From assembly GCA_029243605.1 (NCBI GenBank), contig JAQWRT010000010.1, forward strand, positions 1 to 64,000: DNA of 64,000 nucleotides, read 5' to 3'. Under the pieces are notes generated by a model. It was not told where the DNA came from, searched no databases, and saw nothing but the letters and a program-made list of their open reading frames with translations. Of the stretch, positions 1 through 64,000 are shown in pieces. Each line of letters opens with the position of its first letter. Within the stretch, counting starts at the first letter, position 1. The translations under genes were made by a program, and so were the position numbers. Source of the DNA: Myxococcota bacterium. GTDB lineage: Bacteria > Myxococcota_A > UBA9160 > UBA4427.

Positions 1-1197
1 CGCTCGCAACACGTTTCCCAGCATGTCGTTATCCGCGACGATGGCCTCGTAGGAGCAGCCCATGAGGCTTCCGACCATACCCGCGGATTCGGAGACATTA
101 TTGCAGCCCGCCAAGGCCGCGAGGGTCACTGTAATGCCCTTCTCGTAGCCGGATTGGTTATCCGGCGACTTCGAATCGGTCATGCCTGCACCCACCGAAC
201 TCACCAACCCGTAGTGATTGATCACCTGGGCCGCCGCCGCGCTAAGCACCGCCTCTTCGCCTCCCCCACCGCTGAACGAACCGGTCCGCAAATCCGAAAC
301 AAAGGGCCAGGGCCCCATAATCACCGGATACCCGGGATGGACGAGATCCACCATGAGCAGAGCCGCCAGGGCCTCGGCGATCACCTGAACCAATGCACCC
401 GCCAGGGCGGCAGGAGCCGTGGCGCCCGCTTGGGGGGCGGTCACGATCCAAACCGGCGATCCGAATTTGGTGGCTTCGATACACACTTCGCTGTTGTGGA
501 CCCCGTAGCGAAGGGGGGAGATAATCGGGCAGCCCCCGCCATGGCAGAAGGGACGATCCTTGAAGCGCTTCTCTCCGCCCGCGACCATGTAGAGCATCTC
601 GAGGGTAGGCTCGATGTGTTCCGCATAGGAAAAAGTCAGCGCCGTATGCTTCTGGGTACCCGCGATGCTCGCGTAGGCCGTATTGATATCGCAGACCTTG
701 AGGTCGGATAACTCGGTGGCGACCACCAGCCGTGAGAAGGCATGGATATTGTCCATACGATCGACCAGGCGGGCAAGGTCGTAGACGTCACGGATCGTCG
801 AGGGGCGATAGTGATCAGCCCCGGGGTCGAGCGCGTTCACCGCTTCACCGCCCCCGTAGGTGTGCACCCGAGTGCCACTGAGATCGAGATCGTAACGCTC
901 GTCTTGTCCGTGCCATTGAATGGCGCGCCCGGCATTCGCAATGACATCCTCGACCAGGGCACGCGGGAAACAGAGCCGCCCGTGCTCATTGATATTGCAA
1001 CCCCGTGCCAGGGCTTTTTCCTTCAGAATCGGGATGGGATCCGCCATCCCAATTCGCTCGAGCACGTCTAGAACAGTCGCATGCACCTGCTCGAGTTCAT
1101 GGTTGGTCAGCGGCGCGAAGCGACCGCCCACCATCCCCGGCCCAACGGCGTTGGCAACCGGGGGATTCTCGTGACGCGCTTTTCTTCCTCTTCTCAA
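1..1197 (-). CDS. MttB-family (COG5598) trimethylamine/betaine-type methyltransferase, partial at left edge
   Basis: The minus-strand frame is open from the left edge to about 1197 and encodes at least 399 residues. I translated it by hand. It contains the family signatures IEATKFGSPVWIVTAPQAGA, LVHPGYPVIMGPWPF and TDSKSPDNQSGYEKG, followed by SYEAIVADNDML. MttB-family proteins transfer a methyl group from a methylated amine to a corrinoid protein; the substrate cannot be read from sequence. No in-frame amber codon occurs in the visible part, so this looks like a non-pyrrolysine member (the MtgB/glycine-betaine type is one precedent). I chose the TTG at 1195-1197 because AAGGGAG lies 7 nt upstream; a GTG at 1222-1224 lacks a site. 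It follows the Rieske oxygenase by about 30 nt and is probably co-transcribed with it. The last roughly 100 residues of a typical member lie outside the window, as would any partner corrinoid protein. Confidence 0.88.
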   Translation of the reverse strand, partial: MRRGRKARHENPPVANAVGPGMVGGRFAPLTNHELEQVHATVLDVLERIGMADPIPILKEKALARGCNINEHGRLCFPRALVEDVIANAGRAIQWHGQDERYDLDLSGTRVHTYGGGEAVNALDPGADHYRPSTIRDVYDLARLVDRMDNIHAFSRLVVATELSDLKVCDINTAYASIAGTQKHTALTFSYAEHIEPTLEMLYMVAGGEKRFKDRPFCHGGGCPIISPLRYGVHNSEVCIEATKFGSPVWIVTAPQAGATAPAALAGALVQVIAEALAALLMVDLVHPGYPVIMGPWPFVSDLRTGSFSGGGGEEAVLSAAAAQVINHYGLVSSVGAGMTDSKSPDNQSGYEKGITVTLAALAGCNNVSESAGMVGSLMGCSYEAIVADNDMLGNVLRA

Positions 1198-1227
1198 TTT
1201 TCCGCTCCCTTGAATCGGACCCACTGC

Positions 1228-2448
1228 TCAGGCGCCGACCTGCTCGAGATACCACGCCGCGAAACCCTGGGTCATATCTTCCATGGGACCGTAGGGCCCG
1301 GGTGTATAGAAACGCGAGTTCACGCCTTTTTGGTTGTCCTGGATAATCCGCTTATCCGCGATACTGGTGACGTCCCATAGCCAAATCAGGTCTTCGACTC
1401 GATAGTCGACTCCCTCCTCAGCCTTGGCATTCACCAGCCAGAGAATCTCCATATCGGTTCTCTGGGCGCCCCGAGGCAGGAAACGATAAATCACGCCATG
1501 ATCCGGGTACGCGAGGAAAAAGCTGGAAGGCCCGACCTCGACATAAGTAAAGAAGCCGGCGCAATAATCCGTGAAATCACCCATCAAGGGGGCCAATGGA
1601 TCGCCTTGCTGGCTCCCCGTCACCGACCCCTCGTACATGGCGTCGTTGGCGCAGGCCACTCCCTCTTGATCACCGCTTTTCCCAGCCGGCCACATATCAC
1701 ACTCTTCAATCTCGATCCCCTGGGCCGCGGCGAGGTCGGCGGCACCTTTGCGCAGATCGACGGTATTCGATTCAGGACGTTCGGTGGAATGAAAGCGGGA
1801 GAACTCCGGGTGGGCAGGACGGCAGTGATAACACTCCTGGTAATTCTCCGTCACGAGTTTCCAATTCGCGGCAACGGTGTACTCGGCTCTGTGCGCGACC
1901 TTTGCATCGGCCCAACCAAAACGACCGAGTGACTGCTTCAACACTGATTCGGCATGATCGAGCCCCACCGGATCCGGGGAAAAGTTGACGAATACCAGGC
2001 CTTCGATCACCCGGCAGTGCACTGTCGCCAGGTTCCGATCGGAAAGGTCGGCATCGCCCATATTCCGAGCCTGGCGCAATTTCCCCGCTGAATCGTAGAC
2101 CCAGCCATGGTAGGGACAAACGAGACGATTCGAATGACCCGAAGCCGCGGAACAAATAATGGAGCCGCGATGCCGGCAGACATTCACCAACGCACGCACT
2201 TCGCCTTCGCTCCCGCGCATGAGGATCAAGGACTCGCCAATCAAGTCGTAGCGAAACCAATCGCCTGGCTCGGGAATCTGGCTCACATGCCCCGCGCACA
2301 GCCAGCGCCGCATGTGAATGCGCGCCATATCGTGTTCGAAAATTTCAGGATCCCCATAAAAGGGCTGCAGCAGGGACGACCCCACGGGCTGCTCTGAAAT
2401 GAGCCCTTCGAGCTTCTGGGCAAAGAGCGCGCCGGAATCGGTCGCCAT
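1228..2448 (-). CDS. Rieske non-haem iron oxygenase alpha subunit, GbcA-like
   Basis: This 406-residue protein has an N-terminal Rieske [2Fe-2S] site (C91, H93, C111, H114 in CRHRG...CPYHGW) and a C-terminal mononuclear iron domain with ENYQECYHCRPAHPEF, giving H208 and H213. The ECYHC-x3-HPE form is typical of the glycine-betaine/quaternary-amine demethylase branch (GbcA-like), so oxidative N-demethylation is the favoured role; the exact substrate is inference. The start is well supported by AGGAGG 8 nt before the ATG. No reductase (GbcB-like) gene is adjacent, so electrons must come from elsewhere. It lies directly upstream of the MttB homologue and is divergent from another Rieske oxygenase. 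Confidence 0.9.
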   Translation of the reverse strand: MATDSGALFAQKLEGLISEQPVGSSLLQPFYGDPEIFEHDMARIHMRRWLCAGHVSQIPEPGDWFRYDLIGESLILMRGSEGEVRALVNVCRHRGSIICSAASGHSNRLVCPYHGWVYDSAGKLRQARNMGDADLSDRNLATVHCRVIEGLVFVNFSPDPVGLDHAESVLKQSLGRFGWADAKVAHRAEYTVAANWKLVTENYQECYHCRPAHPEFSRFHSTERPESNTVDLRKGAADLAAAQGIEIEECDMWPAGKSGDQEGVACANDAMYEGSVTGSQQGDPLAPLMGDFTDYCAGFFTYVEVGPSSFFLAYPDHGVIYRFLPRGAQRTDMEILWLVNAKAEEGVDYRVEDLIWLWDVTSIADKRIIQDNQKGVNSRFYTPGPYGPMEDMTQGFAAWYLEQVGA

Positions 2449-2654
2449 ATGAATTTCCTCCTCGCAGGCTCATCTTCCGCCCCGAGATTCCGGGCCGAGG
2501 CGCGAACGTATGCGCTCGATGGCAGCAGGATTCTAACCCAACCTCAATCCGAGTACCCGCCACCGCCCCTCAGCCAAGACCCCCATTCGCTTGGACGGTC
2601 GCGTCCCTCGTTGCCTGGCAAGTTATAGGCGAGGCCCTAGAATTCGCCTTGCCC
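2449..2654. promoter_or_regulatory. Divergent intergenic region between two Rieske oxygenase genes
   Basis: This stretch of about 200 nt separates two divergently transcribed Rieske oxygenase genes and must hold both promoters. A strong ribosome-binding site for the leftward gene (AGGAGG) is at its left end. I did not find a convincing -35/-10 pair or an operator palindrome. Confidence 0.4.
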
Positions 2655-3785
2655 ATGCAGGACATCCACTCGAAGCGTGTTCTCGACCCTGGCTACTACA
2701 CCGATACCTTGGTGCTCGAGCAGGAGCGCTATTCCATCTTCGCCAAGGGCTGGGCGAGCGTTGGCCTGGCAAGCACCGTCAAGCCCGGTTGCGCCCGGCC
2801 AACCCAGCTAGCGGGCTCTCCCATTTTGCTGACCCGCACCCGGGATGGATCTCTTCATGTCTTTCATAATATTTGCGCGCACCGCGGCCTCCAATTGGTC
2901 GCTGAGCCCTGTGAGAAGCAACGCCAGCTGACCTGCCCCTACCACGCTTGGAGTTACGACCTCTCGGGTGAACTCAAAGGCGCTCCCTACCTGACCGGGA
3001 AGAAGGCAAGCTCAATTCCCGAAGGAGCAGAGAAAAGCGTTGGACTTCAGCCCATCCGTCACGCCGTATGGTTCGACGTTGTCTTCGTGAACCTGACAGA
3101 AGACGCTCCTTCCTTTTCTGACTGGATCGCCCCTCTCGATGATCAGTTGAATCCATTCGGTTCTCCCCGACTCCACCTCATCTCGGCGACGAACTACACC
3201 ATCGAAGCCAATTGGAAACTCGTCTGCGAGAATTTCTTGGATACTTATCACGTGCCCTTTGTGCACAACCAGGCGGGGGGTCCGGAAACCGCCATCAACT
3301 TTACAGACCTCGAGCTCTCATCAGACATTTTCGGATTCACACTCCCGCGAGGTGATGCCGACAAAAAGAAACCCGAATGGCTTTTTCGCCTTCCACTGCC
3401 CCCGGAGTTGGAGCACGCACAATTCTTCTTCTATCTATTCCCCAATACCTTGGTGGCCATCACGGGAGGTTGGTTTCAAGTCATTAGCGTGCAGCCGGAC
3501 CGAGCCGATCAATCCAGCGAGATTTTGGGACTCTACGCCATGGACAACCTGACCGAGCGAAAGCCCGAGGCCGCCCAGGAATTCTCGACGATCATGAACC
3601 GCATCAATCAACAAGATGTTGAGATCTTGCCCCTGCTCCAGGCCGGGCGGCGCTCCTCCGCCGGGGGGAAGAACGCCCTGGCGCCGTTCTGGGACAAAAC
3701 AATTGAGCGCTTTCTCAGCCGGCTCGAGAAAGCTTTCCTCGAATTTCCAGGGCCCTCGACGGCCCATGGCAAGAAGAGCCCCTGA
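2655..3785 (+). CDS. Rieske non-haem iron oxygenase alpha subunit
   Basis: The protein is about 376 residues. Its Rieske site is C74, H76, C94, H97 (ICAHRG...CPYHAWSYD), and its catalytic-domain motif is NWKLVCENFLDTYHVPFVH, giving H199 and H204 as facial-triad histidines. This is the standard aromatic-ring/alkylamine oxygenase alpha architecture. ENFLDTYHVPFVH resembles the large GbcA/CntA/ring-hydroxylase superfamily rather than the ketosteroid type, but the substrate cannot be assigned. A TTG two codons upstream (2649) is an alternative start; neither has a strong Shine-Dalgarno site. It is followed after 52 nt by an arginase-family hydrolase on the same strand, suggesting a two-gene unit acting on an amine or guanidino compound. 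No ferredoxin or reductase gene is adjacent. Confidence 0.88.
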   Translation: MQDIHSKRVLDPGYYTDTLVLEQERYSIFAKGWASVGLASTVKPGCARPTQLAGSPILLTRTRDGSLHVFHNICAHRGLQLVAEPCEKQRQLTCPYHAWSYDLSGELKGAPYLTGKKASSIPEGAEKSVGLQPIRHAVWFDVVFVNLTEDAPSFSDWIAPLDDQLNPFGSPRLHLISATNYTIEANWKLVCENFLDTYHVPFVHNQAGGPETAINFTDLELSSDIFGFTLPRGDADKKKPEWLFRLPLPPELEHAQFFFYLFPNTLVAITGGWFQVISVQPDRADQSSEILGLYAMDNLTERKPEAAQEFSTIMNRINQQDVEILPLLQAGRRSSAGGKNALAPFWDKTIERFLSRLEKAFLEFPGPSTAHGKKSP

Positions 3786-3837
3786 CGCCCTAGAGTTGAA
3801 CGCGCTCCCCAATGCATAGAAACGGGAATCCACCGCG

Positions 3838-4794
3838 ATGACTGAGACCCCGAAGAACCCCCAACCCCTCGGCGGCAATGCGATGCCGCGCTTTGGGGGC
3901 CCGGGGACGATGATGCGACTTCCCGCTCATGAGAGCGCGGCGGATCTCGACGCGTGCTTTGTCGGCGTACCCTTGGATATCGGCACTTCGAATCGGCCTG
4001 GCGCGCGCTATGGCCCCCGAGAGATCCGCAACGAATCGGTTCTTCTGCGCCCCTATAATATGGCCACCAGGGCCGCCCCTTTCAACGCATTGAAGGTCGC
4101 GGATATCGGCGACATTGCGATCAACACGTTCAACATGGCGGCTTCTCTGGAAATCATCGAACGCGCCTACGACGAGATTCTGGGCCACGATTGTGTGCCA
4201 CTGACTCTGGGCGGTGACCACACCATCGCACTTCCAATCCTTCGAGCTATGAAGAGCAAGTACGGACCCGTAGGCATGGTGCATATCGATGCCCACTCGG
4301 ATACCAGCGAGGCCATGTTCGGGGAGTCCATTACCCACGGCACGCCTTTTCGCCGAGCCGTGGAAGAGGGTCTTCTCAATGGAGAGCGCGTGGTTCAAAT
4401 CGGATTACGCGGGAGCGGCTATAGCGCGAACGACTTCGACTGGGCGCGGGATCAGGGCTTCCGGGTCGTACCCGCAGACGAGTGCTGGCATAAAAGCCTG
4501 ACCCCCCTGCTCGAAGAAATTCGCGGCAGCCTCGGTCCTGGGCCGGTCTATTTGAGCTTCGACATCGACGGCATCGACCCCGCATTCGCGGGGGGCACGG
4601 GAACACCCGAGGTCGGCGGGCTGACCAGTATCCAGGCCCTCGAGATCATTCGGGGTTGCCAGGGGCTCGACCTGGTCGGCGCCGATCTGGTCGAGGTCGC
4701 CCCGGTCTACGACACCTCGGGCAACACATCCCTGCTCGCCGCCAACCTGCTCTTCGAGATGCTCTGCGTCCTTCCCGGCGTGAAAAGCTCCTGA
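3838..4794 (+). CDS. Arginase-family ureohydrolase (agmatinase / guanidinobutyrase-like)
   Basis: This 318-residue protein carries the complete binuclear Mn-site signature of ureohydrolases: GGDHT (H128), DAHSD (D151, H153, D155) and SFDIDGIDPAF (D242, D244). The family hydrolyses guanidino groups to urea plus an amine. The length and the GIDPAFAGGTGTPE segment fit the agmatinase/guanidinobutyrase/guanidine-hydrolase branch better than arginase, with AGGTG replacing the more usual APGTG. The substrate is unassigned. Its position right behind a Rieske oxygenase suggests the two act in sequence on a methylated or substituted guanidine; this is inference. Confidence 0.9.
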   Translation: MTETPKNPQPLGGNAMPRFGGPGTMMRLPAHESAADLDACFVGVPLDIGTSNRPGARYGPREIRNESVLLRPYNMATRAAPFNALKVADIGDIAINTFNMAASLEIIERAYDEILGHDCVPLTLGGDHTIALPILRAMKSKYGPVGMVHIDAHSDTSEAMFGESITHGTPFRRAVEEGLLNGERVVQIGLRGSGYSANDFDWARDQGFRVVPADECWHKSLTPLLEEIRGSLGPGPVYLSFDIDGIDPAFAGGTGTPEVGGLTSIQALEIIRGCQGLDLVGADLVEVAPVYDTSGNTSLLAANLLFEMLCVLPGVKSS

Positions 4795-4881
4795 GCCCGG
4801 CGGGCCGGGGGGACCGAGAAACGAATCCAACTCGGCGAAGTTTTGATCGCCTGGAGCGCCCGGGTACCCCGCCCTACCCCA

Positions 4882-6957
4882 TTAGTTCGCTGACACCGGG
4901 AGGGACTCCCCAGGCCGATACCAAATGGGCGAACTCCAGGCGCGCTCCTGGATGACCGGCGAGTAGAAGGGCTCTTCGGCTTCATCGAGGCAGCAGCGTC
5001 CGTAGACGTCCCCAATGGCTCCGGTGTCCTGGGCGGCCGCGGTCGCCGCATCCGCCTGGGTCTCGCACGCGTCGGAGAAGGGGTTGACCCCTGCTGCCTG
5101 GCATTGCAGGGTGCTCCACCGGCAGCTCGGGTTCTCGAGCAGGCGTGCATAATAGAAGGCCGGTTCGGCGGGATCGAAATCAGGATCCTCCCAAACCGAA
5201 CAGAGCTGTCCGTGCCCGCGCCCGGTGGGCGCGCAGGTTTCTGGGTCAACACCCGCTACACCCAGGGGTCCACCCGCAACATCGATCACCTCTTCCCGGC
5301 TCGCCCCATCCTCTCCCACCCAACCCTTGATGATCTGAATTCGCTGGAGATCGAGCCCCGGGCGACCGGGGCTGCCGGGGTCCTTGAGAGCCGCCATCAG
5401 GAAGCGGGGGTTTCCGACTCCCGAGGGCTGAGCCAGATCGCCTCCCATGGGAACCCCCTTCGCGTAGCCGTGGGCGACGAAATCCTCGCCCTGGCAAGCA
5501 TCGGCGTCTAACTCAAAGCCGCCGAAAAAGCGCAGGACCGGGCGTGTGCCGCTGGTCGCGTAGGTCTCCCGGCGGCGCATGGCCTCGAAGAGGGCATCCC
5601 GTGAATTTTCTTCGGCCCAAACCACGGCGAGCCCACCCGGGTTGTCTGCGAAATGATCCTGGACGTTGCGGTAGCCGGCGTCGCGTCGGCCCAGATGCCC
5701 CAGATAGTCATCCTCTTCGGACGCCCCAGGCGTTGCACTGTGGGTATCCGTGCTGCCGATGAAGCCGAGCTTGAAGGGGTTGGTGCCCATTTTTTTCTCG
5801 AGTGTGAGCCCATCCTTCAAGACATTTCGCACCATATTGCGCCGGGCAAAATCGTCGATGGGCACCGGGGCTCCCTCGGGCGCCCGCATCTCGCCGAAAA
5901 CAACACCCAAGGACGAGAGATTGTCGGTTTCATTCTGCTCGAAAGTGCAGAGTTCATCGGCGGTGCCAACGCCCCGGCCCACAATCCTGTCGAATCGACA
6001 TTCGCTGCTCGCCTTGTGCTGAGTCAATTCCACAAGGGGCTCGAAAAACTTCCGAGCCTCGGCCTCCTCAAGGGTGGCTGGGTCCGGAAACATCCAACCC
6101 GAGGACAGGTTTGGATTATGGGGAATGGCGAGCACGTCGCAGCCCACGCCTCCCTTGATGCATTCTTGATCGAGCAGGCTCCAGAGTTTCTTGACGTTTC
6201 GAGAACCGGTCTCGTAGGCACCGATCGGGGCCTTGGTGACTCTCTCATTTCGAAAAATTACGTTCCGATGAAGATTCCTGAAACCCGGTGCATCGCTGTA
6301 CTCATAGGCGACGAAGGTCGTAAACGAGCAGGTCGCGCTCCGATCATAATGATCTTCGGCCGCCCGCTGCAGGTTCGACCAGAACTCGAGCAGGCTCTCG
6401 CGACAATCCGAACCCGGAAAATTACAAATCGACGAACGCTCTCCGCTGATACCGCGATCGACAGCCAGGTTCTTCCACCAATCCGCAGCAAGGAATTGGA
6501 CATAGATGATGTCGCTACGCGTCATCATGCAAAGGGGGGCGTAGCGACCCCAGCTGAATTCATCACGGGTACAGATATTCATTTCGCCCAAGAGCTCGGC
6601 GTGGTCGGTGAGAGCGGTGAAATCAAGTGGGCGCCGCAACTGAGCGGTCAGCGCTTGCTCTCCATCGGCATTGGGCAGGGTGATGGGCTCACCCTTGGCA
6701 AAGCTGTAGGCCTGCCATGGGTCGTTGCGCTGGCTCGAAATATAGGAGTCGAAGGAATAGCTACTGTGAACGTGAAGGTCCCCAAAGAAGGGGCGGCGCA
6801 GGGGGTCGTAGTCCGCGCAGGCTTCGCGCTCCTCGGTGCGCTCGAAGGCTGCACTCACCCCCGCCAACAACAGCACGAGAAGAAGCGGAGAGATAACCCG
6901 GAAACTCGCTAGAAAAGCGATTCGGGAAAGACGGATTGCTCGATCAAGAAATTTCAA
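4882..6957 (-). CDS. DUF3604 family exported metal-dependent hydrolase-like protein
   Basis: The protein is about 691 residues with an N-terminal hydrophobic signal segment (RVISPLLLVLLLAGVSAAF), followed by FFGDLHVHSSYSFD and LDFTALTDHAELLGE. These are PHP-like metal-binding motifs characteristic of DUF3604, and STDTH occurs in the middle. The biochemical function of the family is unknown; export to the periplasm is predicted from the signal segment. An ATG at 6999 extends the frame but overlaps the upstream gene and has no ribosome-binding site. The TTG at 6955-6957 lies one nucleotide after the upstream TAG with AAGG just before it, and it places basic residues directly ahead of the signal segment. 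It is probably coupled to the M20 hydrolase. Confidence 0.86.
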   Translation of the reverse strand: MKFLDRAIRLSRIAFLASFRVISPLLLVLLLAGVSAAFERTEEREACADYDPLRRPFFGDLHVHSSYSFDSYISSQRNDPWQAYSFAKGEPITLPNADGEQALTAQLRRPLDFTALTDHAELLGEMNICTRDEFSWGRYAPLCMMTRSDIIYVQFLAADWWKNLAVDRGISGERSSICNFPGSDCRESLLEFWSNLQRAAEDHYDRSATCSFTTFVAYEYSDAPGFRNLHRNVIFRNERVTKAPIGAYETGSRNVKKLWSLLDQECIKGGVGCDVLAIPHNPNLSSGWMFPDPATLEEAEARKFFEPLVELTQHKASSECRFDRIVGRGVGTADELCTFEQNETDNLSSLGVVFGEMRAPEGAPVPIDDFARRNMVRNVLKDGLTLEKKMGTNPFKLGFIGSTDTHSATPGASEEDDYLGHLGRRDAGYRNVQDHFADNPGGLAVVWAEENSRDALFEAMRRRETYATSGTRPVLRFFGGFELDADACQGEDFVAHGYAKGVPMGGDLAQPSGVGNPRFLMAALKDPGSPGRPGLDLQRIQIIKGWVGEDGASREEVIDVAGGPLGVAGVDPETCAPTGRGHGQLCSVWEDPDFDPAEPAFYYARLLENPSCRWSTLQCQAAGVNPFSDACETQADAATAAAQDTGAIGDVYGRCCLDEAEEPFYSPVIQERAWSSPIWYRPGESLPVSAN

Positions 6958-6958
6958 T

Positions 6959-8155
6959 CTACCCTTCGGCTGCCAAAAATTGGAGAGCCACCGCCGCATG
7001 CACCGCGATGCCGTGGCTCATACCGTCCTCATCGAGCACCATGCGGTTCGAATGCACAGGTGCAGGGTCGGCGATCTCGTTATCTCGCATACCGATAAAG
7101 AACATGGCCCCGGGCCAGCGTTGAAGGATATAAGAGAAATCCTCGCCTCCCATGATGGGAGAGGGCAACTCAGAGTAGCCCTGGGCGCCCAATATATCGC
7201 GAGCAACGCTGCTGGCAAAGCCTGTAAAGTCCACGTCGTTAAAAGTCACTGGATAGCCGCTCTCGATGGTCACCTCGGCTTCGACCCCGTGGGCCAGAGC
7301 CACGCCATGCGCCACGCGATGGATCCCCTCCTCGGCGTCCAACCTTGAAGCCTCGGAAGTCGCGCGCAGGGTCCCACACAATTCGGCGGTCTCGGGAATC
7401 ACGTTGTTCGTTGTTCCCGCGTTGATCTGGGTGGTGGTGATGACCACCGGGTCGAAGACGTTGATCCGCCGGGTCACCATCAACTGCAAGGCTTCGACGA
7501 CCTCACACGCCGCCGGAATCGGATCCACCGCGTTGTGGGGCATCGAGGCGTGGCCACCCTTCCCCTTGATCTGGATCCGCCATTCGGTGGTCGATGCGAG
7601 CAGGGCTCCGGCCCGACTCGCCACACGACCACACCCCATTCGCGGCTCGCTATGAAGCGCAAAGGCGGCCTCGGGCGGCCGGCCGCGTTCGAGCAAACCT
7701 TCCTCGGCGCAGATCTTGGCGCCGAAATGCCCTTCTTCCCCGGTTTGAAAGAAAAATTTGATCTCCCCCGCCAAAGTGCCCGCGCGCCCAGCAAGCAAAC
7801 GGGCGGCCCCCACCAGCATTGCGGTATGGGCATCGTGACCGCACGCGTGCATCCGACCCGGGCGCTCCGAAACGAATTCAACCCCCGAGTCCTCGGGCAT
7901 GGGAAGCGCGTCCATGTCGGCGCGCAAAAGGATGCACCGGCCCGGGGCATGGCCTTTGAGGGTGGCGACGAAACTCGTGGTCTCCTCGCTCTTCTCGATT
8001 TCCAGGCCCAGGGGAGCCAGCGCTTCGAGCACCAGAGCCGTGGTCTCCGGGAGATCGTTGCCGACCTCGGGCTTCCGGTGCAACGCGCGACGCAAGTCGA
8101 CCACCGAGGGCAGAAGCGCCTCGGCCTCGCCCTTGAGTTCTTCTGCCCACTCCAT
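6959..8155 (-). CDS. M20-family metal-dependent amidohydrolase (IAA-amino-acid hydrolase-like)
   Basis: This protein of about 398 residues is an M20D peptidase/amidohydrolase. It has LLRADMDALPM, HACGHDAHTAMLVGAA, FFQTGEEG, a dimerisation insert with GKGGHASMPHNAVDPI, and MGGEDFSYI near the C terminus, so the two-metal site is complete. Relatives hydrolyse N-acyl amino acids, hippurate or indole-acetyl conjugates; the substrate here is unknown. No signal peptide is present, so it is probably cytoplasmic. I chose the ATG at 8153-8155 because GAGGAGG lies 9 nt upstream; an upstream in-frame start at 8215 has no such site. It is divergent from arsR and upstream of the DUF3604 gene. Confidence 0.9.
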   Translation of the reverse strand: MEWAEELKGEAEALLPSVVDLRRALHRKPEVGNDLPETTALVLEALAPLGLEIEKSEETTSFVATLKGHAPGRCILLRADMDALPMPEDSGVEFVSERPGRMHACGHDAHTAMLVGAARLLAGRAGTLAGEIKFFFQTGEEGHFGAKICAEEGLLERGRPPEAAFALHSEPRMGCGRVASRAGALLASTTEWRIQIKGKGGHASMPHNAVDPIPAACEVVEALQLMVTRRINVFDPVVITTTQINAGTTNNVIPETAELCGTLRATSEASRLDAEEGIHRVAHGVALAHGVEAEVTIESGYPVTFNDVDFTGFASSVARDILGAQGYSELPSPIMGGEDFSYILQRWPGAMFFIGMRDNEIADPAPVHSNRMVLDEDGMSHGIAVHAAVALQFLAAEG

Positions 8156-8233
8156 CTCGACTCGCCTCCTCTCTTGGGAAAACGCGAGCGTGCCCAAATC
8201 GGTGGGCGCTTTCAAGCCGCCCTCGCCCCACCC

Positions 8234-8261
8234 TTGACAGAATTCTATATTTCTATATATT
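8234..8261 (+). promoter_or_regulatory. Sigma-70-type promoter and likely ArsR operator
   Basis: TTGACA (8234-8239) and TATATT (8256-8261) are separated by 16 nt, a near-consensus sigma-70 promoter. The A/T-rich spacer contains repeated CTATAT elements (about 8245-8262) that could be the ArsR binding site. The -10 element ends only 7 nt before the arsR ATG at 8269, so the transcript would be leaderless or nearly so. Confidence 0.6.
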
Positions 8262-8268
8262 TGGAAGT

Positions 8269-8562
8269 ATGGAAAAACAGATCGCCGTCAGTGCTCTGGC
8301 TGCTCTTGCCCAGGAAACCCGACTCGATGTCTTTCGCCTGCTCGTGCGAAGCGGCGACGAAGGGCTCCAAGCCGGCCGGATCGCCCAGGTTCTCAACCTT
8401 GCCCCGGCCACCCTCTCCTTTCACCTGAAAGAATTGCGGAGCGCTGGGCTGGTCCTTTGCCAGCGCGACGGGCGCTCGCGAATCTACCGACCCGATTTCC
8501 AGGCCATGGGCCGGCTCGTGAGCTTTCTCACCGAAAGCTGTTGCCAGGGCGTCCCAGACTAA
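8269..8562 (+). CDS. arsR: ArsR/SmtB-family metalloregulator
   Basis: This 97-residue winged-helix repressor has the recognition region LAPATLSFHLKELRSAGLV and the wing GRSRIYRPD, both typical of ArsR. A vicinal cysteine pair, C91-C92 (ESCCQG), sits at the C terminus. C-terminal cysteine pairs of this kind form the trivalent arsenical site in some ArsR proteins; the alpha-3 CVC motif of the plasmid R773 type is absent. The protein should repress its own promoter until an arsenical binds. The next gene encodes an ArsI-like C-As lyase, which supports an arsenic role. Confidence 0.88.
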   Translation: MEKQIAVSALAALAQETRLDVFRLLVRSGDEGLQAGRIAQVLNLAPATLSFHLKELRSAGLVLCQRDGRSRIYRPDFQAMGRLVSFLTESCCQGVPD

Positions 8563-8620
8563 TCCCGGCCCCGGCTCCGCCCAAGTCTCTCGCCCCCCAA
8601 ACCCTGAGGACTTCAACCCA

Positions 8621-9037
8621 ATGCGCGTCCAACTCGCTCTGAATGTGAAAAATATCGATGAGGCCGTGGCCTACTACTCACGGCTATTCGATGTCCAGGT
8701 CAACAAACGCAAGCCGGGCTACGCCAACTTTGCCATCGATTCGCCGCCGCTCAAGCTCGTTCTCTTCGAGAACCCCGATGCCGATGAGCGGCTCAACCAC
8801 CTGGGCGTAGAGGTTTTCAGCGACGGCGAAGTGGAAGCGGCCACCGAGCGCCTTCAGCAGGCGGGTATCGCGGACCGGGTAGAGAATAAGGAAACCTGTT
8901 GTTACGCCGAGCAGGACAAAGTCTGGTCCGTCGATCCCCAGGGCATGCAGTGGGAGTTCTATCGCGTTCTCCAAGACGCCGAAACATTCGCCGAAAGTGC
9001 GGAGCCCGAACCTTCGGGTCGCGGTTGCTGCGGCTAG
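8621..9037 (+). CDS. arsI: ArsI-like C-As lyase (VOC-fold organoarsenical dioxygenase)
   Basis: This 138-residue vicinal-oxygen-chelate protein matches ArsI/CadI. It has NHLGVEV (H60), NKETCCYAEQDKVW with the vicinal C93-C94 pair, and QWEFYRVL (E112). Q4, H60 and E112 have the spacing of the Fe(II) triad known for ArsI. ArsI cleaves the carbon-arsenic bond of trivalent methyl- and aromatic arsenicals using O2. A second cysteine pair ends the protein (GRGCCG) and may help bind arsenic. It lies 58 nt behind arsR in the same orientation and overlaps the convergent VOC gene by 4 nt. No arsenite pump (arsB/acr3) or arsC is present in the window. Confidence 0.88.
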   Translation: MRVQLALNVKNIDEAVAYYSRLFDVQVNKRKPGYANFAIDSPPLKLVLFENPDADERLNHLGVEVFSDGEVEAATERLQQAGIADRVENKETCCYAEQDKVWSVDPQGMQWEFYRVLQDAETFAESAEPEPSGRGCCG

Positions 9038-9918
9038 GCGCTCGCGGGCTCGATCATCAGGGTAGGAATACCGAGCGGACTCCCAGCGATGGAAAAGACC
9101 CGCGTCCCCGGCTTGTGACCTTCCCGAAGCGGGCTCACCTTGAGACCGACTTCGAGCATTCGCTTGCGTGCCGCCTCGGCATCGCTCACCGAGTAGGCAA
9201 CCCCCCAGAGATGATCGTTCTCCGGGTCGACCTCACCGGCCCCGAGCTCGGCATCGTCGCGAAGCGGCGAGCTTATTTCGAGAGTCATTCCCCCGAGCCT
9301 GAAGAAGAGCAGGCGCAGACCACGCTTCTCGAACGTTCGATCGAGGGCGAGTCGAATGCCGAGTTTCGCGCCATAGAAATCGATGGCCTCGTCCGGCTCC
9401 CGGGTCATCATAACGATGTGGTCCACCCGATCCACTAGGGCACCGGGTTCGCCCACCGGCAGGGAAAAAGGAAGCAGTTCGGGCTCGGAGAGGTGCTCGA
9501 TCACGAACATCCGAATGCCCCGGGTATCCTTCGCCGGCAAAAACACATTTCGAAAGCGGCGGAAGGCCCCGGACGGATCGTCGTGGGCAAGGCCCTCGAC
9601 GGGTTCTGCGGGAGAGAGGCCCCGCTCGCGCATCTTGGCCACCGCGGCGTCGGCATCCTCCGTAGCCAGCGCTAGGGCATAGAAGCCCGGGCCATGCTCT
9701 GCCAGGTAAGTTCTCAGGGCATCGGCCACCGGCCCTTCGCCCTCGGGCGCCAACAACTCGATGTAGGTGTTCTCGAGTCGAAAGATTACATTTCGCGTTC
9801 CGAAGCTCGGGTGACTGCCCGTCCATGAGGGACTGCGGCCAAGCAAGCCGATACATTGGCGCTGGGCTTCGTCGAGATCATCGGTGGCAACGATGAGATG
9901 GTCTATCTGCGTCAACAT
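9034..9918 (-). CDS. Tandem VOC/glyoxalase-like domain protein
   Basis: The protein is about 294 residues and contains two VOC modules. The first begins at MLTQIDHLIVATDDLDEA and the second at about residue 165 with DRVDHIVMMTREPDEAIDFY. The overall shape fits two-domain dioxygenase or glyoxalase-like proteins of the COG0346 group; a metal-dependent activity is plausible but the substrate is unknown. I use the ATG at 9916-9918 because GAGG lies 7 nt upstream; the longer open frame (to 10101) would overlap the preceding gene. The 3' end overlaps arsI by 4 nt in convergent orientation. Confidence 0.85.
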   Translation of the reverse strand: MLTQIDHLIVATDDLDEAQRQCIGLLGRSPSWTGSHPSFGTRNVIFRLENTYIELLAPEGEGPVADALRTYLAEHGPGFYALALATEDADAAVAKMRERGLSPAEPVEGLAHDDPSGAFRRFRNVFLPAKDTRGIRMFVIEHLSEPELLPFSLPVGEPGALVDRVDHIVMMTREPDEAIDFYGAKLGIRLALDRTFEKRGLRLLFFRLGGMTLEISSPLRDDAELGAGEVDPENDHLWGVAYSVSDAEAARKRMLEVGLKVSPLREGHKPGTRVFSIAGSPLGIPTLMIEPASA

Positions 9919-9967
9919 GAATTTGCCTCGTTTATTTTGGTACTGCTTGTCCTGGCCGAGCTGAGCC

Positions 9968-10390
9968 TCAGCTCTCGACCGTTTGCTTGAGAGCGGCAAA
10001 ACCCGCGACGTAGATACCCTCGATGAGTTGGCGCGCCGCCTCCGGGTCCATGGCGGGGTGCTCAAAGGTCGACTCCCAGTCCACTCGACAACTGGAATCA
10101 CCTTCGTCCAACACGGTCATCGTCGCGTAGTAGTCGTCCAAGGGGATCACCGGCTTGCCAGTAAAGCTGTAGCTGAACGAGCGCCCTTCCTCATTATAGG
10201 CCTCGAGCTTCTCCTGGAGCTCTAGGCCGCCTGGAATCCCGATTGTGCGAACGGCACCAACCCCTTCGCCCTCCACACTCACGGACTCGATTCCGTTGGA
10301 GTTCCAACGCAAGATGCCTCCGAAATCGCGAAGGAGTTGCCAGACCACGTCACTGCCGACAGAAAAATTTTCACTGATCTTGACTTCCAT
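9968..10390 (-). CDS. SRPBCC / polyketide cyclase-like ligand-binding protein
   Basis: This 140-residue protein begins MEVKISENFSVGSDVVWQLL and continues with GAVRTIGIPGG and YYATMTVLDEGDSSCRVDWESTF, the pattern of the START/SRPBCC hydrophobic-ligand fold (polyketide cyclase_2 type). AAGGAG lies 6 nt before the ATG. Such proteins bind or cyclise small hydrophobic molecules; no specific role can be assigned. It precedes the tandem-VOC gene by 49 nt and may share a transcript with it. Confidence 0.8.
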   Translation of the reverse strand: MEVKISENFSVGSDVVWQLLRDFGGILRWNSNGIESVSVEGEGVGAVRTIGIPGGLELQEKLEAYNEEGRSFSYSFTGKPVIPLDDYYATMTVLDEGDSSCRVDWESTFEHPAMDPEAARQLIEGIYVAGFAALKQTVES

Positions 10391-10474
10391 TCTTGTCTCC
10401 TTGGATTAGCCCGGAGAGGTCCGAGCACTATCCGGCTATTCAGTCGTTAAAGCATCACTAAAGGTCGCTCAACC

Positions 10475-10894
10475 TCACGGGTCGGCCCTGGGCAGGATCC
10501 GTATGATCTCGGGAGGGCTCATCCTGAATAAATTGATCAGGTATTCCTGCCAACCGTATTTTCGTTGGGAAGCGATATCGACCTTTTCAACCATGCTCTG
10601 GTCAGAAATTTCCTCAGCCCGCGCCTGGTAGATCTTGTCCTCGATTTTGAGCCTGAACTTCGGATCCCTGCGCAGATTCTCGAGCCAACGCGAGTTGGAG
10701 GTTCGGAGATAGGCCTCGCCATTGAGGAGAACAAACCAAACCGGGGTTTCGCGAAGAGCGCCGTCTTGATCGAAGGTCAGAACGTCGATGACTTGGACAT
10801 TGGTCAGCCGATTCCAGTCCGGATATTCCGCAGAGGCGATCCCCGCCAGGGCGATGACGAACGTGGCAATCAGCGCGATCTTCCATGGGTACAT
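10475..10894 (-). CDS. Exported DUF2255-like protein
   Basis: The protein is about 139 residues starting at the ATG 10892-10894, preceded by GGAGG (10-nt spacer). It has a signal peptide (MYPWKIALIATFVIALAGIASA). The mature part contains RETPVWFVLLNGEAYLRT, SRWLENLRRDPKFRLKI and YQARAEEI. This resembles DUF2255 and split-barrel flavin-binding families that have TPIWVV and YVR motifs; the match is from memory and moderate. A signal peptide is unusual for that fold. Function is unknown. A longer frame to 11026 has no supporting start signal. Confidence 0.68.
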   Translation of the reverse strand: MYPWKIALIATFVIALAGIASAEYPDWNRLTNVQVIDVLTFDQDGALRETPVWFVLLNGEAYLRTSNSRWLENLRRDPKFRLKIEDKIYQARAEEISDQSMVEKVDIASQRKYGWQEYLINLFRMSPPEIIRILPRADP

Positions 10895-11022
10895 CGATAG
10901 GATCCTCCTGCTCTTATTTCTATTCTTACTTCTACATTTACTGCGGGAACTTCGATCCGAAAACTTTCCATGCGTTGGGCTTCGGGAGAAGCACGCATCG
11001 GAAATCATCCCGGGGAAATGTA

Positions 11023-11844
11023 TCACTCACCACGCCAGAGGGGCGGCCGCTTTTCCAGCCAGGCCGCGACGGCCTCGCGATAATCCGGCTCCTTCATCAT
11101 CTTCTCCAGCAGGGCGCCGGCTTCGCCTACGGACGCGGCCACATCCCGATGCTGATCGGTATAGACCTGACGTTTGCTCGCCGCCAGGGAGCCCGGCGAG
11201 ACACGAGCGATGAGCTCGCGTACATACTCGTAGGTTCGATCAAGCAGTTCTTCGGCGGGGAAAAGTCCGTTGAGGAGACCCAGTTCCATCGCCTCTTCGC
11301 TCATAAAGGTTCGACTGGAAAAGAGAAGGTCGTTGGCCCGAGTCAAACCCATCAAGCGGGGCAACAACCACGAGAGGCCGTACTCCACGGGCAAGTTAAG
11401 CTTACCGTGGGCGGTGGTCAGCTTGATGCCCGGCGCGGCAAACCGAAGGTCGGCGTAACAGGCAATCACTAAGCCCACGCCCGCTGCCGGACCATTGATG
11501 GCTGCGATGATCGGCTTCGTCATCCCGAACTGAAAGGCAAAATCGGCATCGAATTCCGGCCGCACGCCGTATCCGGGACGAGCCAGATCCGCTGGGGTGC
11601 CCGGGTCATACCCCCCCCTCTCCACATGGCTCTCCAGGGCGGAAGTATCAGCACCGGCGCAAAAACCTCGACCCGCACCCGTCACAATAATTGCCCGGAC
11701 CTCGGGATCTTCTTCGGCTCGGGAAAGGAGGTGGCGATACTCGGTATGCATCCGGCCGGTCCATGAATTGAGCCGCTCCGGGCGATCCAAAATGAGGGTC
11801 GCGATCCCAGTCTCAACCTCGAAGCGGGTAACCTTCAATTCCAC
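11023..11844 (-). CDS. Enoyl-CoA hydratase/isomerase family protein
   Basis: This crotonase-fold protein of about 273 residues has RPERLNSWTG, the oxyanion-hole segments AIIVTGAGRGFCAGADTSAL and KPIIAAINGPAAGVGLVIA, and PVEYGLSWLLPRLMG. It should hydrate or isomerise an enoyl-CoA in the cytoplasm, probably in fatty or aromatic acid oxidation. E of PVEYG is at the position of one of the two catalytic acids. The GTG at 11842-11844 has GGAGG 5 nt upstream; an ATG four codons earlier (11856) is the alternative. The open frame continues far upstream opposite the AGCS gene, but that extension is a shadow. Confidence 0.88.
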   Translation of the reverse strand: MELKVTRFEVETGIATLILDRPERLNSWTGRMHTEYRHLLSRAEEDPEVRAIIVTGAGRGFCAGADTSALESHVERGGYDPGTPADLARPGYGVRPEFDADFAFQFGMTKPIIAAINGPAAGVGLVIACYADLRFAAPGIKLTTAHGKLNLPVEYGLSWLLPRLMGLTRANDLLFSSRTFMSEEAMELGLLNGLFPAEELLDRTYEYVRELIARVSPGSLAASKRQVYTDQHRDVAASVGEAGALLEKMMKEPDYREAVAAWLEKRPPLWRGE

Positions 11845-11934
11845 TGAAACCTCCATTGGCGGTTTGGCTCTCTTTGCCGGCCTTGACCCTAGCGCGGAGT
11901 CCCGCTCCCAAGACCGATCCCGCCGTTGAAAAGC

Positions 11935-13434
11935 ATGGAACTCGAGCCCAGCGCCGCTAAAGTCCCTCCAGCAACCGCTCACGGCCAGGAGATTCCACTG
12001 GGTATCGACCAGACTATCGACCAGGCGTTTCGTCCCATCGCCCAGGTTTTCTCGGATGTCGTGTTCTACTCGATCTCGATCGGTGGCGTAGAAGTGCCCC
12101 TGATCGTCCTCTGGCTGATTTCCGGCGCCACTTTCTTCACCTTCTACCTGCGCTTCATCAACGTCCGTGGCTTTGTCCATGCCATCAGAATCGTGATGGG
12201 CAAGGAAGACCAGCCGGGGGATGTTGGAGAGGTCTCGCATTTCCAAGCCCTGACGACGGCGGTCTCGGGCACGGTCGGTGTCGGAAATATCGCCCACGTC
12301 GCGGTGGCGGTCTCCGTCGGTGGTGCCGGCGCTGCGTTCTGGATGGTCGTGGCGGGCTTTCTCGGAATGGCTTCCAAGTTTGCCGAGTGCACCATGGGTG
12401 TGAAATATCGCAACGAGAATCCCGATGGAACCGTTTCGGGCGGTCCGATGTTCTTCCTCGACAAAGGCCTGACGGAAAAAGGCTGGCCGCGCCTGGGTCG
12501 CGCGCTCGGTATCTATTACGCGATCTGTATCGCCATCGGCAGTATCGGCGTCGGTGCGATGTTCCAGTCGAACCAGGCCTACCAGCAATTTGTCGTCGCG
12601 ACAGGGGGCGATGAAAGCTTCGCCGCCGATCTCGGCTGGGCATTTGGAGCCGTACTCGCCCTCCTGGTCGGCGTGGTCATCATGGGCGGCATTCAGAGTA
12701 TCGCCCGGGTCACCTCGAAATTGGTTCCCTTCATGGCCCTGCTCTATATCGGAACCGGGCTTTTCGTCATCATCGCCAACGCCGAACGCATCCCGGCGGG
12801 TCTCGTGGCCATCGTCCAGGGGGCTTTCCAGCCCGATGGCCTGAAGGGCGGAGCGCTTGGCGTCCTGATCCTCGGTTTCCGACGAGCCGCATTCTCGAAC
12901 GAGGCGGGCATCGGCTCTTCTTCTATCGCCCACGCCGCTGTGAGAACAGGAGAGCCCATCACCCAGGGCTTCGTCGCGATGCTCGAGCCCTTCATCGACA
13001 CGATCATCGTGTGCTCGATTACCGCGCTCGTAATCGTGACCGCCTTCGATCCGGGTTCCCTGGCAACGGGCGAGGTCAACGGCGTCGAGCTCACTTCGGC
13101 AGCCTTCGCACAGGTCGTTTCCTGGTTTCCCCCGGTACTCTCGGTGGTCGTGCTCCTCTTTGCCTACTCAACCCTGATTTCCTGGTCCTATTACGGCCTG
13201 GAAGGCTGCATCTACCTTTTTGGTCCGCGCCCCTTCGTGCGATTTTCGTTCAATACCTTCTACTCGCTGTGCGCCATCATCGGCTGCACGACGAGCCTGG
13301 CCGCAATCCTCGACTTCTCCGACGCCATGATCTTCGCCATGGCGTTTGCGAACCTGATCGGCCTATTCGTGTTCGCACCGACCCTGCGCAAGGAATTGGA
13401 TCTGTACTGGAAGTCCATCGAAGAGCGACGCTAG
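11935..13434 (+). CDS. Alanine/glycine:cation symporter family protein (AGCS)
   Basis: The protein has about 499 residues and roughly ten to eleven hydrophobic segments. Family signatures include TAVSGTVGVGNIAHVAVAVS, GAAFWMVVAGFLGMASKFAE, GGPMFFLDKG and FSNEAGIGSSSIAHAA. It imports small neutral amino acids with Na+ or H+ across the inner membrane. Its convergent neighbour is a dimethylglycine/sarcosine dehydrogenase-like gene, so uptake of glycine-type substrates would fit the local metabolism. TTG at 11926 is an alternative start. Confidence 0.93.
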   Translation: MELEPSAAKVPPATAHGQEIPLGIDQTIDQAFRPIAQVFSDVVFYSISIGGVEVPLIVLWLISGATFFTFYLRFINVRGFVHAIRIVMGKEDQPGDVGEVSHFQALTTAVSGTVGVGNIAHVAVAVSVGGAGAAFWMVVAGFLGMASKFAECTMGVKYRNENPDGTVSGGPMFFLDKGLTEKGWPRLGRALGIYYAICIAIGSIGVGAMFQSNQAYQQFVVATGGDESFAADLGWAFGAVLALLVGVVIMGGIQSIARVTSKLVPFMALLYIGTGLFVIIANAERIPAGLVAIVQGAFQPDGLKGGALGVLILGFRRAAFSNEAGIGSSSIAHAAVRTGEPITQGFVAMLEPFIDTIIVCSITALVIVTAFDPGSLATGEVNGVELTSAAFAQVVSWFPPVLSVVVLLFAYSTLISWSYYGLEGCIYLFGPRPFVRFSFNTFYSLCAIIGCTTSLAAILDFSDAMIFAMAFANLIGLFVFAPTLRKELDLYWKSIEERR

Positions 13435-13447
13435 AAAAAAGCGTCGC

Positions 13448-15889
13448 TCAGGCGCGAACTCGCTCGCTGGCGGGATCGTAAGCCGGGCGTAGGGAAGCCG
13501 AAGCGGCGTAGCGCTTGCCTGCCAGTTCGATCTCCCATTCACCATCGCGAACCCAGCCCGCGTTCAGGCTGCCGGCTTCCCCGTGCGCGTAACCCATGGC
13601 TATGGCCTTACCTACGCTATACCCCCAGCCCCCCGAAGTGGTCAGCCCCATCCGCACACCATTTCGGTAAATCGGCTCATCGTGGTAAAGCATCAACTCG
13701 GGTTCCTCGAGCTGAAATTGAACCATGCGGCGTTCCAATCCCTTTGACTTCTGCGCTTCGAGAGCGCGGCGACCCACGAAATCTGCATCCTTAGCCAAAG
13801 CCACCGCGAATCCGAGACCGGCCTCGAGAGGCGAATCCTCCGGGCCGATATCGTGACCCCAATGCCGATAACCCTTCTCGAGTCGGCAGCTTGCCATCGC
13901 GTGAAAACCACAGGGGCGAAGGTCCAGGGCCTGGCCTGCCCGCATGATTTCATCAAAAACGTGGAGACTAAACTCGGTGGGGATATAGATCTCCCAACCC
14001 AGCTCGCCTACGTAGGTGATCCGCATAGCACGAACCTGGGCGTAGCCCAGCTCGATCTCCTGGCTGGTCGCGAAGGGGAAGGCTTCGTTGGAGAGGTCTG
14101 CAGAAGTCAGCTCCGCCATCAGTTCCCGGGAACGGGGCCCCATAATGCCCAGGGTGGCAAGACCCGAAGTGATATCCGTCAGGTAGGCCTGATCGTCCCC
14201 GATCGCGGCCTTGAGGAAATGAAAATCGCGGAAGCGCGTCGCCGCGGTGGTCACCACAAGAAAACTCTCATCTTCGATTCGAGTAATCGTAAGATCGGCC
14301 TCGATCCCTCCACTCGGGTTGAGCCATTGGGTGTAGACCACCTTGCCCGTCGGCGACGCGAGGTCATTGGCCGACACGCGTTGGAGGACCGCCTGGGCAC
14401 CCGGCCCCTGGAGGAGGAATTTCGCATACGAGGTCTGATCGTAGAGACCGACCCCCTCGCGGGTTGCTCGGTGCTCTTCCCCCACCCAGGGAAAGAAATT
14501 CTGACGGCCGTAGCTGTATTCGTATTCCGCGCTCACGCCCTCGGGTGCATAGAAATTCGGTCTTTCCCAGCCAGCCGTTTCTCCGTAGCAGGCCCTTTTT
14601 TCCAAGAGGCGTTGATGGAAAGGCGACCTCTTCGTGCCCCGGGCCGTCTCGAATTGGCGGAAGGGCCAGTGCATGCCGTAAAGGAGACCGAGGGTTTCTA
14701 CGGTTCGGTCAGCGAGAAAGCGGCCGCCGGCATGAAAGGGCTCGAAGCGTCGGATATCCACTTCTGCCAGATCCATAGTCGCCTCACCCTCGACTATCCA
14801 CTCGGCCAGAGCCTTGCCGACTCCCCCTCCCGCTTGAATCCCGATCGAATTGAAGCCCGCCGCCATGAAAAGTCCAGGCAGGGTCGGGGCTTCCCCCAGG
14901 ATGAAATTATCATCCGGCGTAAAGCTCTCCGGGCCACAGAAGAGTTGCCTGATCTCGACATCGTGGAGGAAGGGCATGCGCGTATACGCTCTCTCGAGGA
15001 GAGGCATCACGTGATCGAGATTCGCGGGGATTTCCGCGAAGGACACATCGGGGACGCCTCCCATTCCCCAGGGCCGACACACCGGTTCAAAGATCCCCAC
15101 CAGCAGTCGTCGAGCGTCTTCCTTGAAATAGGCGCTGTGATCGGGGTCCCGAAGAATCGGAGTTTCTTCGGTCAAGCCTTCCAGGGGTTGGGTAATCGCA
15201 TAGTAGTGCTCGGCGGCGTGAAGGGGGATGGACACGCCGTAGCGCCCAGCAAAATCCCTGGACCACATGCCCGCCGCGAGTACCACCGTCTCGGCCCGTA
15301 CCTGTCCCTGGGCGGTGGTCACTCCCACCGCCCGCCCGCCCTCGACGATCAATCCCTCGACAGGGACATTCTGAAGGGTTGTGACCCCCGACTGACGAGC
15401 CCCTGCCAGCAGAGCCATGGTCACATCCACCGGGCTCACCATGCCGTCTTTCGGAAGATGCACCGCGCCGACCACATCGTCGATTTCCATCCGAGGCCAG
15501 AGCGCGTGGGCTTCTTGCGATGAGAGAACCTCGGCCTCAACACCGAGATGCTTGGCCACCGCCGCGGTGCGGCGCAATTCGAGAAAACGCTCCTGGCTGG
15601 TCGCCAGGGAAATTGCACCGGGTTGGCGGAAGCCCGTCGCCTGACCCGTTTCCGCTTCGAGGTCGGCATAGAGCTCGAGGCTATAGCGGCAGAGCCGGGT
15701 CAGGTTCTCTGTCGCACGCAACTGCCCCACCAACCCAGCGGCGTGCCAAGTCGTGCCGCACGTATATCGATCGCGCTCGAGGAGAAGCGTATCCGTCACC
15801 CCCAATTTTCCGAGGTGGTAGGCAATGCTGGCCCCGATGATTCCGCCACCTATCACCACGACTTGGGCCTGATTGGGAAGTTTGGTCAT
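13448..15889 (-). CDS. Dimethylglycine/sarcosine dehydrogenase-like flavoprotein (FAD + GcvT domains)
   Basis: This 813-residue protein joins an N-terminal DAO-type FAD domain (VVVIGGGIIGASIAYHLG) to a C-terminal aminomethyltransferase (GcvT) domain from about residue 430 (YDQTSYAKFLLQGPGA, GLATLGIMGPRSRELMAEL, ELGWEIYIP, GFHAMASCRLEKGYRHWG). The size and order match mammalian-type dimethylglycine/sarcosine dehydrogenases, which oxidise N-methyl groups and pass formaldehyde to tetrahydrofolate. H49 in TTWHAAGL sits where the covalent FAD-linking histidine lies in those enzymes. The substrate may be dimethylglycine, sarcosine or another N-methyl amino acid. It follows the lipoprotein amidohydrolase by 3 nt and is probably co-transcribed and translationally linked. 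Confidence 0.92.
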   Translation of the reverse strand: MTKLPNQAQVVVIGGGIIGASIAYHLGKLGVTDTLLLERDRYTCGTTWHAAGLVGQLRATENLTRLCRYSLELYADLEAETGQATGFRQPGAISLATSQERFLELRRTAAVAKHLGVEAEVLSSQEAHALWPRMEIDDVVGAVHLPKDGMVSPVDVTMALLAGARQSGVTTLQNVPVEGLIVEGGRAVGVTTAQGQVRAETVVLAAGMWSRDFAGRYGVSIPLHAAEHYYAITQPLEGLTEETPILRDPDHSAYFKEDARRLLVGIFEPVCRPWGMGGVPDVSFAEIPANLDHVMPLLERAYTRMPFLHDVEIRQLFCGPESFTPDDNFILGEAPTLPGLFMAAGFNSIGIQAGGGVGKALAEWIVEGEATMDLAEVDIRRFEPFHAGGRFLADRTVETLGLLYGMHWPFRQFETARGTKRSPFHQRLLEKRACYGETAGWERPNFYAPEGVSAEYEYSYGRQNFFPWVGEEHRATREGVGLYDQTSYAKFLLQGPGAQAVLQRVSANDLASPTGKVVYTQWLNPSGGIEADLTITRIEDESFLVVTTAATRFRDFHFLKAAIGDDQAYLTDITSGLATLGIMGPRSRELMAELTSADLSNEAFPFATSQEIELGYAQVRAMRITYVGELGWEIYIPTEFSLHVFDEIMRAGQALDLRPCGFHAMASCRLEKGYRHWGHDIGPEDSPLEAGLGFAVALAKDADFVGRRALEAQKSKGLERRMVQFQLEEPELMLYHDEPIYRNGVRMGLTTSGGWGYSVGKAIAMGYAHGEAGSLNAGWVRDGEWEIELAGKRYAASASLRPAYDPASERVRA

Positions 15890-15892
15890 CCC

Positions 15893-17491
15893 TCAGCGCC
15901 CCGTTCTCTTCAGCGGTGCCAAGACGCGATTGCCCGGGTAGAGGTCGTCGACGATCTCCCCCCCCGAGACCACCAATTTCCCGGCCACCAAAACATATTC
16001 GACGCCGGTGGAAGCTTGAAGGGGATCGGCAAAGGTCGCGTTATCTGTCACTTCGGCGAGGTTGAAAATCGTGAGATCCGCGTCGGCTCCCACGCGCACG
16101 CGCCCCTTGCGACGCAGAGCAGGCGCCCAACCCTCCAAAATCGTTGCCGGGAGCAGGCTCATCTTATTGATCGCGTCGATGAGCGCCAGACTCTTTTCTT
16201 CCCGGACATAGCGACGAAGCATCTTTGAGAAAGTTCCGATTCCCCAGGGCGGAACCCCGAACTGGGGAGAGAGGATCGGCAAACCATCGCTGGCAATGGC
16301 AACATCGGGGGCCAAGCTGGCCACCCGGGTCCAGTCCTCTTTGTTGTAGTGGTGGACCACCGTGCCTTCGGGATACTCCTTGCGATACCGCTCCCACTTT
16401 TCCTGATCGAAGCGCTCTCCCGTGGCAGGCCACTCGACATCTTCGTAGGTGATATCGAAAATTTCCTGCCAATTCCGACTGAAGACCGCCGCACTGATTG
16501 ACGTCGACCCCGCGTTATAGGGAAACGATTCGGTGCTGATCTGAACGCCGTCGGCTCGGGCCTGACGGATTAGCGTCATAAACTCATCAATCGCCGACAT
16601 AGCGTTTGCCTGGATATGGCAGATATGAACCGGAGCTCCCGTCTTCTTGGCCCAGCCGATCACCTCGATGAGGCCCGCGGGATCGCCGGCGATTCCGCGG
16701 CGAATATGAACGATAATCGGAGCTTGCCTCTCCGCCGCCACTTGGAAGACGACCTCCATCTCGGCGTCGGTCACGACTTCGCTCATGTAGTCGAGCAAAA
16801 AGCCTATGCCGAGCCCGCCCTGGTCGAGTCCGCGCTGAAGACCGGCCCGAAGCATCGGGAGCTGGTCCGGACTCAGGCTCTGGGTAAAGGCCGGACCGTC
16901 GAGAGAGGCGGCCGATTCGCCGCGCATCACCCGGGCGTAAAGGTCGTCGATCCCGGTCGGCGCGTTGGGACCTTCGAGAATCTGGCCTCGAAGCCAGGCG
17001 TGCCCCACCGAGGCGCCGAAGTTGATCAGCGGCTGGTTCGCGATATCGATGGGGGGATAATCGCCAAGATCGGCCACCGGGTAGGAGCCCGACTCAAGTT
17101 CCAGGGCGGTGGTCACCCCGTCCAGCAACTGGAAACCCTGGCCCAGGGGCGTCTGGGCATGGCTGTGGAGATCGACGAAGCCGGGAACCACCACCAAGCC
17201 CTGAACATCGAGCGTGCGCTCCCCGGGAATCGTCTGCTCGGAAATCGCCGTGATCCGGCCACCCTCGATGGCGACGTTTCGTACCGCATCCAAACCCGAC
17301 TCGGGATCCACGACCCGCCCGCCCTTGAGCACCATATCGGGCAAATTGGGGGCTGGGGTCGGAGCCGAGCAGCCCTGAGACAGTATCGGGAGGAGCAGGA
17401 GGGGCAGGAGAACAAGAAGCCAGCGCGCACCCAGACGGGCACCCGCTGACGCGCTGAAACGGCCTACAAGCATGTTTTGGCGGGGCATCAT
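15893..17491 (-). CDS. Lipoprotein amidohydrolase, D-aminoacylase-like
   Basis: The 532-residue protein starts with a basic N terminus, a leucine-rich signal segment and a lipobox (LSQGC, Cys about residue 41), so it should be a membrane-anchored periplasmic lipoprotein. The rest is an amidohydrolase-superfamily barrel: VVVPGFVDLHSHAQTP (HxH), the later metal-site regions HIRRG and HICHIQ, and ASDGLPI. It most resembles N-acyl-D-amino-acid deacylases or dihydroorotase-like enzymes. The acyl substrate is unknown. It is the first gene of the unit with the dimethylglycine-dehydrogenase-like enzyme; release of an N-methyl amino acid from a conjugate is a possible link (inference). Confidence 0.87.
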   Translation of the reverse strand: MMPRQNMLVGRFSASAGARLGARWLLVLLPLLLLPILSQGCSAPTPAPNLPDMVLKGGRVVDPESGLDAVRNVAIEGGRITAISEQTIPGERTLDVQGLVVVPGFVDLHSHAQTPLGQGFQLLDGVTTALELESGSYPVADLGDYPPIDIANQPLINFGASVGHAWLRGQILEGPNAPTGIDDLYARVMRGESAASLDGPAFTQSLSPDQLPMLRAGLQRGLDQGGLGIGFLLDYMSEVVTDAEMEVVFQVAAERQAPIIVHIRRGIAGDPAGLIEVIGWAKKTGAPVHICHIQANAMSAIDEFMTLIRQARADGVQISTESFPYNAGSTSISAAVFSRNWQEIFDITYEDVEWPATGERFDQEKWERYRKEYPEGTVVHHYNKEDWTRVASLAPDVAIASDGLPILSPQFGVPPWGIGTFSKMLRRYVREEKSLALIDAINKMSLLPATILEGWAPALRRKGRVRVGADADLTIFNLAEVTDNATFADPLQASTGVEYVLVAGKLVVSGGEIVDDLYPGNRVLAPLKRTGR

Positions 17492-17559
17492 CCGAGCCTA
17501 GCCCCCCCAAAAGCGGAATGAACCCCCGGGCTTGCGCCCTCGCCCCACTCTGGTAGATT

Positions 17560-17612
17560 TGGCCCGACCAAATTGGTCTGACCATATTGGTAAGTCCAGA
17601 TTGGTCGGTCCA
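17560..17612. promoter_or_regulatory. Cluster of FadR-type operator palindromes upstream of the GntR gene
   Basis: TGGTCTGACCA at 17574-17584 is a perfect match to the TGGT-N3-ACCA form bound by FadR-subfamily GntR regulators. Flanking copies are TGGCCCGACCA (17560-17570, one mismatch) and TGGTCGGTCCA (17602-17612, degenerate right arm). They sit 87-139 nt before the regulator start, between it and the divergent lipoprotein amidohydrolase gene, so one regulator could control both directions. Confidence 0.72.
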
Positions 17613-17698
17613 GAGGCGCCCAGGGGCTAGCCCCCCCGATTTCGGCGGCTTCAGGATTGAGCCCCAGCATCCCCCACTTGAAAGCCCCCCCCATCCCC

Positions 17699-18436
17699 AT
17701 GAAAACAACGTCTCATAGCGAACAGATCTCTGCCGAATTGCGCAACGATATCCTCCGCGGCCGCTACCGCTCGGGCGAGCGCCTGCCCTCGGAGCGCGAC
17801 CTGGCCCAGCGCTTCGAGGTTCACCGAGGCGCGGTCCGTGAGGCCCTGAAGAAATTGGAGCAATTGGGCCTCGCCAAGATCGAGGCCGGGGGCGCCCGGG
17901 TCAATCCCGTGGAAGAGGCCAGCCTGGATATCGTCCAGCATCTGCTCACCCTCTCGGATCCGCCGGACCCGCGCATCGTCTACGAAATTTTGGAAACCAC
18001 GTCGGCCATCATGGCACTCGGTTTCCGACTCTGCGCCGAACATGCCGACGAAGCGGACCATCAGCGCGCCAGCGCTCTCCTTGAACGACTTTCGCAACAC
18101 GACCTCGGCGGAGCCGAAGAGTTCGAGCTCTTCACCGAACTTGGGGATTTGGTCGCCCAGTCGAGTGGCAACACGGTCATCGCCCTGGTCCACCGAGGTC
18201 TGAGAACCCGGCTTCTCGAGAAACTTTACGCGGACGGGAGCCTGCTCCCGAGCGACAACGAAGAACGTCCACGATTGGTCGCTGAATTGGCCCGGGCATT
18301 CGCGGCGCGGCAGGGGCCGGAATCTGCCGAGGCCGCTCATCAAATTGGTGCGGCTTTGCGGGCGCGAACGATGACCACTCTGAGCGTCGAGTTCGAAAAA
18401 AATAACGGAAGTGGAAGTGGAAGGAATTCATCGTGA
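17699..18436 (+). CDS. GntR-family (FadR/FCD) transcriptional regulator
   Basis: The protein is about 245 residues. It has an N-terminal winged helix (ISAELRNDILRGRYRSGERL, PSERDLAQRFEVHRGAVREA, then LKKLEQLGLAKIEAG) and an all-helical C-terminal ligand domain of the FCD/FadR type. It should bind the TGGT-N3-ACCA sites just upstream and regulate itself and the pump genes. The effector is unknown. ATG 17699 is preferred to an in-frame TTG at 17657. Its stop overlaps the start of the adaptor gene (GTGA), which indicates translational coupling. Confidence 0.9.
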   Translation: MKTTSHSEQISAELRNDILRGRYRSGERLPSERDLAQRFEVHRGAVREALKKLEQLGLAKIEAGGARVNPVEEASLDIVQHLLTLSDPPDPRIVYEILETTSAIMALGFRLCAEHADEADHQRASALLERLSQHDLGGAEEFELFTELGDLVAQSSGNTVIALVHRGLRTRLLEKLYADGSLLPSDNEERPRLVAELARAFAARQGPESAEAAHQIGAALRARTMTTLSVEFEKNNGSGSGRNSS

Positions 18437-19635
18437 AGGATTGGCATAAAGTCGCCATGCCCACCGCAATCCTAATCTTGGCGGGATTGGGAGGTCTCGG
18501 CTTGATCGCGACAGCTCCCAAGGTCCAGAGTGTTGTCCCCGAAAAGATCTACCCGCCCGTGCGGGTGATGGAGGTCAGCGCGTCGGATATCCCCATGTGG
18601 GTAAGAAGCCAGGGAACCGTCGTCCCACGCACCGAGAGCGACCTTGTTCCCGAGGTTTCGGGACCCGTCGTCTGGATCTCGCCCGCCCTGGTATCCGGTG
18701 GTTTTTTCAATGCGGGAGATGTCCTCTTCCGGATTGATGCTCGGGATTATGAGGCCAGCGTGGCCAGGGCAAGGGCCGAAGTTGCCCGAGCCGAGGGTGA
18801 AGACGAACACGCCCGGGCCGAACTCCGTCGCCAACAGGGTCTGGCGAAATCCAAGGCCACAAGCCCCTCCCACCTGAGCAATGCTCGGAGAGCTTCCCGG
18901 GTGACCGGCGCTGCCCTCGATTCTGCCCGGATTGCCCTGGCACAGGCCCAACGCGACCTCGACCGCACCTCGATTAGCGCCCCCTTCCAGGGGCGGGTGC
19001 GCGAGGAGCATATCGATATGGGTCAATTCGTCGGCCGGGGGGCTCCGGTTGCCAAACTCTACGCGACGGATTTCGCAGAAATTCGCCTGCCCATCGCGGA
19101 TCGCCAGCTCGCCTTCCTCGATCTACCGAATTTCCGATCTGGCGCGCAGCTCGATAAGGGACCGACGGTCATCCTCCGGGCGAGTTTCGCCGGACGCGAG
19201 CACCAGTGGGTCGGAAGCATCGTTCGCACCGAGGGTGAGATCGATGCGCGAAGCCGTATGGTTCACGTGGTTGCCCGAGTCGAGGATCCCTACGGCGCCA
19301 AGGCGGCCCTCGAAGCGCCGGACGGAGGCGAAACCGACACTCGCCCTCCGCTCGCCGTAGGACTCTTCGTGCGGGCCGAAATCGCAGGCCGGCCTGCTCA
19401 CGACGCCATCGCTCTACCCCGCTCGGCGATTCGAAACAATCAACAGGTCCTGGTGGTGGACCAAGACAACCGTCTCTTCCAAAGAGAGGTCGAGATCATT
19501 CGAATCGACCAAGAAAAGGTTTTGGTTCGAATCGCTCTCGCAGAAGGGGAACGGATCTGCACATCTCCCCTTCAGATCGTCGTTGAAGGCATGCACGTTC
19601 AGCCGGTCCTCGACGGGATGGGGCGCCGATCGTGA
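18433..19635 (+). CDS. RND efflux periplasmic adaptor (membrane fusion protein, HlyD/AcrA type)
   Basis: This 400-residue protein has an N-terminal membrane anchor (VAMPTAILILAGLGGLGLIA), a barrel-sandwich start (VRSQGTVVPRTESDLVPEVS), an Ala/Arg-rich coiled coil from about residue 105 to 185 (ARARAEVARAEGEDEHARAE) and the lipoyl return strand DRTSISAPFQGRVREE. It links the inner-membrane pump to an outer-membrane channel. GTG start, overlapping the regulator by 4 nt; its own stop overlaps the pump start by 4 nt in the same way. No outer-membrane factor gene is in the cluster. Confidence 0.92.
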   Translation: MKDWHKVAMPTAILILAGLGGLGLIATAPKVQSVVPEKIYPPVRVMEVSASDIPMWVRSQGTVVPRTESDLVPEVSGPVVWISPALVSGGFFNAGDVLFRIDARDYEASVARARAEVARAEGEDEHARAELRRQQGLAKSKATSPSHLSNARRASRVTGAALDSARIALAQAQRDLDRTSISAPFQGRVREEHIDMGQFVGRGAPVAKLYATDFAEIRLPIADRQLAFLDLPNFRSGAQLDKGPTVILRASFAGREHQWVGSIVRTEGEIDARSRMVHVVARVEDPYGAKAALEAPDGGETDTRPPLAVGLFVRAEIAGRPAHDAIALPRSAIRNNQQVLVVDQDNRLFQREVEIIRIDQEKVLVRIALAEGERICTSPLQIVVEGMHVQPVLDGMGRRS

Positions 19636-22600
19636 GCAAAGTCATTACCTGGTTCATCCAGAACCCGGTGGCCTCGAATCTCTTGATGATGATCCTTGTG
19701 GTGGGAGGCCTCATGGCTCTTCCCGGCATCCGCCAGGAAGAGTTTCCGACGGTTGACGTCGATCTGGTTCGCGTATCCGTGGAATACCCGGGTGCCTCCC
19801 CCGGAGAGATCGAAGAGTCTATTTGTATCCGGATCGAGGAAGAAGTCGAAAGCGTTCCGGACATCGATCGCCTCAACTCCATTGCGGTCGAAGGCGCCTG
19901 TATCGTCAGCATCGAGATAGTCATCGGCTCCGATATCGATGAAGCCTTGATCGAAATCCAAAATCGGGTGGATGCCATCGATACTTTCCCCATCGATGCT
20001 GAAAAGCCCATCATCTCAAAAATTCTCATCCGCCAGCCCGTCCTCCAGATCTCCTTCTCCGGAAACACCGAAGAGATGACCCTGAAACGCTTGGGCGAAC
20101 GTTCTCGAAATGAACTTGCCCTACTTCCAGGAGTCTCCCAGGTCACCCTCGACTACGCCCGGCCCTTCGAGATTTCTGTCGAGGTCTCCGAGGAAACGTT
20201 GAGACGTCATGGCCTCACCCTTCAGGATGTTGCCGGAGCCATCAGGGCCTCTTCACTCGACCTTCCCGGGGGTTCGGTCAAAACCCAGGCTGGCGAAATT
20301 CTACTCAGGAGCGTCGGCCAGGCCTATCGAGGAGAACAGTTCGCCGACATCATCGTCATCGCTCATTCCGATGGAACAAATGTCCGACTTGGAGATATCG
20401 CGACGGTGGTCGACGGCTTCAAGGATATCGACCTACGTGCTCAAATTGATGGAATGCCCGCGGTTATTCTGAATATCGAGCGGGTGGGAGACGAGGACAC
20501 CCTCGAAATCGCCGATCAGGTTCGGACGTGGTTCAAGGGAGCCGAGCCACGGCTCCCCGAGGGCATCGAGATGAAGTTGCTGAATGACCAGTCGGCCGAT
20601 CTGGTCGTTCGGCTTAATGCCCTTCTGGTCAACGCAAGAAGCGGCCTGATCCTGGTCGCAGCCGTCCTCGCACTCTTTCTCCGATTCCGATTGGCTATGT
20701 GGGTAACAGCCGGCGTTCCCATCTCTTTCCTCGGCGCGCTGATGCTCTTTCCGACATTCGCGATCTCCATCAGCACCCTCACAGTAATGTCTTTCATCCT
20801 CGTGCTGGGGATCCTGGTCGATGATGCCATCGTGATCGGCGAAAGCGTACATCGGCGAGAAGCGAAAGGTGAAAGTCAGATCGATGCCGCTCGCAACGGA
20901 ACACTCGATGTATATATACCCGTCACATTCGGTGTTCTGACTTCGGTAGCCGCATTCCTCCCCTTGGCATTGCTTCCCGGCCATATGGGGCGTTTTTTTG
21001 GGGTGATCGGCGTTACATCGATTATCTGCCTGGGCTTCTCCCTCATTGAATCTCAACTGATCCTCCCCGGACACCTCGCCCACAGGCGGACAAGTTCGAA
21101 GAGCGGCACGCCCAACTCAGCGGTTCGTTTCTGGAACTCCTTTCAGACCAAGGTAGCCAAGCGCTTCGAGACATTTTCCAGCGTCAACTACGGAGAAGCG
21201 CTGCGCAAAAGCATCGAGTGGCGCTACACCACCGCGAGCGTCGCCATCGGAATCGTGGTTCTGACCGTGGCCCTGATCTCGAGTGGCCGCATGCGTTACC
21301 AATTTTTCCCTGCCGTCGAAGGCGACGCTGTCTATGCCGCACTCACTATGCCCCAGGGCATTCCGCTGAAGCGAACCGAAGAAGCGGTCGCACAAATTCT
21401 GGAAGGTGCAAAACTTGTCGCCGAAGAATTGAAGGTGGAATCCGGCGGGCGGGACATCGTTCTTTTCACCGTCTCCTCGATAGGCAAACAATTTGCCCGC
21501 AACGGTCCGCCGGATATATCGGTCAAATCGGGCGGCGCACACCTTGCCGAGGTTTCTTTGCAACTCGTCCCCGCTACGGACCGGGACATCGACGCCAGCT
21601 ATATCGCGAACCTTCTGCGCGAGCGCGTGGGCCCGATCCCCGATGCGGTCGACCTCGCCTATATCAGTGACGCCTTCTCGGCGGGGGAGCCCATCGATAT
21701 CCAGCTCATGGGATCCAATATCGAGGCGCTCACCCAGGCCGCGGCCAGCGTCCGCCAACGTCTCAGTCAGTACCGGGGCATGAGCGATATCTCCGACTCT
21801 TTCCGCTCAGGGAAGCAGGAAGTGAGCCTGCGGTTGCTTCCCGAAGCTCGTCCCCTGGGCTTGAACCAACTCGACCTGGCTCGCCAGGTTCGCCAGGCAT
21901 TTTACGGTGAGGAAGCCCAGCGGATCCAGCGGGGCAAAGACGATGTACGGGTAATGGTCCGCTATCCGATGGACGAAAGGCGCTCCCTCGGAGCCCTCGA
22001 GGAAATGCGGATCCGCACTCCCGATGGAACGGAAGTTCCCTTCGCAGCCGTCGCCGATGCCCGCCTGGGACGAGGCTTTGCGACGATTCGACGGTCGGAT
22101 AGGAGAAGGGTTGTCAACGTGACGGGCGAGGTTGACCGAAGCATCTCGACCCCAGAAAGAGTACTAGGCGACCTGCAGAAGGACATGCTCGAGATCATTG
22201 AAGCCTACCCCGGCATCGAATACGAGTTCGGTGGCGAGCAACGTGAGCAGCAGGAAACGGGCTCCGGCCTGATCCGTGGCTTCGCCCTGGCACTCATGAT
22301 GATCTACTGCTTGCTCGCGATTCCTCTCAAATCATACCTCCAACCGCTGATCATCATGTCCGTCATTCCTTTTGGAGCCGTGGGCGCGATCCTTGGCCAT
22401 CTCGTCATGGGTTGGGACATTGTCTTTTTCTCGGTCCTGGGCATCGTCGCCCTATCCGGCGTCGTCGTGAATGCCTCTCTCGTCTTGGTCCACTCGGTGA
22501 ATAGCCGACGCAACGAGGGCTCGGACCTGCATGAGGCGATCTTCATCGCGGGAACGACGCGGTTCAGGCCGATCGTGCTCACCTCGTTGACTACGTTCCT

Positions 22601-22823
22601 AGGCCTCGTGCCGCTCATGTTCGAACCCTCAGTCCCCGCCCGACCACTCGTTCCCATGGCAATCGCCCTGGGCTACGGGGTGCTCTTTGCTTCGGCAGTC
22701 ACGCTTTTCCTCGTCCCCTCGGCCTATGTGATCCTGGACGACCTAACCAAGGTGGCCAGGCGTCTTAAGCGCTCGCGGACCCGGACCAAACCGAGACCCG
22801 AAAGCTTCCCCCAGATATCCTAA
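19632..22823 (+). CDS. RND-family inner-membrane efflux transporter (AcrB type)
   Basis: This is a full-length 1063-residue pump with the twelve-segment RND layout: TM1 near residues 8-30, two large periplasmic loops, and TM clusters at about 335-490 and 875-1045. The paired aspartates of TM4 (D397, D398 in GILVDDAIVIGES) are those used for proton coupling in AcrB. The sequence LPGVSQVTLDYARPFEISVE is typical of the porter domain. It is likely a multidrug or metabolite exporter; the HME heavy-metal group is less likely, and specificity is not readable. It is translationally coupled to the adaptor and controlled by the FadR-like regulator. Confidence 0.94.
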   Translation: MSKVITWFIQNPVASNLLMMILVVGGLMALPGIRQEEFPTVDVDLVRVSVEYPGASPGEIEESICIRIEEEVESVPDIDRLNSIAVEGACIVSIEIVIGSDIDEALIEIQNRVDAIDTFPIDAEKPIISKILIRQPVLQISFSGNTEEMTLKRLGERSRNELALLPGVSQVTLDYARPFEISVEVSEETLRRHGLTLQDVAGAIRASSLDLPGGSVKTQAGEILLRSVGQAYRGEQFADIIVIAHSDGTNVRLGDIATVVDGFKDIDLRAQIDGMPAVILNIERVGDEDTLEIADQVRTWFKGAEPRLPEGIEMKLLNDQSADLVVRLNALLVNARSGLILVAAVLALFLRFRLAMWVTAGVPISFLGALMLFPTFAISISTLTVMSFILVLGILVDDAIVIGESVHRREAKGESQIDAARNGTLDVYIPVTFGVLTSVAAFLPLALLPGHMGRFFGVIGVTSIICLGFSLIESQLILPGHLAHRRTSSKSGTPNSAVRFWNSFQTKVAKRFETFSSVNYGEALRKSIEWRYTTASVAIGIVVLTVALISSGRMRYQFFPAVEGDAVYAALTMPQGIPLKRTEEAVAQILEGAKLVAEELKVESGGRDIVLFTVSSIGKQFARNGPPDISVKSGGAHLAEVSLQLVPATDRDIDASYIANLLRERVGPIPDAVDLAYISDAFSAGEPIDIQLMGSNIEALTQAAASVRQRLSQYRGMSDISDSFRSGKQEVSLRLLPEARPLGLNQLDLARQVRQAFYGEEAQRIQRGKDDVRVMVRYPMDERRSLGALEEMRIRTPDGTEVPFAAVADARLGRGFATIRRSDRRRVVNVTGEVDRSISTPERVLGDLQKDMLEIIEAYPGIEYEFGGEQREQQETGSGLIRGFALALMMIYCLLAIPLKSYLQPLIIMSVIPFGAVGAILGHLVMGWDIVFFSVLGIVALSGVVVNASLVLVHSVNSRRNEGSDLHEAIFIAGTTRFRPIVLTSLTTFLGLVPLMFEPSVPARPLVPMAIALGYGVLFASAVTLFLVPSAYVILDDLTKVARRLKRSRTRTKPRPESFPQIS

Positions 22824-22834
22824 AGGAAGACCGA

Positions 22835-23896
22835 ATGAGTCGACGCGTAGTTGTCTGGGGCCCGGGTAATGTGGGGCGTTCCGCGATTCGTGGAGTCATC
22901 CGCAATCCCGAACTGGAGCTCGTGGGCGTTATCGCCCACAGCGCCGAGAAACAGGGAGTGGACGCGGGCGAACTCGCCGGAGTCGAGCCTGTCGGAGTGA
23001 TCGCGACACTCGACCCGACGATCCTCGAGTCGCTTGGCGCCGATGCTCTGGTCTACGCGGTAAATTCTGATTTTCGCCCCGAGGAATCCATCGCCGAGTG
23101 CTGTGCCGCGCTCCGGGCCGGAATCAATGTCGTCGCCGTCGGGCTCTACGGTCTCATGCACCCACCCAGTGCTGACCCCGGCCTTCGCCAGCGTTTCGAG
23201 GAAGCTTGCCAGGCGGGGGGAAGCTCGTTCTTTACGTCGGGCATCGACCCGGGCTTCGCCATGGACCTCATACCCCTGGTGCTGTCGGGGGTCTGCCAGG
23301 AAATTCGCGAGATTCGAATTCGCGAGATTTTCAATTATGCCCACTACGACCAGCCCGAGGCGGTGAAAACCCTGGTGGGCATGGGAATGCCCATGGACCA
23401 GACGCCGCCCATGCTTCACCCCTTTGCCCTCGAATCGGTCTGGGGGGGCATCCTTCGCGAACTGGGCGAGTGCCTGGACACTCCCGTGGATGAGATTCGA
23501 ACCGTCGTCGAGAAGCATGCCCTCGAGACTCGGGTGGAAAACCAGATGGGCGTCTTCGAAGAGGGCCACCTCGGCGCTTTCCGCTTCGAAGTCCAGGCCT
23601 GGCTGGGCGGTCAACCTCGCCTGATCGTCGAACACGTGACTCGCATCAGCGACGACACGGCACCCCAATGGCCCAAGCCTGAGGGCCAGGGCTGCCATCA
23701 GGTGATCCTCAGCGGACACCCGGATATCACCCTCACCTTCGAGGCGGAAGACGACCAGGGGAACCACGCCGGGGGGGGGAACGCCGCCGCCGCCGGACGC
23801 ATCGTCAACGCCATCCCCCAGGTATGCCAAGCCAAGCCGGGTCTACTGACATCCCGCGATCTCGGCCCCATCGTCGGCCGGGGTCTGATGGCTTGA
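22835..23896 (+). CDS. DapB-like NAD(P)-dependent oxidoreductase (diaminopentanoate-dehydrogenase type)
   Basis: The 353-residue protein begins with a Rossmann motif (RRVVVWGPGNVGRSAIRGV). It continues in the pattern of dihydrodipicolinate-reductase-like amine dehydrogenases, such as 2,4-diaminopentanoate dehydrogenase, with ALVYAVNSDFRPEE, GINVVAVGLYG and FTSGIDPGFAMDLIPL. It should catalyse NAD(P)-linked oxidation or reduction of an amine or imine; the substrate is unknown. AAGGAAG precedes the ATG. It begins 11 nt after the RND pump stop and could be part of that transcript. Confidence 0.82.
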   Translation: MSRRVVVWGPGNVGRSAIRGVIRNPELELVGVIAHSAEKQGVDAGELAGVEPVGVIATLDPTILESLGADALVYAVNSDFRPEESIAECCAALRAGINVVAVGLYGLMHPPSADPGLRQRFEEACQAGGSSFFTSGIDPGFAMDLIPLVLSGVCQEIREIRIREIFNYAHYDQPEAVKTLVGMGMPMDQTPPMLHPFALESVWGGILRELGECLDTPVDEIRTVVEKHALETRVENQMGVFEEGHLGAFRFEVQAWLGGQPRLIVEHVTRISDDTAPQWPKPEGQGCHQVILSGHPDITLTFEAEDDQGNHAGGGNAAAAGRIVNAIPQVCQAKPGLLTSRDLGPIVGRGLMA

Positions 23897-23906
23897 GGCC
23901 TTGGCC

Positions 23907-24848
23907 TCAATTGCCCGGGAGTTGCTTGGATAGGCCCTCGACGACTTCGGCGTATTCGCGCACGGTGTCGGCAATGATATCCGCCACGGCCTTCACCGAG
24001 TCGATACGGCCCGCAACCTGACCGCCCAACGCGACGCCGGCTTCCATTTCGCCCCCGAAATAGACCTTCTTGATGCCTCCGGCCAGGGTCGCCATGGGCT
24101 GGCCCTCGCCGGACTCCAGGGCTTCGGTGGTCGACGTCCGCAGGGCCCGAAGAGACGGACCGTCGGTGCCCTTGATATAGACCGTGTCGGTTTCAGCCGA
24201 GTTCACGATGGCCTGTTTCCAGTTTTCATGTACGGGGGATTCTGCGGCGGAGACCATTCGGGTCCCCATCTGCACCCCCTCGGCACCCAGCGCAAATGCA
24301 GCCGCCATGGACGCACCATCGCAGATACCCCCAGCGGCGATGACCGGGACATCGAAATGCGAGCGGATCAGCGGGAGCAGTACCAAGCTTGAGACGATCC
24401 GAGGGCCCTTGAAACCGCCGCCTTCGCCCCCCTCTACGATCAGGCCATCAACCCCGGCCGCCACGGCCTTCTCGGCGGCGCGCAGGGTGGGCACCACATG
24501 GAAGACGGTCAAACCCGCCGTTTTGAGGGTTTCCGTAAAGCGCCGCGGATCGCCCGCTGAAGTCGAGACAAATTTGACTCCCTGGTCGATCACGAAATCG
24601 ATCAGGCTCGGGTCGCGTACAAAGGCCTGGGCGATGTTCACACCGAAGGGCTTGTCGGTGAGCTTTCGCATGGCCGCGATCTCACCGCGAATCGCTTCGA
24701 TCTCGCCCGATGAGGTCTCGATGATCCCCATCGCGCCAGCGACGGAGACCGCCGAAGCCAGTTGAGACCGGGCGATCCAGCCCATGGGGGCTTGGACGAT
24801 GGGCGTATCAACTCCCAGCATCTGGGTAACGCGGTTGTTGAACTGCAT
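23907..24848 (-). CDS. Nitronate monooxygenase / 2-nitropropane dioxygenase family FMN enzyme
   Basis: This TIM-barrel flavoprotein of about 313 residues has VDTPIVQAPMGWIARSQLAS at the N terminus, VDGLIVEGGEGGGFKG, FDVPVIAAGGICDG and FALGAEGVQMGTRM, the FMN phosphate-binding pattern of the NMO/FabK family. It oxidises alkyl nitronates or acts as an FMN reductase on a related substrate. The start at 24848 has GGAGG 4 nt upstream; a longer frame to 24935 lacks one. Confidence 0.9.
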   Translation of the reverse strand: MQFNNRVTQMLGVDTPIVQAPMGWIARSQLASAVSVAGAMGIIETSSGEIEAIRGEIAAMRKLTDKPFGVNIAQAFVRDPSLIDFVIDQGVKFVSTSAGDPRRFTETLKTAGLTVFHVVPTLRAAEKAVAAGVDGLIVEGGEGGGFKGPRIVSSLVLLPLIRSHFDVPVIAAGGICDGASMAAAFALGAEGVQMGTRMVSAAESPVHENWKQAIVNSAETDTVYIKGTDGPSLRALRTSTTEALESGEGQPMATLAGGIKKVYFGGEMEAGVALGGQVAGRIDSVKAVADIIADTVREYAEVVEGLSKQLPGN

Positions 24849-25303
24849 CGTACCTCCGGGCGGATCTCGGGAATTAGGCCGGAGGTCGGGTGCCTCATCG
24901 GCGGGTCGCCCATAATATGACATATCGACTGCCAATAAAACAACCCGCGAGCATCCGGCTCATCCCCCCAACTTCTCTCCGGGTCTCCGGGCCCGCGCCC
25001 CAACCGTCGGGACAAACGCCCACCCCCCCCCACGGGGGTTCTGCTGAGTCGTTGCGCGACGGGGGATCGGCAAAAGGAGCATATTTTCTTTGATTTTTTT
25101 TGACATATCCGGGTAGAGTGGTTTCTGGGAAAGGGATACCTGAGCAACAGCCTCAAGCCGCAGCGAAGGGAGTGGATTTTCCTATGTTTTCAGAAGCAGG
25201 GTTTTTAGTCGCAAGCGCGAAGAACACCCACCGCAACGCGGCGCAGGCCAGGGCCCCTTTGAGTCCCGGCTGCGTGAGCATGAACAGGGAAGCGAGGACA
25301 GAA
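24849..25303. other. Intergenic region upstream of the PEP-CTERM gene
   Basis: This roughly 450-nt stretch contains a poly-C run followed by GGGGG (near 25022-25038) and an A/T-rich patch with TTGACA at 25100-25105, but no matching -10 box at the right distance. The downstream reading frame is open through much of it (alternative starts at 25184 and 25280), so the gene may begin earlier. No other gene is visible. Confidence 0.4.
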
Positions 25304-26047
25304 GTGAAGCTGCCGACACCCAAGCGTGCCGGCGGGTCGGAATCATCTGATCGAGGTGGGTTTTCCGAAGGTTCGGACCGCCTCAACTACCGCTGGCTCT
25401 CTTCTGTACGCTGCCATTTCCGTCGCGCCTTGAAGATATCCGCCCTAACCGTGGCGATGGCCTTTTCCGTGAGTTCCTCGGCCTACGCGGCCGCCTTTAC
25501 CCTGGCGGGCCCCTTGGCGATCACGGGCAGCGAGACGGGTAACCCGGGAGTCATCGGGACCCTGCTCCCGGTTGGCCTGCCGAGTTCTCTGAGCGACACA
25601 ATCCATCTCAGCACCGGCGATGTCTCTTTCGTGACCAACGACGTGGTCGTATTCGCCCTGTTTCTATCCGCGGGTTCGACGGCGGTGGACAAAATCGGGG
25701 TCGGTGCCAACTCGATCCCGTTAGTACCCAACCCCTTGGGCGCCGGCAGCTTTAACGCAGGCGGAGCCGAGGCACCCGGAGGCATTACGGTAGCCTCGTT
25801 CACCACCCTCACAGCCGCCTTCGATTATGCCGCGAACAACCTCACGGAGGGCGAAACGACTCAAAACCTCTTCGTGACCTACTCCCCGGCGGGTTCGGCC
25901 CTCAGCATCGGGAGCTTCGTGAATATCTCCATCAGTTCGGGAACGAATTTCACAGTTCAGACAACCCTCGTGCCCGAGCCCTCCACGGCTTTGCTCGTGG
26001 GTGCGGGGCTCATGGGGCTCGGCCTTCGCCGCCGTTCGACTCGCTAG
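25304..26047 (+). CDS. PEP-CTERM sorting-domain exported protein
   Basis: The C terminus has the full tripartite PEP-CTERM signal: VPEPSTALL, a hydrophobic stretch, then the basic tail LRRRSTR. An internal signal segment (LKISALTVAMAFSVSSSAYA) precedes a low-complexity, Ser/Thr/Gly-rich body of about 170 residues. Such proteins are exported, processed by an exosortase and deposited on the cell surface or into exopolysaccharide. The start is uncertain: I chose GTG 25304 because GAGG lies 6 nt upstream, while ATG 25280 and ATG 25184 are in frame. All choices leave an unusually long basic region before the signal segment. No exosortase gene is in the window. Confidence 0.8.
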   Translation: MKLPTPKRAGGSESSDRGGFSEGSDRLNYRWLSSVRCHFRRALKISALTVAMAFSVSSSAYAAAFTLAGPLAITGSETGNPGVIGTLLPVGLPSSLSDTIHLSTGDVSFVTNDVVVFALFLSAGSTAVDKIGVGANSIPLVPNPLGAGSFNAGGAEAPGGITVASFTTLTAAFDYAANNLTEGETTQNLFVTYSPAGSALSIGSFVNISISSGTNFTVQTTLVPEPSTALLVGAGLMGLGLRRRSTR

Positions 26048-26077
26048 GAACCCATAGGCCCTTCCCCTCGCTTCCTC

Positions 26078-26121
26078 AGCCCAGCCCACCTCAGCCGAGC
26101 CCAGCCCAGCCCAGCCCGGCC
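26078..26121. repeat. Short CCCAG pentamer tandem repeat
   Basis: The sequence after the PEP-CTERM gene consists of imperfect CAGCC/CCCAG units, including four nearly perfect copies at about 26098-26118. It lies between convergent genes and is probably a slippage-prone spacer with no coding function. Confidence 0.55.
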
Positions 26122-26165
26122 GCAGCGGTGGGCTTGAGGTCCCAGGGCTCTCCGCCCCTCGGCCT

Positions 26166-26441
26166 CTATCCCCCCGCCACCGGGGGGAAGATGGCGACGG
26201 AGTCCCCTTCCTCGACCCGAGTCTCCAGCCCCTTGAGCCAGCGAACGTTGCGCCCGGCGACGAAAATATTGACTCGCCTCGAGAGTTCACCCTGAGCTTC
26301 GAAGAGGTGCTCAGCGAGCTCGGGCCAGGTCGCCGCCAGGGCCTCGGTCAGGTCGCGCACGGTCGCGCCCGGAGCCAGGGGAAGCTCGACCCGGCGCTGG
26401 CCCACCAAGCGCTCCAGGGTCGCGTAGAAGGCGACTTCCAC
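26166..26441 (-). CDS. MoaD/ThiS-family small sulfur carrier protein
   Basis: This 91-residue beta-grasp protein begins MEVAFYATLERLVGQRRVEL and ends in the diagnostic diglycine (DSVAIFPPVAGG), which is adenylated and thiocarboxylated in MoaD-type carriers. It has VRDLTEALAATWPEL and RRVNIFVAGRN, typical of MoaD. It starts 3 nt after the aldehyde ferredoxin oxidoreductase gene ends, so it probably supplies pterin-dithiolene sulfur dedicated to that enzyme. Confidence 0.88.
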   Translation of the reverse strand: MEVAFYATLERLVGQRRVELPLAPGATVRDLTEALAATWPELAEHLFEAQGELSRRVNIFVAGRNVRWLKGLETRVEEGDSVAIFPPVAGG

Positions 26442-26444
26442 GAG

Positions 26445-28262
26445 TCAGAGAATACCCAGCGCTTGCAGTTTCACCTTGGGAACCACGCCTTCGTCCCACT
26501 CCCGAACCGCGTAATACTCAACGAGCATCCGATCCAGTTCGGAGACATGCCCCTTCGACCCGGCGGCTGTAGACGGCTCCTCGGTAAAGCGAGCGGGCAA
26601 CGTATCCGAGCCTCGTCCGAAGCCTGCCAGATTATTGAAATAACGCTCCAGGTTGTAGATACGCTCGCCGGCCAACATCACGTCCTCCGCCTCGAACTCC
26701 TTGCCCATGGCCACCGCGAATTGTCGGGCGTACTCCTCGGCCCCCTCGGCAAACGCGCTGAACTTGCACAAGTCGAGGCTGTCTGAGAATGCATGAAGGT
26801 CCTGGAACGTCTTGACCAGTTCACCCTTGCCCTCCCATGCCAGGGGGTCTGCCTCGCTGGGCACAACGCCGAGCTCTGCCGCGGCGACGTAGGCGCGCAG
26901 GTGGCACGCACCCCGATTACTCGTGGCATAGCCCAGCCCCATGCCCTTAAGCCCCCGAGGATCGTAGGCGGGAACGGCCTGGCCTTTGACCGCCATGGCG
27001 ATTTCCGGATGACCCAGGCTTTCCGCAGCCCGAGTCGGCCCATCGGCCAGGATCGCACCCACCCCCTCACGAGCCGCTACGGCATCGGTGAGCGCCACCA
27101 TTGCCGCCTCGTCTCCCCAGGCAAGTTCTTCGCCCTCATCGACCCAACCCTTCTCGCTCGCCTCCATCCAAACCGAGAAGGCGTTTCCGAGTTCGATGGG
27201 ATCCATGCCTTGGTCATTGCACTGATCGATGACCTTCGCAATGGAGGCTGCATTCGAGTTGTCACAATTCGAGCCAAGACTCCAAGCGGGCTCGTATTCG
27301 ACGCTCTCCATGCGCAGCCCAGCCCAAGGCCCGTCCTTGATCTCGACTTCTTTCTTGCAAGCGACCGGGCAGGCATGGCAAGTGGGATCGTTGACGAGCA
27401 GATTTTGCTCTACCCACTCACCGCTGATGGTCTCCGCCCGCTCACCGAAAGAATTCAGCTGGCTATTGCGTGTTCCGAGTGCACCGATGGTATTCGTCAC
27501 GTTCATCAGCACGTTGGTCCCGTAGACCGAAAGTCCGCCCTTGCGCGGGCTGGTGATATTGGCCTCGTCTCGAATTGTATCGAGGGCTTGGCGGCGGGCC
27601 TCTTTCCAGGCCTTTGAATCGGACACCTCACTTTTTTTCTGACCGGCCCGAATCACGATCGCCTTGAGGTTCTTCGAGCCGGCAACCGCACCAGTCCCAC
27701 CCCTTCCAAATGCGCGATCGTCCTCGTTCACCTGGGCGGCAAAGAGAACTTGGTTCTCCCCGGCCGGCCCGATGGCATTCACCGAGAGGTTTTTCTTCCC
27801 ATAACGTTCCCTGAAGAAAGCCACGGTCGCGTGAACGCCCTGGCCCCAGACTTCTCGAGCGTCCCGGAGAGAGATCTCGCCATCCTCAATAAAAGCGTAA
27901 ACAGGGTTCTCAGCTTGCCCCTCGAAGACGAGTCCATCGAGGCCCGCCCAGCGAAGGCGGCAGGCCGACCACCCGCCCTGGTGACTATCCGTAACCGTTC
28001 CGGTGAGAGGTGATTTCGTCACACACGCCCACCGCCCACTCATACTCGCCTCGGATCCCGTCAGTGGACCGTTCATGAAGCAGAGCCGGTTCTCCGGGCC
28101 GAGCGGGTCGACCTCGGGCCCCGCCTCCAGGGCGTAGCGAACGCCCAACCCGCGACCGCCGATAAATTTTTCCACCCAGTCCTGGGGGGCTGACTCCACT
28201 CGGCAGTTGCCCGTACTCAGGTCGATGTGGGCGATACTCTGGCCAAAATCACTCAGCTTCAT
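26445..28262 (-). CDS. Tungsten/molybdopterin aldehyde ferredoxin oxidoreductase (AOR family)
   Basis: The protein has about 605 residues. It shows the AOR N-terminal domain (KFIGGRGLGVRYALE), FGRGGTGAVAGSKNLKAI for pterin binding, and CHACPVACKKEV (C295, C298, C302), with a later cysteine in DSLDLCKF completing the [4Fe-4S] site. Family members interconvert aldehydes and carboxylic acids using ferredoxin. GGGAG lies 8 nt before the ATG at 28262; the upstream extension to 28295 has no site. It is followed immediately by a MoaD-like carrier. Most studied AORs are from anaerobes, so presence beside an aerobic respiratory locus is notable. Confidence 0.93.
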   Translation of the reverse strand: MKLSDFGQSIAHIDLSTGNCRVESAPQDWVEKFIGGRGLGVRYALEAGPEVDPLGPENRLCFMNGPLTGSEASMSGRWACVTKSPLTGTVTDSHQGGWSACRLRWAGLDGLVFEGQAENPVYAFIEDGEISLRDAREVWGQGVHATVAFFRERYGKKNLSVNAIGPAGENQVLFAAQVNEDDRAFGRGGTGAVAGSKNLKAIVIRAGQKKSEVSDSKAWKEARRQALDTIRDEANITSPRKGGLSVYGTNVLMNVTNTIGALGTRNSQLNSFGERAETISGEWVEQNLLVNDPTCHACPVACKKEVEIKDGPWAGLRMESVEYEPAWSLGSNCDNSNAASIAKVIDQCNDQGMDPIELGNAFSVWMEASEKGWVDEGEELAWGDEAAMVALTDAVAAREGVGAILADGPTRAAESLGHPEIAMAVKGQAVPAYDPRGLKGMGLGYATSNRGACHLRAYVAAAELGVVPSEADPLAWEGKGELVKTFQDLHAFSDSLDLCKFSAFAEGAEEYARQFAVAMGKEFEAEDVMLAGERIYNLERYFNNLAGFGRGSDTLPARFTEEPSTAAGSKGHVSELDRMLVEYYAVREWDEGVVPKVKLQALGIL

Positions 28263-28363
28263 AGTCTCTGCTCCCCGTTTCCGATTGAGCTTCATTTTCG
28301 ATCAAAACATAGCGAGTCCCGCTGGGGCCCCGAGCGGCCATGCGGCCAAGAACCCGGTGAAGG

Positions 28364-29308
28364 TCAGTATTCGATCTGCGACAAACCCGGCTTCAGGGTC
28401 GTCGTCCAAGCGTCAAAAAAAGCTTCTCGATCCGAGAGCAATGAGAAGACGAAGTGGCGTGCCCCGGCTCGGGCGAAGGCCTGCATCTGCTCGAGCCAAT
28501 CCTCGGCGCGACCCAGCAGGCAATACTTTTTGGCTGCATCGCGAAAGGGCCGGTTGTAGATGGTCTGGAGCATGCCCGCGGCTCGGTCGAGGGCATCTTC
28601 GTAAACGTCGTCCATCACGGAAAAAAGAAAGGCCGTGGACTCGAAGGGGACATCCTTGCGCCCCGCCTGCTCGGCGTAGCCCCGGATCGTATTCATATTT
28701 TCCGCGTATTGGTCGGGTGAGCACATATGAGAGATGTAGCCATCGCCCAGGACTCCAGCCCGACGCATACTTGGGTTCTTGCGCCCCCCGACAATGATGG
28801 ACGGTCCCCCTTGCTGGAGAGGGGCGGGCTTGAGGGTGACCGGGCCGAAATCGAAATACTGGCCGCGATGCTCGACGGCCTCCTCGCTCCAGAGTCGGCG
28901 GAGGATTTCGATGCCCTCGTCGGTTCTTCCCCCACGCTCGGCGAGGGGAACTCCGCAGGCTTCGAATTCCGGAGGGAACTCGCCGCCGACGCCCACGCCC
29001 AGGGAAAGCCGCCCGCCCGAGAGAAGATCGAGGGTCGAAGTCATCTTCGCGGTGAGCGTCGGGTTGCGCAGGGGCATGAGGTAAACCCCTGTGCACAGGC
29101 GAACACGTTCGGTGACGCCCGCCACGAAGGCCAGAGTCGTCAGCGACTCGAGAATAGGTATATAGAAGGAGACGTGATCGCCGACCCAGATCGAATCGAG
29201 ACCTACCCCCTCGATCCGGCGGGCCAGATCGAGCACGGCCTCGCCATCCTCGCCCCCGAGGACCGTGCCGCACGAAAGTGACTCATCGAGCAAAAGTGCG
29301 TCTGCCAC
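28364..29308 (-). CDS. LLM-class flavin-dependent oxidoreductase (F420/FMN luciferase-like)
   Basis: This bacterial-luciferase-fold protein of about 314 residues has GVGLDSIWVGDHVSF, RLCTGVYLMPLRNP, TLDLLSGGRLSLGVGVGGEF and RRAGVLGDGYISHMCSPDQY, all typical of the LLM family. It is a flavin- or F420-dependent oxidoreductase or monooxygenase; the cofactor cannot be told from the sequence. The GTG at 29306-29308 has GGAGG 5 nt upstream; another GTG at 29341 extends it by 11 codons. Confidence 0.85.
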   Translation of the reverse strand: MADALLLDESLSCGTVLGGEDGEAVLDLARRIEGVGLDSIWVGDHVSFYIPILESLTTLAFVAGVTERVRLCTGVYLMPLRNPTLTAKMTSTLDLLSGGRLSLGVGVGGEFPPEFEACGVPLAERGGRTDEGIEILRRLWSEEAVEHRGQYFDFGPVTLKPAPLQQGGPSIIVGGRKNPSMRRAGVLGDGYISHMCSPDQYAENMNTIRGYAEQAGRKDVPFESTAFLFSVMDDVYEDALDRAAGMLQTIYNRPFRDAAKKYCLLGRAEDWLEQMQAFARAGARHFVFSLLSDREAFFDAWTTTLKPGLSQIEY

Positions 29309-29436
29309 GCGGCCCTCCAATCTGTTGGGAATCCCTGCCACGGTGCTTCAATCGAGGCTATCACGCGGTGGGAGAATCCGCCCGGCCCCTCCAGCCCCTG
29401 CTTGCGCCGGCCCGCCCCAGCTTCTATAACGCTGTG

Positions 29437-30465
29437 ATGACTGAAATCATGAATGCGCAGTGGCGCCTCCGGTCTCGGCCGGTAGGCATGGTCAAAGAAT
29501 CGGATTTCGAGCTCGTGGAAGAGCCCCTGGCCGAGCCGGGCGAAGGCGAGTTGGTGGTTCGCAATTGTTTCATCGCCTTCGAGCCCGCCATGCGAGGGTG
29601 GCTGAACGACGTTCGAAGCTATGTCCCCCCGGTGGGAATCGGTGAAACCATGCGAGCCGCGACGGTGGGGGAGGTGATTGCGTCCAATAACTCCGACTAC
29701 CCGGTGGGAACCATGGTTTCAGGAATGCTCGGCTGGCAGAAATATGCGATCACAAACGGTCAGGCTGGCCCCATGGGCGGCCTGACCAAGGTACCCGAAG
29801 GCGTTGCACCGGAATTGATGCTGAGCGCCTTGGGCGCGACGGGTCTCACCGCCTATTTCGGGATGGTTCCGGTGGGCGAAATTCGTGAAGGCGACACCGT
29901 CCTCGTCTCGGGTGCCGCCGGGGCGACCGGGAGCGTGGCGGCCCAGATCGCGCGACTCAAGGGAGCCGCCAAAGTCGTGGGGATCGCCGGTGGGCCGGCG
30001 AAATGCAAATGGCTCGTGGAGGAGGCCGGGCTCGATGCAGCCATCGACTACAAGTCGGAAGATATTTCGAAGCGTATAAGGCAGGAGTTCCCCAATGGGG
30101 TGAGCCTCTTCTACGACAACGTCGGGGGTGAAATCCTCGACAAGGCGCTTCTTGAGATGACCGATTTCGGCCGTGTGGTGCTTTGCGGAGGAATTTCAGC
30201 GTACAACGAGGAAGAACTGCCGCCTGGCCCCTCGAACTACATGCAGATCGTGATTCGGCGCCTGACCGTCAAGGGCTTCATTTTGATCGATCACATCGCT
30301 CAGGCCGGCGAAGCCATTGGCTCTATTCTCGGTTGGATCAACTCCGGCGAGTTGATTCACGCCGAAGATATCCAGGAGGGTTTCGAGAATACGCCAAAGA
30401 CCTTCTTCCGGCTCTTCGAAGGGCAGAACCTCGGGAAGCAACTGCTCAAGATCTCTGACCCCTAG
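29437..30465 (+). CDS. NADP-dependent MDR-family oxidoreductase (leukotriene B4 dehydrogenase / curcumin reductase-like)
   Basis: This zinc-free medium-chain reductase of about 342 residues has the NADP Rossmann motif DTVLVSGAAGATGSVAAQIA, AKVVGIAGGPAKC, and VSLFYDNVGGEILDKALLEM. This pattern is typical of the prostaglandin-reductase/YncB group that reduces alpha,beta-unsaturated carbonyls. The structural and catalytic zinc cysteines of alcohol dehydrogenases are absent. The ATG 29437 is chosen over an upstream in-frame start at 29278. Its 3' end overlaps a convergent MFS gene by 20 nt. Confidence 0.88.
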   Translation: MTEIMNAQWRLRSRPVGMVKESDFELVEEPLAEPGEGELVVRNCFIAFEPAMRGWLNDVRSYVPPVGIGETMRAATVGEVIASNNSDYPVGTMVSGMLGWQKYAITNGQAGPMGGLTKVPEGVAPELMLSALGATGLTAYFGMVPVGEIREGDTVLVSGAAGATGSVAAQIARLKGAAKVVGIAGGPAKCKWLVEEAGLDAAIDYKSEDISKRIRQEFPNGVSLFYDNVGGEILDKALLEMTDFGRVVLCGGISAYNEEELPPGPSNYMQIVIRRLTVKGFILIDHIAQAGEAIGSILGWINSGELIHAEDIQEGFENTPKTFFRLFEGQNLGKQLLKISDP

Positions 30466-31669
30466 ACCCCCGAATCGCACCCTCGCGAACCAGTTGAATC
30501 CAGAAATAGACCGTAAACACGACGACAACCAAACCCATGATCACAAAGGTCATGCGCTCTCCTATAGCGTCGGCCAGCACCCCGTAGGGCAGCGCCATTA
30601 TGCCAAAGCCCGCGAAGGCCAGGAGGGCCAGAGACATGACCCGGCCGATAAAATTTGGCTCGGTTTCCCGGGCGATCACGGCGGCATTCAGCGATTGGAA
30701 TCCACCACTGCCGAGGCCCACGCCGACCATCCCCGCGAGTGCCCAGCCGTAGCTCGGCGCCCAGGCCACGGCAATCAGGCTCACGCCGAAGAGCCCGGCC
30801 ATCGCTGCATAGATAATATGCGCCTCGGGAGAGTCACCAAAGCGGACGACCCAGACACTGGCGGCGAGTGCCCCCACGGCTGCGGCCAGAAAGAATTCGC
30901 TCACCTCCGCCGCGCTTAAGCTGAAGACGTTTTCAGCCAACCCGGGCAAAATCGAAACGTGAGGGAAGCCCGAAAAAATGACCAGAGCAAAAAATAAGAC
31001 TAGGAGACGTAGGCGGCGGTGACCCCATACATATCCAAAACCCTCGACGACGTCAGAGTAGAACGGACGGTCCAGGGCATCGCTACGGACTTTGGAGCGG
31101 GGCAATAGAAGGAGCGAAAGCGCCGACGTCGAGTAGAAGAGTGCCATCACGAGGTAGGCGCCCACGGGCCCGGATGCCTCCCAAGCCAGGAGAAAACCCG
31201 CAATGGCTGGGCCGAAAACTCGCGATCCCGTATTCGCCACGGTATTGATGGCCATGGCATTGCCCCGGTTTTCCACGGGCACGAGATCGATGACCAGGCC
31301 CTGCCGAGCTGGGCCCAAAAAGGCCAGGGTCACCCCAATCAAGAACGCCCCCAAAGCGAGCAGGGGAATCGTAATGGCCTCTGTATAAACCAGCCCGGCG
31401 AGAGCGAGAAAAACAACGGAAGCCGTCACCTGGCCGAAGGCAACCACCCGACGCTTGGGCCAGCGGTCGGCAAAAGCACCCCCAATCGGGCCAAGAGCCG
31501 CCATCCCGATCCCTTGGGCGAAGACCACCATCCCCACTGCGCTGTTGTTACCAGCGATCTGGAAGGCCACCACGCTCTGGACAATCATCGCCATGAAAAA
31601 GGCGACAAAGGAAAAGAGGGTTCCCAGCCAGAGAACCCGAAAATCCCGAATGTTAAGCGCTGAGAACAT
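30446..31669 (-). CDS. MFS transporter, EntS-like (MFS_3)
   Basis: The protein is about 407 residues, predicted with 12 transmembrane segments, starting MFSALNIRDFRVLWLGTLFS. It has the loop motif GGAFADRWPKRRVVA between TM2 and TM3 and a repeat in the second half. The family exports siderophores, drugs or metabolites. The longer frame to 31744 begins with an Arg-rich non-membrane stretch that I consider non-coding; the start is not backed by a strong ribosome-binding site. Confidence 0.85.
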   Translation of the reverse strand: MFSALNIRDFRVLWLGTLFSFVAFFMAMIVQSVVAFQIAGNNSAVGMVVFAQGIGMAALGPIGGAFADRWPKRRVVAFGQVTASVVFLALAGLVYTEAITIPLLALGAFLIGVTLAFLGPARQGLVIDLVPVENRGNAMAINTVANTGSRVFGPAIAGFLLAWEASGPVGAYLVMALFYSTSALSLLLLPRSKVRSDALDRPFYSDVVEGFGYVWGHRRLRLLVLFFALVIFSGFPHVSILPGLAENVFSLSAAEVSEFFLAAAVGALAASVWVVRFGDSPEAHIIYAAMAGLFGVSLIAVAWAPSYGWALAGMVGVGLGSGGFQSLNAAVIARETEPNFIGRVMSLALLAFAGFGIMALPYGVLADAIGERMTFVIMGLVVVVFTVYFWIQLVREGAIRGSRGQRS

Positions 31670-31854
31670 CGAACAAGGCTTTCTCGCGGGTTGGGGTCGG
31701 CGAGACAATAACCGACCTCGGCCACGCTCGTGGGTTAGACTCAACCAAGAACAGACGCCTAAGTCGACTCGCTGGGAGGCCGAGCCTTAAAGAGCGGCCG
31801 AATCGCGAACCCACTATCTCAAGAAGAGACCCTATAAAACGGAGGAGAAGAAGG

Positions 31855-32766
31855 ATGAAGATCGGACTCATCAGCACCGCCGGCGAAAGCCCGGAAGCAG
31901 GACTCGCCGACGCAGTCGCAGAATTAAAGCAGATCGACAGTGAAAATTTCCCATTTATCTCAATGCCTAATATTTTTGGTCTGGATGCCATCACGACCAT
32001 CGCGTTGGCCGGCCGAGAAACCCGCCAACTCGAGATGGCGACAGGGGTTGTACCGACGCCTCCGCGGCACCCCGCCGCCCTGGCCCAACAAGCATTGACG
32101 ACCCAAGAGGCGTGCGGCGGTCGTTTCACCCTGGGGATCGGACTCTCTCACAAACTTGTCATCGAAGACATGTTCGGCCTCTCTTACGCGAAGCCGGCCA
32201 GCCAGATGCGCGAATACCTCGAGGTCCTAATGCCCCTGCTCGAAGGGAAACCCGCCTCCCACCAGGGAGAGCACTACCGGGTCAACGCCGGATTGCAGGT
32301 TCCTGCCGGCGTACCGGTCCCGGTCTTGGTCGCCGCCCTGGGTCCCCGGATGCTCGAGGTTGCGGGCCAACTCGCCCACGGAACATCGACCTGGATGACC
32401 GGACTCACCACTCTGGCCAACCACATCGTGCCGACCATCAACGCAGCCGCCAATGGCGCGGGGAGATCTCAGCCCCGGGTACTGGCCTCGATCCCCGTGG
32501 TACTGACGACGGACGAAGAGTCGGCGCGCGAAAAATGCAATAAGGCCTTCGCCATCTACCCCACCCTGCCTTCCTATAAGGCCATGCTCGACCGGGAGGG
32601 CGTGGGGCAACCGGCTGAAATTGCGCTGATCGGCGACGAGACCGTTATCCGTGAGGGCATCGACCGATTTCGCGATGCCGGGGTGACCGACTTTGCCGCC
32701 AGCATCTTCCCCGCTGGCCCGGGCAGCACCGAGCGAACCCGAGAGTTCCTGCGAAGCCTGCTCTAA
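31855..32766 (+). CDS. LLM-class oxidoreductase, F420-dependent-like
   Basis: This 303-residue luciferase-fold protein has RQLEMATGVVPTPPRHPAAL, GGRFTLGIGLSHKLVIED, VPVPVLVAALGPRMLEVAG and a C-terminal RDAGVTDFAASIFPAGPG. It resembles the subgroup of F420-dependent LLM enzymes common in actinobacteria. GGAGGAGAAGAAGG directly precedes the ATG. It is a single-gene unit ending in a clear terminator; the substrate is unknown. Confidence 0.86.
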   Translation: MKIGLISTAGESPEAGLADAVAELKQIDSENFPFISMPNIFGLDAITTIALAGRETRQLEMATGVVPTPPRHPAALAQQALTTQEACGGRFTLGIGLSHKLVIEDMFGLSYAKPASQMREYLEVLMPLLEGKPASHQGEHYRVNAGLQVPAGVPVPVLVAALGPRMLEVAGQLAHGTSTWMTGLTTLANHIVPTINAAANGAGRSQPRVLASIPVVLTTDEESAREKCNKAFAIYPTLPSYKAMLDREGVGQPAEIALIGDETVIREGIDRFRDAGVTDFAASIFPAGPGSTERTREFLRSLL

Positions 32767-32771
32767 TACTC

Positions 32772-32819
32772 AATCGGCGAGTCCCTTATCGGGGCTCGCC
32801 GATTGTCGCGGTCCTTTTT
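32772..32819 (+). terminator. Rho-independent terminator after the LLM gene
   Basis: A perfect 10-bp stem (AATCGGCGAG at 32772-32781 with CTCGCCGATT at 32795-32804), a 13-nt loop, and a T-run at 32814-32818. It lies 6 nt after the upstream stop codon. Confidence 0.82.
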
Positions 32820-32850
32820 CTCGGCCCTCGATACGCCAACGCCTCTTTCC

Positions 32851-32886
32851 TGGCGCTCTTTGGCGCTCTTTTGCGCTCTTTTGCGC
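32851..32886. repeat. Tandem 10-bp repeat (TGGCGCTCTT)
   Basis: TGGCGCTCTT at 32851 and 32861, then TTGCGCTCTT at 32871 and TTGCGC at 32881: three and a half copies in direct tandem between the terminator and the convergent amidohydrolase stop. It is probably a slippage product. Confidence 0.7.
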
Positions 32887-32891
32887 GGTGA

Positions 32892-34625
32892 CTAATCCGA
32901 GCGGGTCTCGGACTCGGGCGCCTTCTGGGGGCCGCGGATCAACCGCCCGGGCATCGCACCCGTGGCGTTTCCGCTCTCAAAAATCACCTCGCCGCTACAG
33001 ATCGTGTAGTCGTAGCCGTCTGCCCCTTGCAGGAGCCTCCCGGCGCCGGTGGGCAGATCCCGCACCATCTCGGGCATGTGAATCTGCAGAGCCTCGAAGT
33101 CGATCACATTGATATCGGCCTTCATGCCCGGGGCAAGAACTCCGCGATCGTTCAACTCGTAGAGGGCAGCGGTCTCCCGGGACTGGGCGGAAACCAATTT
33201 TTCGACGGGAATCCGAGCCCCCCTCTCGCGATCGCGACCCCAATGGGTCAGCAAATAGGTGGGAATGCTCGCGTCGCAAATCGTCGCACAATGAGCCCCG
33301 CCGTCTGAAAGCCCGAAAACCGATTGCGGATGCATCATCATCTCTCGCATATCCTCAAAATCGCCCTCGGCATAACCCAGGATCGGGAAATAAAGGAGTT
33401 CGCGTCCATCTTGCTGGAGCATCATGTCATACGCGACTTCCGCGGGACGACGCCCCTCCCGCTTCGCGATGGCGGCGACGCTCTTCTCGGGACCGGGCTC
33501 GTAATCCGGCGGCGTGCCCAGGGGGAAGAGTTTGTGAAACGCCTCGGTCATCAAACGCACCATGGGGCTCGCCACCGACTCGGTATCATCGATAATCGCG
33601 GCACGCACTTCGGGCTCTCGCATCCGCGCAACCCGCTCGTCCAAGGGCAAGTCGGCAATTTCCCGATAGGCCCGCTTCACGATAAAGGGATGGATGGTCG
33701 ACTCAAAACCCATCAGGATGCCCGCGGGCCGAGCCGCCACTTGCGGCGTCACTCTCCCACCGTCAGCGGCCGATGCCTCGCAGGCAGCCAGTAGGCGCTT
33801 CCACTGTTTGGGATCATGGTCTCCCTGAAGGCAGGCAAAAGTCACGGGTCTGCCCGTTTCCTTCGAGATCGTATGCATCCAGGCGATTTCTGCGTTCTCA
33901 TCGGTGAGGTCGCTAGCACACTCGAAGACCCCCGACCCCGCTTCACCCAGGGCGTGTCCAATGCCGATCAACTCATCGGCACTCGCGAAGGTCCCGGGTA
34001 CGGGCTCACCGTCCTTGGCCCGGTGCAGGAAGGTCCGCGAGGTGGAAAAACCAAGCGCCCCCGCCTCGATCGCTTCCTTCACGATCGTCGCCATCTGCTC
34101 GATATCTTCCTCGCTGGCCTTCTCGTTGCGGGCTCCCCGTTCATCCATCACATACGCGCGCACGGCACCGTGGGGGACCTGGGCTCCAATATCGATGGAG
34201 CGCGGGATCTTCTCAAGCGCATCGAGATACTCGGGGAAGGTTTCCCATTGCCACTGCATTCCCTCTGCCAGAGCTGAACCCGGGATATCTTCGACGCCTT
34301 CCATCAACTGAATCAACCAATCGTGGCGTTCGGGCTGTGCGGGGGCGAAACCCACGCCGCAATTTCCCATGACAACACTCGTCACTCCATGCCAGCTCGA
34401 GGGCGTCACGTGGGGATCCCAAGTGGCCTGCCCATCGTAGTGGGTATGAATATCGACCCAACCCGGGGTCACCAATTTCCCGCTGGCATCGATTTCCCGC
34501 TCGCCGGGTCCCAGGTTTTCGCCCACAGCGACGATACGGTCACCCCGAACCGCAACATCCGCCACACGACTCGGCTCACCCGTCCCATCGACTACCTTGC
34601 CATTGCGTATTACGAGGTCATACAT
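32892..34625 (-). CDS. N-acyl-D-amino-acid deacylase-like amidohydrolase
   Basis: This amidohydrolase-superfamily protein has about 577 residues. It begins MYDLVIRNGKVVDGTGEPSR and has TPGWVDIHTHYDGQATWDP (HxH), GNCGVGFAP, DGGAHCATICD and SRETAALYELNDRGVLAPGM. This order is that of the D-aminoacylase/amidohydrolase_3 group, which hydrolyses N-acyl-D-amino acids. There is no signal peptide, so it should be cytoplasmic. GAGAG lies before the ATG at 34625; a 14-codon extension to 34667 looks non-coding. The substrate is not determined. Confidence 0.9.
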   Translation of the reverse strand: MYDLVIRNGKVVDGTGEPSRVADVAVRGDRIVAVGENLGPGEREIDASGKLVTPGWVDIHTHYDGQATWDPHVTPSSWHGVTSVVMGNCGVGFAPAQPERHDWLIQLMEGVEDIPGSALAEGMQWQWETFPEYLDALEKIPRSIDIGAQVPHGAVRAYVMDERGARNEKASEEDIEQMATIVKEAIEAGALGFSTSRTFLHRAKDGEPVPGTFASADELIGIGHALGEAGSGVFECASDLTDENAEIAWMHTISKETGRPVTFACLQGDHDPKQWKRLLAACEASAADGGRVTPQVAARPAGILMGFESTIHPFIVKRAYREIADLPLDERVARMREPEVRAAIIDDTESVASPMVRLMTEAFHKLFPLGTPPDYEPGPEKSVAAIAKREGRRPAEVAYDMMLQQDGRELLYFPILGYAEGDFEDMREMMMHPQSVFGLSDGGAHCATICDASIPTYLLTHWGRDRERGARIPVEKLVSAQSRETAALYELNDRGVLAPGMKADINVIDFEALQIHMPEMVRDLPTGAGRLLQGADGYDYTICSGEVIFESGNATGAMPGRLIRGPQKAPESETRSD

Positions 34626-34785
34626 CTGAATTTTCTCTCTTTCTCTATCCCTGGCGCGTCCGAGCACAGAGCCCGGAGGCGCGGAAATCAGCGGCGTTCA
34701 TAAGTTTCGAATTCTAGCAGAGCCCGAAACTCGCGTTCCTGCTCAAAACCCCGGGAACCCCCAGCCGAGAGCTTGTCTCGCCGGA

Positions 34786-35409
34786 ATGATCGGGCATTCT
34801 TCCCCCGTGGCCGACCTTCATTTTTATGTTGACGTAGATGACGTGCTCGCCGAAACCACCCGAGCCCTGGCCCGACTCGCCCAGGAGCGCTTCGGTAAGC
34901 GAGTCCGCTTCTCGGAGATGAACGTATTCGATCTCTCGGTCTCCCTTGGCCTGGGCGAGGAAGAGTTTCCAGAGTTCATGGCGGCGGCCCACGAGAGAGA
35001 GTTCCTACTCGGGCTCGCGCCGGTCAGCGGCGGCGCGCGAACCCTCGTGCGCTGGCGGGAAGCGGGTGCGAAGATCAGTGTGGTCACGGGCAGGCCTCCG
35101 GATAGCCGTCCGGCCACCCTCGCCTGGCTCGAGCGCCAAGGGATCCCCTTCGACAGGCTCGATTTCGTCGACAAGTACGCCCGCTACAGCGACCCTAAAA
35201 TGACGACTCCCCAGCAGTTACTTGATCAGGGCTACCACACGATCATCGAAGACGCCGACGCCACAGCCCTCTACTGGGCTCAGAACACCGACGCTCGGGT
35301 CCTCCTCTACGATCGGCCTTGGAACCAGGCCTCCGAAGCCGAAGCGCACGGAGCCATTAGGGTTCATGATTGGGCCGAGATTTGTGAATTCGCGGATCCC
35401 CCGAGCTGA
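34786..35409 (+). CDS. HAD-like hydrolase, 5'-nucleotidase (NT5C)-like
   Basis: The protein is 207 residues with motif I FYVDVDDVLAETT (DxD), motif II SVVTGRP (Thr), a conserved lysine in DPKMTT, and motif III TIIEDADATA. This is the complete haloacid-dehalogenase set, and the arrangement resembles deoxyribonucleotidase-like or YqfW-type phosphatases. A GTG at 34807 just before the ADLHFYVD segment is an alternative start. It probably dephosphorylates a small metabolite; the substrate is unknown. Confidence 0.78.
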   Translation: MIGHSSPVADLHFYVDVDDVLAETTRALARLAQERFGKRVRFSEMNVFDLSVSLGLGEEEFPEFMAAAHEREFLLGLAPVSGGARTLVRWREAGAKISVVTGRPPDSRPATLAWLERQGIPFDRLDFVDKYARYSDPKMTTPQQLLDQGYHTIIEDADATALYWAQNTDARVLLYDRPWNQASEAEAHGAIRVHDWAEICEFADPPS

Positions 35410-35456
35410 AACCCTAGGGCCCTGCCGCCGAGCGCCCTGCGTGTTAGTCTCGGCTC

Positions 35457-35783
35457 ATGGATCATCCCGAAGCCATCCGACCCGAAGAACACGCCGTCTA
35501 TGCCTCGGAAAAAATGGGCAAGAGCACGCTCTTCTCTTCCGAGCGAATCCTCGTCGGTCTCAATGCCTTCGAACCCGGCCAGGAGCACAAGCTCCATTCC
35601 CACGAAGGCATGGACAAGGTCTACCATGTCCTCGAAGGAAAGGGCGACTTCGTCCTTGAGGACCGGACCGTCCCCATGGAAGCGGGGGTCATGCTCATCG
35701 CACCCGAGGGCGTCCCGCACGGGATTCAAAATACCGGCGACGAGAGACTGCTCGTCCTCGCGATTCTCGCGCCAGGGCCCTAG
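35457..35783 (+). CDS. Small cupin-domain protein
   Basis: The 108-residue single cupin has motif 1 HKLHSHEGMDKVYHVLEGKG (H-x-H with a Lys/Glu region) and motif 2 APEGVPHGIQN. A metal site with three histidines is likely. Cupins of this length are dioxygenases, isomerases or binding proteins; the function is not known. It lies 47 nt after the HAD gene in the same direction. Confidence 0.85.
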   Translation: MDHPEAIRPEEHAVYASEKMGKSTLFSSERILVGLNAFEPGQEHKLHSHEGMDKVYHVLEGKGDFVLEDRTVPMEAGVMLIAPEGVPHGIQNTGDERLLVLAILAPGP

Positions 35784-35810
35784 GGCTCCGGGCGACGCGA
35801 ACGCCAGCGC

Positions 35811-36572
35811 TCAGGCAGAGAAAAAGGGGTTGGCCCCCGAAGCGTGATCTGTGGTGTCCAGAATTTCGGTGATCTCTGGAATCTCTGTTCGCAGCGTCGT
35901 TTCTACGCCGTGTTTGAGCGTCGCCGAAGACATGGCGCAGCCCTGGCAGCCTCCGCCCATATGAATGAAGACCCGGCTCCCCTGGACATCCAGCAGGTCG
36001 ATATGGCCCCCATGGGACGCCACCGCGGGATTGATCTTCTCCTCGATCACTTGGGCCACCCGGCTTCGCAAAGCGTTCTCGGACTCGCTGAGCTCGGACG
36101 TTTTCTCCGAAGGGCTGCCCGAGGTCTCGCGCGCACTCGGAGCGGGAAGGTCCGCCGGGCGCTGGACGCGAACCGTTCCCACATCGGCGAGGGCCGCCTG
36201 CAGGGCGGGCTCGATCGCGTCCAGGATCTCGGGCCATTCAGCCGAGCCATGACGCGCGATGACGAGGGCATCGCCCTTGCCGATGATGGAGTGCACACCC
36301 CGAACACCCAGCAGCGCATGAACCGCAGGCCAGGCACGCGCCTCGTCGGGCGTCTCGAAGAGCGAAGTCCCCCCCGGCGAAACAGCTCGATCGAAGCGCA
36401 CCGGGCAGGTCACAGCCTCGGGCGAAGGCGACTCGATGCGAACTCCAATCTCCACCTCGTTCGTCCCCTCGTCGGCTGCCACCGTGAGTTCGGGCTCAGC
36501 CGAGACCTCACTCGAAGGGACGCCACCCTTCCCGGTTCCCACAACATCCTTGATCCGATTTAGCCAGCTCAT
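35811..36572 (-). CDS. Nfu-type iron-sulfur cluster carrier
   Basis: The 253-residue protein has an N-terminal Nfu_N-like domain (CPVRFDRAVSPGGTSLFETP, then VHSIIGKGDALVIARHG) and a C-terminal NifU domain with INPAVASHGGHIDLLDVQG and GGGCQGCAMSS. C209 and C212 form the CxxC that holds a cluster at the dimer interface. It delivers [4Fe-4S] clusters to client enzymes. AGAGGAAT precedes the ATG. It is the last gene of a three-gene Fe-S unit with YgfZ-TPR and IscA/ErpA. Confidence 0.9.
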   Translation of the reverse strand: MSWLNRIKDVVGTGKGGVPSSEVSAEPELTVAADEGTNEVEIGVRIESPSPEAVTCPVRFDRAVSPGGTSLFETPDEARAWPAVHALLGVRGVHSIIGKGDALVIARHGSAEWPEILDAIEPALQAALADVGTVRVQRPADLPAPSARETSGSPSEKTSELSESENALRSRVAQVIEEKINPAVASHGGHIDLLDVQGSRVFIHMGGGCQGCAMSSATLKHGVETTLRTEIPEITEILDTTDHASGANPFFSA

Positions 36573-36629
36573 ATTCCTCTTTCCTCGACTGATTCCCGGG
36601 TCGCTTGGCGAATACCGCCGCGCCCGAAT

Positions 36630-38498
36630 TCAATTTTCAATTTTGTCCGAACCCGGCGACGATTCTTCGCGCGCGCCCTCGGAGCCCGAAGCGACGAGCA
36701 GTACCCGGTGCTCCATCTCCTTCAGCGGCATGAGGTCGCCCTTCTTCGAGGCCACCAACATTCCGGCTCTATAAACGGTCTCGGCCTCGCTCTTCCGGCC
36801 CACCCGCTCCAGGGCCCGGCCATGCGCAAGATAGACCGCTGAATTTTCGGCCTCCACACTTGTCGCCCGGGCGTAGGCAACGATCGCTTCTTCCCATTCA
36901 CCCAGGGCCGCCGATGCGTTTCCCATGCCGAAAAGAGCCACCGGGTCGTCGGGATCGAATTCGAGGACCTGACCGAACATTTCCTTTTTACGCCGAGCAT
37001 CGCTCTCGCCCTGCTCCGCCAGGACGCGATCTAGGGCCTCGCTATCCATCTTCCGGCCGCTCTGCCGCGCCATATCCTTCTGCATCGCCCGAGCGGACTC
37101 GTTCTCCGCGCTTTCTTTGTCGCCGATCTTCATGAAATAGAGCGATAGGTTCGTGTTGACCATAGGCTCTTCCGGGGCGATTTCCTCGAGGCGCTTGAAG
37201 ATATCGATGGCTTCGTGAAAACGTTCCGAGCGACCGAGCATGACCCCCACCGCCTCGTAGCCGTCGGAGAAGGAGGGATCGAGGCGAAGTGCCTCCTCGA
37301 GGAGATCCAAGGCCTCGGTCTCGCGGCCGGCAGCGAAATCTCGAACGCCACGATCATAGAGCCAGGCGACTCGTTCTTCGCGATCGGGCGCGCTGTAGAA
37401 GGGAAGGAGGCGAACCTCGGCGCCAACAACCCGGGGACCAAGCCGCAGGTTCAGAGTAGTCCCTGGGACCCGATGCGCCTTGTCGAGGTATGCGTAGGCG
37501 ATCGCCGCATCGAGGACGGGGGAATGGGTCCGGGATACGACCTGGCCGACCTTGCTGCCATCCTCGAGAAGAAGCGCCTCGCCTTCCGGGGGCATCAGCG
37601 AAAGAATTTCTTCGGGAGGGATGGGGTTTGCTTCCGCGTCCACAGCCCCGAGGACCAACCCCCTCAAACCAAAGGGAAGGGCCCCGTAGGTTCGAATGCG
37701 CGCGATCACTTCCTGGCCCAGATAGCAGCCCTTGGTGTAGCTGACCGCGTGCTGTTCCAGACCCGTTTCGGGCAGAACTCGTTTGCGCCCCCGGGTATCG
37801 GGATCCATGCGAACCAGGCCCGCCTCGATCCGCAGGGTCTCGAGAACCGATGATCGCTGGGGCTCTTCGAGCACCAGAAGACCCGCCGCGCGGCCTTCAA
37901 CCTGAATTTTTTCCTCGAGAGCCGGGGTTTCTGCGTCGTCAACCGGGAGGGCAATCAGAAAGCCCGGGTCACCGCCCAGGGATCGGCAAATGCCGAGTGC
38001 ACGGCCCGGCTCAATCGATCGAATGGAAAAATTGGGCTCCCCACCGAAGGGCTCGCCCTCTTCGGGCCACAATTGGTCGACGAGTGCCGGGGCCGCTCCC
38101 CCCTCCAGCGCCCACCAATAATAGTTCTCGCTCACATCGGCGAGTTGCACATCGTCCGCGAAGAGCACGACCTCAAGTTCGGCCAGGAGCGAAGCGACTC
38201 GGTCGCGTTCGAGAATCATCCAGATCTCGGGCTGCCCGTTCGCATCGAGACGGTGCACGCTAAAGAGCTCGACCAGTTTTCCCTGGAGGGTGACGCGAGC
38301 CGAATAATTGCCCTGACCCGATTCGAGACCCTCGACCTCGTTGGTGACCTGGGAATGGATGAACGAAAGAACGTCCGGCCCCGAAGCTTGAATGGCGCCG
38401 AGGGAACCCAAGCCCTGATCATCGCCCCCAAGCCGGGCCAAGAAGCCTGTTCGACGGGCCTCCCGGGCAAGCTCCAGGGTCGTCTGGTCCTGAGTCAT
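36630..38498 (-). CDS. YgfZ-like folate-binding Fe-S maintenance protein fused to a TPR domain
   Basis: The protein is about 622 residues. Residues 1-370 are YgfZ/GcvT-like, with ALGAIQASG-type entry (FIHSQVTNE) and the diagnostic KGCYLGQE motif (K256 to E263, C258). YgfZ/IBA57 proteins use folate in [4Fe-4S] cluster maturation. From about residue 378 a run of TPR-like repeats follows (YDRGVRDFAAGRETEALDLL, RSERFHEAIDIFKRLEEIAP, VALFGMGNASAALGEWEEAI, HGRALERVGRKSEAETVYRA). This fusion is unusual; TPRs suggest docking to client proteins. The ATG at 38498 has AAGG 8 nt upstream. It lies between IscA and Nfu genes on the same strand. Confidence 0.88.
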   Translation of the reverse strand: MTQDQTTLELAREARRTGFLARLGGDDQGLGSLGAIQASGPDVLSFIHSQVTNEVEGLESGQGNYSARVTLQGKLVELFSVHRLDANGQPEIWMILERDRVASLLAELEVVLFADDVQLADVSENYYWWALEGGAAPALVDQLWPEEGEPFGGEPNFSIRSIEPGRALGICRSLGGDPGFLIALPVDDAETPALEEKIQVEGRAAGLLVLEEPQRSSVLETLRIEAGLVRMDPDTRGRKRVLPETGLEQHAVSYTKGCYLGQEVIARIRTYGALPFGLRGLVLGAVDAEANPIPPEEILSLMPPEGEALLLEDGSKVGQVVSRTHSPVLDAAIAYAYLDKAHRVPGTTLNLRLGPRVVGAEVRLLPFYSAPDREERVAWLYDRGVRDFAAGRETEALDLLEEALRLDPSFSDGYEAVGVMLGRSERFHEAIDIFKRLEEIAPEEPMVNTNLSLYFMKIGDKESAENESARAMQKDMARQSGRKMDSEALDRVLAEQGESDARRKKEMFGQVLEFDPDDPVALFGMGNASAALGEWEEAIVAYARATSVEAENSAVYLAHGRALERVGRKSEAETVYRAGMLVASKKGDLMPLKEMEHRVLLVASGSEGAREESSPGSDKIEN

Positions 38499-38517
38499 GG
38501 AGCCGACCTTCATGGCA

Positions 38518-38931
38518 CTAAAGGGAGAAACTCTCTCCACACCCGCACGTGTTGCTGGCCTGCGGATTGTGAAAAACGAACCCTCGGCCATCGAGCCCCC
38601 CCTGGTGGTCCAGGGTGATGTCGCGCAGGTAAATGGTCGACTTACGATCCAGGAAAACCCGGAACTCGTCATAATTGATCACCGTGTCGCCCTCGCGCTC
38701 ATCGGTGAATTCGAGCAGGTAGCTGAGGCCGGAACAGCCCCCCCCCTTGATGCCAAGCCTCAAGCCGGGCTTGCCCTCGGCTTCGATGAGCTTGCGTACC
38801 TCGACCCGGGCGGCCTCGGTCAGGTGAATAATGGGGTCCACAGCCGGAGGGTTCTCGCCTTCCTTGGCCACGCTCCAATCAGCGGGCAGGGAAACCAGAT
38901 TGGGAGCCTTCGCGTCTGAATCTACTGCCAT
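38518..38931 (-). CDS. A-type iron-sulfur carrier (IscA/ErpA-like)
   Basis: The protein is about 137 residues with the three cluster-ligating cysteines of the A-type family, C66 (GGGCSGLSY), C129 and C131 (NTCGCGESF). The N-terminal extension of roughly 30 residues before the core (IIHLTEAARVEVRKLI) is longer than in E. coli IscA or ErpA. GGAAGG lies 7 nt before the ATG at 38931. It heads the Fe-S unit and would feed clusters to YgfZ/Nfu. Confidence 0.92.
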   Translation of the reverse strand: MAVDSDAKAPNLVSLPADWSVAKEGENPPAVDPIIHLTEAARVEVRKLIEAEGKPGLRLGIKGGGCSGLSYLLEFTDEREGDTVINYDEFRVFLDRKSTIYLRDITLDHQGGLDGRGFVFHNPQASNTCGCGESFSL

Positions 38932-39179
38932 GATAAATCCTTCCAATGATCGGGACCGAAAGCGCGGGCCAGGGCTTCTATAGCCCCTCGACCGAAACCG
39001 TTCGATGGGGGGCCGAGCCTCGCGGCGGGGGAGTGGCGCCGAACAGGTCTATTGTACTCCCCGGGCATCAGCCCCACAAGCCGAAGCGGGGATGCGCAAT
39101 TTCCTCGGAACCTGACCGCGCGAATTTGGCAAAAGGTGTTGCCGGTGCGATGGTAGGGACCCCTGAGGAGGCTCTACCC

Positions 39180-40490
39180 GTGAATAAAGGCCGCAATTCG
39201 GCTTCGGCGGCCCCACCGCCGCGTGCCCACCGCCCGGCATCCGAGGGGGAATACCAGGATTTCATCCAACGAAACCTGTCGCGAAACTACGTCGCCCATG
39301 TCCTTCACGGCCTCCTGGGACAAACTGGCTTCCGTCTCGTAAACGCGCCGACCTTCCTCCCCGCCTACGTATTGCTTCTCTCGGGATCCGAATTCATCGT
39401 CGGACTTGCCCGGGCCATTCAATACCTAGGCATGTTTCTCTCGCCCCTGATCGCCGCAAATCTCATCGAACACCGACGTCGGGTTCTGCCCATGGGCTTC
39501 GTAGTCGGTAGCGCCATGCGGCTCCAGGTTCTCGGTTTGGGCCTCGCGGGTTTATGGCTCGCCCCCAAGGATGCAGTCGTCGCGATCTGCATCTTTCTCT
39601 TCTTCTTTGGGTTTTTCATGGGCATGCAGGGCGTCATTTTCAACTACCTGATGTCCAAGGTCATCCCCGTCAAGCGCCGGGGGCAACTGCTCGGCCTTCG
39701 CAACGCGCTCGCCGGGGTGACATCGGCCATCGTGGCATATCTGGGCGGCGTGTATCTGGTGGGTAGCGATCTCCTGGGCGACGGCTACGCGGCCACCTTT
39801 TTGTTGGCTTTCGTGTTGACCTCGATCGGGCTCTGCATGCTCCTTCTCGTTCGCGAACCACAACCCCCGGAGGTTCGCCCCCCGAGTCAATTCTTCGATC
39901 GGATCCGCGACCTGCCGGCCCTCTTTCGAGAGGATCGGGGCTACACCTACTATTTCCTTTGCCGGGCCCTGGCCACCATGGGGCGGATGGCGACCCCCTT
40001 CTACATCGTCTACGCCCGAGATACCATCGGCCTCACCGGGACCAATATTGGCCTCTTGAGCACCGCCTTTGTCGCCGCCAACTCGGTGAGCAATCTGGGC
40101 TGGGGCCTAATGGCCGACCGATCGGGATTTCGTCAGGTCTTTGTTGTCACTCTTCTGCTCTGGATCCTCTCGGTGCTGGGCATGGTCTTCTCCACTTCGC
40201 TGACCGGATTCATCCTCGCGTATATAGGAATTGGAGCCGGTATGGGAGGGTTCCAAATGGCAGCCCAGAACATGGTGCTCGAGTTCGGCCATCGCGACGA
40301 TCTGCCGGTTCGGATCGCCGTGGCCAACTCTGCCCAGGAGGCCGTGGGCGCCATCGGCCCTCTCCTGGGCGGCGGACTCGCCGTCCTCTTCGGTCTCGAT
40401 ATCCTTTTTGCCGTAGCGATCACCTTTCAGGTGGCCGCTATCGCTCTGGTCATCTCTCGGGTCGATGAACCCAGACACCGAAAAACCTGA
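39180..40490 (+). CDS. MFS transporter
   Basis: The protein is about 436 residues with 12 predicted transmembrane segments, after a hydrophilic N-terminal region of about 45 residues. It has VKRRGQLLGLRNALAGVTS, GLLSTAFVAANSVSNLGWG and LMADRSGFRQ, a motif-A-like loop. The GTG at 39180 has GAGGAGG 8 nt upstream; the open frame to 38946 is a non-coding extension. The substrate is unknown. It is divergent from the Fe-S operon. Confidence 0.83.
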   Translation: MNKGRNSASAAPPPRAHRPASEGEYQDFIQRNLSRNYVAHVLHGLLGQTGFRLVNAPTFLPAYVLLLSGSEFIVGLARAIQYLGMFLSPLIAANLIEHRRRVLPMGFVVGSAMRLQVLGLGLAGLWLAPKDAVVAICIFLFFFGFFMGMQGVIFNYLMSKVIPVKRRGQLLGLRNALAGVTSAIVAYLGGVYLVGSDLLGDGYAATFLLAFVLTSIGLCMLLLVREPQPPEVRPPSQFFDRIRDLPALFREDRGYTYYFLCRALATMGRMATPFYIVYARDTIGLTGTNIGLLSTAFVAANSVSNLGWGLMADRSGFRQVFVVTLLLWILSVLGMVFSTSLTGFILAYIGIGAGMGGFQMAAQNMVLEFGHRDDLPVRIAVANSAQEAVGAIGPLLGGGLAVLFGLDILFAVAITFQVAAIALVISRVDEPRHRKT

Positions 40491-40569
40491 TGGGCGATGA
40501 GCCTCTGGGATCCGACCTTCGCCGATAAGCTCCCTATTCTCCCGTAACAAGTAAGCAAAAGGAAAACCC

Positions 40570-41760
40570 ATGACCCCGAGCACCCCCATCCACGGCCACT
40601 GCGAAGCGCGTTTCGAAAATGTTCGTCGCATCTTTGCCGAGAATCTCGAAAGCGGAGCCGACCTCGGTGCGGGCGTCGCCTTTACGCTCAACGGGGAGCC
40701 CGTCGTCGATTTATGGGGAGGTTTTCTCGAGTCGGACTCCGACCAGGAATGGCAGAGGGATACTCTGGTTAACCTCTACTCCACCACCAAGGGCATGCTC
40801 GCTATCTGTATTCAACAACTCGTGGAGCGGGGAAAACTCGACCTCGATGCTCCGGTGAGTCAATACTGGCCGGAATTCGCGGCGGCGAACAAGGCCGAGA
40901 TTCCGGTGCGTCAACTGCTCTGTCATCAGGCGGGCTTGCCCGCCGTCCGAAAGCCGCTGGACACCCCGGTCCTCTACGATTGGGAGGCCTTTACTTCGGC
41001 TTTGGCCGAGGAGGAACCCTGGTGGGAACCGGGAACCCGCCACGGGTACCACGCCATCACCTTCGGCCATCTAGTCGGCGAGGTATTGCGGCGGGTCTCG
41101 GGACAAAGCGTTGGAGAGTTCTTCCAAGAAAATGTGGCTCGTCCCTTGGATGCGGATTTTCAAATTGGGGTTCCCGACGCGGATCACCGTCGCATTTCGC
41201 GTCTTCACGGCCAAGTCATCGCCGGCGGAGGGTCTAATTCTGCGCGCGAGATCCCGGAACCCCTGAAGGCCTTCATGCGCGACATGGCGGACCCAAGCAC
41301 CATGACCGGCGGAGCCTTCAATAATCCTCGAATTCCTCCCGACGCAGTGAACAGCGCCGAATGGCGGCGAGCTGAAATCCCCGCAGCCAACGGCCATGGC
41401 ACGGCGCGTTCCCTGGCGAGAATCTACGGCGCGCTCTCCATGGGCGGCGAAGTCGATGGCGTGCGGATACTCGAGAGTGAGAGCATCCATCGTGCCATCA
41501 CCGTTCAAGCCGAGGGGCCGGATGCGGTCTTGGGCGGCCTCCCCATGCGTTTTGGCCAGGGCTTCATGCTGCGTTCCATGATCATGCCTCTCTCGCCAAG
41601 CCCCCGATCTTTTGGACACCCCGGCGCCGGAGGGTCGCTGGGAATGGCCGACCCCGATCAGGGCGTCGGCTTCGGCTACACCCCCAACAAGATGCAGATG
41701 GGCCTAGTGGGAGGAGCCGGTGCCTTCGCCATGCTGAAGGCCTTCTTCGAAGCGCTCTAG
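40570..41760 (+). CDS. Serine beta-lactamase-fold hydrolase (EstB/LACTB-like esterase)
   Basis: The 396-residue protein has the beta-lactamase/transpeptidase fold. The SxxK motif is S71-T-T-K74 (NLYSTTKGML), the second motif is a Tyr in RHGYHAITFGHLVGE (about residue 160), and FGHPGAGGSLGM near the C terminus is the KTG-equivalent. The family includes class-C-like esterases and LACTB-type hydrolases rather than true antibiotic-resistance enzymes. No signal peptide is visible. The start is an ATG preceded by an A-rich stretch. Confidence 0.88.
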   Translation: MTPSTPIHGHCEARFENVRRIFAENLESGADLGAGVAFTLNGEPVVDLWGGFLESDSDQEWQRDTLVNLYSTTKGMLAICIQQLVERGKLDLDAPVSQYWPEFAAANKAEIPVRQLLCHQAGLPAVRKPLDTPVLYDWEAFTSALAEEEPWWEPGTRHGYHAITFGHLVGEVLRRVSGQSVGEFFQENVARPLDADFQIGVPDADHRRISRLHGQVIAGGGSNSAREIPEPLKAFMRDMADPSTMTGGAFNNPRIPPDAVNSAEWRRAEIPAANGHGTARSLARIYGALSMGGEVDGVRILESESIHRAITVQAEGPDAVLGGLPMRFGQGFMLRSMIMPLSPSPRSFGHPGAGGSLGMADPDQGVGFGYTPNKMQMGLVGGAGAFAMLKAFFEAL

Positions 41761-41797
41761 TGGGTCCTTCCCAGCCCCCAGCAGTCCGGCGGAAGAA

Positions 41798-43072
41798 CTA
41801 CCCGCGCGCCAGACCACCGGGCGGGACCGGCCTCGCTCGCTGACCCCAATAGACGAAGCCGACGAGCAGCCCGAAGAGTACACAGACCCAGGCACCGATC
41901 TGGATCGTGAGCGGCGAGCCCAGAGGTTCGGCGAGGAAACCCATGGCGAGGCTGCCGAACGGAATCAGACCGGCCCAGGCCACCTGAAAAAGGCTCATGA
42001 CTCGACCCCGCTTGGATTCGTCGACGATGGTCTGGATCAGCGTCTGTAAACTGGTCATCACCGAAAAATAGAAATAGCCCACCACCAACTGCGCGATCAT
42101 CGCGGGCACTATATGGGTGTTGAGCGCAAAGATCAGCAGCGCCAGCCCATAAGCGAATAATCCTCGTCCGGCGCGCCACATGGACGGTTCGCGACCCACC
42201 CGACCCGCGCGCAGCGCGCCCAGCATCGCCCCCACACCCGTAGCCGCCGCCAGCCAGGCGAAATAGTCGGGGGAGCCCAACACCCTGGCGGCGAAAGCGG
42301 GAATCAGCACCGTGTGCGAAACGCCAAAAAAGGACAGGACGGCCACGGTGCAGAGCGCTGGAAGCGCTGGCTGCCTCTCGCGTGCGTGGCTGAACCCGCT
42401 GTACATTCGGGCAAAGATCCCCCCCGTCTCCTCTTCCAATTTGAAGCGACTGATCCGCATGGCGGCCGTCAAACCCGCAGCCGCCGCGGCGGCGAGGAAA
42501 TAGAGTCCGAAGGACCACTCGAATCGAGAGCTCGCCACCAGGGGAGCCGCGAGCAGGGGACCCATGACTCGTGTCAGGTTGTTGGCTGCGGACTGCAAGG
42601 CAACCGCGCTCGGGAGATCACTGGTGGAGACGGCGTTGGCTGCGATGGCGTGGCTTGCTGGACCCGATAGGGCGAAGGAAAGTCCCAAAGCGAAGGCGAT
42701 GAAGAGGAGTCGCTCGGGCGTCAACCAATCCGTTGCTGTCGCCGTCGTCAAAGCTGCCGAACAAAGCATCACCGAGCCATAACAACAGAGGACGATCTTT
42801 TTTCGGTCAAATCGGTCGGCCGCAACCCCCGCTATGGGAGCAAACAAGAACGCGGGAAGGAAGAGTACGAAAAAGAGCAGACCATTCTGGCGAGTATCGT
42901 TATTGGAGAGCTCGACCATCAAACCCTGGAGCGAGATGTGTGAAATCCAGAATCCCGTCTGATTGATTAGAAACGAGATAAAGAGGAGCCGGAAGGGCCT
43001 GTGGGCCAGTGCCCGAAATGCACCCGCTCCCAGCCCCAATCGCTGGAGGGTGCGCGACGAGGGAACCCCCAT
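41798..43072 (-). CDS. MFS transporter, EntS-like (MFS_3)
   Basis: The protein is about 424 residues with 12 transmembrane segments and the TM2-TM3 loop GVAADRFDRKKIVL. FRLLFISFLINQTGFWISH and the second-half loop VDESKRGRVMSLFQVAWAG fit the enterobactin-exporter-like group. The open frame to 43243 starts with an uncharged Pro/Ser-rich region that I regard as non-coding, and the true start is uncertain (ATG 43070-43072 chosen). The gene is downstream of the GPH transporter gene, but a strong hairpin lies between them. Confidence 0.83.
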   Translation of the reverse strand: MGVPSSRTLQRLGLGAGAFRALAHRPFRLLFISFLINQTGFWISHISLQGLMVELSNNDTRQNGLLFFVLFLPAFLFAPIAGVAADRFDRKKIVLCCYGSVMLCSAALTTATATDWLTPERLLFIAFALGLSFALSGPASHAIAANAVSTSDLPSAVALQSAANNLTRVMGPLLAAPLVASSRFEWSFGLYFLAAAAAAGLTAAMRISRFKLEEETGGIFARMYSGFSHARERQPALPALCTVAVLSFFGVSHTVLIPAFAARVLGSPDYFAWLAAATGVGAMLGALRAGRVGREPSMWRAGRGLFAYGLALLIFALNTHIVPAMIAQLVVGYFYFSVMTSLQTLIQTIVDESKRGRVMSLFQVAWAGLIPFGSLAMGFLAEPLGSPLTIQIGAWVCVLFGLLVGFVYWGQRARPVPPGGLARG

Positions 43073-43237
43073 CGCCACAGAATCAGCGGGATTCAGCGCG
43101 GCATCGCCGGGATTCGCTCCAAGGCTCTCTTCTGCGTGGGCTTTGGCCAAGGATCTCGTTCCTGGGGTAGACGAATGGGTCGGCACACTAGCCCGAAAAC
43201 ACCCTGGCGGCCCTCTTTGAGGGCTGGCCACGCGGGT

Positions 43238-43276
43238 TCCCAAGACCGAGGCCTATGGCCTCGGTCGGACCTTGGG
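43238..43276. terminator. Hairpin between two transporter genes, probable terminator
   Basis: A 9-bp perfect stem (ACCGAGGCC at 43245-43253, GGCCTCGGT at 43257-43265) with a 3-nt loop, extended by flanking CCCAAG/CTTGGG arms. There is no clear T-run, so termination is less certain than for the other hairpins. It sits directly after the stop of the gene at 43282. Confidence 0.5.
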
Positions 43277-43281
43277 AGACA

Positions 43282-44682
43282 TCACTCGGTTGAGCCGCTC
43301 TCGCCCTCGATGGATCGGCGCACAGCCTCATGCTCGGCCTCGTTAAAATCGAAGCCCGAAAAAACCAGAGCACCAAGGGCGAAGCAGGCCGCGGGAAGCA
43401 GCGAGAAAAGCGCCCGGAGAGCGAGTTTCGTGCCCTCGGACTGCTCCATATTCGGCCGAAAATCGAGCTCCTGGAGCATCCACCCGACGATGAAGGCCGT
43501 AACGGCTCCCGCTGATTTCCGAATGAAATTCCATACGGCCAGGTAGGCGCCCTCTTTACGCTCTCCGGTGAGGTACTCGTCGTAGTCGATGATGTCGGCT
43601 TTGATCGAGGGAGCGACAATCGGCGCGCAGCCTCCGGCAAAACCAAGAATCGGAGGCACCAACCAGATGAGCGGATGATTCCCGTCATCGATGAAAAAGA
43701 GCGCGGCAAAGCCGAAAACGCTCACCCACATCGACGAGAGCCAGAGCACCTTCTTGCCAAATTTTTTCGAGAGGCGAACCCAAAGGGGCGTAAATAAAAA
43801 TTGCGGGATGAAGTAGATGAGGATGATCGGAGCGGCCAGATCGGGTCGATTCAAGACGTACTCGGTCACGTAGGGGACCAGCATGCCGATACTCGCGGCT
43901 CCGAAGCTATCGATGAAATAGACCACCAGTAGGCGGCGCGCGTGGGGGTTGCGAAGGACGTCGGATATCGAGCTCAGGATCGCGCTGGACCCGCGCCCCT
44001 GGTATTCCCTGCGCTCGGGAAGTCTCCACGCCGAGTAGAGACAGAGCGCTGCCACGAGGCAAGCACCGACAGATGCCGTCAGACGGGCTGCCTCCCTGGG
44101 TTCCCGCGCCTGGTCGATGAACATATAGGCGCCCAAGCCCATGACCAGACCCAGAGCGGAAATCACATGCCGGTACCCGAAAAGACGAGTCCGCTCGTGG
44201 TATAGGGGCGTCAACTCCACCCCGAGAGCGCCGTGGGGGATGAAGAAAGCCGTACTCGCCGTCTCGTAGACGAAGAGAGCGATGGCCATCCAAACCACCA
44301 CGCCCACCCCGGTTAACGAAGGGGGCGGGGACCAAAGCATCCAGATTCCCACAGCAACCGGCAGGCTGGCGGCGAGCATCCAGGAGCGACGCCGACCGAG
44401 ACGCGAGTGAGTCCTATCTGAGAGATAGCCGGCGAGCGGGTCGGAAATCGCATCCCAAAGACGAGAGAGCGCGAAGAGAGTGCCCATCACCCCCGGCGCG
44501 ATCAGGAGGACATCGGTGCTGAACTTCATCAAGTAGATGACGAAGAGAAGGCCCGTGAAGCCAAAGCCCACCGAGGGCAGGCTATAGGAGACCAGAACGT
44601 CGAGAGAGAGGCGTCCCGGGGTAGAGGCCCGGGAAGAGAACCCCGGGGCCTTGTCCTCCGGATCCGCTCCGGGTTCTGCCAT
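43282..44682 (-). CDS. GPH-family (MFS-like) cation symporter
   Basis: The 466-residue transporter has the GPH signature LSRLWDAISDPLAGYLSDRT followed by HSRLGRRRSWMLAASLPV, the loop between TM2 and TM3, and about 12 membrane segments. Family members import glycosides, pentoses, hexuronides or related compounds with a cation. The substrate is not predictable. The start has GGAGC before the ATG. Confidence 0.87.
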   Translation of the reverse strand: MAEPGADPEDKAPGFSSRASTPGRLSLDVLVSYSLPSVGFGFTGLLFVIYLMKFSTDVLLIAPGVMGTLFALSRLWDAISDPLAGYLSDRTHSRLGRRRSWMLAASLPVAVGIWMLWSPPPSLTGVGVVVWMAIALFVYETASTAFFIPHGALGVELTPLYHERTRLFGYRHVISALGLVMGLGAYMFIDQAREPREAARLTASVGACLVAALCLYSAWRLPERREYQGRGSSAILSSISDVLRNPHARRLLVVYFIDSFGAASIGMLVPYVTEYVLNRPDLAAPIILIYFIPQFLFTPLWVRLSKKFGKKVLWLSSMWVSVFGFAALFFIDDGNHPLIWLVPPILGFAGGCAPIVAPSIKADIIDYDEYLTGERKEGAYLAVWNFIRKSAGAVTAFIVGWMLQELDFRPNMEQSEGTKLALRALFSLLPAACFALGALVFSGFDFNEAEHEAVRRSIEGESGSTE

Positions 44683-44896
44683 TCCCGCTCCGACTCATCA
44701 CGAAGAGACCCCGTTCGACACTCGCCCAGGTCCAGTTCGGCGCACGTTTCCCGTGAGCAAGGAGAGCCCAGTTCGATTCGGGCCGCAACCGATGCAGGGC
44801 ACCAGATCCTCGCCCCGTGGGGTGGCGACTGAACGCACGCTCTTCAGCGCGTTAGAGTCTCGACTTCTATAGCCGACAACGCGGAGACAGAACCCC

Positions 44897-46462
44897 ATGG
44901 CCAAACTCCTCAAACCCCTCGCCGGACGCCTCGGTGAGACGCCAGCCCTCAGCGACGAACGCGGGAGCACCTCCTGGAGCGAGTTGAATCAGCGCGTCAA
45001 CCGACTGATGGCCGCGCTCCAAGACGCCGGTCTGGGAAACGGCGACACCCTCTCGATCCTTTCGGAAAATCGTCGGGAATATTACGAGTGCATGCTCGCC
45101 GCCACCCATCTGGGGATTCGTTACGTCCCGGTCAATTGGCATTGGATCGGCGAAGAGGTGAGTTATGTCCTCGAGAACTCGGACTCCCAGGCTCTTATCG
45201 TCGGTGAGGCTTTTGGAGAACTGGGCCGGGATGCCCTGGCGCAGCCCGATTGCCCCGAATTGAAACTCGCTCTCATGATGCGCGACAAGGTGCCCGAGGG
45301 CTTTCAACCCTACGAAGCCGTCCTCGCCGAGCATTCTCCTTTAGAGGCCGAAGCCACCGGTCTGGGTGGGCCCATGTTCTACACCTCGGGCACCACGGGC
45401 CGACCCAAAGGTGTGGTCTCCGACTCTTTCTCCGGCGAGGGAAAACCCGTCGAATTGATGATGCTCGTCGGTCAGTCCATCGTGGGCAACCTGGGCATGC
45501 CCGAAACCGGCCGAACGCTACTCATCGGACCCGTCTATCATTCGGCCCAGTGGGCCTTCTCGTTCCTGCCCCTGCTCGCAGGCAATGCCATCGTCATGCG
45601 CCACGGTTTTGAAGCCGGGGAAACCCTGGACTTGATCGAAGAGCACTCGATCACCAATATCCACCTGGTACCCACTCAATTCGTCCGACTCTTGCGAGTC
45701 GATGCCGCCCGGCGTGAACGCTTCGATGCCTCGAGCCTGCAAGCGGTCTGGCATGGTGCCGCTCCGTGCTCACCCAAAACCAAACGGGCCATGATCGATT
45801 GGTGGGGAGAGAAGATCTCCGAGTATTACGGATCCACGGAAAGCGCCATCATTAGCACCATTGATTCCGCCGAGTGGCTCGAGCGCCCGGGATCTCTTGG
45901 CAAACCCCTCCCCAATCTTGAGGTCCGGGTCGTCAAGGAAGACGGTTCCATCGCCGCCCCAGGAGAGGCCGGTCAACTCTATTTTCGAAACCAGATGGGG
46001 ACGGATTTCGAGTACCACAAGGATCCCGAGAAGACCCAGGAAGCACACCTTGAACCCGGTGTTTTCAGCGTCGGCGATATCGGCTACCTCGACGAAGAGG
46101 GTTACCTCTTCATGAGTGACCGGAAGATCGACATGATCATTTCCGGTGGCGTCAACATATACCCGGCCGAAATCGAGGGCGTGCTCGTCTCACACCCCGC
46201 CATCGCCGATGCGGCGGTCTTCGGCATCCCCAACGAAGAATTCGGCGAAGAGGTCAAAGCCGCTGTGGAATTGCTCCCGGGGCATATTCCGGCCGAGCCC
46301 CTGGTCGAGGAACTCAAGGGATATTGCCGGAAGCATCTCGCCGGATACAAAATGCCGCGCTCCATCGATTTCGAGGAAAAACTTCCCCGCCATCCCACCG
46401 GGAAACTCTACAAGCGCCTCCTACGGGACCCCTACTGGGAAGGCCAAGGCCGAACTATTTGA
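44897..46462 (+). CDS. AMP-forming acyl-CoA synthetase
   Basis: The 521-residue protein has the P-loop-like motif MFYTSGTTGRPKG (residues 160-172), YGSTESAIISTI, GDIGYLDEEGYLFMSDR with the hinge, KIDMIISGGVNIYPAEIE, and the C-terminal catalytic Lys region RHPTGKLYKRLL. It activates a carboxylic acid as acyl-AMP and then acyl-CoA. The substrate is probably a medium-chain or aromatic acid. A 16-bp direct repeat and a Mo-enzyme gene follow. Confidence 0.93.
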   Translation: MAKLLKPLAGRLGETPALSDERGSTSWSELNQRVNRLMAALQDAGLGNGDTLSILSENRREYYECMLAATHLGIRYVPVNWHWIGEEVSYVLENSDSQALIVGEAFGELGRDALAQPDCPELKLALMMRDKVPEGFQPYEAVLAEHSPLEAEATGLGGPMFYTSGTTGRPKGVVSDSFSGEGKPVELMMLVGQSIVGNLGMPETGRTLLIGPVYHSAQWAFSFLPLLAGNAIVMRHGFEAGETLDLIEEHSITNIHLVPTQFVRLLRVDAARRERFDASSLQAVWHGAAPCSPKTKRAMIDWWGEKISEYYGSTESAIISTIDSAEWLERPGSLGKPLPNLEVRVVKEDGSIAAPGEAGQLYFRNQMGTDFEYHKDPEKTQEAHLEPGVFSVGDIGYLDEEGYLFMSDRKIDMIISGGVNIYPAEIEGVLVSHPAIADAAVFGIPNEEFGEEVKAAVELLPGHIPAEPLVEELKGYCRKHLAGYKMPRSIDFEEKLPRHPTGKLYKRLLRDPYWEGQGRTI

Positions 46463-46498
46463 CGCGCGGCTTGACGCAATAGTTGACGCGCGGCTTGA
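46459..46498. repeat. 16-bp direct repeat at the acyl-CoA synthetase 3' end
   Basis: TTGACGCGCGGCTTGA occurs at 46459-46474 and again at 46483-46498 (24-nt period). The first copy spans the synthetase stop codon. It may be a small duplication or a binding site upstream of the Mo-enzyme gene. Confidence 0.75.
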
Positions 46499-46579
46499 AG
46501 ACATCGACGGCTCGACCGTTCAGCCTTGGCGAGCGGGCGGCGGGCCTGACCCGGAACTAGAATCTATCTGGAGGCAATC

Positions 46580-48820
46580 ATGAAAAACGAAACGACCCGC
46601 AAGGTTTTCCGCACATGCTCGCTCTGCGAGGCGACATGCGGACTCGAGCTTGAGATCCAGGGCGACCGCGTCATCAAGGTTCGTGGCGACGCCGAAGACG
46701 TCTTCAGCGGCGGATATATCTGCCCCAAGGGCACCGCGATCGCCCGGGTTCACGAAGATCCCGACCGCCTGCGCAGCCCCTTGGTCAAGCGCAACGGAAA
46801 ACATGTCGAAGTCAGCTGGGATGAGGCCTTCGCGGAGATCGAGAAACGCCTTCTTCCCATCATGGAGAAGAATGGTCGGGACTCCGTGGCCGCCTACCTG
46901 GGCAATCCGAACGTTCATAACCTGGCGGGCGCCTTCTACGTCCGGCCCGTCCTGAAAGCTCTCGGAACCCGCAACATCTACTCTGCGAGTACGGTGGATC
47001 AGATTCCCCGGCACGTTTCCTCGGGCGCCCTCTTCGGAGCACCCGGCACCATCCCGGTGCCCGACCTCGATCGAACAGATTTCCTGCTGATGCTCGGGGC
47101 CAACCCCCTGGAATCCAATGGGAGCCTCTGCACCGCTCCCGATTTCCCCGGCCGGCTCAAAGCGATCCAGAAACGCGGCGGCCGCATCGTCGTAATCGAT
47201 CCTCGGCGTACCCGAACCGCGCGTCTGGCGGACGAGCACCTTTTCGTGCGACCCGGGAGCGATGCCCTGGCCCTCGCGGCCATGATTCATACCCTCTTTG
47301 AAGAAGATCTCGTCGATCTCGGCTCCGTGGCCGAGCACATCAATGGACTGGACGAGGTGCGAGTCGCCGTCCAACCCTTCTCCCCCGAACGCGTCGCCGA
47401 GCGGTGCGGCATCGAGGCCGGGGTCCTCCGTCGACTGGCCCGGGAACTCGCAGCCGCCGAGCGAGGCGCGGTCTACGGCCGGATCGGGATCCACACCGTA
47501 AGCTTCGGGACCCTCGCGTCCTGGGCCACCGATGTGCTCAATATTCTGACGGGGAATCTGGATCGACCCGGTGGCTCCATGTTTCCCAAGGCCCCGGGTT
47601 CCCGGGCGCAACAACGCGCGGGCGGGCGAGGTTTTGCCACGGGTCGCTGGAAGAGCCGAGTGCGCGAGTTGCCCGAGGTCATGGGCGAATTCCCCGTGGC
47701 GACCCTGGCCGACGAAATGGAGACCGACGGCGAAGGTCAAGTTCGCGCCCTGGTCACCATCGGGGGGAACCCCGCACTCTCTACCCCCGATTCCGAACGC
47801 CTAGAAAAGGCCATCGAAAACCTCGACTTCATGGTGAGTGTCGACATTTACTGCAACGAAACTACTCGGCATGCCGACGTCATCCTGCCCCCGCCTTCGC
47901 TCCTCGAGCGCGGGCACTATGACCTCTCCTTCGCCAGCCTTGCCGTCCGCAATGTGGCCAACTACTCGCCACCGGTTTTCGAAGCCCAGGGGCCCAGCGA
48001 AGCGGTCATCCTGGCGCGGCTCGCCGGGGTGATCGGCGGCCAGGGAGCCGATGCGAAGCCCGAAGCGATTGACGACATGATGCAGCGGGGGCTGATCGAA
48101 GGGCACATCGCGAACCCCGAGTCCCCCATTCACGGCGCGGTGGTCGACGAAGTGCTCGCGCGCGTTTCCGGGAGACCCGGACCCGAAGCCCTTCTCGACA
48201 TCATGCTGCGCATGGGCCCCTACGGTGACGGATTTGACGACTCGGCCGAAGGGCTCTCCCTGGAACGCCTTGAGGCTCGGCCGCACGGTATCGACCTCGG
48301 CCCCCTGGAGCCGCGAGTTCCCGAAATCCTCTCCACTCCCTCGGCGCGAATCGAGTTGGCGGGAGGCGATATTCTCACCGAACTCGATCGACTCGACCGA
48401 GTGCTCGCCGAAGCCGAACCCGAGGGCCTGCTCTTGATCGGCCGGCGGCACCTGCGCTCGAATAATTCCTGGATGCACAACGTGGAATCCCTGGTCAAGG
48501 GCCAGGCTCGCTGCACCCTCCAGATGCACCCGGACGATGCCCGGGAGCGGGAGCTCGCGAACGGCAGCCTCGCCTCAATCGCGTCCCGGGTGGGCCAGAT
48601 CGCGGCCCCGGTGGAAATCAGCGACGATCTCATGCCGGGGGTCGTCTCACTCCCCCACGGCTGGGGACACGGCCAACCCGGGAGCCGGCTTTCCGTGGCC
48701 GCAGCCCATCCCGGGGTCAACAGCAACCGCCTCACCGACGGCCGCCCCCTCGACCCCCTTTCGGGGAACGCCGTGCTCAACGCGATCCCGGTGGAGGTCT
48801 CGGCCCCGAAACCGAGTTAG
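46580..48820 (+). CDS. Molybdopterin (bis-PGD) oxidoreductase
   Basis: The 746-residue protein has the N-terminal [4Fe-4S] motif C13-x2-C16-x3-C20 plus C48 (TCSLCEATCG...ICPKG). It also has DMSO-reductase-family segments such as RIVVIDPRRTRTA, GNLDRPGGSMFPKAPG and FMVSVDIYCNETTRHADVIL. The C-terminal MopB domain has LLIGRRHLRSNNSWMHN and LPHGWGHGQPGSRLSV. There is no Tat signal, so it should be cytoplasmic. The Mo ligand and substrate were not assigned. An electron-transfer partner is not adjacent. Confidence 0.9.
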   Translation: MKNETTRKVFRTCSLCEATCGLELEIQGDRVIKVRGDAEDVFSGGYICPKGTAIARVHEDPDRLRSPLVKRNGKHVEVSWDEAFAEIEKRLLPIMEKNGRDSVAAYLGNPNVHNLAGAFYVRPVLKALGTRNIYSASTVDQIPRHVSSGALFGAPGTIPVPDLDRTDFLLMLGANPLESNGSLCTAPDFPGRLKAIQKRGGRIVVIDPRRTRTARLADEHLFVRPGSDALALAAMIHTLFEEDLVDLGSVAEHINGLDEVRVAVQPFSPERVAERCGIEAGVLRRLARELAAAERGAVYGRIGIHTVSFGTLASWATDVLNILTGNLDRPGGSMFPKAPGSRAQQRAGGRGFATGRWKSRVRELPEVMGEFPVATLADEMETDGEGQVRALVTIGGNPALSTPDSERLEKAIENLDFMVSVDIYCNETTRHADVILPPPSLLERGHYDLSFASLAVRNVANYSPPVFEAQGPSEAVILARLAGVIGGQGADAKPEAIDDMMQRGLIEGHIANPESPIHGAVVDEVLARVSGRPGPEALLDIMLRMGPYGDGFDDSAEGLSLERLEARPHGIDLGPLEPRVPEILSTPSARIELAGGDILTELDRLDRVLAEAEPEGLLLIGRRHLRSNNSWMHNVESLVKGQARCTLQMHPDDARERELANGSLASIASRVGQIAAPVEISDDLMPGVVSLPHGWGHGQPGSRLSVAAAHPGVNSNRLTDGRPLDPLSGNAVLNAIPVEVSAPKPS

Positions 48821-48970
48821 GCCGGCGGCGGAAACTTCCCCTCGGGGAAGAAGAGAGGGGGCCAAGCGTTGGCTCCATGGCGCCGACTTGGGAATCCCGG
48901 CCCGGAGACCAAGTGTGCTTGACGCCCTGGGAAAATTCGGCACACTCAAACCGGAACTCAACTCCGGTCT

Positions 48971-49645
48971 GTGATTATGCCCCCGACAGATACCTCCCTC
49001 CAGTGGATTCGCCCGGCGCGCCAGGCGCGAACCCAGCAGACCCTCGAACGGCTGCTGGACGCGAGCGAACTCCTTCTCCAGGACAAGGGCTTCGACGATA
49101 TCCACGTAAGCGAGATCGCCCTGCGAGCGAATACCTCGGTGGCCAGTTTCTACCGACGCTTCAAGGACAAGAACGCCCTGCTCTACTCGCTTCACGAACG
49201 CTTTACTCTTGCCGCGATGGCGACTGCCGACGACGCACTCGACCCGAACCGCTGGGCCGACTCGAGTATTCGGGAAATTCTCGAGAGCTTTTTGCCCTTT
49301 CTCATCGAGGTTCTTCAAAGCCAGAGCGAATTGCAGCGCGCTGTCTATCGAATCGCCCTCTCCGATGAGTCCATTCGCGAGCTCTCCAACAGACTCCGCC
49401 ACGACGTCCTCAGCGGTGTCTCCCGATTATTGCTCGCCCGAAGGTCCGAGATCCGGCACCCGGAACCCGAGAGCGCCGTTCCCTTCGCCCTAGTTCAAGC
49501 CGCTGCCCTGCTCACCGAGTGGTACCTGACGGGCATGAAGGACACATCCATTCTTCACCTGACCGATCGGCAGATCGCCAACCAGATTGTTCAATCCTGT
49601 TGCAGCTACCTGGTTACCTGCAACGCTGAAACCCAAGAAGCGTAG
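48971..49645 (+). CDS. TetR-family transcriptional regulator
   Basis: The 224-residue protein has an N-terminal TetR helix-turn-helix (RTQQTLERLLDASELLLQDK, FDDIHVSEIALRANTSVASF and YRRFKDKNALLYSL) and a helical ligand domain without close recognisable matches. It is 12 nt upstream of two ferritin-like genes on the same strand and is likely to regulate them. The signal is unknown. An alternative ATG is at 48977. Confidence 0.86.
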   Translation: MIMPPTDTSLQWIRPARQARTQQTLERLLDASELLLQDKGFDDIHVSEIALRANTSVASFYRRFKDKNALLYSLHERFTLAAMATADDALDPNRWADSSIREILESFLPFLIEVLQSQSELQRAVYRIALSDESIRELSNRLRHDVLSGVSRLLLARRSEIRHPEPESAVPFALVQAAALLTEWYLTGMKDTSILHLTDRQIANQIVQSCCSYLVTCNAETQEA

Positions 49646-49657
49646 AGGAGAGAGACC

Positions 49658-50617
49658 GTGAAACGTTTTATAGATCATGAGGAGTTGGCTCGGGATAGCC
49701 GGTTTATCCGTCAGGATGCTGCCCAGGCCAACGTAATTTCCAGCCTGCCTGATGACGTCGAAACCGTAGTCAACGTTTTCGAACAATTCGGTCCCATCAT
49801 CGAAGCGGGTGTCAGAGGCACTTCGGCGGAGCCGCTCTTCGAAGAACTCGGCCCGGGTTTCATGCTCACGGTTCTCAACGAGCCCCTCGACCCCGACGCC
49901 CCCGCAGCCGTTCCGCGCCTTCTGCTCAGAATGCATGGCATTTTCGTCGGTGAACTGCAGGCTCTCGAGGGTGCGGCCCGGTCGCTTTGGGATTTTCCCG
50001 ACGCGCCCTGGGAATTTAAAATGAACATGGCTCGGCAATGCTGGGACGAGGCCCGTCATCTTCAGATTTTCGAGAAACTCCTCGTTCATCTGGGCGGACA
50101 TGTCGGCATGTATCCGGAAAGCACCTTTCTCTTCGAAGCTTGCTGTAGCGAAGATCCCGCCATGCGGGTTGCCGGGGTGAACCGTGGTCTCGAAGGGCTC
50201 GCTTGCGATGTTTTCCGCGACATGATCCGCTTCGCTAACAAGACGGGTGATGAAGTCATGAAGCAGGCCGTTGATTACGTTCTCGCGGATGAAATCACCC
50301 ACGTGCGATTCGGAAGTGAATGGGTGAAGGAATTCACGAAGGACAACCCCGAACACCTCAAACGAACTCAGGATTTCCGCCGTGAGGTCGACAAGCGCTT
50401 CAGCTTTGGCGGAGCCCGATCCGACCGTGAGGATGCAGCGATCCCCATTGCCCGAGAAGATCGCCTCGAGGCCGGCTTCACCGAAGAAGAGCTCCAGGAA
50501 CTCTCGGAGATCTCCGGGGTGGGGCCGTCGAAGAAGACCCTCAGCGAAGCCGCTCAGATCCTGCGTGACCGGTATCACGAGACCCGCAAAGCCCAGCAAG
50601 AGGGGGCATCCTCATGA
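49658..50617 (+). CDS. Ferritin-like diiron protein, DUF455-related
   Basis: The 319-residue protein has an all-helical core with a complete ferritin-like diiron set: E99 and E104 (GELQALE), E131-x-x-H134 (WDEARHLQIF), E179 (NRGLEGLACDVF) and E212-x-x-H215 (DEITHVRFG). This matches DUF455 and related ferritin-like families; whether it is an oxidase, oxygenase or iron store is unknown. The GTG start has AGAGGAGAG before it. It follows the TetR gene by 12 nt and overlaps the next ferritin-like gene by 4 nt (ATGA), so the pair is translationally coupled. Confidence 0.8.
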   Translation: MKRFIDHEELARDSRFIRQDAAQANVISSLPDDVETVVNVFEQFGPIIEAGVRGTSAEPLFEELGPGFMLTVLNEPLDPDAPAAVPRLLLRMHGIFVGELQALEGAARSLWDFPDAPWEFKMNMARQCWDEARHLQIFEKLLVHLGGHVGMYPESTFLFEACCSEDPAMRVAGVNRGLEGLACDVFRDMIRFANKTGDEVMKQAVDYVLADEITHVRFGSEWVKEFTKDNPEHLKRTQDFRREVDKRFSFGGARSDREDAAIPIAREDRLEAGFTEEELQELSEISGVGPSKKTLSEAAQILRDRYHETRKAQQEGASS

Positions 50618-51297
50618 GCGAACGAATGTACCCCGGACTCACTCAGGAAGAGCGAACCGGATTTGCTCCCTATTCGGCCTTTGATATCCCCGCCGACCTG
50701 CGCGAGTTGCATGGTCGATACGATGTCGAAGCCACCGCCCTTCGGGTTCGCAATTTTCGCTACGCGGAAGAATGGATGGTGATGATGATGGGGGGTTGGG
50801 TCGCCACCATTCCCGAGATCCCCGTCAAAACCGGCCTTGGCAAAGTCATCTGGGAAACCGCTCAAGCCGCCGACGAGTTGGGGAAGCGCCTACCCGAACT
50901 CCGCTGCGGGCGGAAATCTCTCGAAGCGAGCGAGGCGCCGAACACTGCATTCGCCGATTTCATTCAGGAGGTCAGCAACCCAGAGACACCGGACCTGACC
51001 ATCGAGAAATTGTCTGGAGTTTTCGATGTCCTGATTCCGCACCTGGTCGAGATCTACGAAATGCACAACCGCGAAACCGATGCCATCTGCGATGCGCCGA
51101 CCATCGAAATTCTCGAACACATGGTTCGGCGTAAGCGTCAGCACATCCAGTGGGGTCAGGAAGTTCTCGACGCTCTCTGCGATGACGACGAGACCCAGCA
51201 GAGGCGACGCGATCGAGCAAACCAACTCTCGGGACTTCTCAAAGAGAGTGGCGGCGTCACGGGTGTACTCGAAACGGGTCAAGCCTCACTCAATTAG
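50614..51297 (+). CDS. Second ferritin-like protein with degenerate metal site
   Basis: The 227-residue helical protein appears to be a divergent partner of the preceding diiron protein. Candidate ligands E53 (RYAEEW), E81-x-x-Q84 (WETAQAADELGKRL), E146/E149 and E168/H177 (ILEHMVRRKRQHIQWGQ) follow the ferritin spacing. However, the ExxH pairs are altered (Q in place of H at 84, and no clean second ExxH). It may be a non-catalytic subunit or bind metal differently. I do not recognise a named family. The ATG overlaps the upstream TGA. A terminator follows. Confidence 0.72.
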   Translation: MSERMYPGLTQEERTGFAPYSAFDIPADLRELHGRYDVEATALRVRNFRYAEEWMVMMMGGWVATIPEIPVKTGLGKVIWETAQAADELGKRLPELRCGRKSLEASEAPNTAFADFIQEVSNPETPDLTIEKLSGVFDVLIPHLVEIYEMHNRETDAICDAPTIEILEHMVRRKRQHIQWGQEVLDALCDDDETQQRRRDRANQLSGLLKESGGVTGVLETGQASLN

Positions 51298-51335
51298 GGG
51301 CTTAGGCAATACCCGAAAAAAAAGAGAGCAACCAG

Positions 51336-51367
51336 GGGGGCGGCGTTAGCGAACGTCGCCCCCTTTT
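51336..51367. terminator. Bidirectional terminator between ferritin-like and DUF2889 genes
   Basis: A 12-bp stem with one G-U pair (GGGGGCGGCGTT at 51336-51347, AACGTCGCCCCC at 51352-51363) and a 4-nt loop is followed by TTTT on the plus strand. A run of eight A (about 51316-51323) lies on the other side. It serves the ferritin-like operon and overlaps the stop of the convergent DUF2889 gene. Confidence 0.8.
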
Positions 51368-51954
51368 GTGTTCGAGAACCAAATTCGACGCACAGGCATC
51401 TTCTGCCCTCGCATTTTCAGGGGCGTGGCCTTCTCGGCGACCAATCCAGCCCTCTCTTCGTCGTAGGAAAAGCATGTGTTCCGCATGCCAGGAATCGAGT
51501 TCAATACATTCTTGTGTCGCTCTCCCGGGTTGTCCTCTGCCTCGCGCTGCTCCTTCGGAATCGCCGAAAAATGCCGGACGAAATGCAATTGGTACGCCGC
51601 CTGGGCGATCTCAACCACGAGCTCGGAAACCCTGTGGCAGCCGCCGCGCCCACCCACCTGCTTTCTCGCGAGGCCAGTAAAACCCGCCTCTACTCGCATC
51701 CCCACAAGCTTTTCGATATTGGGGTGAGACATATTGCAGATATTGGTGAAGGGCCCATTTCGGATTTCCGATCGAGCGGCCACAATTTCAAGGGAGGGGT
51801 GAATAATCTCGACCTCGGCATGCACATCGTGGATTTCGTCCTGCAAGAAAGCAGCGATCAGAAATCGGTCTGAGCCAAGCGGATATATATCCACCTGTTT
51901 TTTTCGGTGGTAGATCGAGGTGACATCTCTTTCGGTTTTTTCGATTTCAGGCAT
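51346..51954 (-). CDS. DUF2889 family protein
   Basis: The protein is about 202 residues from the ATG at 51954. It has the DUF2889 pattern: a variable N terminus, HDVHAEVEIIHPSLEIVAAR, a short Cys-containing loop (NGPFTNICNMSHPNIEKL), VGMRVEAGFTGLARKQVGGR, then GGCHRVSELVVEIAQAAYQ. The family has no established biochemical activity. The upstream open-frame extension to 52029 would overlap the Rieske ferredoxin gene and is rejected. It is co-directional with that gene (31 nt apart) and probably co-transcribed. Confidence 0.8.
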   Translation of the reverse strand: MPEIEKTERDVTSIYHRKKQVDIYPLGSDRFLIAAFLQDEIHDVHAEVEIIHPSLEIVAARSEIRNGPFTNICNMSHPNIEKLVGMRVEAGFTGLARKQVGGRGGCHRVSELVVEIAQAAYQLHFVRHFSAIPKEQREAEDNPGERHKNVLNSIPGMRNTCFSYDEERAGLVAEKATPLKMRGQKMPVRRIWFSNTKGGDVR

Positions 51955-51985
51955 CTGCCCATTAACGCGAAGGAGTGAGCCCTCG

Positions 51986-52318
51986 TCAAGGCTTCTCGGC
52001 TTTTCGAAGCGGGCCGATCCGAAGCACATTTCCCGTGCGTTCTACCGAAAAGACCCCCAGGGACGAGCGACCGGGCAACTCGAGCGCCCTGCCGCTACGG
52101 ACATCGAAGACCGCTCCGTGGGAGACGCACTCGAGTTCGCATCCGCGCAGGCTTCCCGTATCAAGAGGAATATCCGCATGGCTGCATCTGTTTTCGACTG
52201 CGTAGAATTCTCCGTCGACGTTGCAGACCAGCACGGAGATCTCACCCCAGCGGAAGGCCTTCATCTCACCCGGAGCGAGACCTTCGACTTCGACCTCTAA
52301 TTCTTTCATCGCTGACAC
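51986..52318 (-). CDS. Rieske-type [2Fe-2S] ferredoxin
   Basis: The 110-residue protein has the complete Rieske ligand set C45-x-H47 (ENRCSHAD) and C64-x2-H67 (LECVSHGAVFD), and no catalytic domain. This fits the soluble BphF/NirD-like ferredoxins that carry electrons to Rieske oxygenases. GTG 52318 is the start, with AGGAGG 7 nt upstream; an ATG at 52309 is also in frame. It is the only stand-alone Rieske ferredoxin in the window, and three Rieske oxygenases lack adjacent partners. Confidence 0.92.
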   Translation of the reverse strand: MSAMKELEVEVEGLAPGEMKAFRWGEISVLVCNVDGEFYAVENRCSHADIPLDTGSLRGCELECVSHGAVFDVRSGRALELPGRSSLGVFSVERTGNVLRIGPLRKAEKP

Positions 52319-52477
52319 TCACGTTCCTCCTGGCCAGCGCCCGCTATGCGTCATTGGGCCGAAGTGTCGCACCTTGAGGTCGCCCTTGCTCGCCGAGGAT
52401 GCCTTTGCGCACTCTCCCGCATCGGATACCTTTCGCTGAAGAAAATTTTTGGACGACGCGCCAAATTAGGGGGTCGC

Positions 52478-52873
52478 ATGAGCCGAACCAAAAACATCCT
52501 TCTCCACATCATGGCGGCCTTTTATATCTTCGCGGGTTTCAGCCACCTGGCTAATCCAGAGTTCTTCCTGGCGATTATTCCCCCGGCACTTCCCGAGCCC
52601 GAGCTCTTAAATGTCGTTTCCGGTCTTGCCGAGATCGTACTCGGCGTCTTTCTCCTGAACCCCGCGACCCGATCACTGGCCGCTTGGGGGGTCATCGCGC
52701 TCTTGATCGCGGTTTTCCCCGCCAATCTCTACGCCGCGACGGATAACGTCGGTCCGGGCGGACCGGGAACCGGGGCGGGCGCCGCCAACTGGGTCCGGCT
52801 GCCCTTCCAGCTTGTCTTCATCGCCTGGGCGTGGTGGTACACCCAGCCAGACAACTCAAGTGAGTCGAGTTAG
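52478..52873 (+). CDS. DoxX-like small membrane protein
   Basis: The 131-residue protein has four predicted transmembrane segments: ILLHIMAAFYIFAGFSHLA; ELLNVVSGLAEIVLGVFLLN; SLAAWGVIALLIAVFPANLY; and VRLPFQLVFIAWAWWYTQ. The FAGxxH, LxGxxEI and PANLY pattern is that of DoxX-like family members. The function is unsettled; relatives are linked to quinone or thiosulfate oxidation. AGGGGG precedes the ATG. It is the first of three small co-directional membrane-protein genes ahead of the convergent cox operon. Confidence 0.8.
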   Translation: MSRTKNILLHIMAAFYIFAGFSHLANPEFFLAIIPPALPEPELLNVVSGLAEIVLGVFLLNPATRSLAAWGVIALLIAVFPANLYAATDNVGPGGPGTGAGAANWVRLPFQLVFIAWAWWYTQPDNSSESS

Positions 52874-52950
52874 TGCGAGGTGGCGACGGCGAGGAAAAAA
52901 CTGAGATCAGCGAGGACGAGAGCGAGCGAAGCCCGAGTCTCGAGAGTTTT

Positions 52951-53229
52951 ATGATGCACTATCTCGAGGACTCTATGCTCTGGCCCATCGTCATCGTCGT
53001 GATTGGACACGCCGTGGCACTCGCCTCTTTCGCCCTGCTCCTCGCCGTACGAGAACGGAGGCCCTCGGCCATGATGGCCACCGCCCTCCTTCTCTACATG
53101 AGCTTTCTGGGAATTCGGTGGGAGTACCGCCGGCACGGAAACCTGAAGGCCATCACCTGGCTGCTTCTGGTGACTTGGCTACTCAGTGGGCTTACTGCCT
53201 ACCTCGGGCATACCTATAAATTCCTATAG
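52951..53229 (+). CDS. Small predicted membrane protein, unknown function
   Basis: The protein is about 92 residues from ATG 52951 (a GTG at 52873 gives 118 residues with an acidic, non-membrane start). It has three hydrophobic segments: LWPIVIVVIGHAVALASFALLL; AMMATALLLYMSFLGIRWEY; and AITWLLLVTWLLSGLTAYLG. I do not recognise the family. The gene begins shortly after the DoxX-like gene and has no obvious homologue by eye. Confidence 0.5.
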   Translation: MMHYLEDSMLWPIVIVVIGHAVALASFALLLAVRERRPSAMMATALLLYMSFLGIRWEYRRHGNLKAITWLLLVTWLLSGLTAYLGHTYKFL

Positions 53230-53343
53230 ACCCGAGTTGCCGGCGAAGGCAGCCCCGTAGCCCTGGGTACTGAATCCAACGCGCCAAAGGGCAATCACTG
53301 GGGTGCCTGGGTAACCAGCGCCTGGAAATTCAGGAGAACCACC

Positions 53344-53544
53344 GTGTCTCTTATCGAGTCCATCAAGCGTCACCCCTTCCACGCGACCGGAGTGGTCTCC
53401 TTTGCCGCGGCGGGTTCAGCCCTGGCCTTCTTCCTGATCTCGAACGAGCTCGACGTCTTTCGGAGAGTCCTCGGAGGCGGTCTTCTCGGGGCTCTATCCT
53501 GGTTCATCGTCAGCTTTGGTAGCCTGATCGGTGACGGCGACTGA
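53344..53544 (+). CDS. Small (66-aa) predicted membrane protein
   Basis: The 66-residue protein starts at GTG with AGGAG 7 nt upstream. It has two hydrophobic segments, one at about residues 14-33 (VVSFAAAGSALAFFLI) and one at about 43-62 (GGGLLGALSWFIVSFGSL). A basic N terminus suggests membrane insertion. The family is not recognised. Confidence 0.55.
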   Translation: MSLIESIKRHPFHATGVVSFAAAGSALAFFLISNELDVFRRVLGGGLLGALSWFIVSFGSLIGDGD

Positions 53545-53601
53545 GTGCGGGAAGGGCAACCCCAGTTCGGGAAGGGCGACCGGGTCCGGGAAGGGCGAGT
53601 C

Positions 53602-53931
53602 TCAGCCCTGGGATTCAACACCCGCATCGAGATCACCCGCTCGTCGCGACTCGTCGAGTGCCTCTTGGGCCAGGGTCCGCCGAACGAAGAGCGCGATAAT
53701 GCCGCCGACGACCATCAGGGGCAGAAACGTCAAGAAGGCGGTGGTTCCTACGAATGCCTTGCGAGAGGCTTCGGTTTGGGCACCGAGGCAGACGGTACAG
53801 GCCGAAGCGGCGTCGGCCAGTAGAGCCCCAGCCACCACGACGATTGCCAACATGAACCAGTGAGACCCACGCGTTCGAAATACGAGTCCGCCGCGAGCCA
53901 TGGGCGAGAAGTCTGCAGGCGACGGCCTCAT
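53602..53931 (-). CDS. Small cox-operon membrane protein with SACTVCLG motif
   Basis: The protein is about 109 residues, starting at the ATG 53929-53931 that overlaps the stop of the upstream subunit III-like gene (ATGA). Two hydrophobic segments flank a Cys pair: WFMLAIVVVAGALLADAASA, then CTVCLGAQTEASRKAF, then FLTFLPLMVVGGIIALFVRR. Similar short Cys-pair proteins occur near haem-copper oxidase genes; a role in assembly or copper handling is a guess. The longer frame to 54165 is not credible. It is the last gene of the cox operon. Confidence 0.62.
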   Translation of the reverse strand: MRPSPADFSPMARGGLVFRTRGSHWFMLAIVVVAGALLADAASACTVCLGAQTEASRKAFVGTTAFLTFLPLMVVGGIIALFVRRTLAQEALDESRRAGDLDAGVESQG

Positions 53932-54497
53932 AGATAAACGACCATGTAGAGCACTGGCCATACTCCAACGACGAAGAACCAGAGAGCCTCGGCCGCGCCA
54001 AAGAAGCCCGGCGAAAGGTAACCCCTGCGCAATCGAACCGTCGCAATGGCGAGCAGGATAAGAGCAGCGGCGGCGTGGATCCCGTGGACGCCCACCACCA
54101 GATAAAAGAAGCTCCCCAAACTGCTCGACGTGAGAGTGAGCCCCTGGCCCAGCAGAGCGACCCACTCGGAGCCCTGAAAGATCACGAAGAACGAGCCGAG
54201 AGCCAGGGCCAGCAACAAGGGGCGGCGCATACTGTCGCGGTCCCCGCGATGGAACGCCCTATGCGCTTGGATGAGGAAGAAACCGCTGGCCAGCAGTACC
54301 AGACTATTGAGGGCCGTGGCCTCAATGGGCAGCCTGGGCTGACCCGGAGGAGGCCAGGAAGGCGCTGCCGCCTTGACGATAAAAAAGGCGCTGATCATGC
54401 CCGCGAAGAGCATGAGCTCAGCGACGATGAAGATCGCCATCCCAAATAAGCCATTGGGCATCATCGAAGATCTGCCGTTTTCGCCTAACGGCTCCAT
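53928..54497 (-). CDS. Cytochrome c oxidase subunit III-like protein (second copy)
   Basis: The protein is about 189 residues with five predicted transmembrane segments and the subunit-III pattern: FGMAIFIVAELMLFAGMISA, LALGSFFVIFQGSEWVALLG and FFYLVVGVHGIHAAAALILL. ATG 54497 has GGAGA just upstream; the frame extends to a GTG at 54533 without a site. The operon carries two subunit III-type genes (the other at 54900), which is unusual for a simple aa3 oxidase. Confidence 0.88.
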   Translation of the reverse strand: MEPLGENGRSSMMPNGLFGMAIFIVAELMLFAGMISAFFIVKAAAPSWPPPGQPRLPIEATALNSLVLLASGFFLIQAHRAFHRGDRDSMRRPLLLALALGSFFVIFQGSEWVALLGQGLTLTSSSLGSFFYLVVGVHGIHAAAALILLAIATVRLRRGYLSPGFFGAAEALWFFVVGVWPVLYMVVYL

Positions 54498-54536
54498 ACT
54501 CTCTCCAGACCTCAGGCTCATTTCAATCGACACGGC

Positions 54537-54890
54537 TTAGTGATGCTCGGCTGCGCCACCGTGATCGGCGGGGGACGGCGGCATGTACTGCCACTCCGCA
54601 GTCTTTTTCCAGTTCGTGCCCTCTGACTTGTAGACGTCGGGGGCAGTACCGACGACGAAAAGCAGCATGAAGACCAGGCAGGTCACCATCAGGTAGGGAA
54701 CGAATCGCGGCGTCATATTGATATGCATGAAATACTTGGCGACCAAATATGCTTTGACGAACGCAATACCGAAAGCCGTCAGGAGCGTGATAATTTGAAT
54801 TTCGAGCATCGGGCCCAAAACACTGACCGCGAGCAAAACAACGAGGAGCGCCCAAATTTTGACGTAATTCGTGTGGCTTTCTTCAGACAT
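54537..54890 (-). CDS. Cytochrome c oxidase subunit IV-type protein
   Basis: The 117-residue protein has three hydrophobic segments (IWALLVVLLAVSVLG, IITLLTAFGIAFVKAYLVAK and VPYLMVTCLVFMLLFVVGTA), matching the prokaryotic subunit IV (COX4_pro/CtaF) pattern that includes KAYLVAKYFMHI. It is a small accessory subunit of the oxidase. It sits between the two subunit III-type genes. Confidence 0.85.
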   Translation of the reverse strand: MSEESHTNYVKIWALLVVLLAVSVLGPMLEIQIITLLTAFGIAFVKAYLVAKYFMHINMTPRFVPYLMVTCLVFMLLFVVGTAPDVYKSEGTNWKKTAEWQYMPPSPADHGGAAEHH

Positions 54891-54899
54891 ATTTGAGCC

Positions 54900-55469
54900 C
54901 TATTTCGCGATGTAGAGGAGCGGAAAGAGGAAGATCCATACGATATCGACGAAATGCCAATAAATACCGATCAACTCGACCCGTTGGAGCTCCATGTTCT
55001 TGGCAGCATCCCGGGCCACGATGGCCATGATGATCGCACCCGCGATGACATGCAGAGCATGAATCCCCGCGGCGGTGTAGTAGAAGGACCAGAAGGTATT
55101 GGATGTGATCGTATACCCGTGAGCGATTTCGGTACTCCACTCGAAGGCCTTCACACACACAAACGTCACAGCACCGCCTATGGTGTAATAGAGAAGCCGA
55201 GCCGCCTTCTTGCCATCTCCTGACTCCGCCGCTCGATGGGCCAGCACGGCGAAGAGACTGGAGGTCAACAGGACGAAGGTATTGAGGGTACCAAGCGCCG
55301 TGTTGGTGTTGGCTGCCTGATTCGCCCAGGCATCATGCGAAAGGCGGTACATGATATAGGAGCCCAGAAGGCCGCCGAAGATCACGATTTCCGAGCCAAC
55401 CACCCACCAGATGGCCAAGAGGCCGGTGGGCATACCCGATGTACTGCGTGTCGTTGCGATGGGTTTCAT
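54900..55469 (-). CDS. ctaE: Cytochrome c oxidase subunit III
   Basis: The 189-residue protein has five hydrophobic segments and the conserved subunit III elements ATSRMPTGLLAIWWVVGSE-like start (GMPTGLLAIWWVVGSEIVIF), VKAFEWSTEIAHGY and YYTAAGIHALHVIAGAIIM. It lacks the first two helices found in seven-helix versions, as usual for the five-helix form. It follows subunit I and precedes subunit IV. Confidence 0.9.
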   Translation of the reverse strand: MKPIATTRSTSGMPTGLLAIWWVVGSEIVIFGGLLGSYIMYRLSHDAWANQAANTNTALGTLNTFVLLTSSLFAVLAHRAAESGDGKKAARLLYYTIGGAVTFVCVKAFEWSTEIAHGYTITSNTFWSFYYTAAGIHALHVIAGAIIMAIVARDAAKNMELQRVELIGIYWHFVDIVWIFLFPLLYIAK

Positions 55470-55517
55470 GAAGTTCTCTATATCCTGTTCCTGATCAGGA
55501 CCCTCTCGGGCGATTGA

Positions 55518-57230
55518 TCAATTCGGTTGATCCTGCGGCCAATAATCCTCATCACGACCGGGGACGCTGTACTCGTAAGGTCCGCGGTAGACAGTCGGCA
55601 ATTCTTTCCAGTTGCCGTGGGGCGGCGGAGAATCGGCCGTCCACTCAAGGGTGTTCGACTTCCAGGGATTCTTGCTCGCCTTCTCACCACTCCTGAGGCT
55701 CACGATGAAGTTGTAGAAAAAGACGACTTGGAAGCCGAGCATGATGAGCAGCGAACTCGTCGCCAAGACGCGTATATCCTGCATCCAGGGCATGGAGAGT
55801 TCGGGGAAGTAGGAGTAATCGAAGATTCGCCGATGCTGTCCGCCCATCCCGAGCACAAAGAGCGGGATGAAGATGAAGTTGAACGGGATAATTGTGCCCC
55901 AGAAATGAATCTTGCCGAGGCGATCGTTCATCATCCGCCCAAACATCTTGGGGAACCAGAACGTCAGACCCGCAAATGTCCCAATGATCGCAATTGGGAA
56001 GAATGTGTAATGGAAGTGGGCCAGCACGAAATACGTATCGTGGAAGTAGATGTCCGCGCCACTCGCTCCCAGGAAGATGCCCGTAACGCCACCGATCAGG
56101 AACTCGGCGATAAATGAGAGGCCCCAAAGCATGGGGGTCGTCAGCCGGATCGAACCGCCATAGAGCGTCGCGATATAGACGAACATCATCTCAGCGATGG
56201 GTACCGAAATCAGAAGCGTGGTGAGGGTAAACACATGGGCCATCCGGGGATCAACTCCCGAGATGAATTGATGGTGGGCCCACACGGTGAAGCTGAGAAC
56301 GCCGGTTGCGATAGTCGTGTGAAGAACCGTCTTATAACCGAAGAGCTTCTTTCGAGCGAAAACCGTGATGATCTCTGCCGTAATCCCAAGTGCCGGCAGC
56401 AAGACAACGTAGACCTCCGGGTGTCCGAAGAACCAGAAGAGGTGCTGCCACAGGACGGGGTCACCCCCGCGAGCCGGGTCAAAGAACGCAGTACCCAGTT
56501 GCTGGTCGAAGAGAAGCATGATCGCGCCTGCAATCAGGGGGCCGACCGAGACGAGGAAGAGGATGCTGGCAATAACGATCATCCAGATCACGATGGGGAT
56601 GTCATAGAGCTTCATGCCCGGCGCGCGCGAGTTCATGGCGGTGGTGATGAAGTTGATACCACCGAGAAGAAAGGCCACGAACTCTAGGGCGACAGCGCCT
56701 AGCCAAATCGAGGACCCCAGCGGTGTGAGGCTATATTCCGCCTTGGCGGAAAGGGGTGGGTAGGCTGTCCAAGCACCTCCGAACCCGCCGCCCTCGACGA
56801 AAAAGGAGCTCAGCAACACGACTGCACTGAGCAGGAAGATTTGATACGAGAGCCTGTTCAGCTTCGGGAACACCATGTCGTCGCATCCACACATGAGTGG
56901 AATCAGGTAGTTACCGAAAGCCGCGATCAGCACGGGCATCGCTACCCAGAAGATCATGATCGCGCCGTGGTTGGTCACCAATGCGTTGTAGTTCGCCGGT
57001 GTCACGATCCCGAAACCGGGAACCTCGATGCCCGGGAAGGCCAGCTGCATGCGGAACGCATAGGCCATGAAACCACCGATCACGGCCATCGCCATACCGG
57101 TGAACATGTACTGCATCGCGATCATCTTATGATCCGTCGAGAAGACGTACTTACTCCAAAACGACGGTTCTTCGTGACCGTGATGATCGTCGGCGACAGC
57201 CGGGGAATCGCTGGGAATGGATTCGGCCAT
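55518..57230 (-). CDS. ctaD: Cytochrome c oxidase subunit I (aa3-type)
   Basis: The 570-residue catalytic subunit has 12 predicted membrane helices. Motifs include FFGHPEVYVVLLPALG (Cu-B His with the Glu and cross-linked Tyr of the A1 family), THxxWAHH-equivalent VWAHHQFISG (two Cu-B His), and FVLAHFHYTFFP (haem ligands). It reduces O2 to water and pumps protons. The start is supported by its position 3 nt downstream of the subunit II stop. Its neighbours are the other oxidase subunits; haem-A synthase, CtaB and Sco genes are not in the window. Confidence 0.96.
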   Translation of the reverse strand: MAESIPSDSPAVADDHHGHEEPSFWSKYVFSTDHKMIAMQYMFTGMAMAVIGGFMAYAFRMQLAFPGIEVPGFGIVTPANYNALVTNHGAIMIFWVAMPVLIAAFGNYLIPLMCGCDDMVFPKLNRLSYQIFLLSAVVLLSSFFVEGGGFGGAWTAYPPLSAKAEYSLTPLGSSIWLGAVALEFVAFLLGGINFITTAMNSRAPGMKLYDIPIVIWMIVIASILFLVSVGPLIAGAIMLLFDQQLGTAFFDPARGGDPVLWQHLFWFFGHPEVYVVLLPALGITAEIITVFARKKLFGYKTVLHTTIATGVLSFTVWAHHQFISGVDPRMAHVFTLTTLLISVPIAEMMFVYIATLYGGSIRLTTPMLWGLSFIAEFLIGGVTGIFLGASGADIYFHDTYFVLAHFHYTFFPIAIIGTFAGLTFWFPKMFGRMMNDRLGKIHFWGTIIPFNFIFIPLFVLGMGGQHRRIFDYSYFPELSMPWMQDIRVLATSSLLIMLGFQVVFFYNFIVSLRSGEKASKNPWKSNTLEWTADSPPPHGNWKELPTVYRGPYEYSVPGRDEDYWPQDQPN

Positions 57231-57233
57231 TTC

Positions 57234-57944
57234 CTACTCCTTACCAATTCGTTGTGCTGGGAAATTGGCCGCTAGGGCAACCGGACTTTGAGTGGCCATC
57301 CAGGCCGCGTGCTTCTCCGCGCTTTCGACGAAGACCCGAGCGCCCATGAGACCGTGACCGATGCCGCACATTTCAGCGCACTGGACGTCGAACTCGCCTT
57401 CAAGTGTCGGCTCGAACCAACCGGTGATGACTCGTCCCGGGATCGCATCCTGCTTGAGGCGAAAGACGGGGACCGAGAAGTCGTGGAGGACATCCACCGA
57501 CTCAAGCTGGTAGTGGTAGACGGTCTCGTTCTCGAGGTGAAGCTCATTGACCGTGCGAATATCGTCAGAGGAGTCAAGCACTCCGTCGGGGCCGGGGTGG
57601 ACGAAAGTCCAGGCCCACTGCTGCCCGATCACCCGAACCGTTTTCTCGGGCTCTGGGAGATATTGCTTGATGTCGTACCAAACCTTGACGGCGGCCGTCA
57701 AAATGAACAGGTCGCATACTAGGACAAGGACATGGGGAATCGTGATCCACCGCTTCAGGTGCGGCTCGCTTCCCGTGATGTACTCAGCCGGCTGGCCGTC
57801 CTTCGCCTTGAACTTAAAGATCAACCAGAAGAAGACGACCTCACAGAGGAGGAACCAGAACCCTGTGAGGACAAAAATCATGGTAAAGATGTAATCAATC
57901 TCCCACGCGTATGAAGACGCTGCGGGTACAATGCTCTCGATCAT
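57234..57944 (-). CDS. ctaC: Cytochrome c oxidase subunit II (Cu-A)
   Basis: The 236-residue protein has two N-terminal transmembrane helices and a periplasmic cupredoxin domain. The Cu-A site is complete: LHDFSVPVFRLKQDAIPGR supplies one His and CAEMCGIGHGLM supplies Cys, Glu, Cys, His and Met. No cytochrome c domain is fused, so electrons should come from a separate cytochrome, plausibly the diheme protein at 58141. The gene begins a few nucleotides after the 35-aa ORF. Confidence 0.95.
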   Translation of the reverse strand: MIESIVPAASSYAWEIDYIFTMIFVLTGFWFLLCEVVFFWLIFKFKAKDGQPAEYITGSEPHLKRWITIPHVLVLVCDLFILTAAVKVWYDIKQYLPEPEKTVRVIGQQWAWTFVHPGPDGVLDSSDDIRTVNELHLENETVYHYQLESVDVLHDFSVPVFRLKQDAIPGRVITGWFEPTLEGEFDVQCAEMCGIGHGLMGARVFVESAEKHAAWMATQSPVALAANFPAQRIGKE

Positions 57945-57956
57945 ATCGTCGGGCCC

Positions 57957-58064
57957 CTAGAGGATGAAAAGCATGACAACGGCCATGAACGCGCTCACGC
58001 CGGCTATGCTCATGTAAAAGATTGACCGTGCGAGGTCATCGGCGTTCTTTGTTCCTTCTGACAT
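57957..58064 (-). CDS. 35-aa single-helix membrane protein in the cox operon
   Basis: A 35-codon frame begins at the ATG 58062-58064 with GAGGGG 4 nt upstream and encodes MSEGTKNADDLARSIFYMSI followed by one hydrophobic helix (AGVSAFMAVVMLFIL). It lies between the diheme cytochrome and subunit II genes, on the same strand. Its small size and position suggest a minor oxidase subunit (CcoQ/CtaF-like in scale), but no family was recognised. The upstream extension to 58214 is a shadow. Confidence 0.68.
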   Translation of the reverse strand: MSEGTKNADDLARSIFYMSIAGVSAFMAVVMLFIL

Positions 58065-58140
58065 CTTGCCCCTCGATTCCTCTAAATATGGGGTGATTGG
58101 CCGCCCAACCTTTCGGCCGGCCACACAACGCGCCCTGCCC

Positions 58141-58782
58141 CTATTGGAGCGTCTCGATGTATGCGACCACATCCTTGATTGCCTGATCGCTGGTGAGCAT
58201 ATTCGACATACCACGCATCAGGACGGCGTTGGTGTTCGCCGGGTTGCCCCCCCGAATCCCCGCCTTGAACTTCTCGAGGGTGCTCACGAGATACCAGTCG
58301 CTCATATGCGTCAGCGGCGGCGAGTTCATGCTCTTGTTTCCCTCACCCTGGGCGCCGTGGCATGAGGAGCAGGTCGCGTAGATGGCCTTTCCGTCGGCCG
58401 CGTTTCCGCCCTTCACCACTTGGGGCGGGTCCACCTTGGGCAGGGCCGCGACGTAGGCGGCGACGGCATCAATATCCGAATCGTTCTTGAGCCAGAGCGA
58501 CATGGGGTGCATGCGCATACCGCCCACATCCTGCCAGTTGGTCCCTCGGGCCCCGCTGCGGAAAACTTTGAGCTGGGAAATTACGTACCAGTCGTCGAGG
58601 CCAGCGATCGCCGGCGCCAAGAAGAGTTCCGTCCCCTGGCCAGCGCTTCCGTGGCACTGCGCACAAAGGTCGAAAAGCTGGCGCCCTCGGCGATTTTCGT
58701 CGGCGAGCGAAACACCCGCCACCCCCAGGCTGACCCAGGCGATTGCGGCGGTGGCCGCGATGAGTTTGCGAATCAAAATCAT
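58141..58782 (-). CDS. Diheme cytochrome c (c4-like)
   Basis: The 213-residue protein has a signal peptide (LIAATAAIAWVSLGVAGVSLA) and two CxxCH haem sites, C40-A-Q-C43-H44 and C138-S-S-C141-H142, each followed by a helix with Met candidates (MRMHPM; MRGMSNM). The two-domain layout is that of periplasmic c4-type cytochromes that donate electrons to oxidases. It is the first gene of the cox operon. The start has little visible ribosome-binding signal. Confidence 0.92.
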   Translation of the reverse strand: MILIRKLIAATAAIAWVSLGVAGVSLADENRRGRQLFDLCAQCHGSAGQGTELFLAPAIAGLDDWYVISQLKVFRSGARGTNWQDVGGMRMHPMSLWLKNDSDIDAVAAYVAALPKVDPPQVVKGGNAADGKAIYATCSSCHGAQGEGNKSMNSPPLTHMSDWYLVSTLEKFKAGIRGGNPANTNAVLMRGMSNMLTSDQAIKDVVAYIETLQ

Positions 58783-59142
58783 CCTCGATTCTTGATGCTG
58801 GCCGCCTCACCGCATGAGGCGGAACTGGAGTTTCGGATCCGATAATTTGCCCGGGAGAAGAGTACAGGGCATTGCCGTGCCCGACTGCACGCAAAGGTGC
58901 AACGGATTGATGCGGGAGGGCCCATAGCCATAGATAGAGGGCCCCACCGGGCCCATCTTCGGGGCCGGGTTTAAGGAACAGGCCACCCCACCGGGATGGC
59001 CACCTCGACGGCCACGAAATAACTCGATCTTTGGCCGGGCGTCAACCCAAAAGAAGCTCGGCCTCGCCCGGCGTCCCTTTTATCAGCGCACGGGAGGCGG
59101 GAGCCAAGCCCCAACCCTGAACGATCGCCCCGCCCGGGTACC
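58783..59142. other. Intergenic region upstream of the cox operon
   Basis: About 360 nt hold no credible gene. Features: an 8-bp inverted repeat (CCGCCTCA 58802-58809 / TGAGGCGG 58815-58822) near the cytochrome gene start, an inverted repeat TGCAC-N6-GTGCA at 58886-58901, and several GGGCCC palindromes near 58918-58960. It should contain the cox promoter, but no clear -35/-10 pair was seen. Confidence 0.5.
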
Positions 59143-60321
59143 CTAGGTGAAATCGCTCTTCTTCGGCCCGATCCGGTCGACGATGGGCGCCAACTTTTCC
59201 TGATCGAAGCCATACCAATTCGCCGCATTTCCCCCGATCATCTGGGTGAGCTCGTTTTCCGGCAACTGCCGGAAGGTGTCACGCATATGCTCGGCGGTGT
59301 GGGGCCAGGTGCCCTCGGGGTGCGGGTAATCACTCCCCCAGGCAATTTGATCGACCCCGATGGCGTGTCGCATTTCGGCCTCCCGGCGCGGCATGCAGGA
59401 TGCCCCCAGCAGAACGTTCCGTGCGAAATACTCGCTGGGTTTCGAGCGCATATGGCTCGTATAGTCCCCGAGCTTGGCGCTATAGGGCGTGTCCTCGTAG
59501 CGAAAGTCGAGCAATTGGAGGTACTCAGGAACCCAAACAGCGGTGCCCTCGGTGATGGCCACCCGGAGGCCGGGGAAGCGCTCGAAAACTCCGCCCCAGA
59601 TCATGAAGGTCAGCGGTCGCACCAGCCACCAGGCCACTTCGCTGATGTAGATACCCACCATACCCTGGCCTTCTCCGTAGTCCTCCATGGGAGCCGGACC
59701 GGAATGGAAGTTGATCACCACCTCCATTTCCTCGCAGGCGGCCCAGAAGGGGTCGTATTTCGGGTGGTGATAGGCGTCCTGCTTGCCCCAGCGGACCGGC
59801 AGCATGACCCCCCCCTTCAAGCCATTTTCCTTGGCCCAGCGGGCCTCCCGAATGGCCTCGTCCACGTCCCAGCACAGGGGAACCACGGCGATCCCCGCCC
59901 GGCGCTCCGGGGCCATCTGGCAAAGTTCGGCCATCCAGCGGTTGTGTGCCCTGGCACCCGCCCACTGGAGCTCGGGAACGACCTCCTCGGTGGGGAGCGA
60001 AATCCCGGCGCCAAAGGGCGGCATATTCATCTCGGTAATGCCGTCGGGAAAGATCACCTCCCCCGCGATACCGTCGTTGTCGAGGACCTGGATCCGTTGC
60101 TCATGATCCCAGGCGCCCTTTAGCCCGTCCCCACAGCCATCCCGCCATTCCTCGTTGATATCGGACACGAGAAATCGCTTGGCCGCCTCCTCGGTGGCCT
60201 GAATCTGGATCGGCAACGCGACATCGAACGCATCGCGATAACTGGGGTCGAGATAATCTCGATATTGCTCCGGGGGGAGCCCCGCGTGACAGTCGGAGGA
60301 AATAACCAGGTAGCGATCCAT
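59143..60321 (-). CDS. Amidohydrolase_2 family TIM-barrel protein
   Basis: The 392-residue protein is an amidohydrolase_2 (COG2159) member with ISSDCHAGLPPEQY (DxH), VVINFHSGPAPMEDYG, and WGSDYPHPEGTWPHT near the C terminus. These give the metal- and acid-site residues seen in decarboxylase/hydratase relatives such as ACMSD and LigY-like enzymes. It lies directly after a Rieske oxygenase on the same strand, suggesting sequential steps in a ring-cleavage or amine pathway. Confidence 0.88.
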   Translation of the reverse strand: MDRYLVISSDCHAGLPPEQYRDYLDPSYRDAFDVALPIQIQATEEAAKRFLVSDINEEWRDGCGDGLKGAWDHEQRIQVLDNDGIAGEVIFPDGITEMNMPPFGAGISLPTEEVVPELQWAGARAHNRWMAELCQMAPERRAGIAVVPLCWDVDEAIREARWAKENGLKGGVMLPVRWGKQDAYHHPKYDPFWAACEEMEVVINFHSGPAPMEDYGEGQGMVGIYISEVAWWLVRPLTFMIWGGVFERFPGLRVAITEGTAVWVPEYLQLLDFRYEDTPYSAKLGDYTSHMRSKPSEYFARNVLLGASCMPRREAEMRHAIGVDQIAWGSDYPHPEGTWPHTAEHMRDTFRQLPENELTQMIGGNAANWYGFDQEKLAPIVDRIGPKKSDFT

Positions 60322-60362
60322 AAAATCCGCCTTTCCTTAATTTGGGTTTGCCTTGTTTTCGG

Positions 60363-61310
60363 TCAGTTGACGGGTTGTGAATAAAATTGCTGTACCCAGC
60401 GGCGAAACTCAACCAGCAATTTGTCGGCCTCGCAAAAGACCGGATTGGGACGGTGAATCTTATTCCCCCAGATCCGGAGATCGTCTTCAACACCGCTGGT
60501 GATTCCCTTGAACCAGTCCTCCCCCGCCGTATCCACCATATTCCGGGTCGCGGTCATCGCCCAGCGCGAGACCGTATTGTGGCGGTCGATGGGTGAGGTG
60601 GAGGAGAACATATAGAGCCCCACCCCGGGGATCCCCTTGCTCTCGACGCTCGACATCCCCAGGCACCAGCTGTCTCGAAGCAGGGACATCTTGAAGGTTC
60701 CAGCGGGCGTCTCTTCCTCGCTGTAGCTGACCGCGTGCATAAACCGACCGTCTTCGGCGAACTCGATCTCGGTCTCGGGCACGCTCGGACTCGTGTGGAC
60801 GACCTCGAAATGGACCGGGTCGAGGTTGTTCTCCGCCATGTCCTGCATGTGGATCGGCACCTCGATTTCGAAAGTACGGGCCTCGGACCATTCCGGGTCG
60901 CTGAGTTGGGTGATCTCGGGCACCTCCCAATCCGAGGGTTTCTGCTCGGCGTGGTGCCAGACGAAAATCATGCCGTTGCGCTCAACCGCCTCCCAAGCCT
61001 GCACTCGGGCATTTGTGGGAATGCGTTCGCAATATGGGATCTCCACGCATTTGCCGCTGGCGCCGTCGTAGTGCCAGGCATGAAAGGGGCACCGAATGCT
61101 CTCGCCCACCACCCGGCCGCCCTCGGCGAGGTGAGCCCCCAGGTGGGAACAGAAGGCCGAAAGCACCCGAGCCTGACCGGTCCGGGTTCGGAAGAGCACC
61201 ATCTCCTCTTCGAAATAATAGATGCGACGCACTTCACCCGGGGCCAAATCATTGCTCCAAGCGACGGCGTACCAGCCGTTGGGAATTCCGGGGACGATGT
61301 CCTGATCCAT
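60363..61310 (-). CDS. Rieske non-haem iron oxygenase (KshA/cholesterol-desaturase-like)
   Basis: The protein has about 315 residues with a Rieske site C54, H56, C74, H77 (AFCSHLGAHL, RCPFHAWHYD) and a mononuclear iron motif AENNLDPVHFEVVH (H167, H172). The ENNLDPVHFEVVH form resembles ketosteroid 9-alpha-hydroxylase and cholesterol desaturase-like oxygenases; the substrate is not established. GGAG lies 7 nt before the ATG at 61310. It sits immediately after the TetR gene and before the amidohydrolase. Confidence 0.88.
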   Translation of the reverse strand: MDQDIVPGIPNGWYAVAWSNDLAPGEVRRIYYFEEEMVLFRTRTGQARVLSAFCSHLGAHLAEGGRVVGESIRCPFHAWHYDGASGKCVEIPYCERIPTNARVQAWEAVERNGMIFVWHHAEQKPSDWEVPEITQLSDPEWSEARTFEIEVPIHMQDMAENNLDPVHFEVVHTSPSVPETEIEFAEDGRFMHAVSYSEEETPAGTFKMSLLRDSWCLGMSSVESKGIPGVGLYMFSSTSPIDRHNTVSRWAMTATRNMVDTAGEDWFKGITSGVEDDLRIWGNKIHRPNPVFCEADKLLVEFRRWVQQFYSQPVN

Positions 61311-61311
61311 T

Positions 61312-61932
61312 CTATTTCTCCATTGAATCCGTAAGAAATCGGGCCGCCTGGGAAGCGTGCTCTCGAAGGGGGTAGGCATCCAGATTGGCCCAATTGAACA
61401 TCTGGACGTAGAAGGCGCCCATCAGCATTTCGGTCAGAGCCTCGGCCGGGTAGCGATCGGTCAACTCGTCGGCCTCGAGACCGTCGGCCACGATGCCCGC
61501 GAAGGCATCGCGCAGTTGCTGGGCCTCGCGGTGCTCCTCCCCTGGCTCGTGAGCGATATGAACCATCTCGGTCAAGAGTTCCCGGCGCATGGGCCCGGCT
61601 TCGTCGGCATTCTCCACGACCCCGGCAAAGAAGGCGTGGATCTTTTCACGGGTCGGCACGGGCAGCTTGCGCACGGCCTCGATGTCGCGGAGCAACTGGC
61701 CCAGGGAGACCTGGGCGATCTCCCGCAGCAGGTGACGCTTGGTCGGGAAGTAATTGAAGAAGGTTTTCTGGGCGATATCCGCGCGCTCGCAGATCGCCTG
61801 AACCTTGGTGGCCTCGACCCCCCGAGCTTCGAAGAGTTCGAGACCCGCTTCGAGGATTCTCGCGCGCACCTCGAGTTTTCGTCGCTCTCGGCGACCGAGG
61901 TCGTGGGCACCGTAGCCTGGGGACTGATTCAT
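61312..61932 (-). CDS. TetR-family transcriptional regulator
   Basis: The 206-residue protein has the TetR DNA-binding domain (ARILEAGLELFEARGVEATK, then VQAICERADIAQKTFFNYFP) and a helical effector domain. It precedes the Rieske oxygenase by one nucleotide, so the genes are co-transcribed, and it probably represses this unit through the palindrome just upstream of its start. The inducer is unknown. Confidence 0.9.
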   Translation of the reverse strand: MNQSPGYGAHDLGRRERRKLEVRARILEAGLELFEARGVEATKVQAICERADIAQKTFFNYFPTKRHLLREIAQVSLGQLLRDIEAVRKLPVPTREKIHAFFAGVVENADEAGPMRRELLTEMVHIAHEPGEEHREAQQLRDAFAGIVADGLEADELTDRYPAEALTEMLMGAFYVQMFNWANLDAYPLREHASQAARFLTDSMEK

Positions 61933-61953
61933 CCTCGAAACGTGTACCAGAAA

Positions 61954-61971
61954 CTTACACTTGTGTGCAAG
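61954..61971. promoter_or_regulatory. Imperfect palindrome, likely TetR operator
   Basis: CTTACACTTGTGTGCAAG (61954-61971) has 12 of 18 symmetric positions, with CTT/AAG and CAC/GTG arms. It lies 22 nt upstream of the TetR start codon and near CTTACA repeats at about 61954 and 61972. An autoregulatory operator for the TetR-Rieske-amidohydrolase unit is the simplest reading. Confidence 0.55.
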
Positions 61972-62056
61972 CTTACATTCGGCTTACCCCAAATCGGCCC
62001 TCGAGACGCATCCCCCTGGGGGAAATGCCTCCCCCGGAAAAATCCGTCTCCCCGCT

Positions 62057-63256
62057 TCAGGCGACAACACCCTGAGCGCGCAGGCTGTCGATCTCGTCCC
62101 CCGAGTGTCCCGCGAGGGCCAGAATCGCGTCGGTATGCTCCCCCAGCAGGGGCGGACGCCCGGGCTCCAAGAGAGGCGTCCGCGACAACCGGGCCGGTGG
62201 GCGCAGAACCCGAACGCGAGCCCGGGGGTCTTCGACGATCTGGACGACACCGCTATGGACGACCTGCTCGTCGGTCATGAAGCCCTCGAAATCGTTGACC
62301 GGCGCGAAGGGCGCCCCCGCCTCTCGAAGACCGGCGACCAATTCCGCCGTCGGGCGCTGCTTGAACTCTTCGAGAAGAATCTCGGACAGCGCATCGATAT
62401 GCTGAAAGCGTTCGGCGGTCCGGGTGAAGCGTGGGTCCTCTCGCAAGTCGTCTCGGCCCAGCACCTCGCAAAGGCCCAGGTACTGTTCATCCTGAACGAC
62501 CATGCCAACGATATGACCGTCCCGGGTCGGGTAGACACGGAAGAGATCGAAGGACGGCATCGCCGCGTCCGAATCTGGGAAACTGACTGGCCCCATCAAC
62601 TCGGGAAGAATGAAAGCGGCGTAAGCATCGAGCATGGGCACGTCGATTCGTTGCCCCGACACAGCCGCGTTCTCGTCGCGCTGCCTGGCCAGAAGCGCCC
62701 CGAGCGTAGCCGCAACTGCCGTCATACCCGCTGCCTTGTCAGCGACCACGGTGCGGAACATCTGCGGTTCGCCCCCGGCCCCCTGGGCGGGCATCATCCC
62801 CGACAAGCCCTGGACCACATGATCGTAGGCGGGCAGCGGCGCATAGGGGCCGTCGGGACCGAACCCGCTGATCGATACGTAGATCAGGCGCGGGTTGATT
62901 CGGCTCAACTCCGAGTAGCCTATTCCCAGCCGATCCATCACGTCCGGGCGAAAATTCTCCACCACGATATCGCTCTCGGCCGCCAGTCGGACCACGATTT
63001 CACGACTCGCTTCACTCTTCAGATCCAGAGCGATGCTCCGCTTGTTGCGATTGAACTGACTGAAGAAACCCGAAAGGCCCGCGTGGAAGGGTCCGCTGGT
63101 TGAGCGAGACATGTCGCCGAAAAGGCTTTCGATCTTGATCACGTCCGCTCCGAAATCGGACAGCATCTGGGTACAGAACGGACCCGAAACCACGGTGGTA
63201 AAATCCAGTACTCGGAGCCCGTCGCAGGGTGAAGCAGCAGTCGGCGGCGTTTCCAT
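62057..63256 (-). CDS. CaiB/BaiF family CoA-transferase (class III)
   Basis: The 399-residue protein has LRVLDFTTVVSGPFCTQMLS, GADVIKIESLFGD, RNKRSIALDLK and the catalytic Asp D145 (PAYDHVVQG). It should transfer CoA between carboxylic acids (as in carnitine, bile-acid or aromatic acid degradation). The substrate cannot be inferred. It is separated from the TetR unit by about 120 nt holding the putative operator, so it may be an independent gene. Confidence 0.92.
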   Translation of the reverse strand: METPPTAASPCDGLRVLDFTTVVSGPFCTQMLSDFGADVIKIESLFGDMSRSTSGPFHAGLSGFFSQFNRNKRSIALDLKSEASREIVVRLAAESDIVVENFRPDVMDRLGIGYSELSRINPRLIYVSISGFGPDGPYAPLPAYDHVVQGLSGMMPAQGAGGEPQMFRTVVADKAAGMTAVAATLGALLARQRDENAAVSGQRIDVPMLDAYAAFILPELMGPVSFPDSDAAMPSFDLFRVYPTRDGHIVGMVVQDEQYLGLCEVLGRDDLREDPRFTRTAERFQHIDALSEILLEEFKQRPTAELVAGLREAGAPFAPVNDFEGFMTDEQVVHSGVVQIVEDPRARVRVLRPPARLSRTPLLEPGRPPLLGEHTDAILALAGHSGDEIDSLRAQGVVA

Positions 63257-63343
63257 GGCCTCATCTTAGCGCCTCCACCCCCACCATCATCTCCGCTATG
63301 CTGGCCGACAGGCCCGGGGACCTTCATCCCATGGGAGGAAATC

Positions 63344-64000
63344 ATGCAGGCTCATTTTTTCTCGAACTACCAGGCGTTTGAACCCTTTTTGCCCGCCCAG
63401 GAAGCCACGAAGCTCGTGGACCTTTGCGAGCAATTCGGAAGCTACGGACTCTACTCCGAAGAGGGCCTCAATGAGGGCATCGGCGAGGGCCTGCCCCAGC
63501 GCTTCGACGCCGCTTTCAACTTCATCAATACCGGCGGTCGATTCGGGCGGGTTAAGGAAGACCTCTCCATCCTCGCCGCCCGAACGAATTATTTCCGGGA
63601 GACCTACGCGTACGGAAACGAAATCGCCGCTCCCGGGATAGAAAGCTTCTACTACAACCAGAGCTTGATCGAATCCGCACAGAAGGTATTCGGCCGCCCG
63701 ATCATCGAGCCCGCCATCGTGTACGCGAATATTCTCTTGCCCGGTCAGGAACTCGCGATCCATACCGATGTCCCCGAATTCCGTGGCATGAACAGGAAAC
63801 TTCATCCGCAATGGATGCTGGTTGTCATGCATCACTCGGGCCTTTTCGACGAATGGCGGCTGCCCATCGCCACTTCGGTCTCCTGGTATCAGGATGCCAA
63901 GGGCGGGGCGTTTGCCTTTTACCCCGACGGACCCGAAAAGCCCGCCAAAGCTCACCCGGTTCAGTTCAACTCCGCTGTGGTCATGGATACCGACAGCATC
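63344..64000 (+). CDS. Putative 2OG-Fe(II)-oxygenase-like protein, partial at right edge
   Basis: The frame is open from ATG 63344 to the window end, giving at least 219 residues. GGGAGG lies 6 nt before the start. The visible part contains an HxD motif in LAIHTDVPEF (about residues 146-155), as in iron/2-oxoglutarate oxygenases; the distal His and Arg would lie beyond the edge or in HPVQFNSA. I do not recognise the family and the assignment is tentative. A minus-strand frame through the same DNA is a shadow. Confidence 0.55.
   Translation, partial: MQAHFFSNYQAFEPFLPAQEATKLVDLCEQFGSYGLYSEEGLNEGIGEGLPQRFDAAFNFINTGGRFGRVKEDLSILAARTNYFRETYAYGNEIAAPGIESFYYNQSLIESAQKVFGRPIIEPAIVYANILLPGQELAIHTDVPEFRGMNRKLHPQWMLVVMHHSGLFDEWRLPIATSVSWYQDAKGGAFAFYPDGPEKPAKAHPVQFNSAVVMDTDSI

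Follow-up and report, generated by a model that had tools for sequence, protein, structure and literature searches.

Organization of the Locus

Within the 64,000-nt window, the whole stretch of DNA that was analyzed, a tight operon on the forward strand contains, in order, the gene for a TetR-family regulator, two overlapping genes for the ferritin-like proteins referred to here as A and B, and a Rho-independent terminator (Table 1). The preliminary description of this DNA had reported three open reading frames in this arrangement, and its account of their junctions is confirmed: 12 nt separate the TetR stop (49645) from the GTG start codon of A (49658), and the A and B genes share an ATGA at 50614–50617. 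The terminator, which had been called strong, is present and folds with an energy of −35.3 kcal/mol (z −3.8). The regulator gene itself was called correctly, though with a start at GTG 48971; judging from its relatives and from the position of a conserved palindrome, ATG 48977, directly behind that palindrome, is probably the start codon.

Table 1. Features of the TetR-A-B operon (positions within the window).
Feature	Position	Strand	Description
Promoter-like element	48919..48947	+	TTGACG (48919–48924), 17-nt spacer, ACACTC (48942–48947); read from the sequence
Operator-like palindrome	48950..48968	.	ACCGGA-N7-TCCGGT; between promoter-like element and TetR start
TetR-family regulator	48977..49645	+	TetR_N helix-turn-helix domain (PF00440), E 7e-11, 42.2 bits vs. 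cut-off 24
Protein A gene	49658..50617	+	DUF455 ferritin-like diiron protein, 319 aa; PF04305, 94.9 bits
A-specific loop	50423..50446	+	Within FSFGGARSDREDAAIPIA, ~residues 256–263; in 35/35 A, missing from A2
Protein B gene	50614..51297	+	Degenerate ferritin-like putative partner, 227 aa; no Pfam/NCBIfam family
Rho-independent terminator	51334..51365	+	14-pair stem, T-rich tail; closes the operon

Apart from TetR, no neighbor of A-B is conserved across the ~34 loci compared, where neither a conserved reductase, ferredoxin, or coupling/bridging subunit nor conserved iron or stress genes were found. The acyl-CoA ligase and molybdopterin oxidoreductase genes upstream are common to close relatives only. 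Guilt by association thus offers no route to function: A and B, joined in one family by TetR, are all that is kept. The molybdopterin oxidoreductase (46580–48820, same strand, just upstream) resembles formate dehydrogenases and nitrate reductases, its best NCBIfam matches falling far below cut-off; it is retained within the genus and by a few relatives. The same limited range holds for the genes convergent with the operon at 51346–52318 on the reverse strand, which encode a DUF2889 protein and a Rieske ferredoxin-like protein and are not conserved with A-B; the Rieske protein could serve as an electron donor.

Protein A Carries a Complete Set of Diiron Ligands

A search against DUF455, suggested in the preliminary description, places A above the cut-off of that family (E 7.8e-27; cut-off 34.3 bits), for which the literature searched yielded no function. 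Seven residues (E99, E104, E131, H134, E179, E212, and H215) are invariant among 35 A sequences, which upholds the earlier reading of a complete diiron set with two ExxH motifs, E131xxH134 and E212xxH215. The predicted ligand pattern, E / ExxH / E / ExxH, is that of diiron four-helix bundles, with E99 or E104 as the candidate helix-1 ligand. In the AF2 model of A (pLDDT 82.7, pTM 0.79) the candidate ligands sit on four long helices, predicted at residues 84–112, 118–144, 167–196, and 199–226. Foldseek searches with this model returned aldehyde-deformylating oxygenase (ADO) as the top match (E 3e-3, probability 1.0), with bacterioferritin and R2-like oxidases also at the top (E 3e-3 to 2e-2, probability near 1). 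At the level of sequence families, A scores 13.7 bits against the ADO family PF11266 (cut-off 28), and neither A nor B matches PF02332 or PF05138. Searches of PDB sequences with A gave matches to Crov588, which were rejected as internal-repeat artifacts, and otherwise only weak ADO and R2 matches. The dN/dS of A relative to its nearest relative is 0.082. By sequence, A is a divergent subgroup of DUF455.

A paralog of A, designated A2, is ~55% identical to it and retains a complete set of ligand equivalents, invariant in the 26 A2 sequences. It occurs in 26 of the A-bearing genomes, usually at a locus of its own without an adjoining B, though one genome has the order A-B-A2 (G084) and in another A-B faces A2 (G064). 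Since A2 has the same ligands and usually no B beside it, not every protein of the subfamily requires a B partner. A is further marked by the conserved loop FSFGGARSDREDAAIPIA, whose core of ~8 residues is absent from A2. In at least five genomes, A2 is directly followed on the same strand by a glutathione S-transferase/glutaredoxin-like gene (L041, positions 644–2426 of contig C75 in the window's own genome; L100, L102, L104, and L120), a possible redox or conjugation partner.

Other ferritin-like genes were encountered in genomes of the class. An A-related ferritin-like open reading frame (E 7e-4) lies slightly beyond the window on its contig (G000:C73:65549-65917), and tandem pairs of ADO-like ferritin proteins, here X and Y, occur in ~40 genomes of the class independently of A-B (for example L085, 7269–8947 of G072:C145; L084; and L124). 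X and Y are ~38% identical, and in the copies read both proteins are complete in their diiron ligands; the first gene is closest to A and the second slightly closer to B.

Protein B Is a Degenerate Ferritin-Like Relative

Protein B matches no family in Pfam or NCBIfam and, by this measure, is a new family. The B of the window has no DUF455 match and the best B orthologue reaches only 14.3 bits (cut-off 34.3), while two orthologues give sub-threshold DUF455 matches (E 0.03 and 0.07) at the last helix. A profile built from 24 B sequences was run over the class and then over a phylum sample of 379 genomes, where beyond B proteins it reached three distant proteins only (E 4e-5, 8e-5, and 4e-4, per genome). 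The three come from a single family of canonical ferritin-like proteins, with alignments that cover most of B; the A profile also picks up proteins at those loci, and one of the distant proteins exceeds the Pfam cut-offs for Ald_deCOase (aldehyde decarbonylase), MiaE_2, and Phenol_Hydrox. These matches relate B by sequence to the ferritin-like superfamily and, with the weak DUF455 matches of the two orthologues, support its earlier description as a degenerate ferritin-like protein. A direct but shallow comparison of the A and B profiles by hhalign gave a probability of 5.6% with the aligned region as expected.

Aligned to canonical ferritin-like proteins, B has lost four of the six diiron ligands. 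Helix 2 has lost both its glutamate (to T/G/D/S) and its histidine (to A/S/T), WDEARH becoming WETAQA and variants; the glutamate of helix 3 is replaced by K/I/M and that of helix 4 by T/K/H/R. The helix-1 glutamate E52 (30/34) and the helix-4 histidine H177 (33/34) are retained, and E53 and H143 are each conserved in 34/34. The preliminary description had characterized B by an E-x-x-Q motif; the degeneracy it pointed to is a conserved feature, whereas the motif itself (E81-x-x-Q84) is not, E81 being present in 25/34 and Q84 in 22/34, and it lies one residue off the ligand register.

The structural model of B is of low confidence (mean pLDDT 60.8, pTM 0.62), with much of residues 1–106 below 50. 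Most of its Foldseek matches are to proteins of the ferritin superfamily or to bundles like them, the best being the B chains of the toluene 4-monooxygenase (T4MO) hydroxylase (E 0.14, probability 0.99); this likeness to chain B, the non-catalytic subunit of that enzyme, is suggestive only. The sole PDB sequence matches obtained with B, to phage portal proteins, were spurious. Compared with its nearest relative, B has a dN/dS of 0.071; purifying selection thus acts on it as strongly as on A, which rules out a decaying pseudogene.

Co-inheritance and Distribution of A and B

Across 91 genomes of the class, 36 encode both proteins, one has an A fragment only, none has B only, and 54 have neither, so that B is present in 36 and A or A2 in 37. 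In the single exception without B (G010), the A fragment lies where a 3.1-kb contig ends, and B never occurs without A or A2. The Fisher p for co-occurrence is ~1e-24, a value that is overstated because genomes were counted as independent. A and B adjoin in 34 of the 36 genomes, once in the reversed order B-A (G057), and lie apart in the other two (G063 and G078). A survey of this kind had been proposed with the preliminary description, and its outcome agrees with a linked gene pair. Over the same 25 genomes, the distances of A and B correlate at 0.71, compared with 0.45 for A and A2 and 0.53 for B and A2. The pairing is beyond chance, because the genes are kept together in 34/36 genomes under dN/dS values of ~0.07–0.08.

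The wider phylum sample showed A or strong B matches in the same genomes and no others, and on these surveys the pair is confined to a single class of uncultured myxococcal bacteria known from metagenome-assembled genomes (MAGs). A scan of GTDB species genomes with B, whose reach is limited to close relatives, found 12 loci, nearly all in MAGs labeled Myxococcota, Myxococcales, or Deltaproteobacteria. A and B are thus a real, class-restricted, and co-inherited pair of a catalytic-type and a degenerate ferritin-like protein.

Proposed Local Regulation by TetR

The operator-like palindrome is found at the same place in all 12 TetR-A-B loci, behind a TTGAC-type promoter-like element and ahead of TetR, exactly in eight and with one or two arm mismatches in the others, and its fuller consensus is AAACCGGAATCnGATTCCGGTTT. 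ACCGGA-N7-TCCGGT has a single match within the 64,000 nt, and a comparison of five genomes of the genus places the palindrome at one shared locus in all five, this one only. Upstream of A2 it is absent in the genomes with this TetR, which rules out a shared operator for A-B and A2. Since a sigma-70 scan of the locus did not call the promoter-like element, its designation follows from conservation: a TTGACG/TTGACA-type box also lies upstream of TetR at five further loci (L029, L030, L031, L042, and L045).

The start codon of TetR was chosen by comparison with relatives, and its dN/dS relative to the nearest relative is 0.31. TetR stands at the head of the operon only in the window's own family, where the 12 loci were examined; outside it, A-B occurs without this TetR, which is therefore a local regulator and not a core part. 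The simplest reading is a self-repressing TetR acting at the candidate operator palindrome. The earlier proposal of local regulation would accordingly apply to this one family, with its TetR and operator-like palindrome, and not beyond it.

Proposed Function and Alternative Explanations

We favor, with a probability of about 0.55, a reading in which the TetR-A-B operon represses itself and encodes a diiron enzyme of two subunits, B being a beta-like partner without a metal site. A would hold a diiron or Mn/Fe center inside its four-helix bundle and activate O2 to oxidize a substrate, probably hydrophobic or of acyl type. B, a diverged ferritin-fold relative, would bind A and stabilize or shape it, a role like that of PaaC toward PaaA or, in bacterial multicomponent monooxygenases, of beta toward the catalytic alpha subunit. 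TetR would occupy the palindrome that lies past the promoter and ahead of its own start codon, and would leave it in response to an inducer, perhaps the substrate. The preliminary description had likewise suggested a heteromeric diiron oxidase or oxygenase; the relationship of B, the ligands of A, and co-occurrence support this in part, and from them we infer the heteromer and its activity. The subunit reading is favored by the gene overlap, the shared terminator, co-inheritance, adjacency, the distance correlation, and the ferritin-fold relationship. Its main weakness is the absence of a linked gene for an electron-transfer partner, and further points against it are the hhalign result, the pLDDT of the B model, the two genomes with non-adjacent genes, and the occurrence of A2 without B. 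That the pair constitutes an undescribed heteromeric diiron oxidase/oxygenase, in which a catalytic subunit of DUF455 type is combined with partner subunits of a new metal-site-less family, independent of the multicomponent monooxygenases and confined to one class, is a more tentative claim, for which we judge the odds somewhat below even.

Several of the same observations bear on whether B is a subunit at all. A could be a self-sufficient diiron oxidase or oxygenase, with B a separate, co-expressed accessory, such as a maturation factor, an adaptor for substrate or electron carrier, or a regulator, that forms no stable heteromer with it. The close paralog A2, ligand-complete and usually alone, fits such an arrangement, as does the maintenance of B away from A in two genomes, and BoxB, a homolog of PaaA, functions without a structural subunit (PMC4498308). 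We nevertheless consider an accessory role rather unlikely, given that the overlapping genes, near-perfect co-inheritance, and ferritin-fold relationship favor a subunit, and that a conserved loop of A is missing from A2. The conservation of E53, H143, H177, and E52 would also fit a remodeled, for example mononuclear, metal site in B formed from E53, H143, and H177, making both proteins redox active. H143, however, misses the aligned ligand position by two residues, the B model is too low in confidence for distances, and the conserved residues may equally reflect the fold or an interface, so that such a site appears improbable.

Two further explanations carry little weight. A ferritin-type role in iron storage or oxidative stress, raised in the preliminary description as an iron-linked stress protein, finds no support in the sequences; it would suit the superfamily fold and the bacterioferritins among the structural matches of A, yet A, with 319 residues, falls in DUF455 rather than ferritin, bacterioferritin ranks no higher than ADO and R2lox, and the regulator is a TetR at a locus without conserved iron or stress genes, all of which makes this role very doubtful. 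Least probable of all, in our estimate scarcely credible, is that B is an unrelated helical protein whose ferritin likeness arises by chance from helical composition. The lack of a Pfam family and the low hhalign probability would be expected in that case, but the three distant profile matches all fall in one canonical ferritin-like family over most of B, the A profile extends to proteins encoded at those loci, the two sub-threshold DUF455 matches lie in the expected region, and the Foldseek matches of B are mostly of the same superfamily or similar bundles.

Comparison With Known Systems

In methane and toluene monooxygenases, a non-catalytic beta subunit of ferritin fold partners the catalytic alpha subunit, and known multicomponent monooxygenases carry a reductase, ferredoxin, or coupling protein in the operon. 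The best structural matches of the B model fall in this group (T4MO, methane monooxygenase, phenol hydroxylase), namely on T4MO hydroxylase chain B, whereas A-B has no sequence match to it, A is smaller than the alpha subunits, and no gamma subunit, effector, Rieske protein, or reductase shares a common operon with the pair. Cyanobacterial ADO (PF11266) is the best fold match of A and has the same ligand layout, though A lies below the cut-off of that family; we know of no degenerate partner subunit for ADO. With DUF455, A and A2 share all ligands and exceed the cut-off, yet they are divergent from the better-scoring DUF455 proteins of the same genomes (95–103 vs. 149 bits in the window's own genome).

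The PaaA and PaaC subunits of phenylacetyl-CoA epoxidase are 17% identical, adopt the same fold, and associate in a stable heterodimer in which PaaA, with ligands E, ExxH, an acid, and ExxH, is catalytic and PaaC is thought to be structural (PMC4498308). A-B likewise pairs a ligand-complete member with a relative of probably the same fold; it differs in having no PF05138 match and no linked PaaB or PaaE (reductase) gene. On its own, PaaA is insoluble. The X-Y tandem pairs resemble A-B as two adjacent ferritin-like genes on the same strand, distant relatives of A and B, except that X and Y keep the full ligand set while B has lost its metal site.

Judged by the models of those families, A-B stands outside the multicomponent monooxygenase, PaaA_PaaC, ADO, and ferritin families, and by analogy it may work like the multicomponent monooxygenases or PaaA_PaaC. 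A co-inherited pair in which one metal site is kept and one lost provides a clean handle on DUF455. If B is a dedicated subunit, the pairing of a catalytic with a structural ferritin-fold protein would have evolved a further time, apart from the multicomponent monooxygenases already known, and the X-Y pairs, with both sites intact, would show a possible state before the loss of the metal site.
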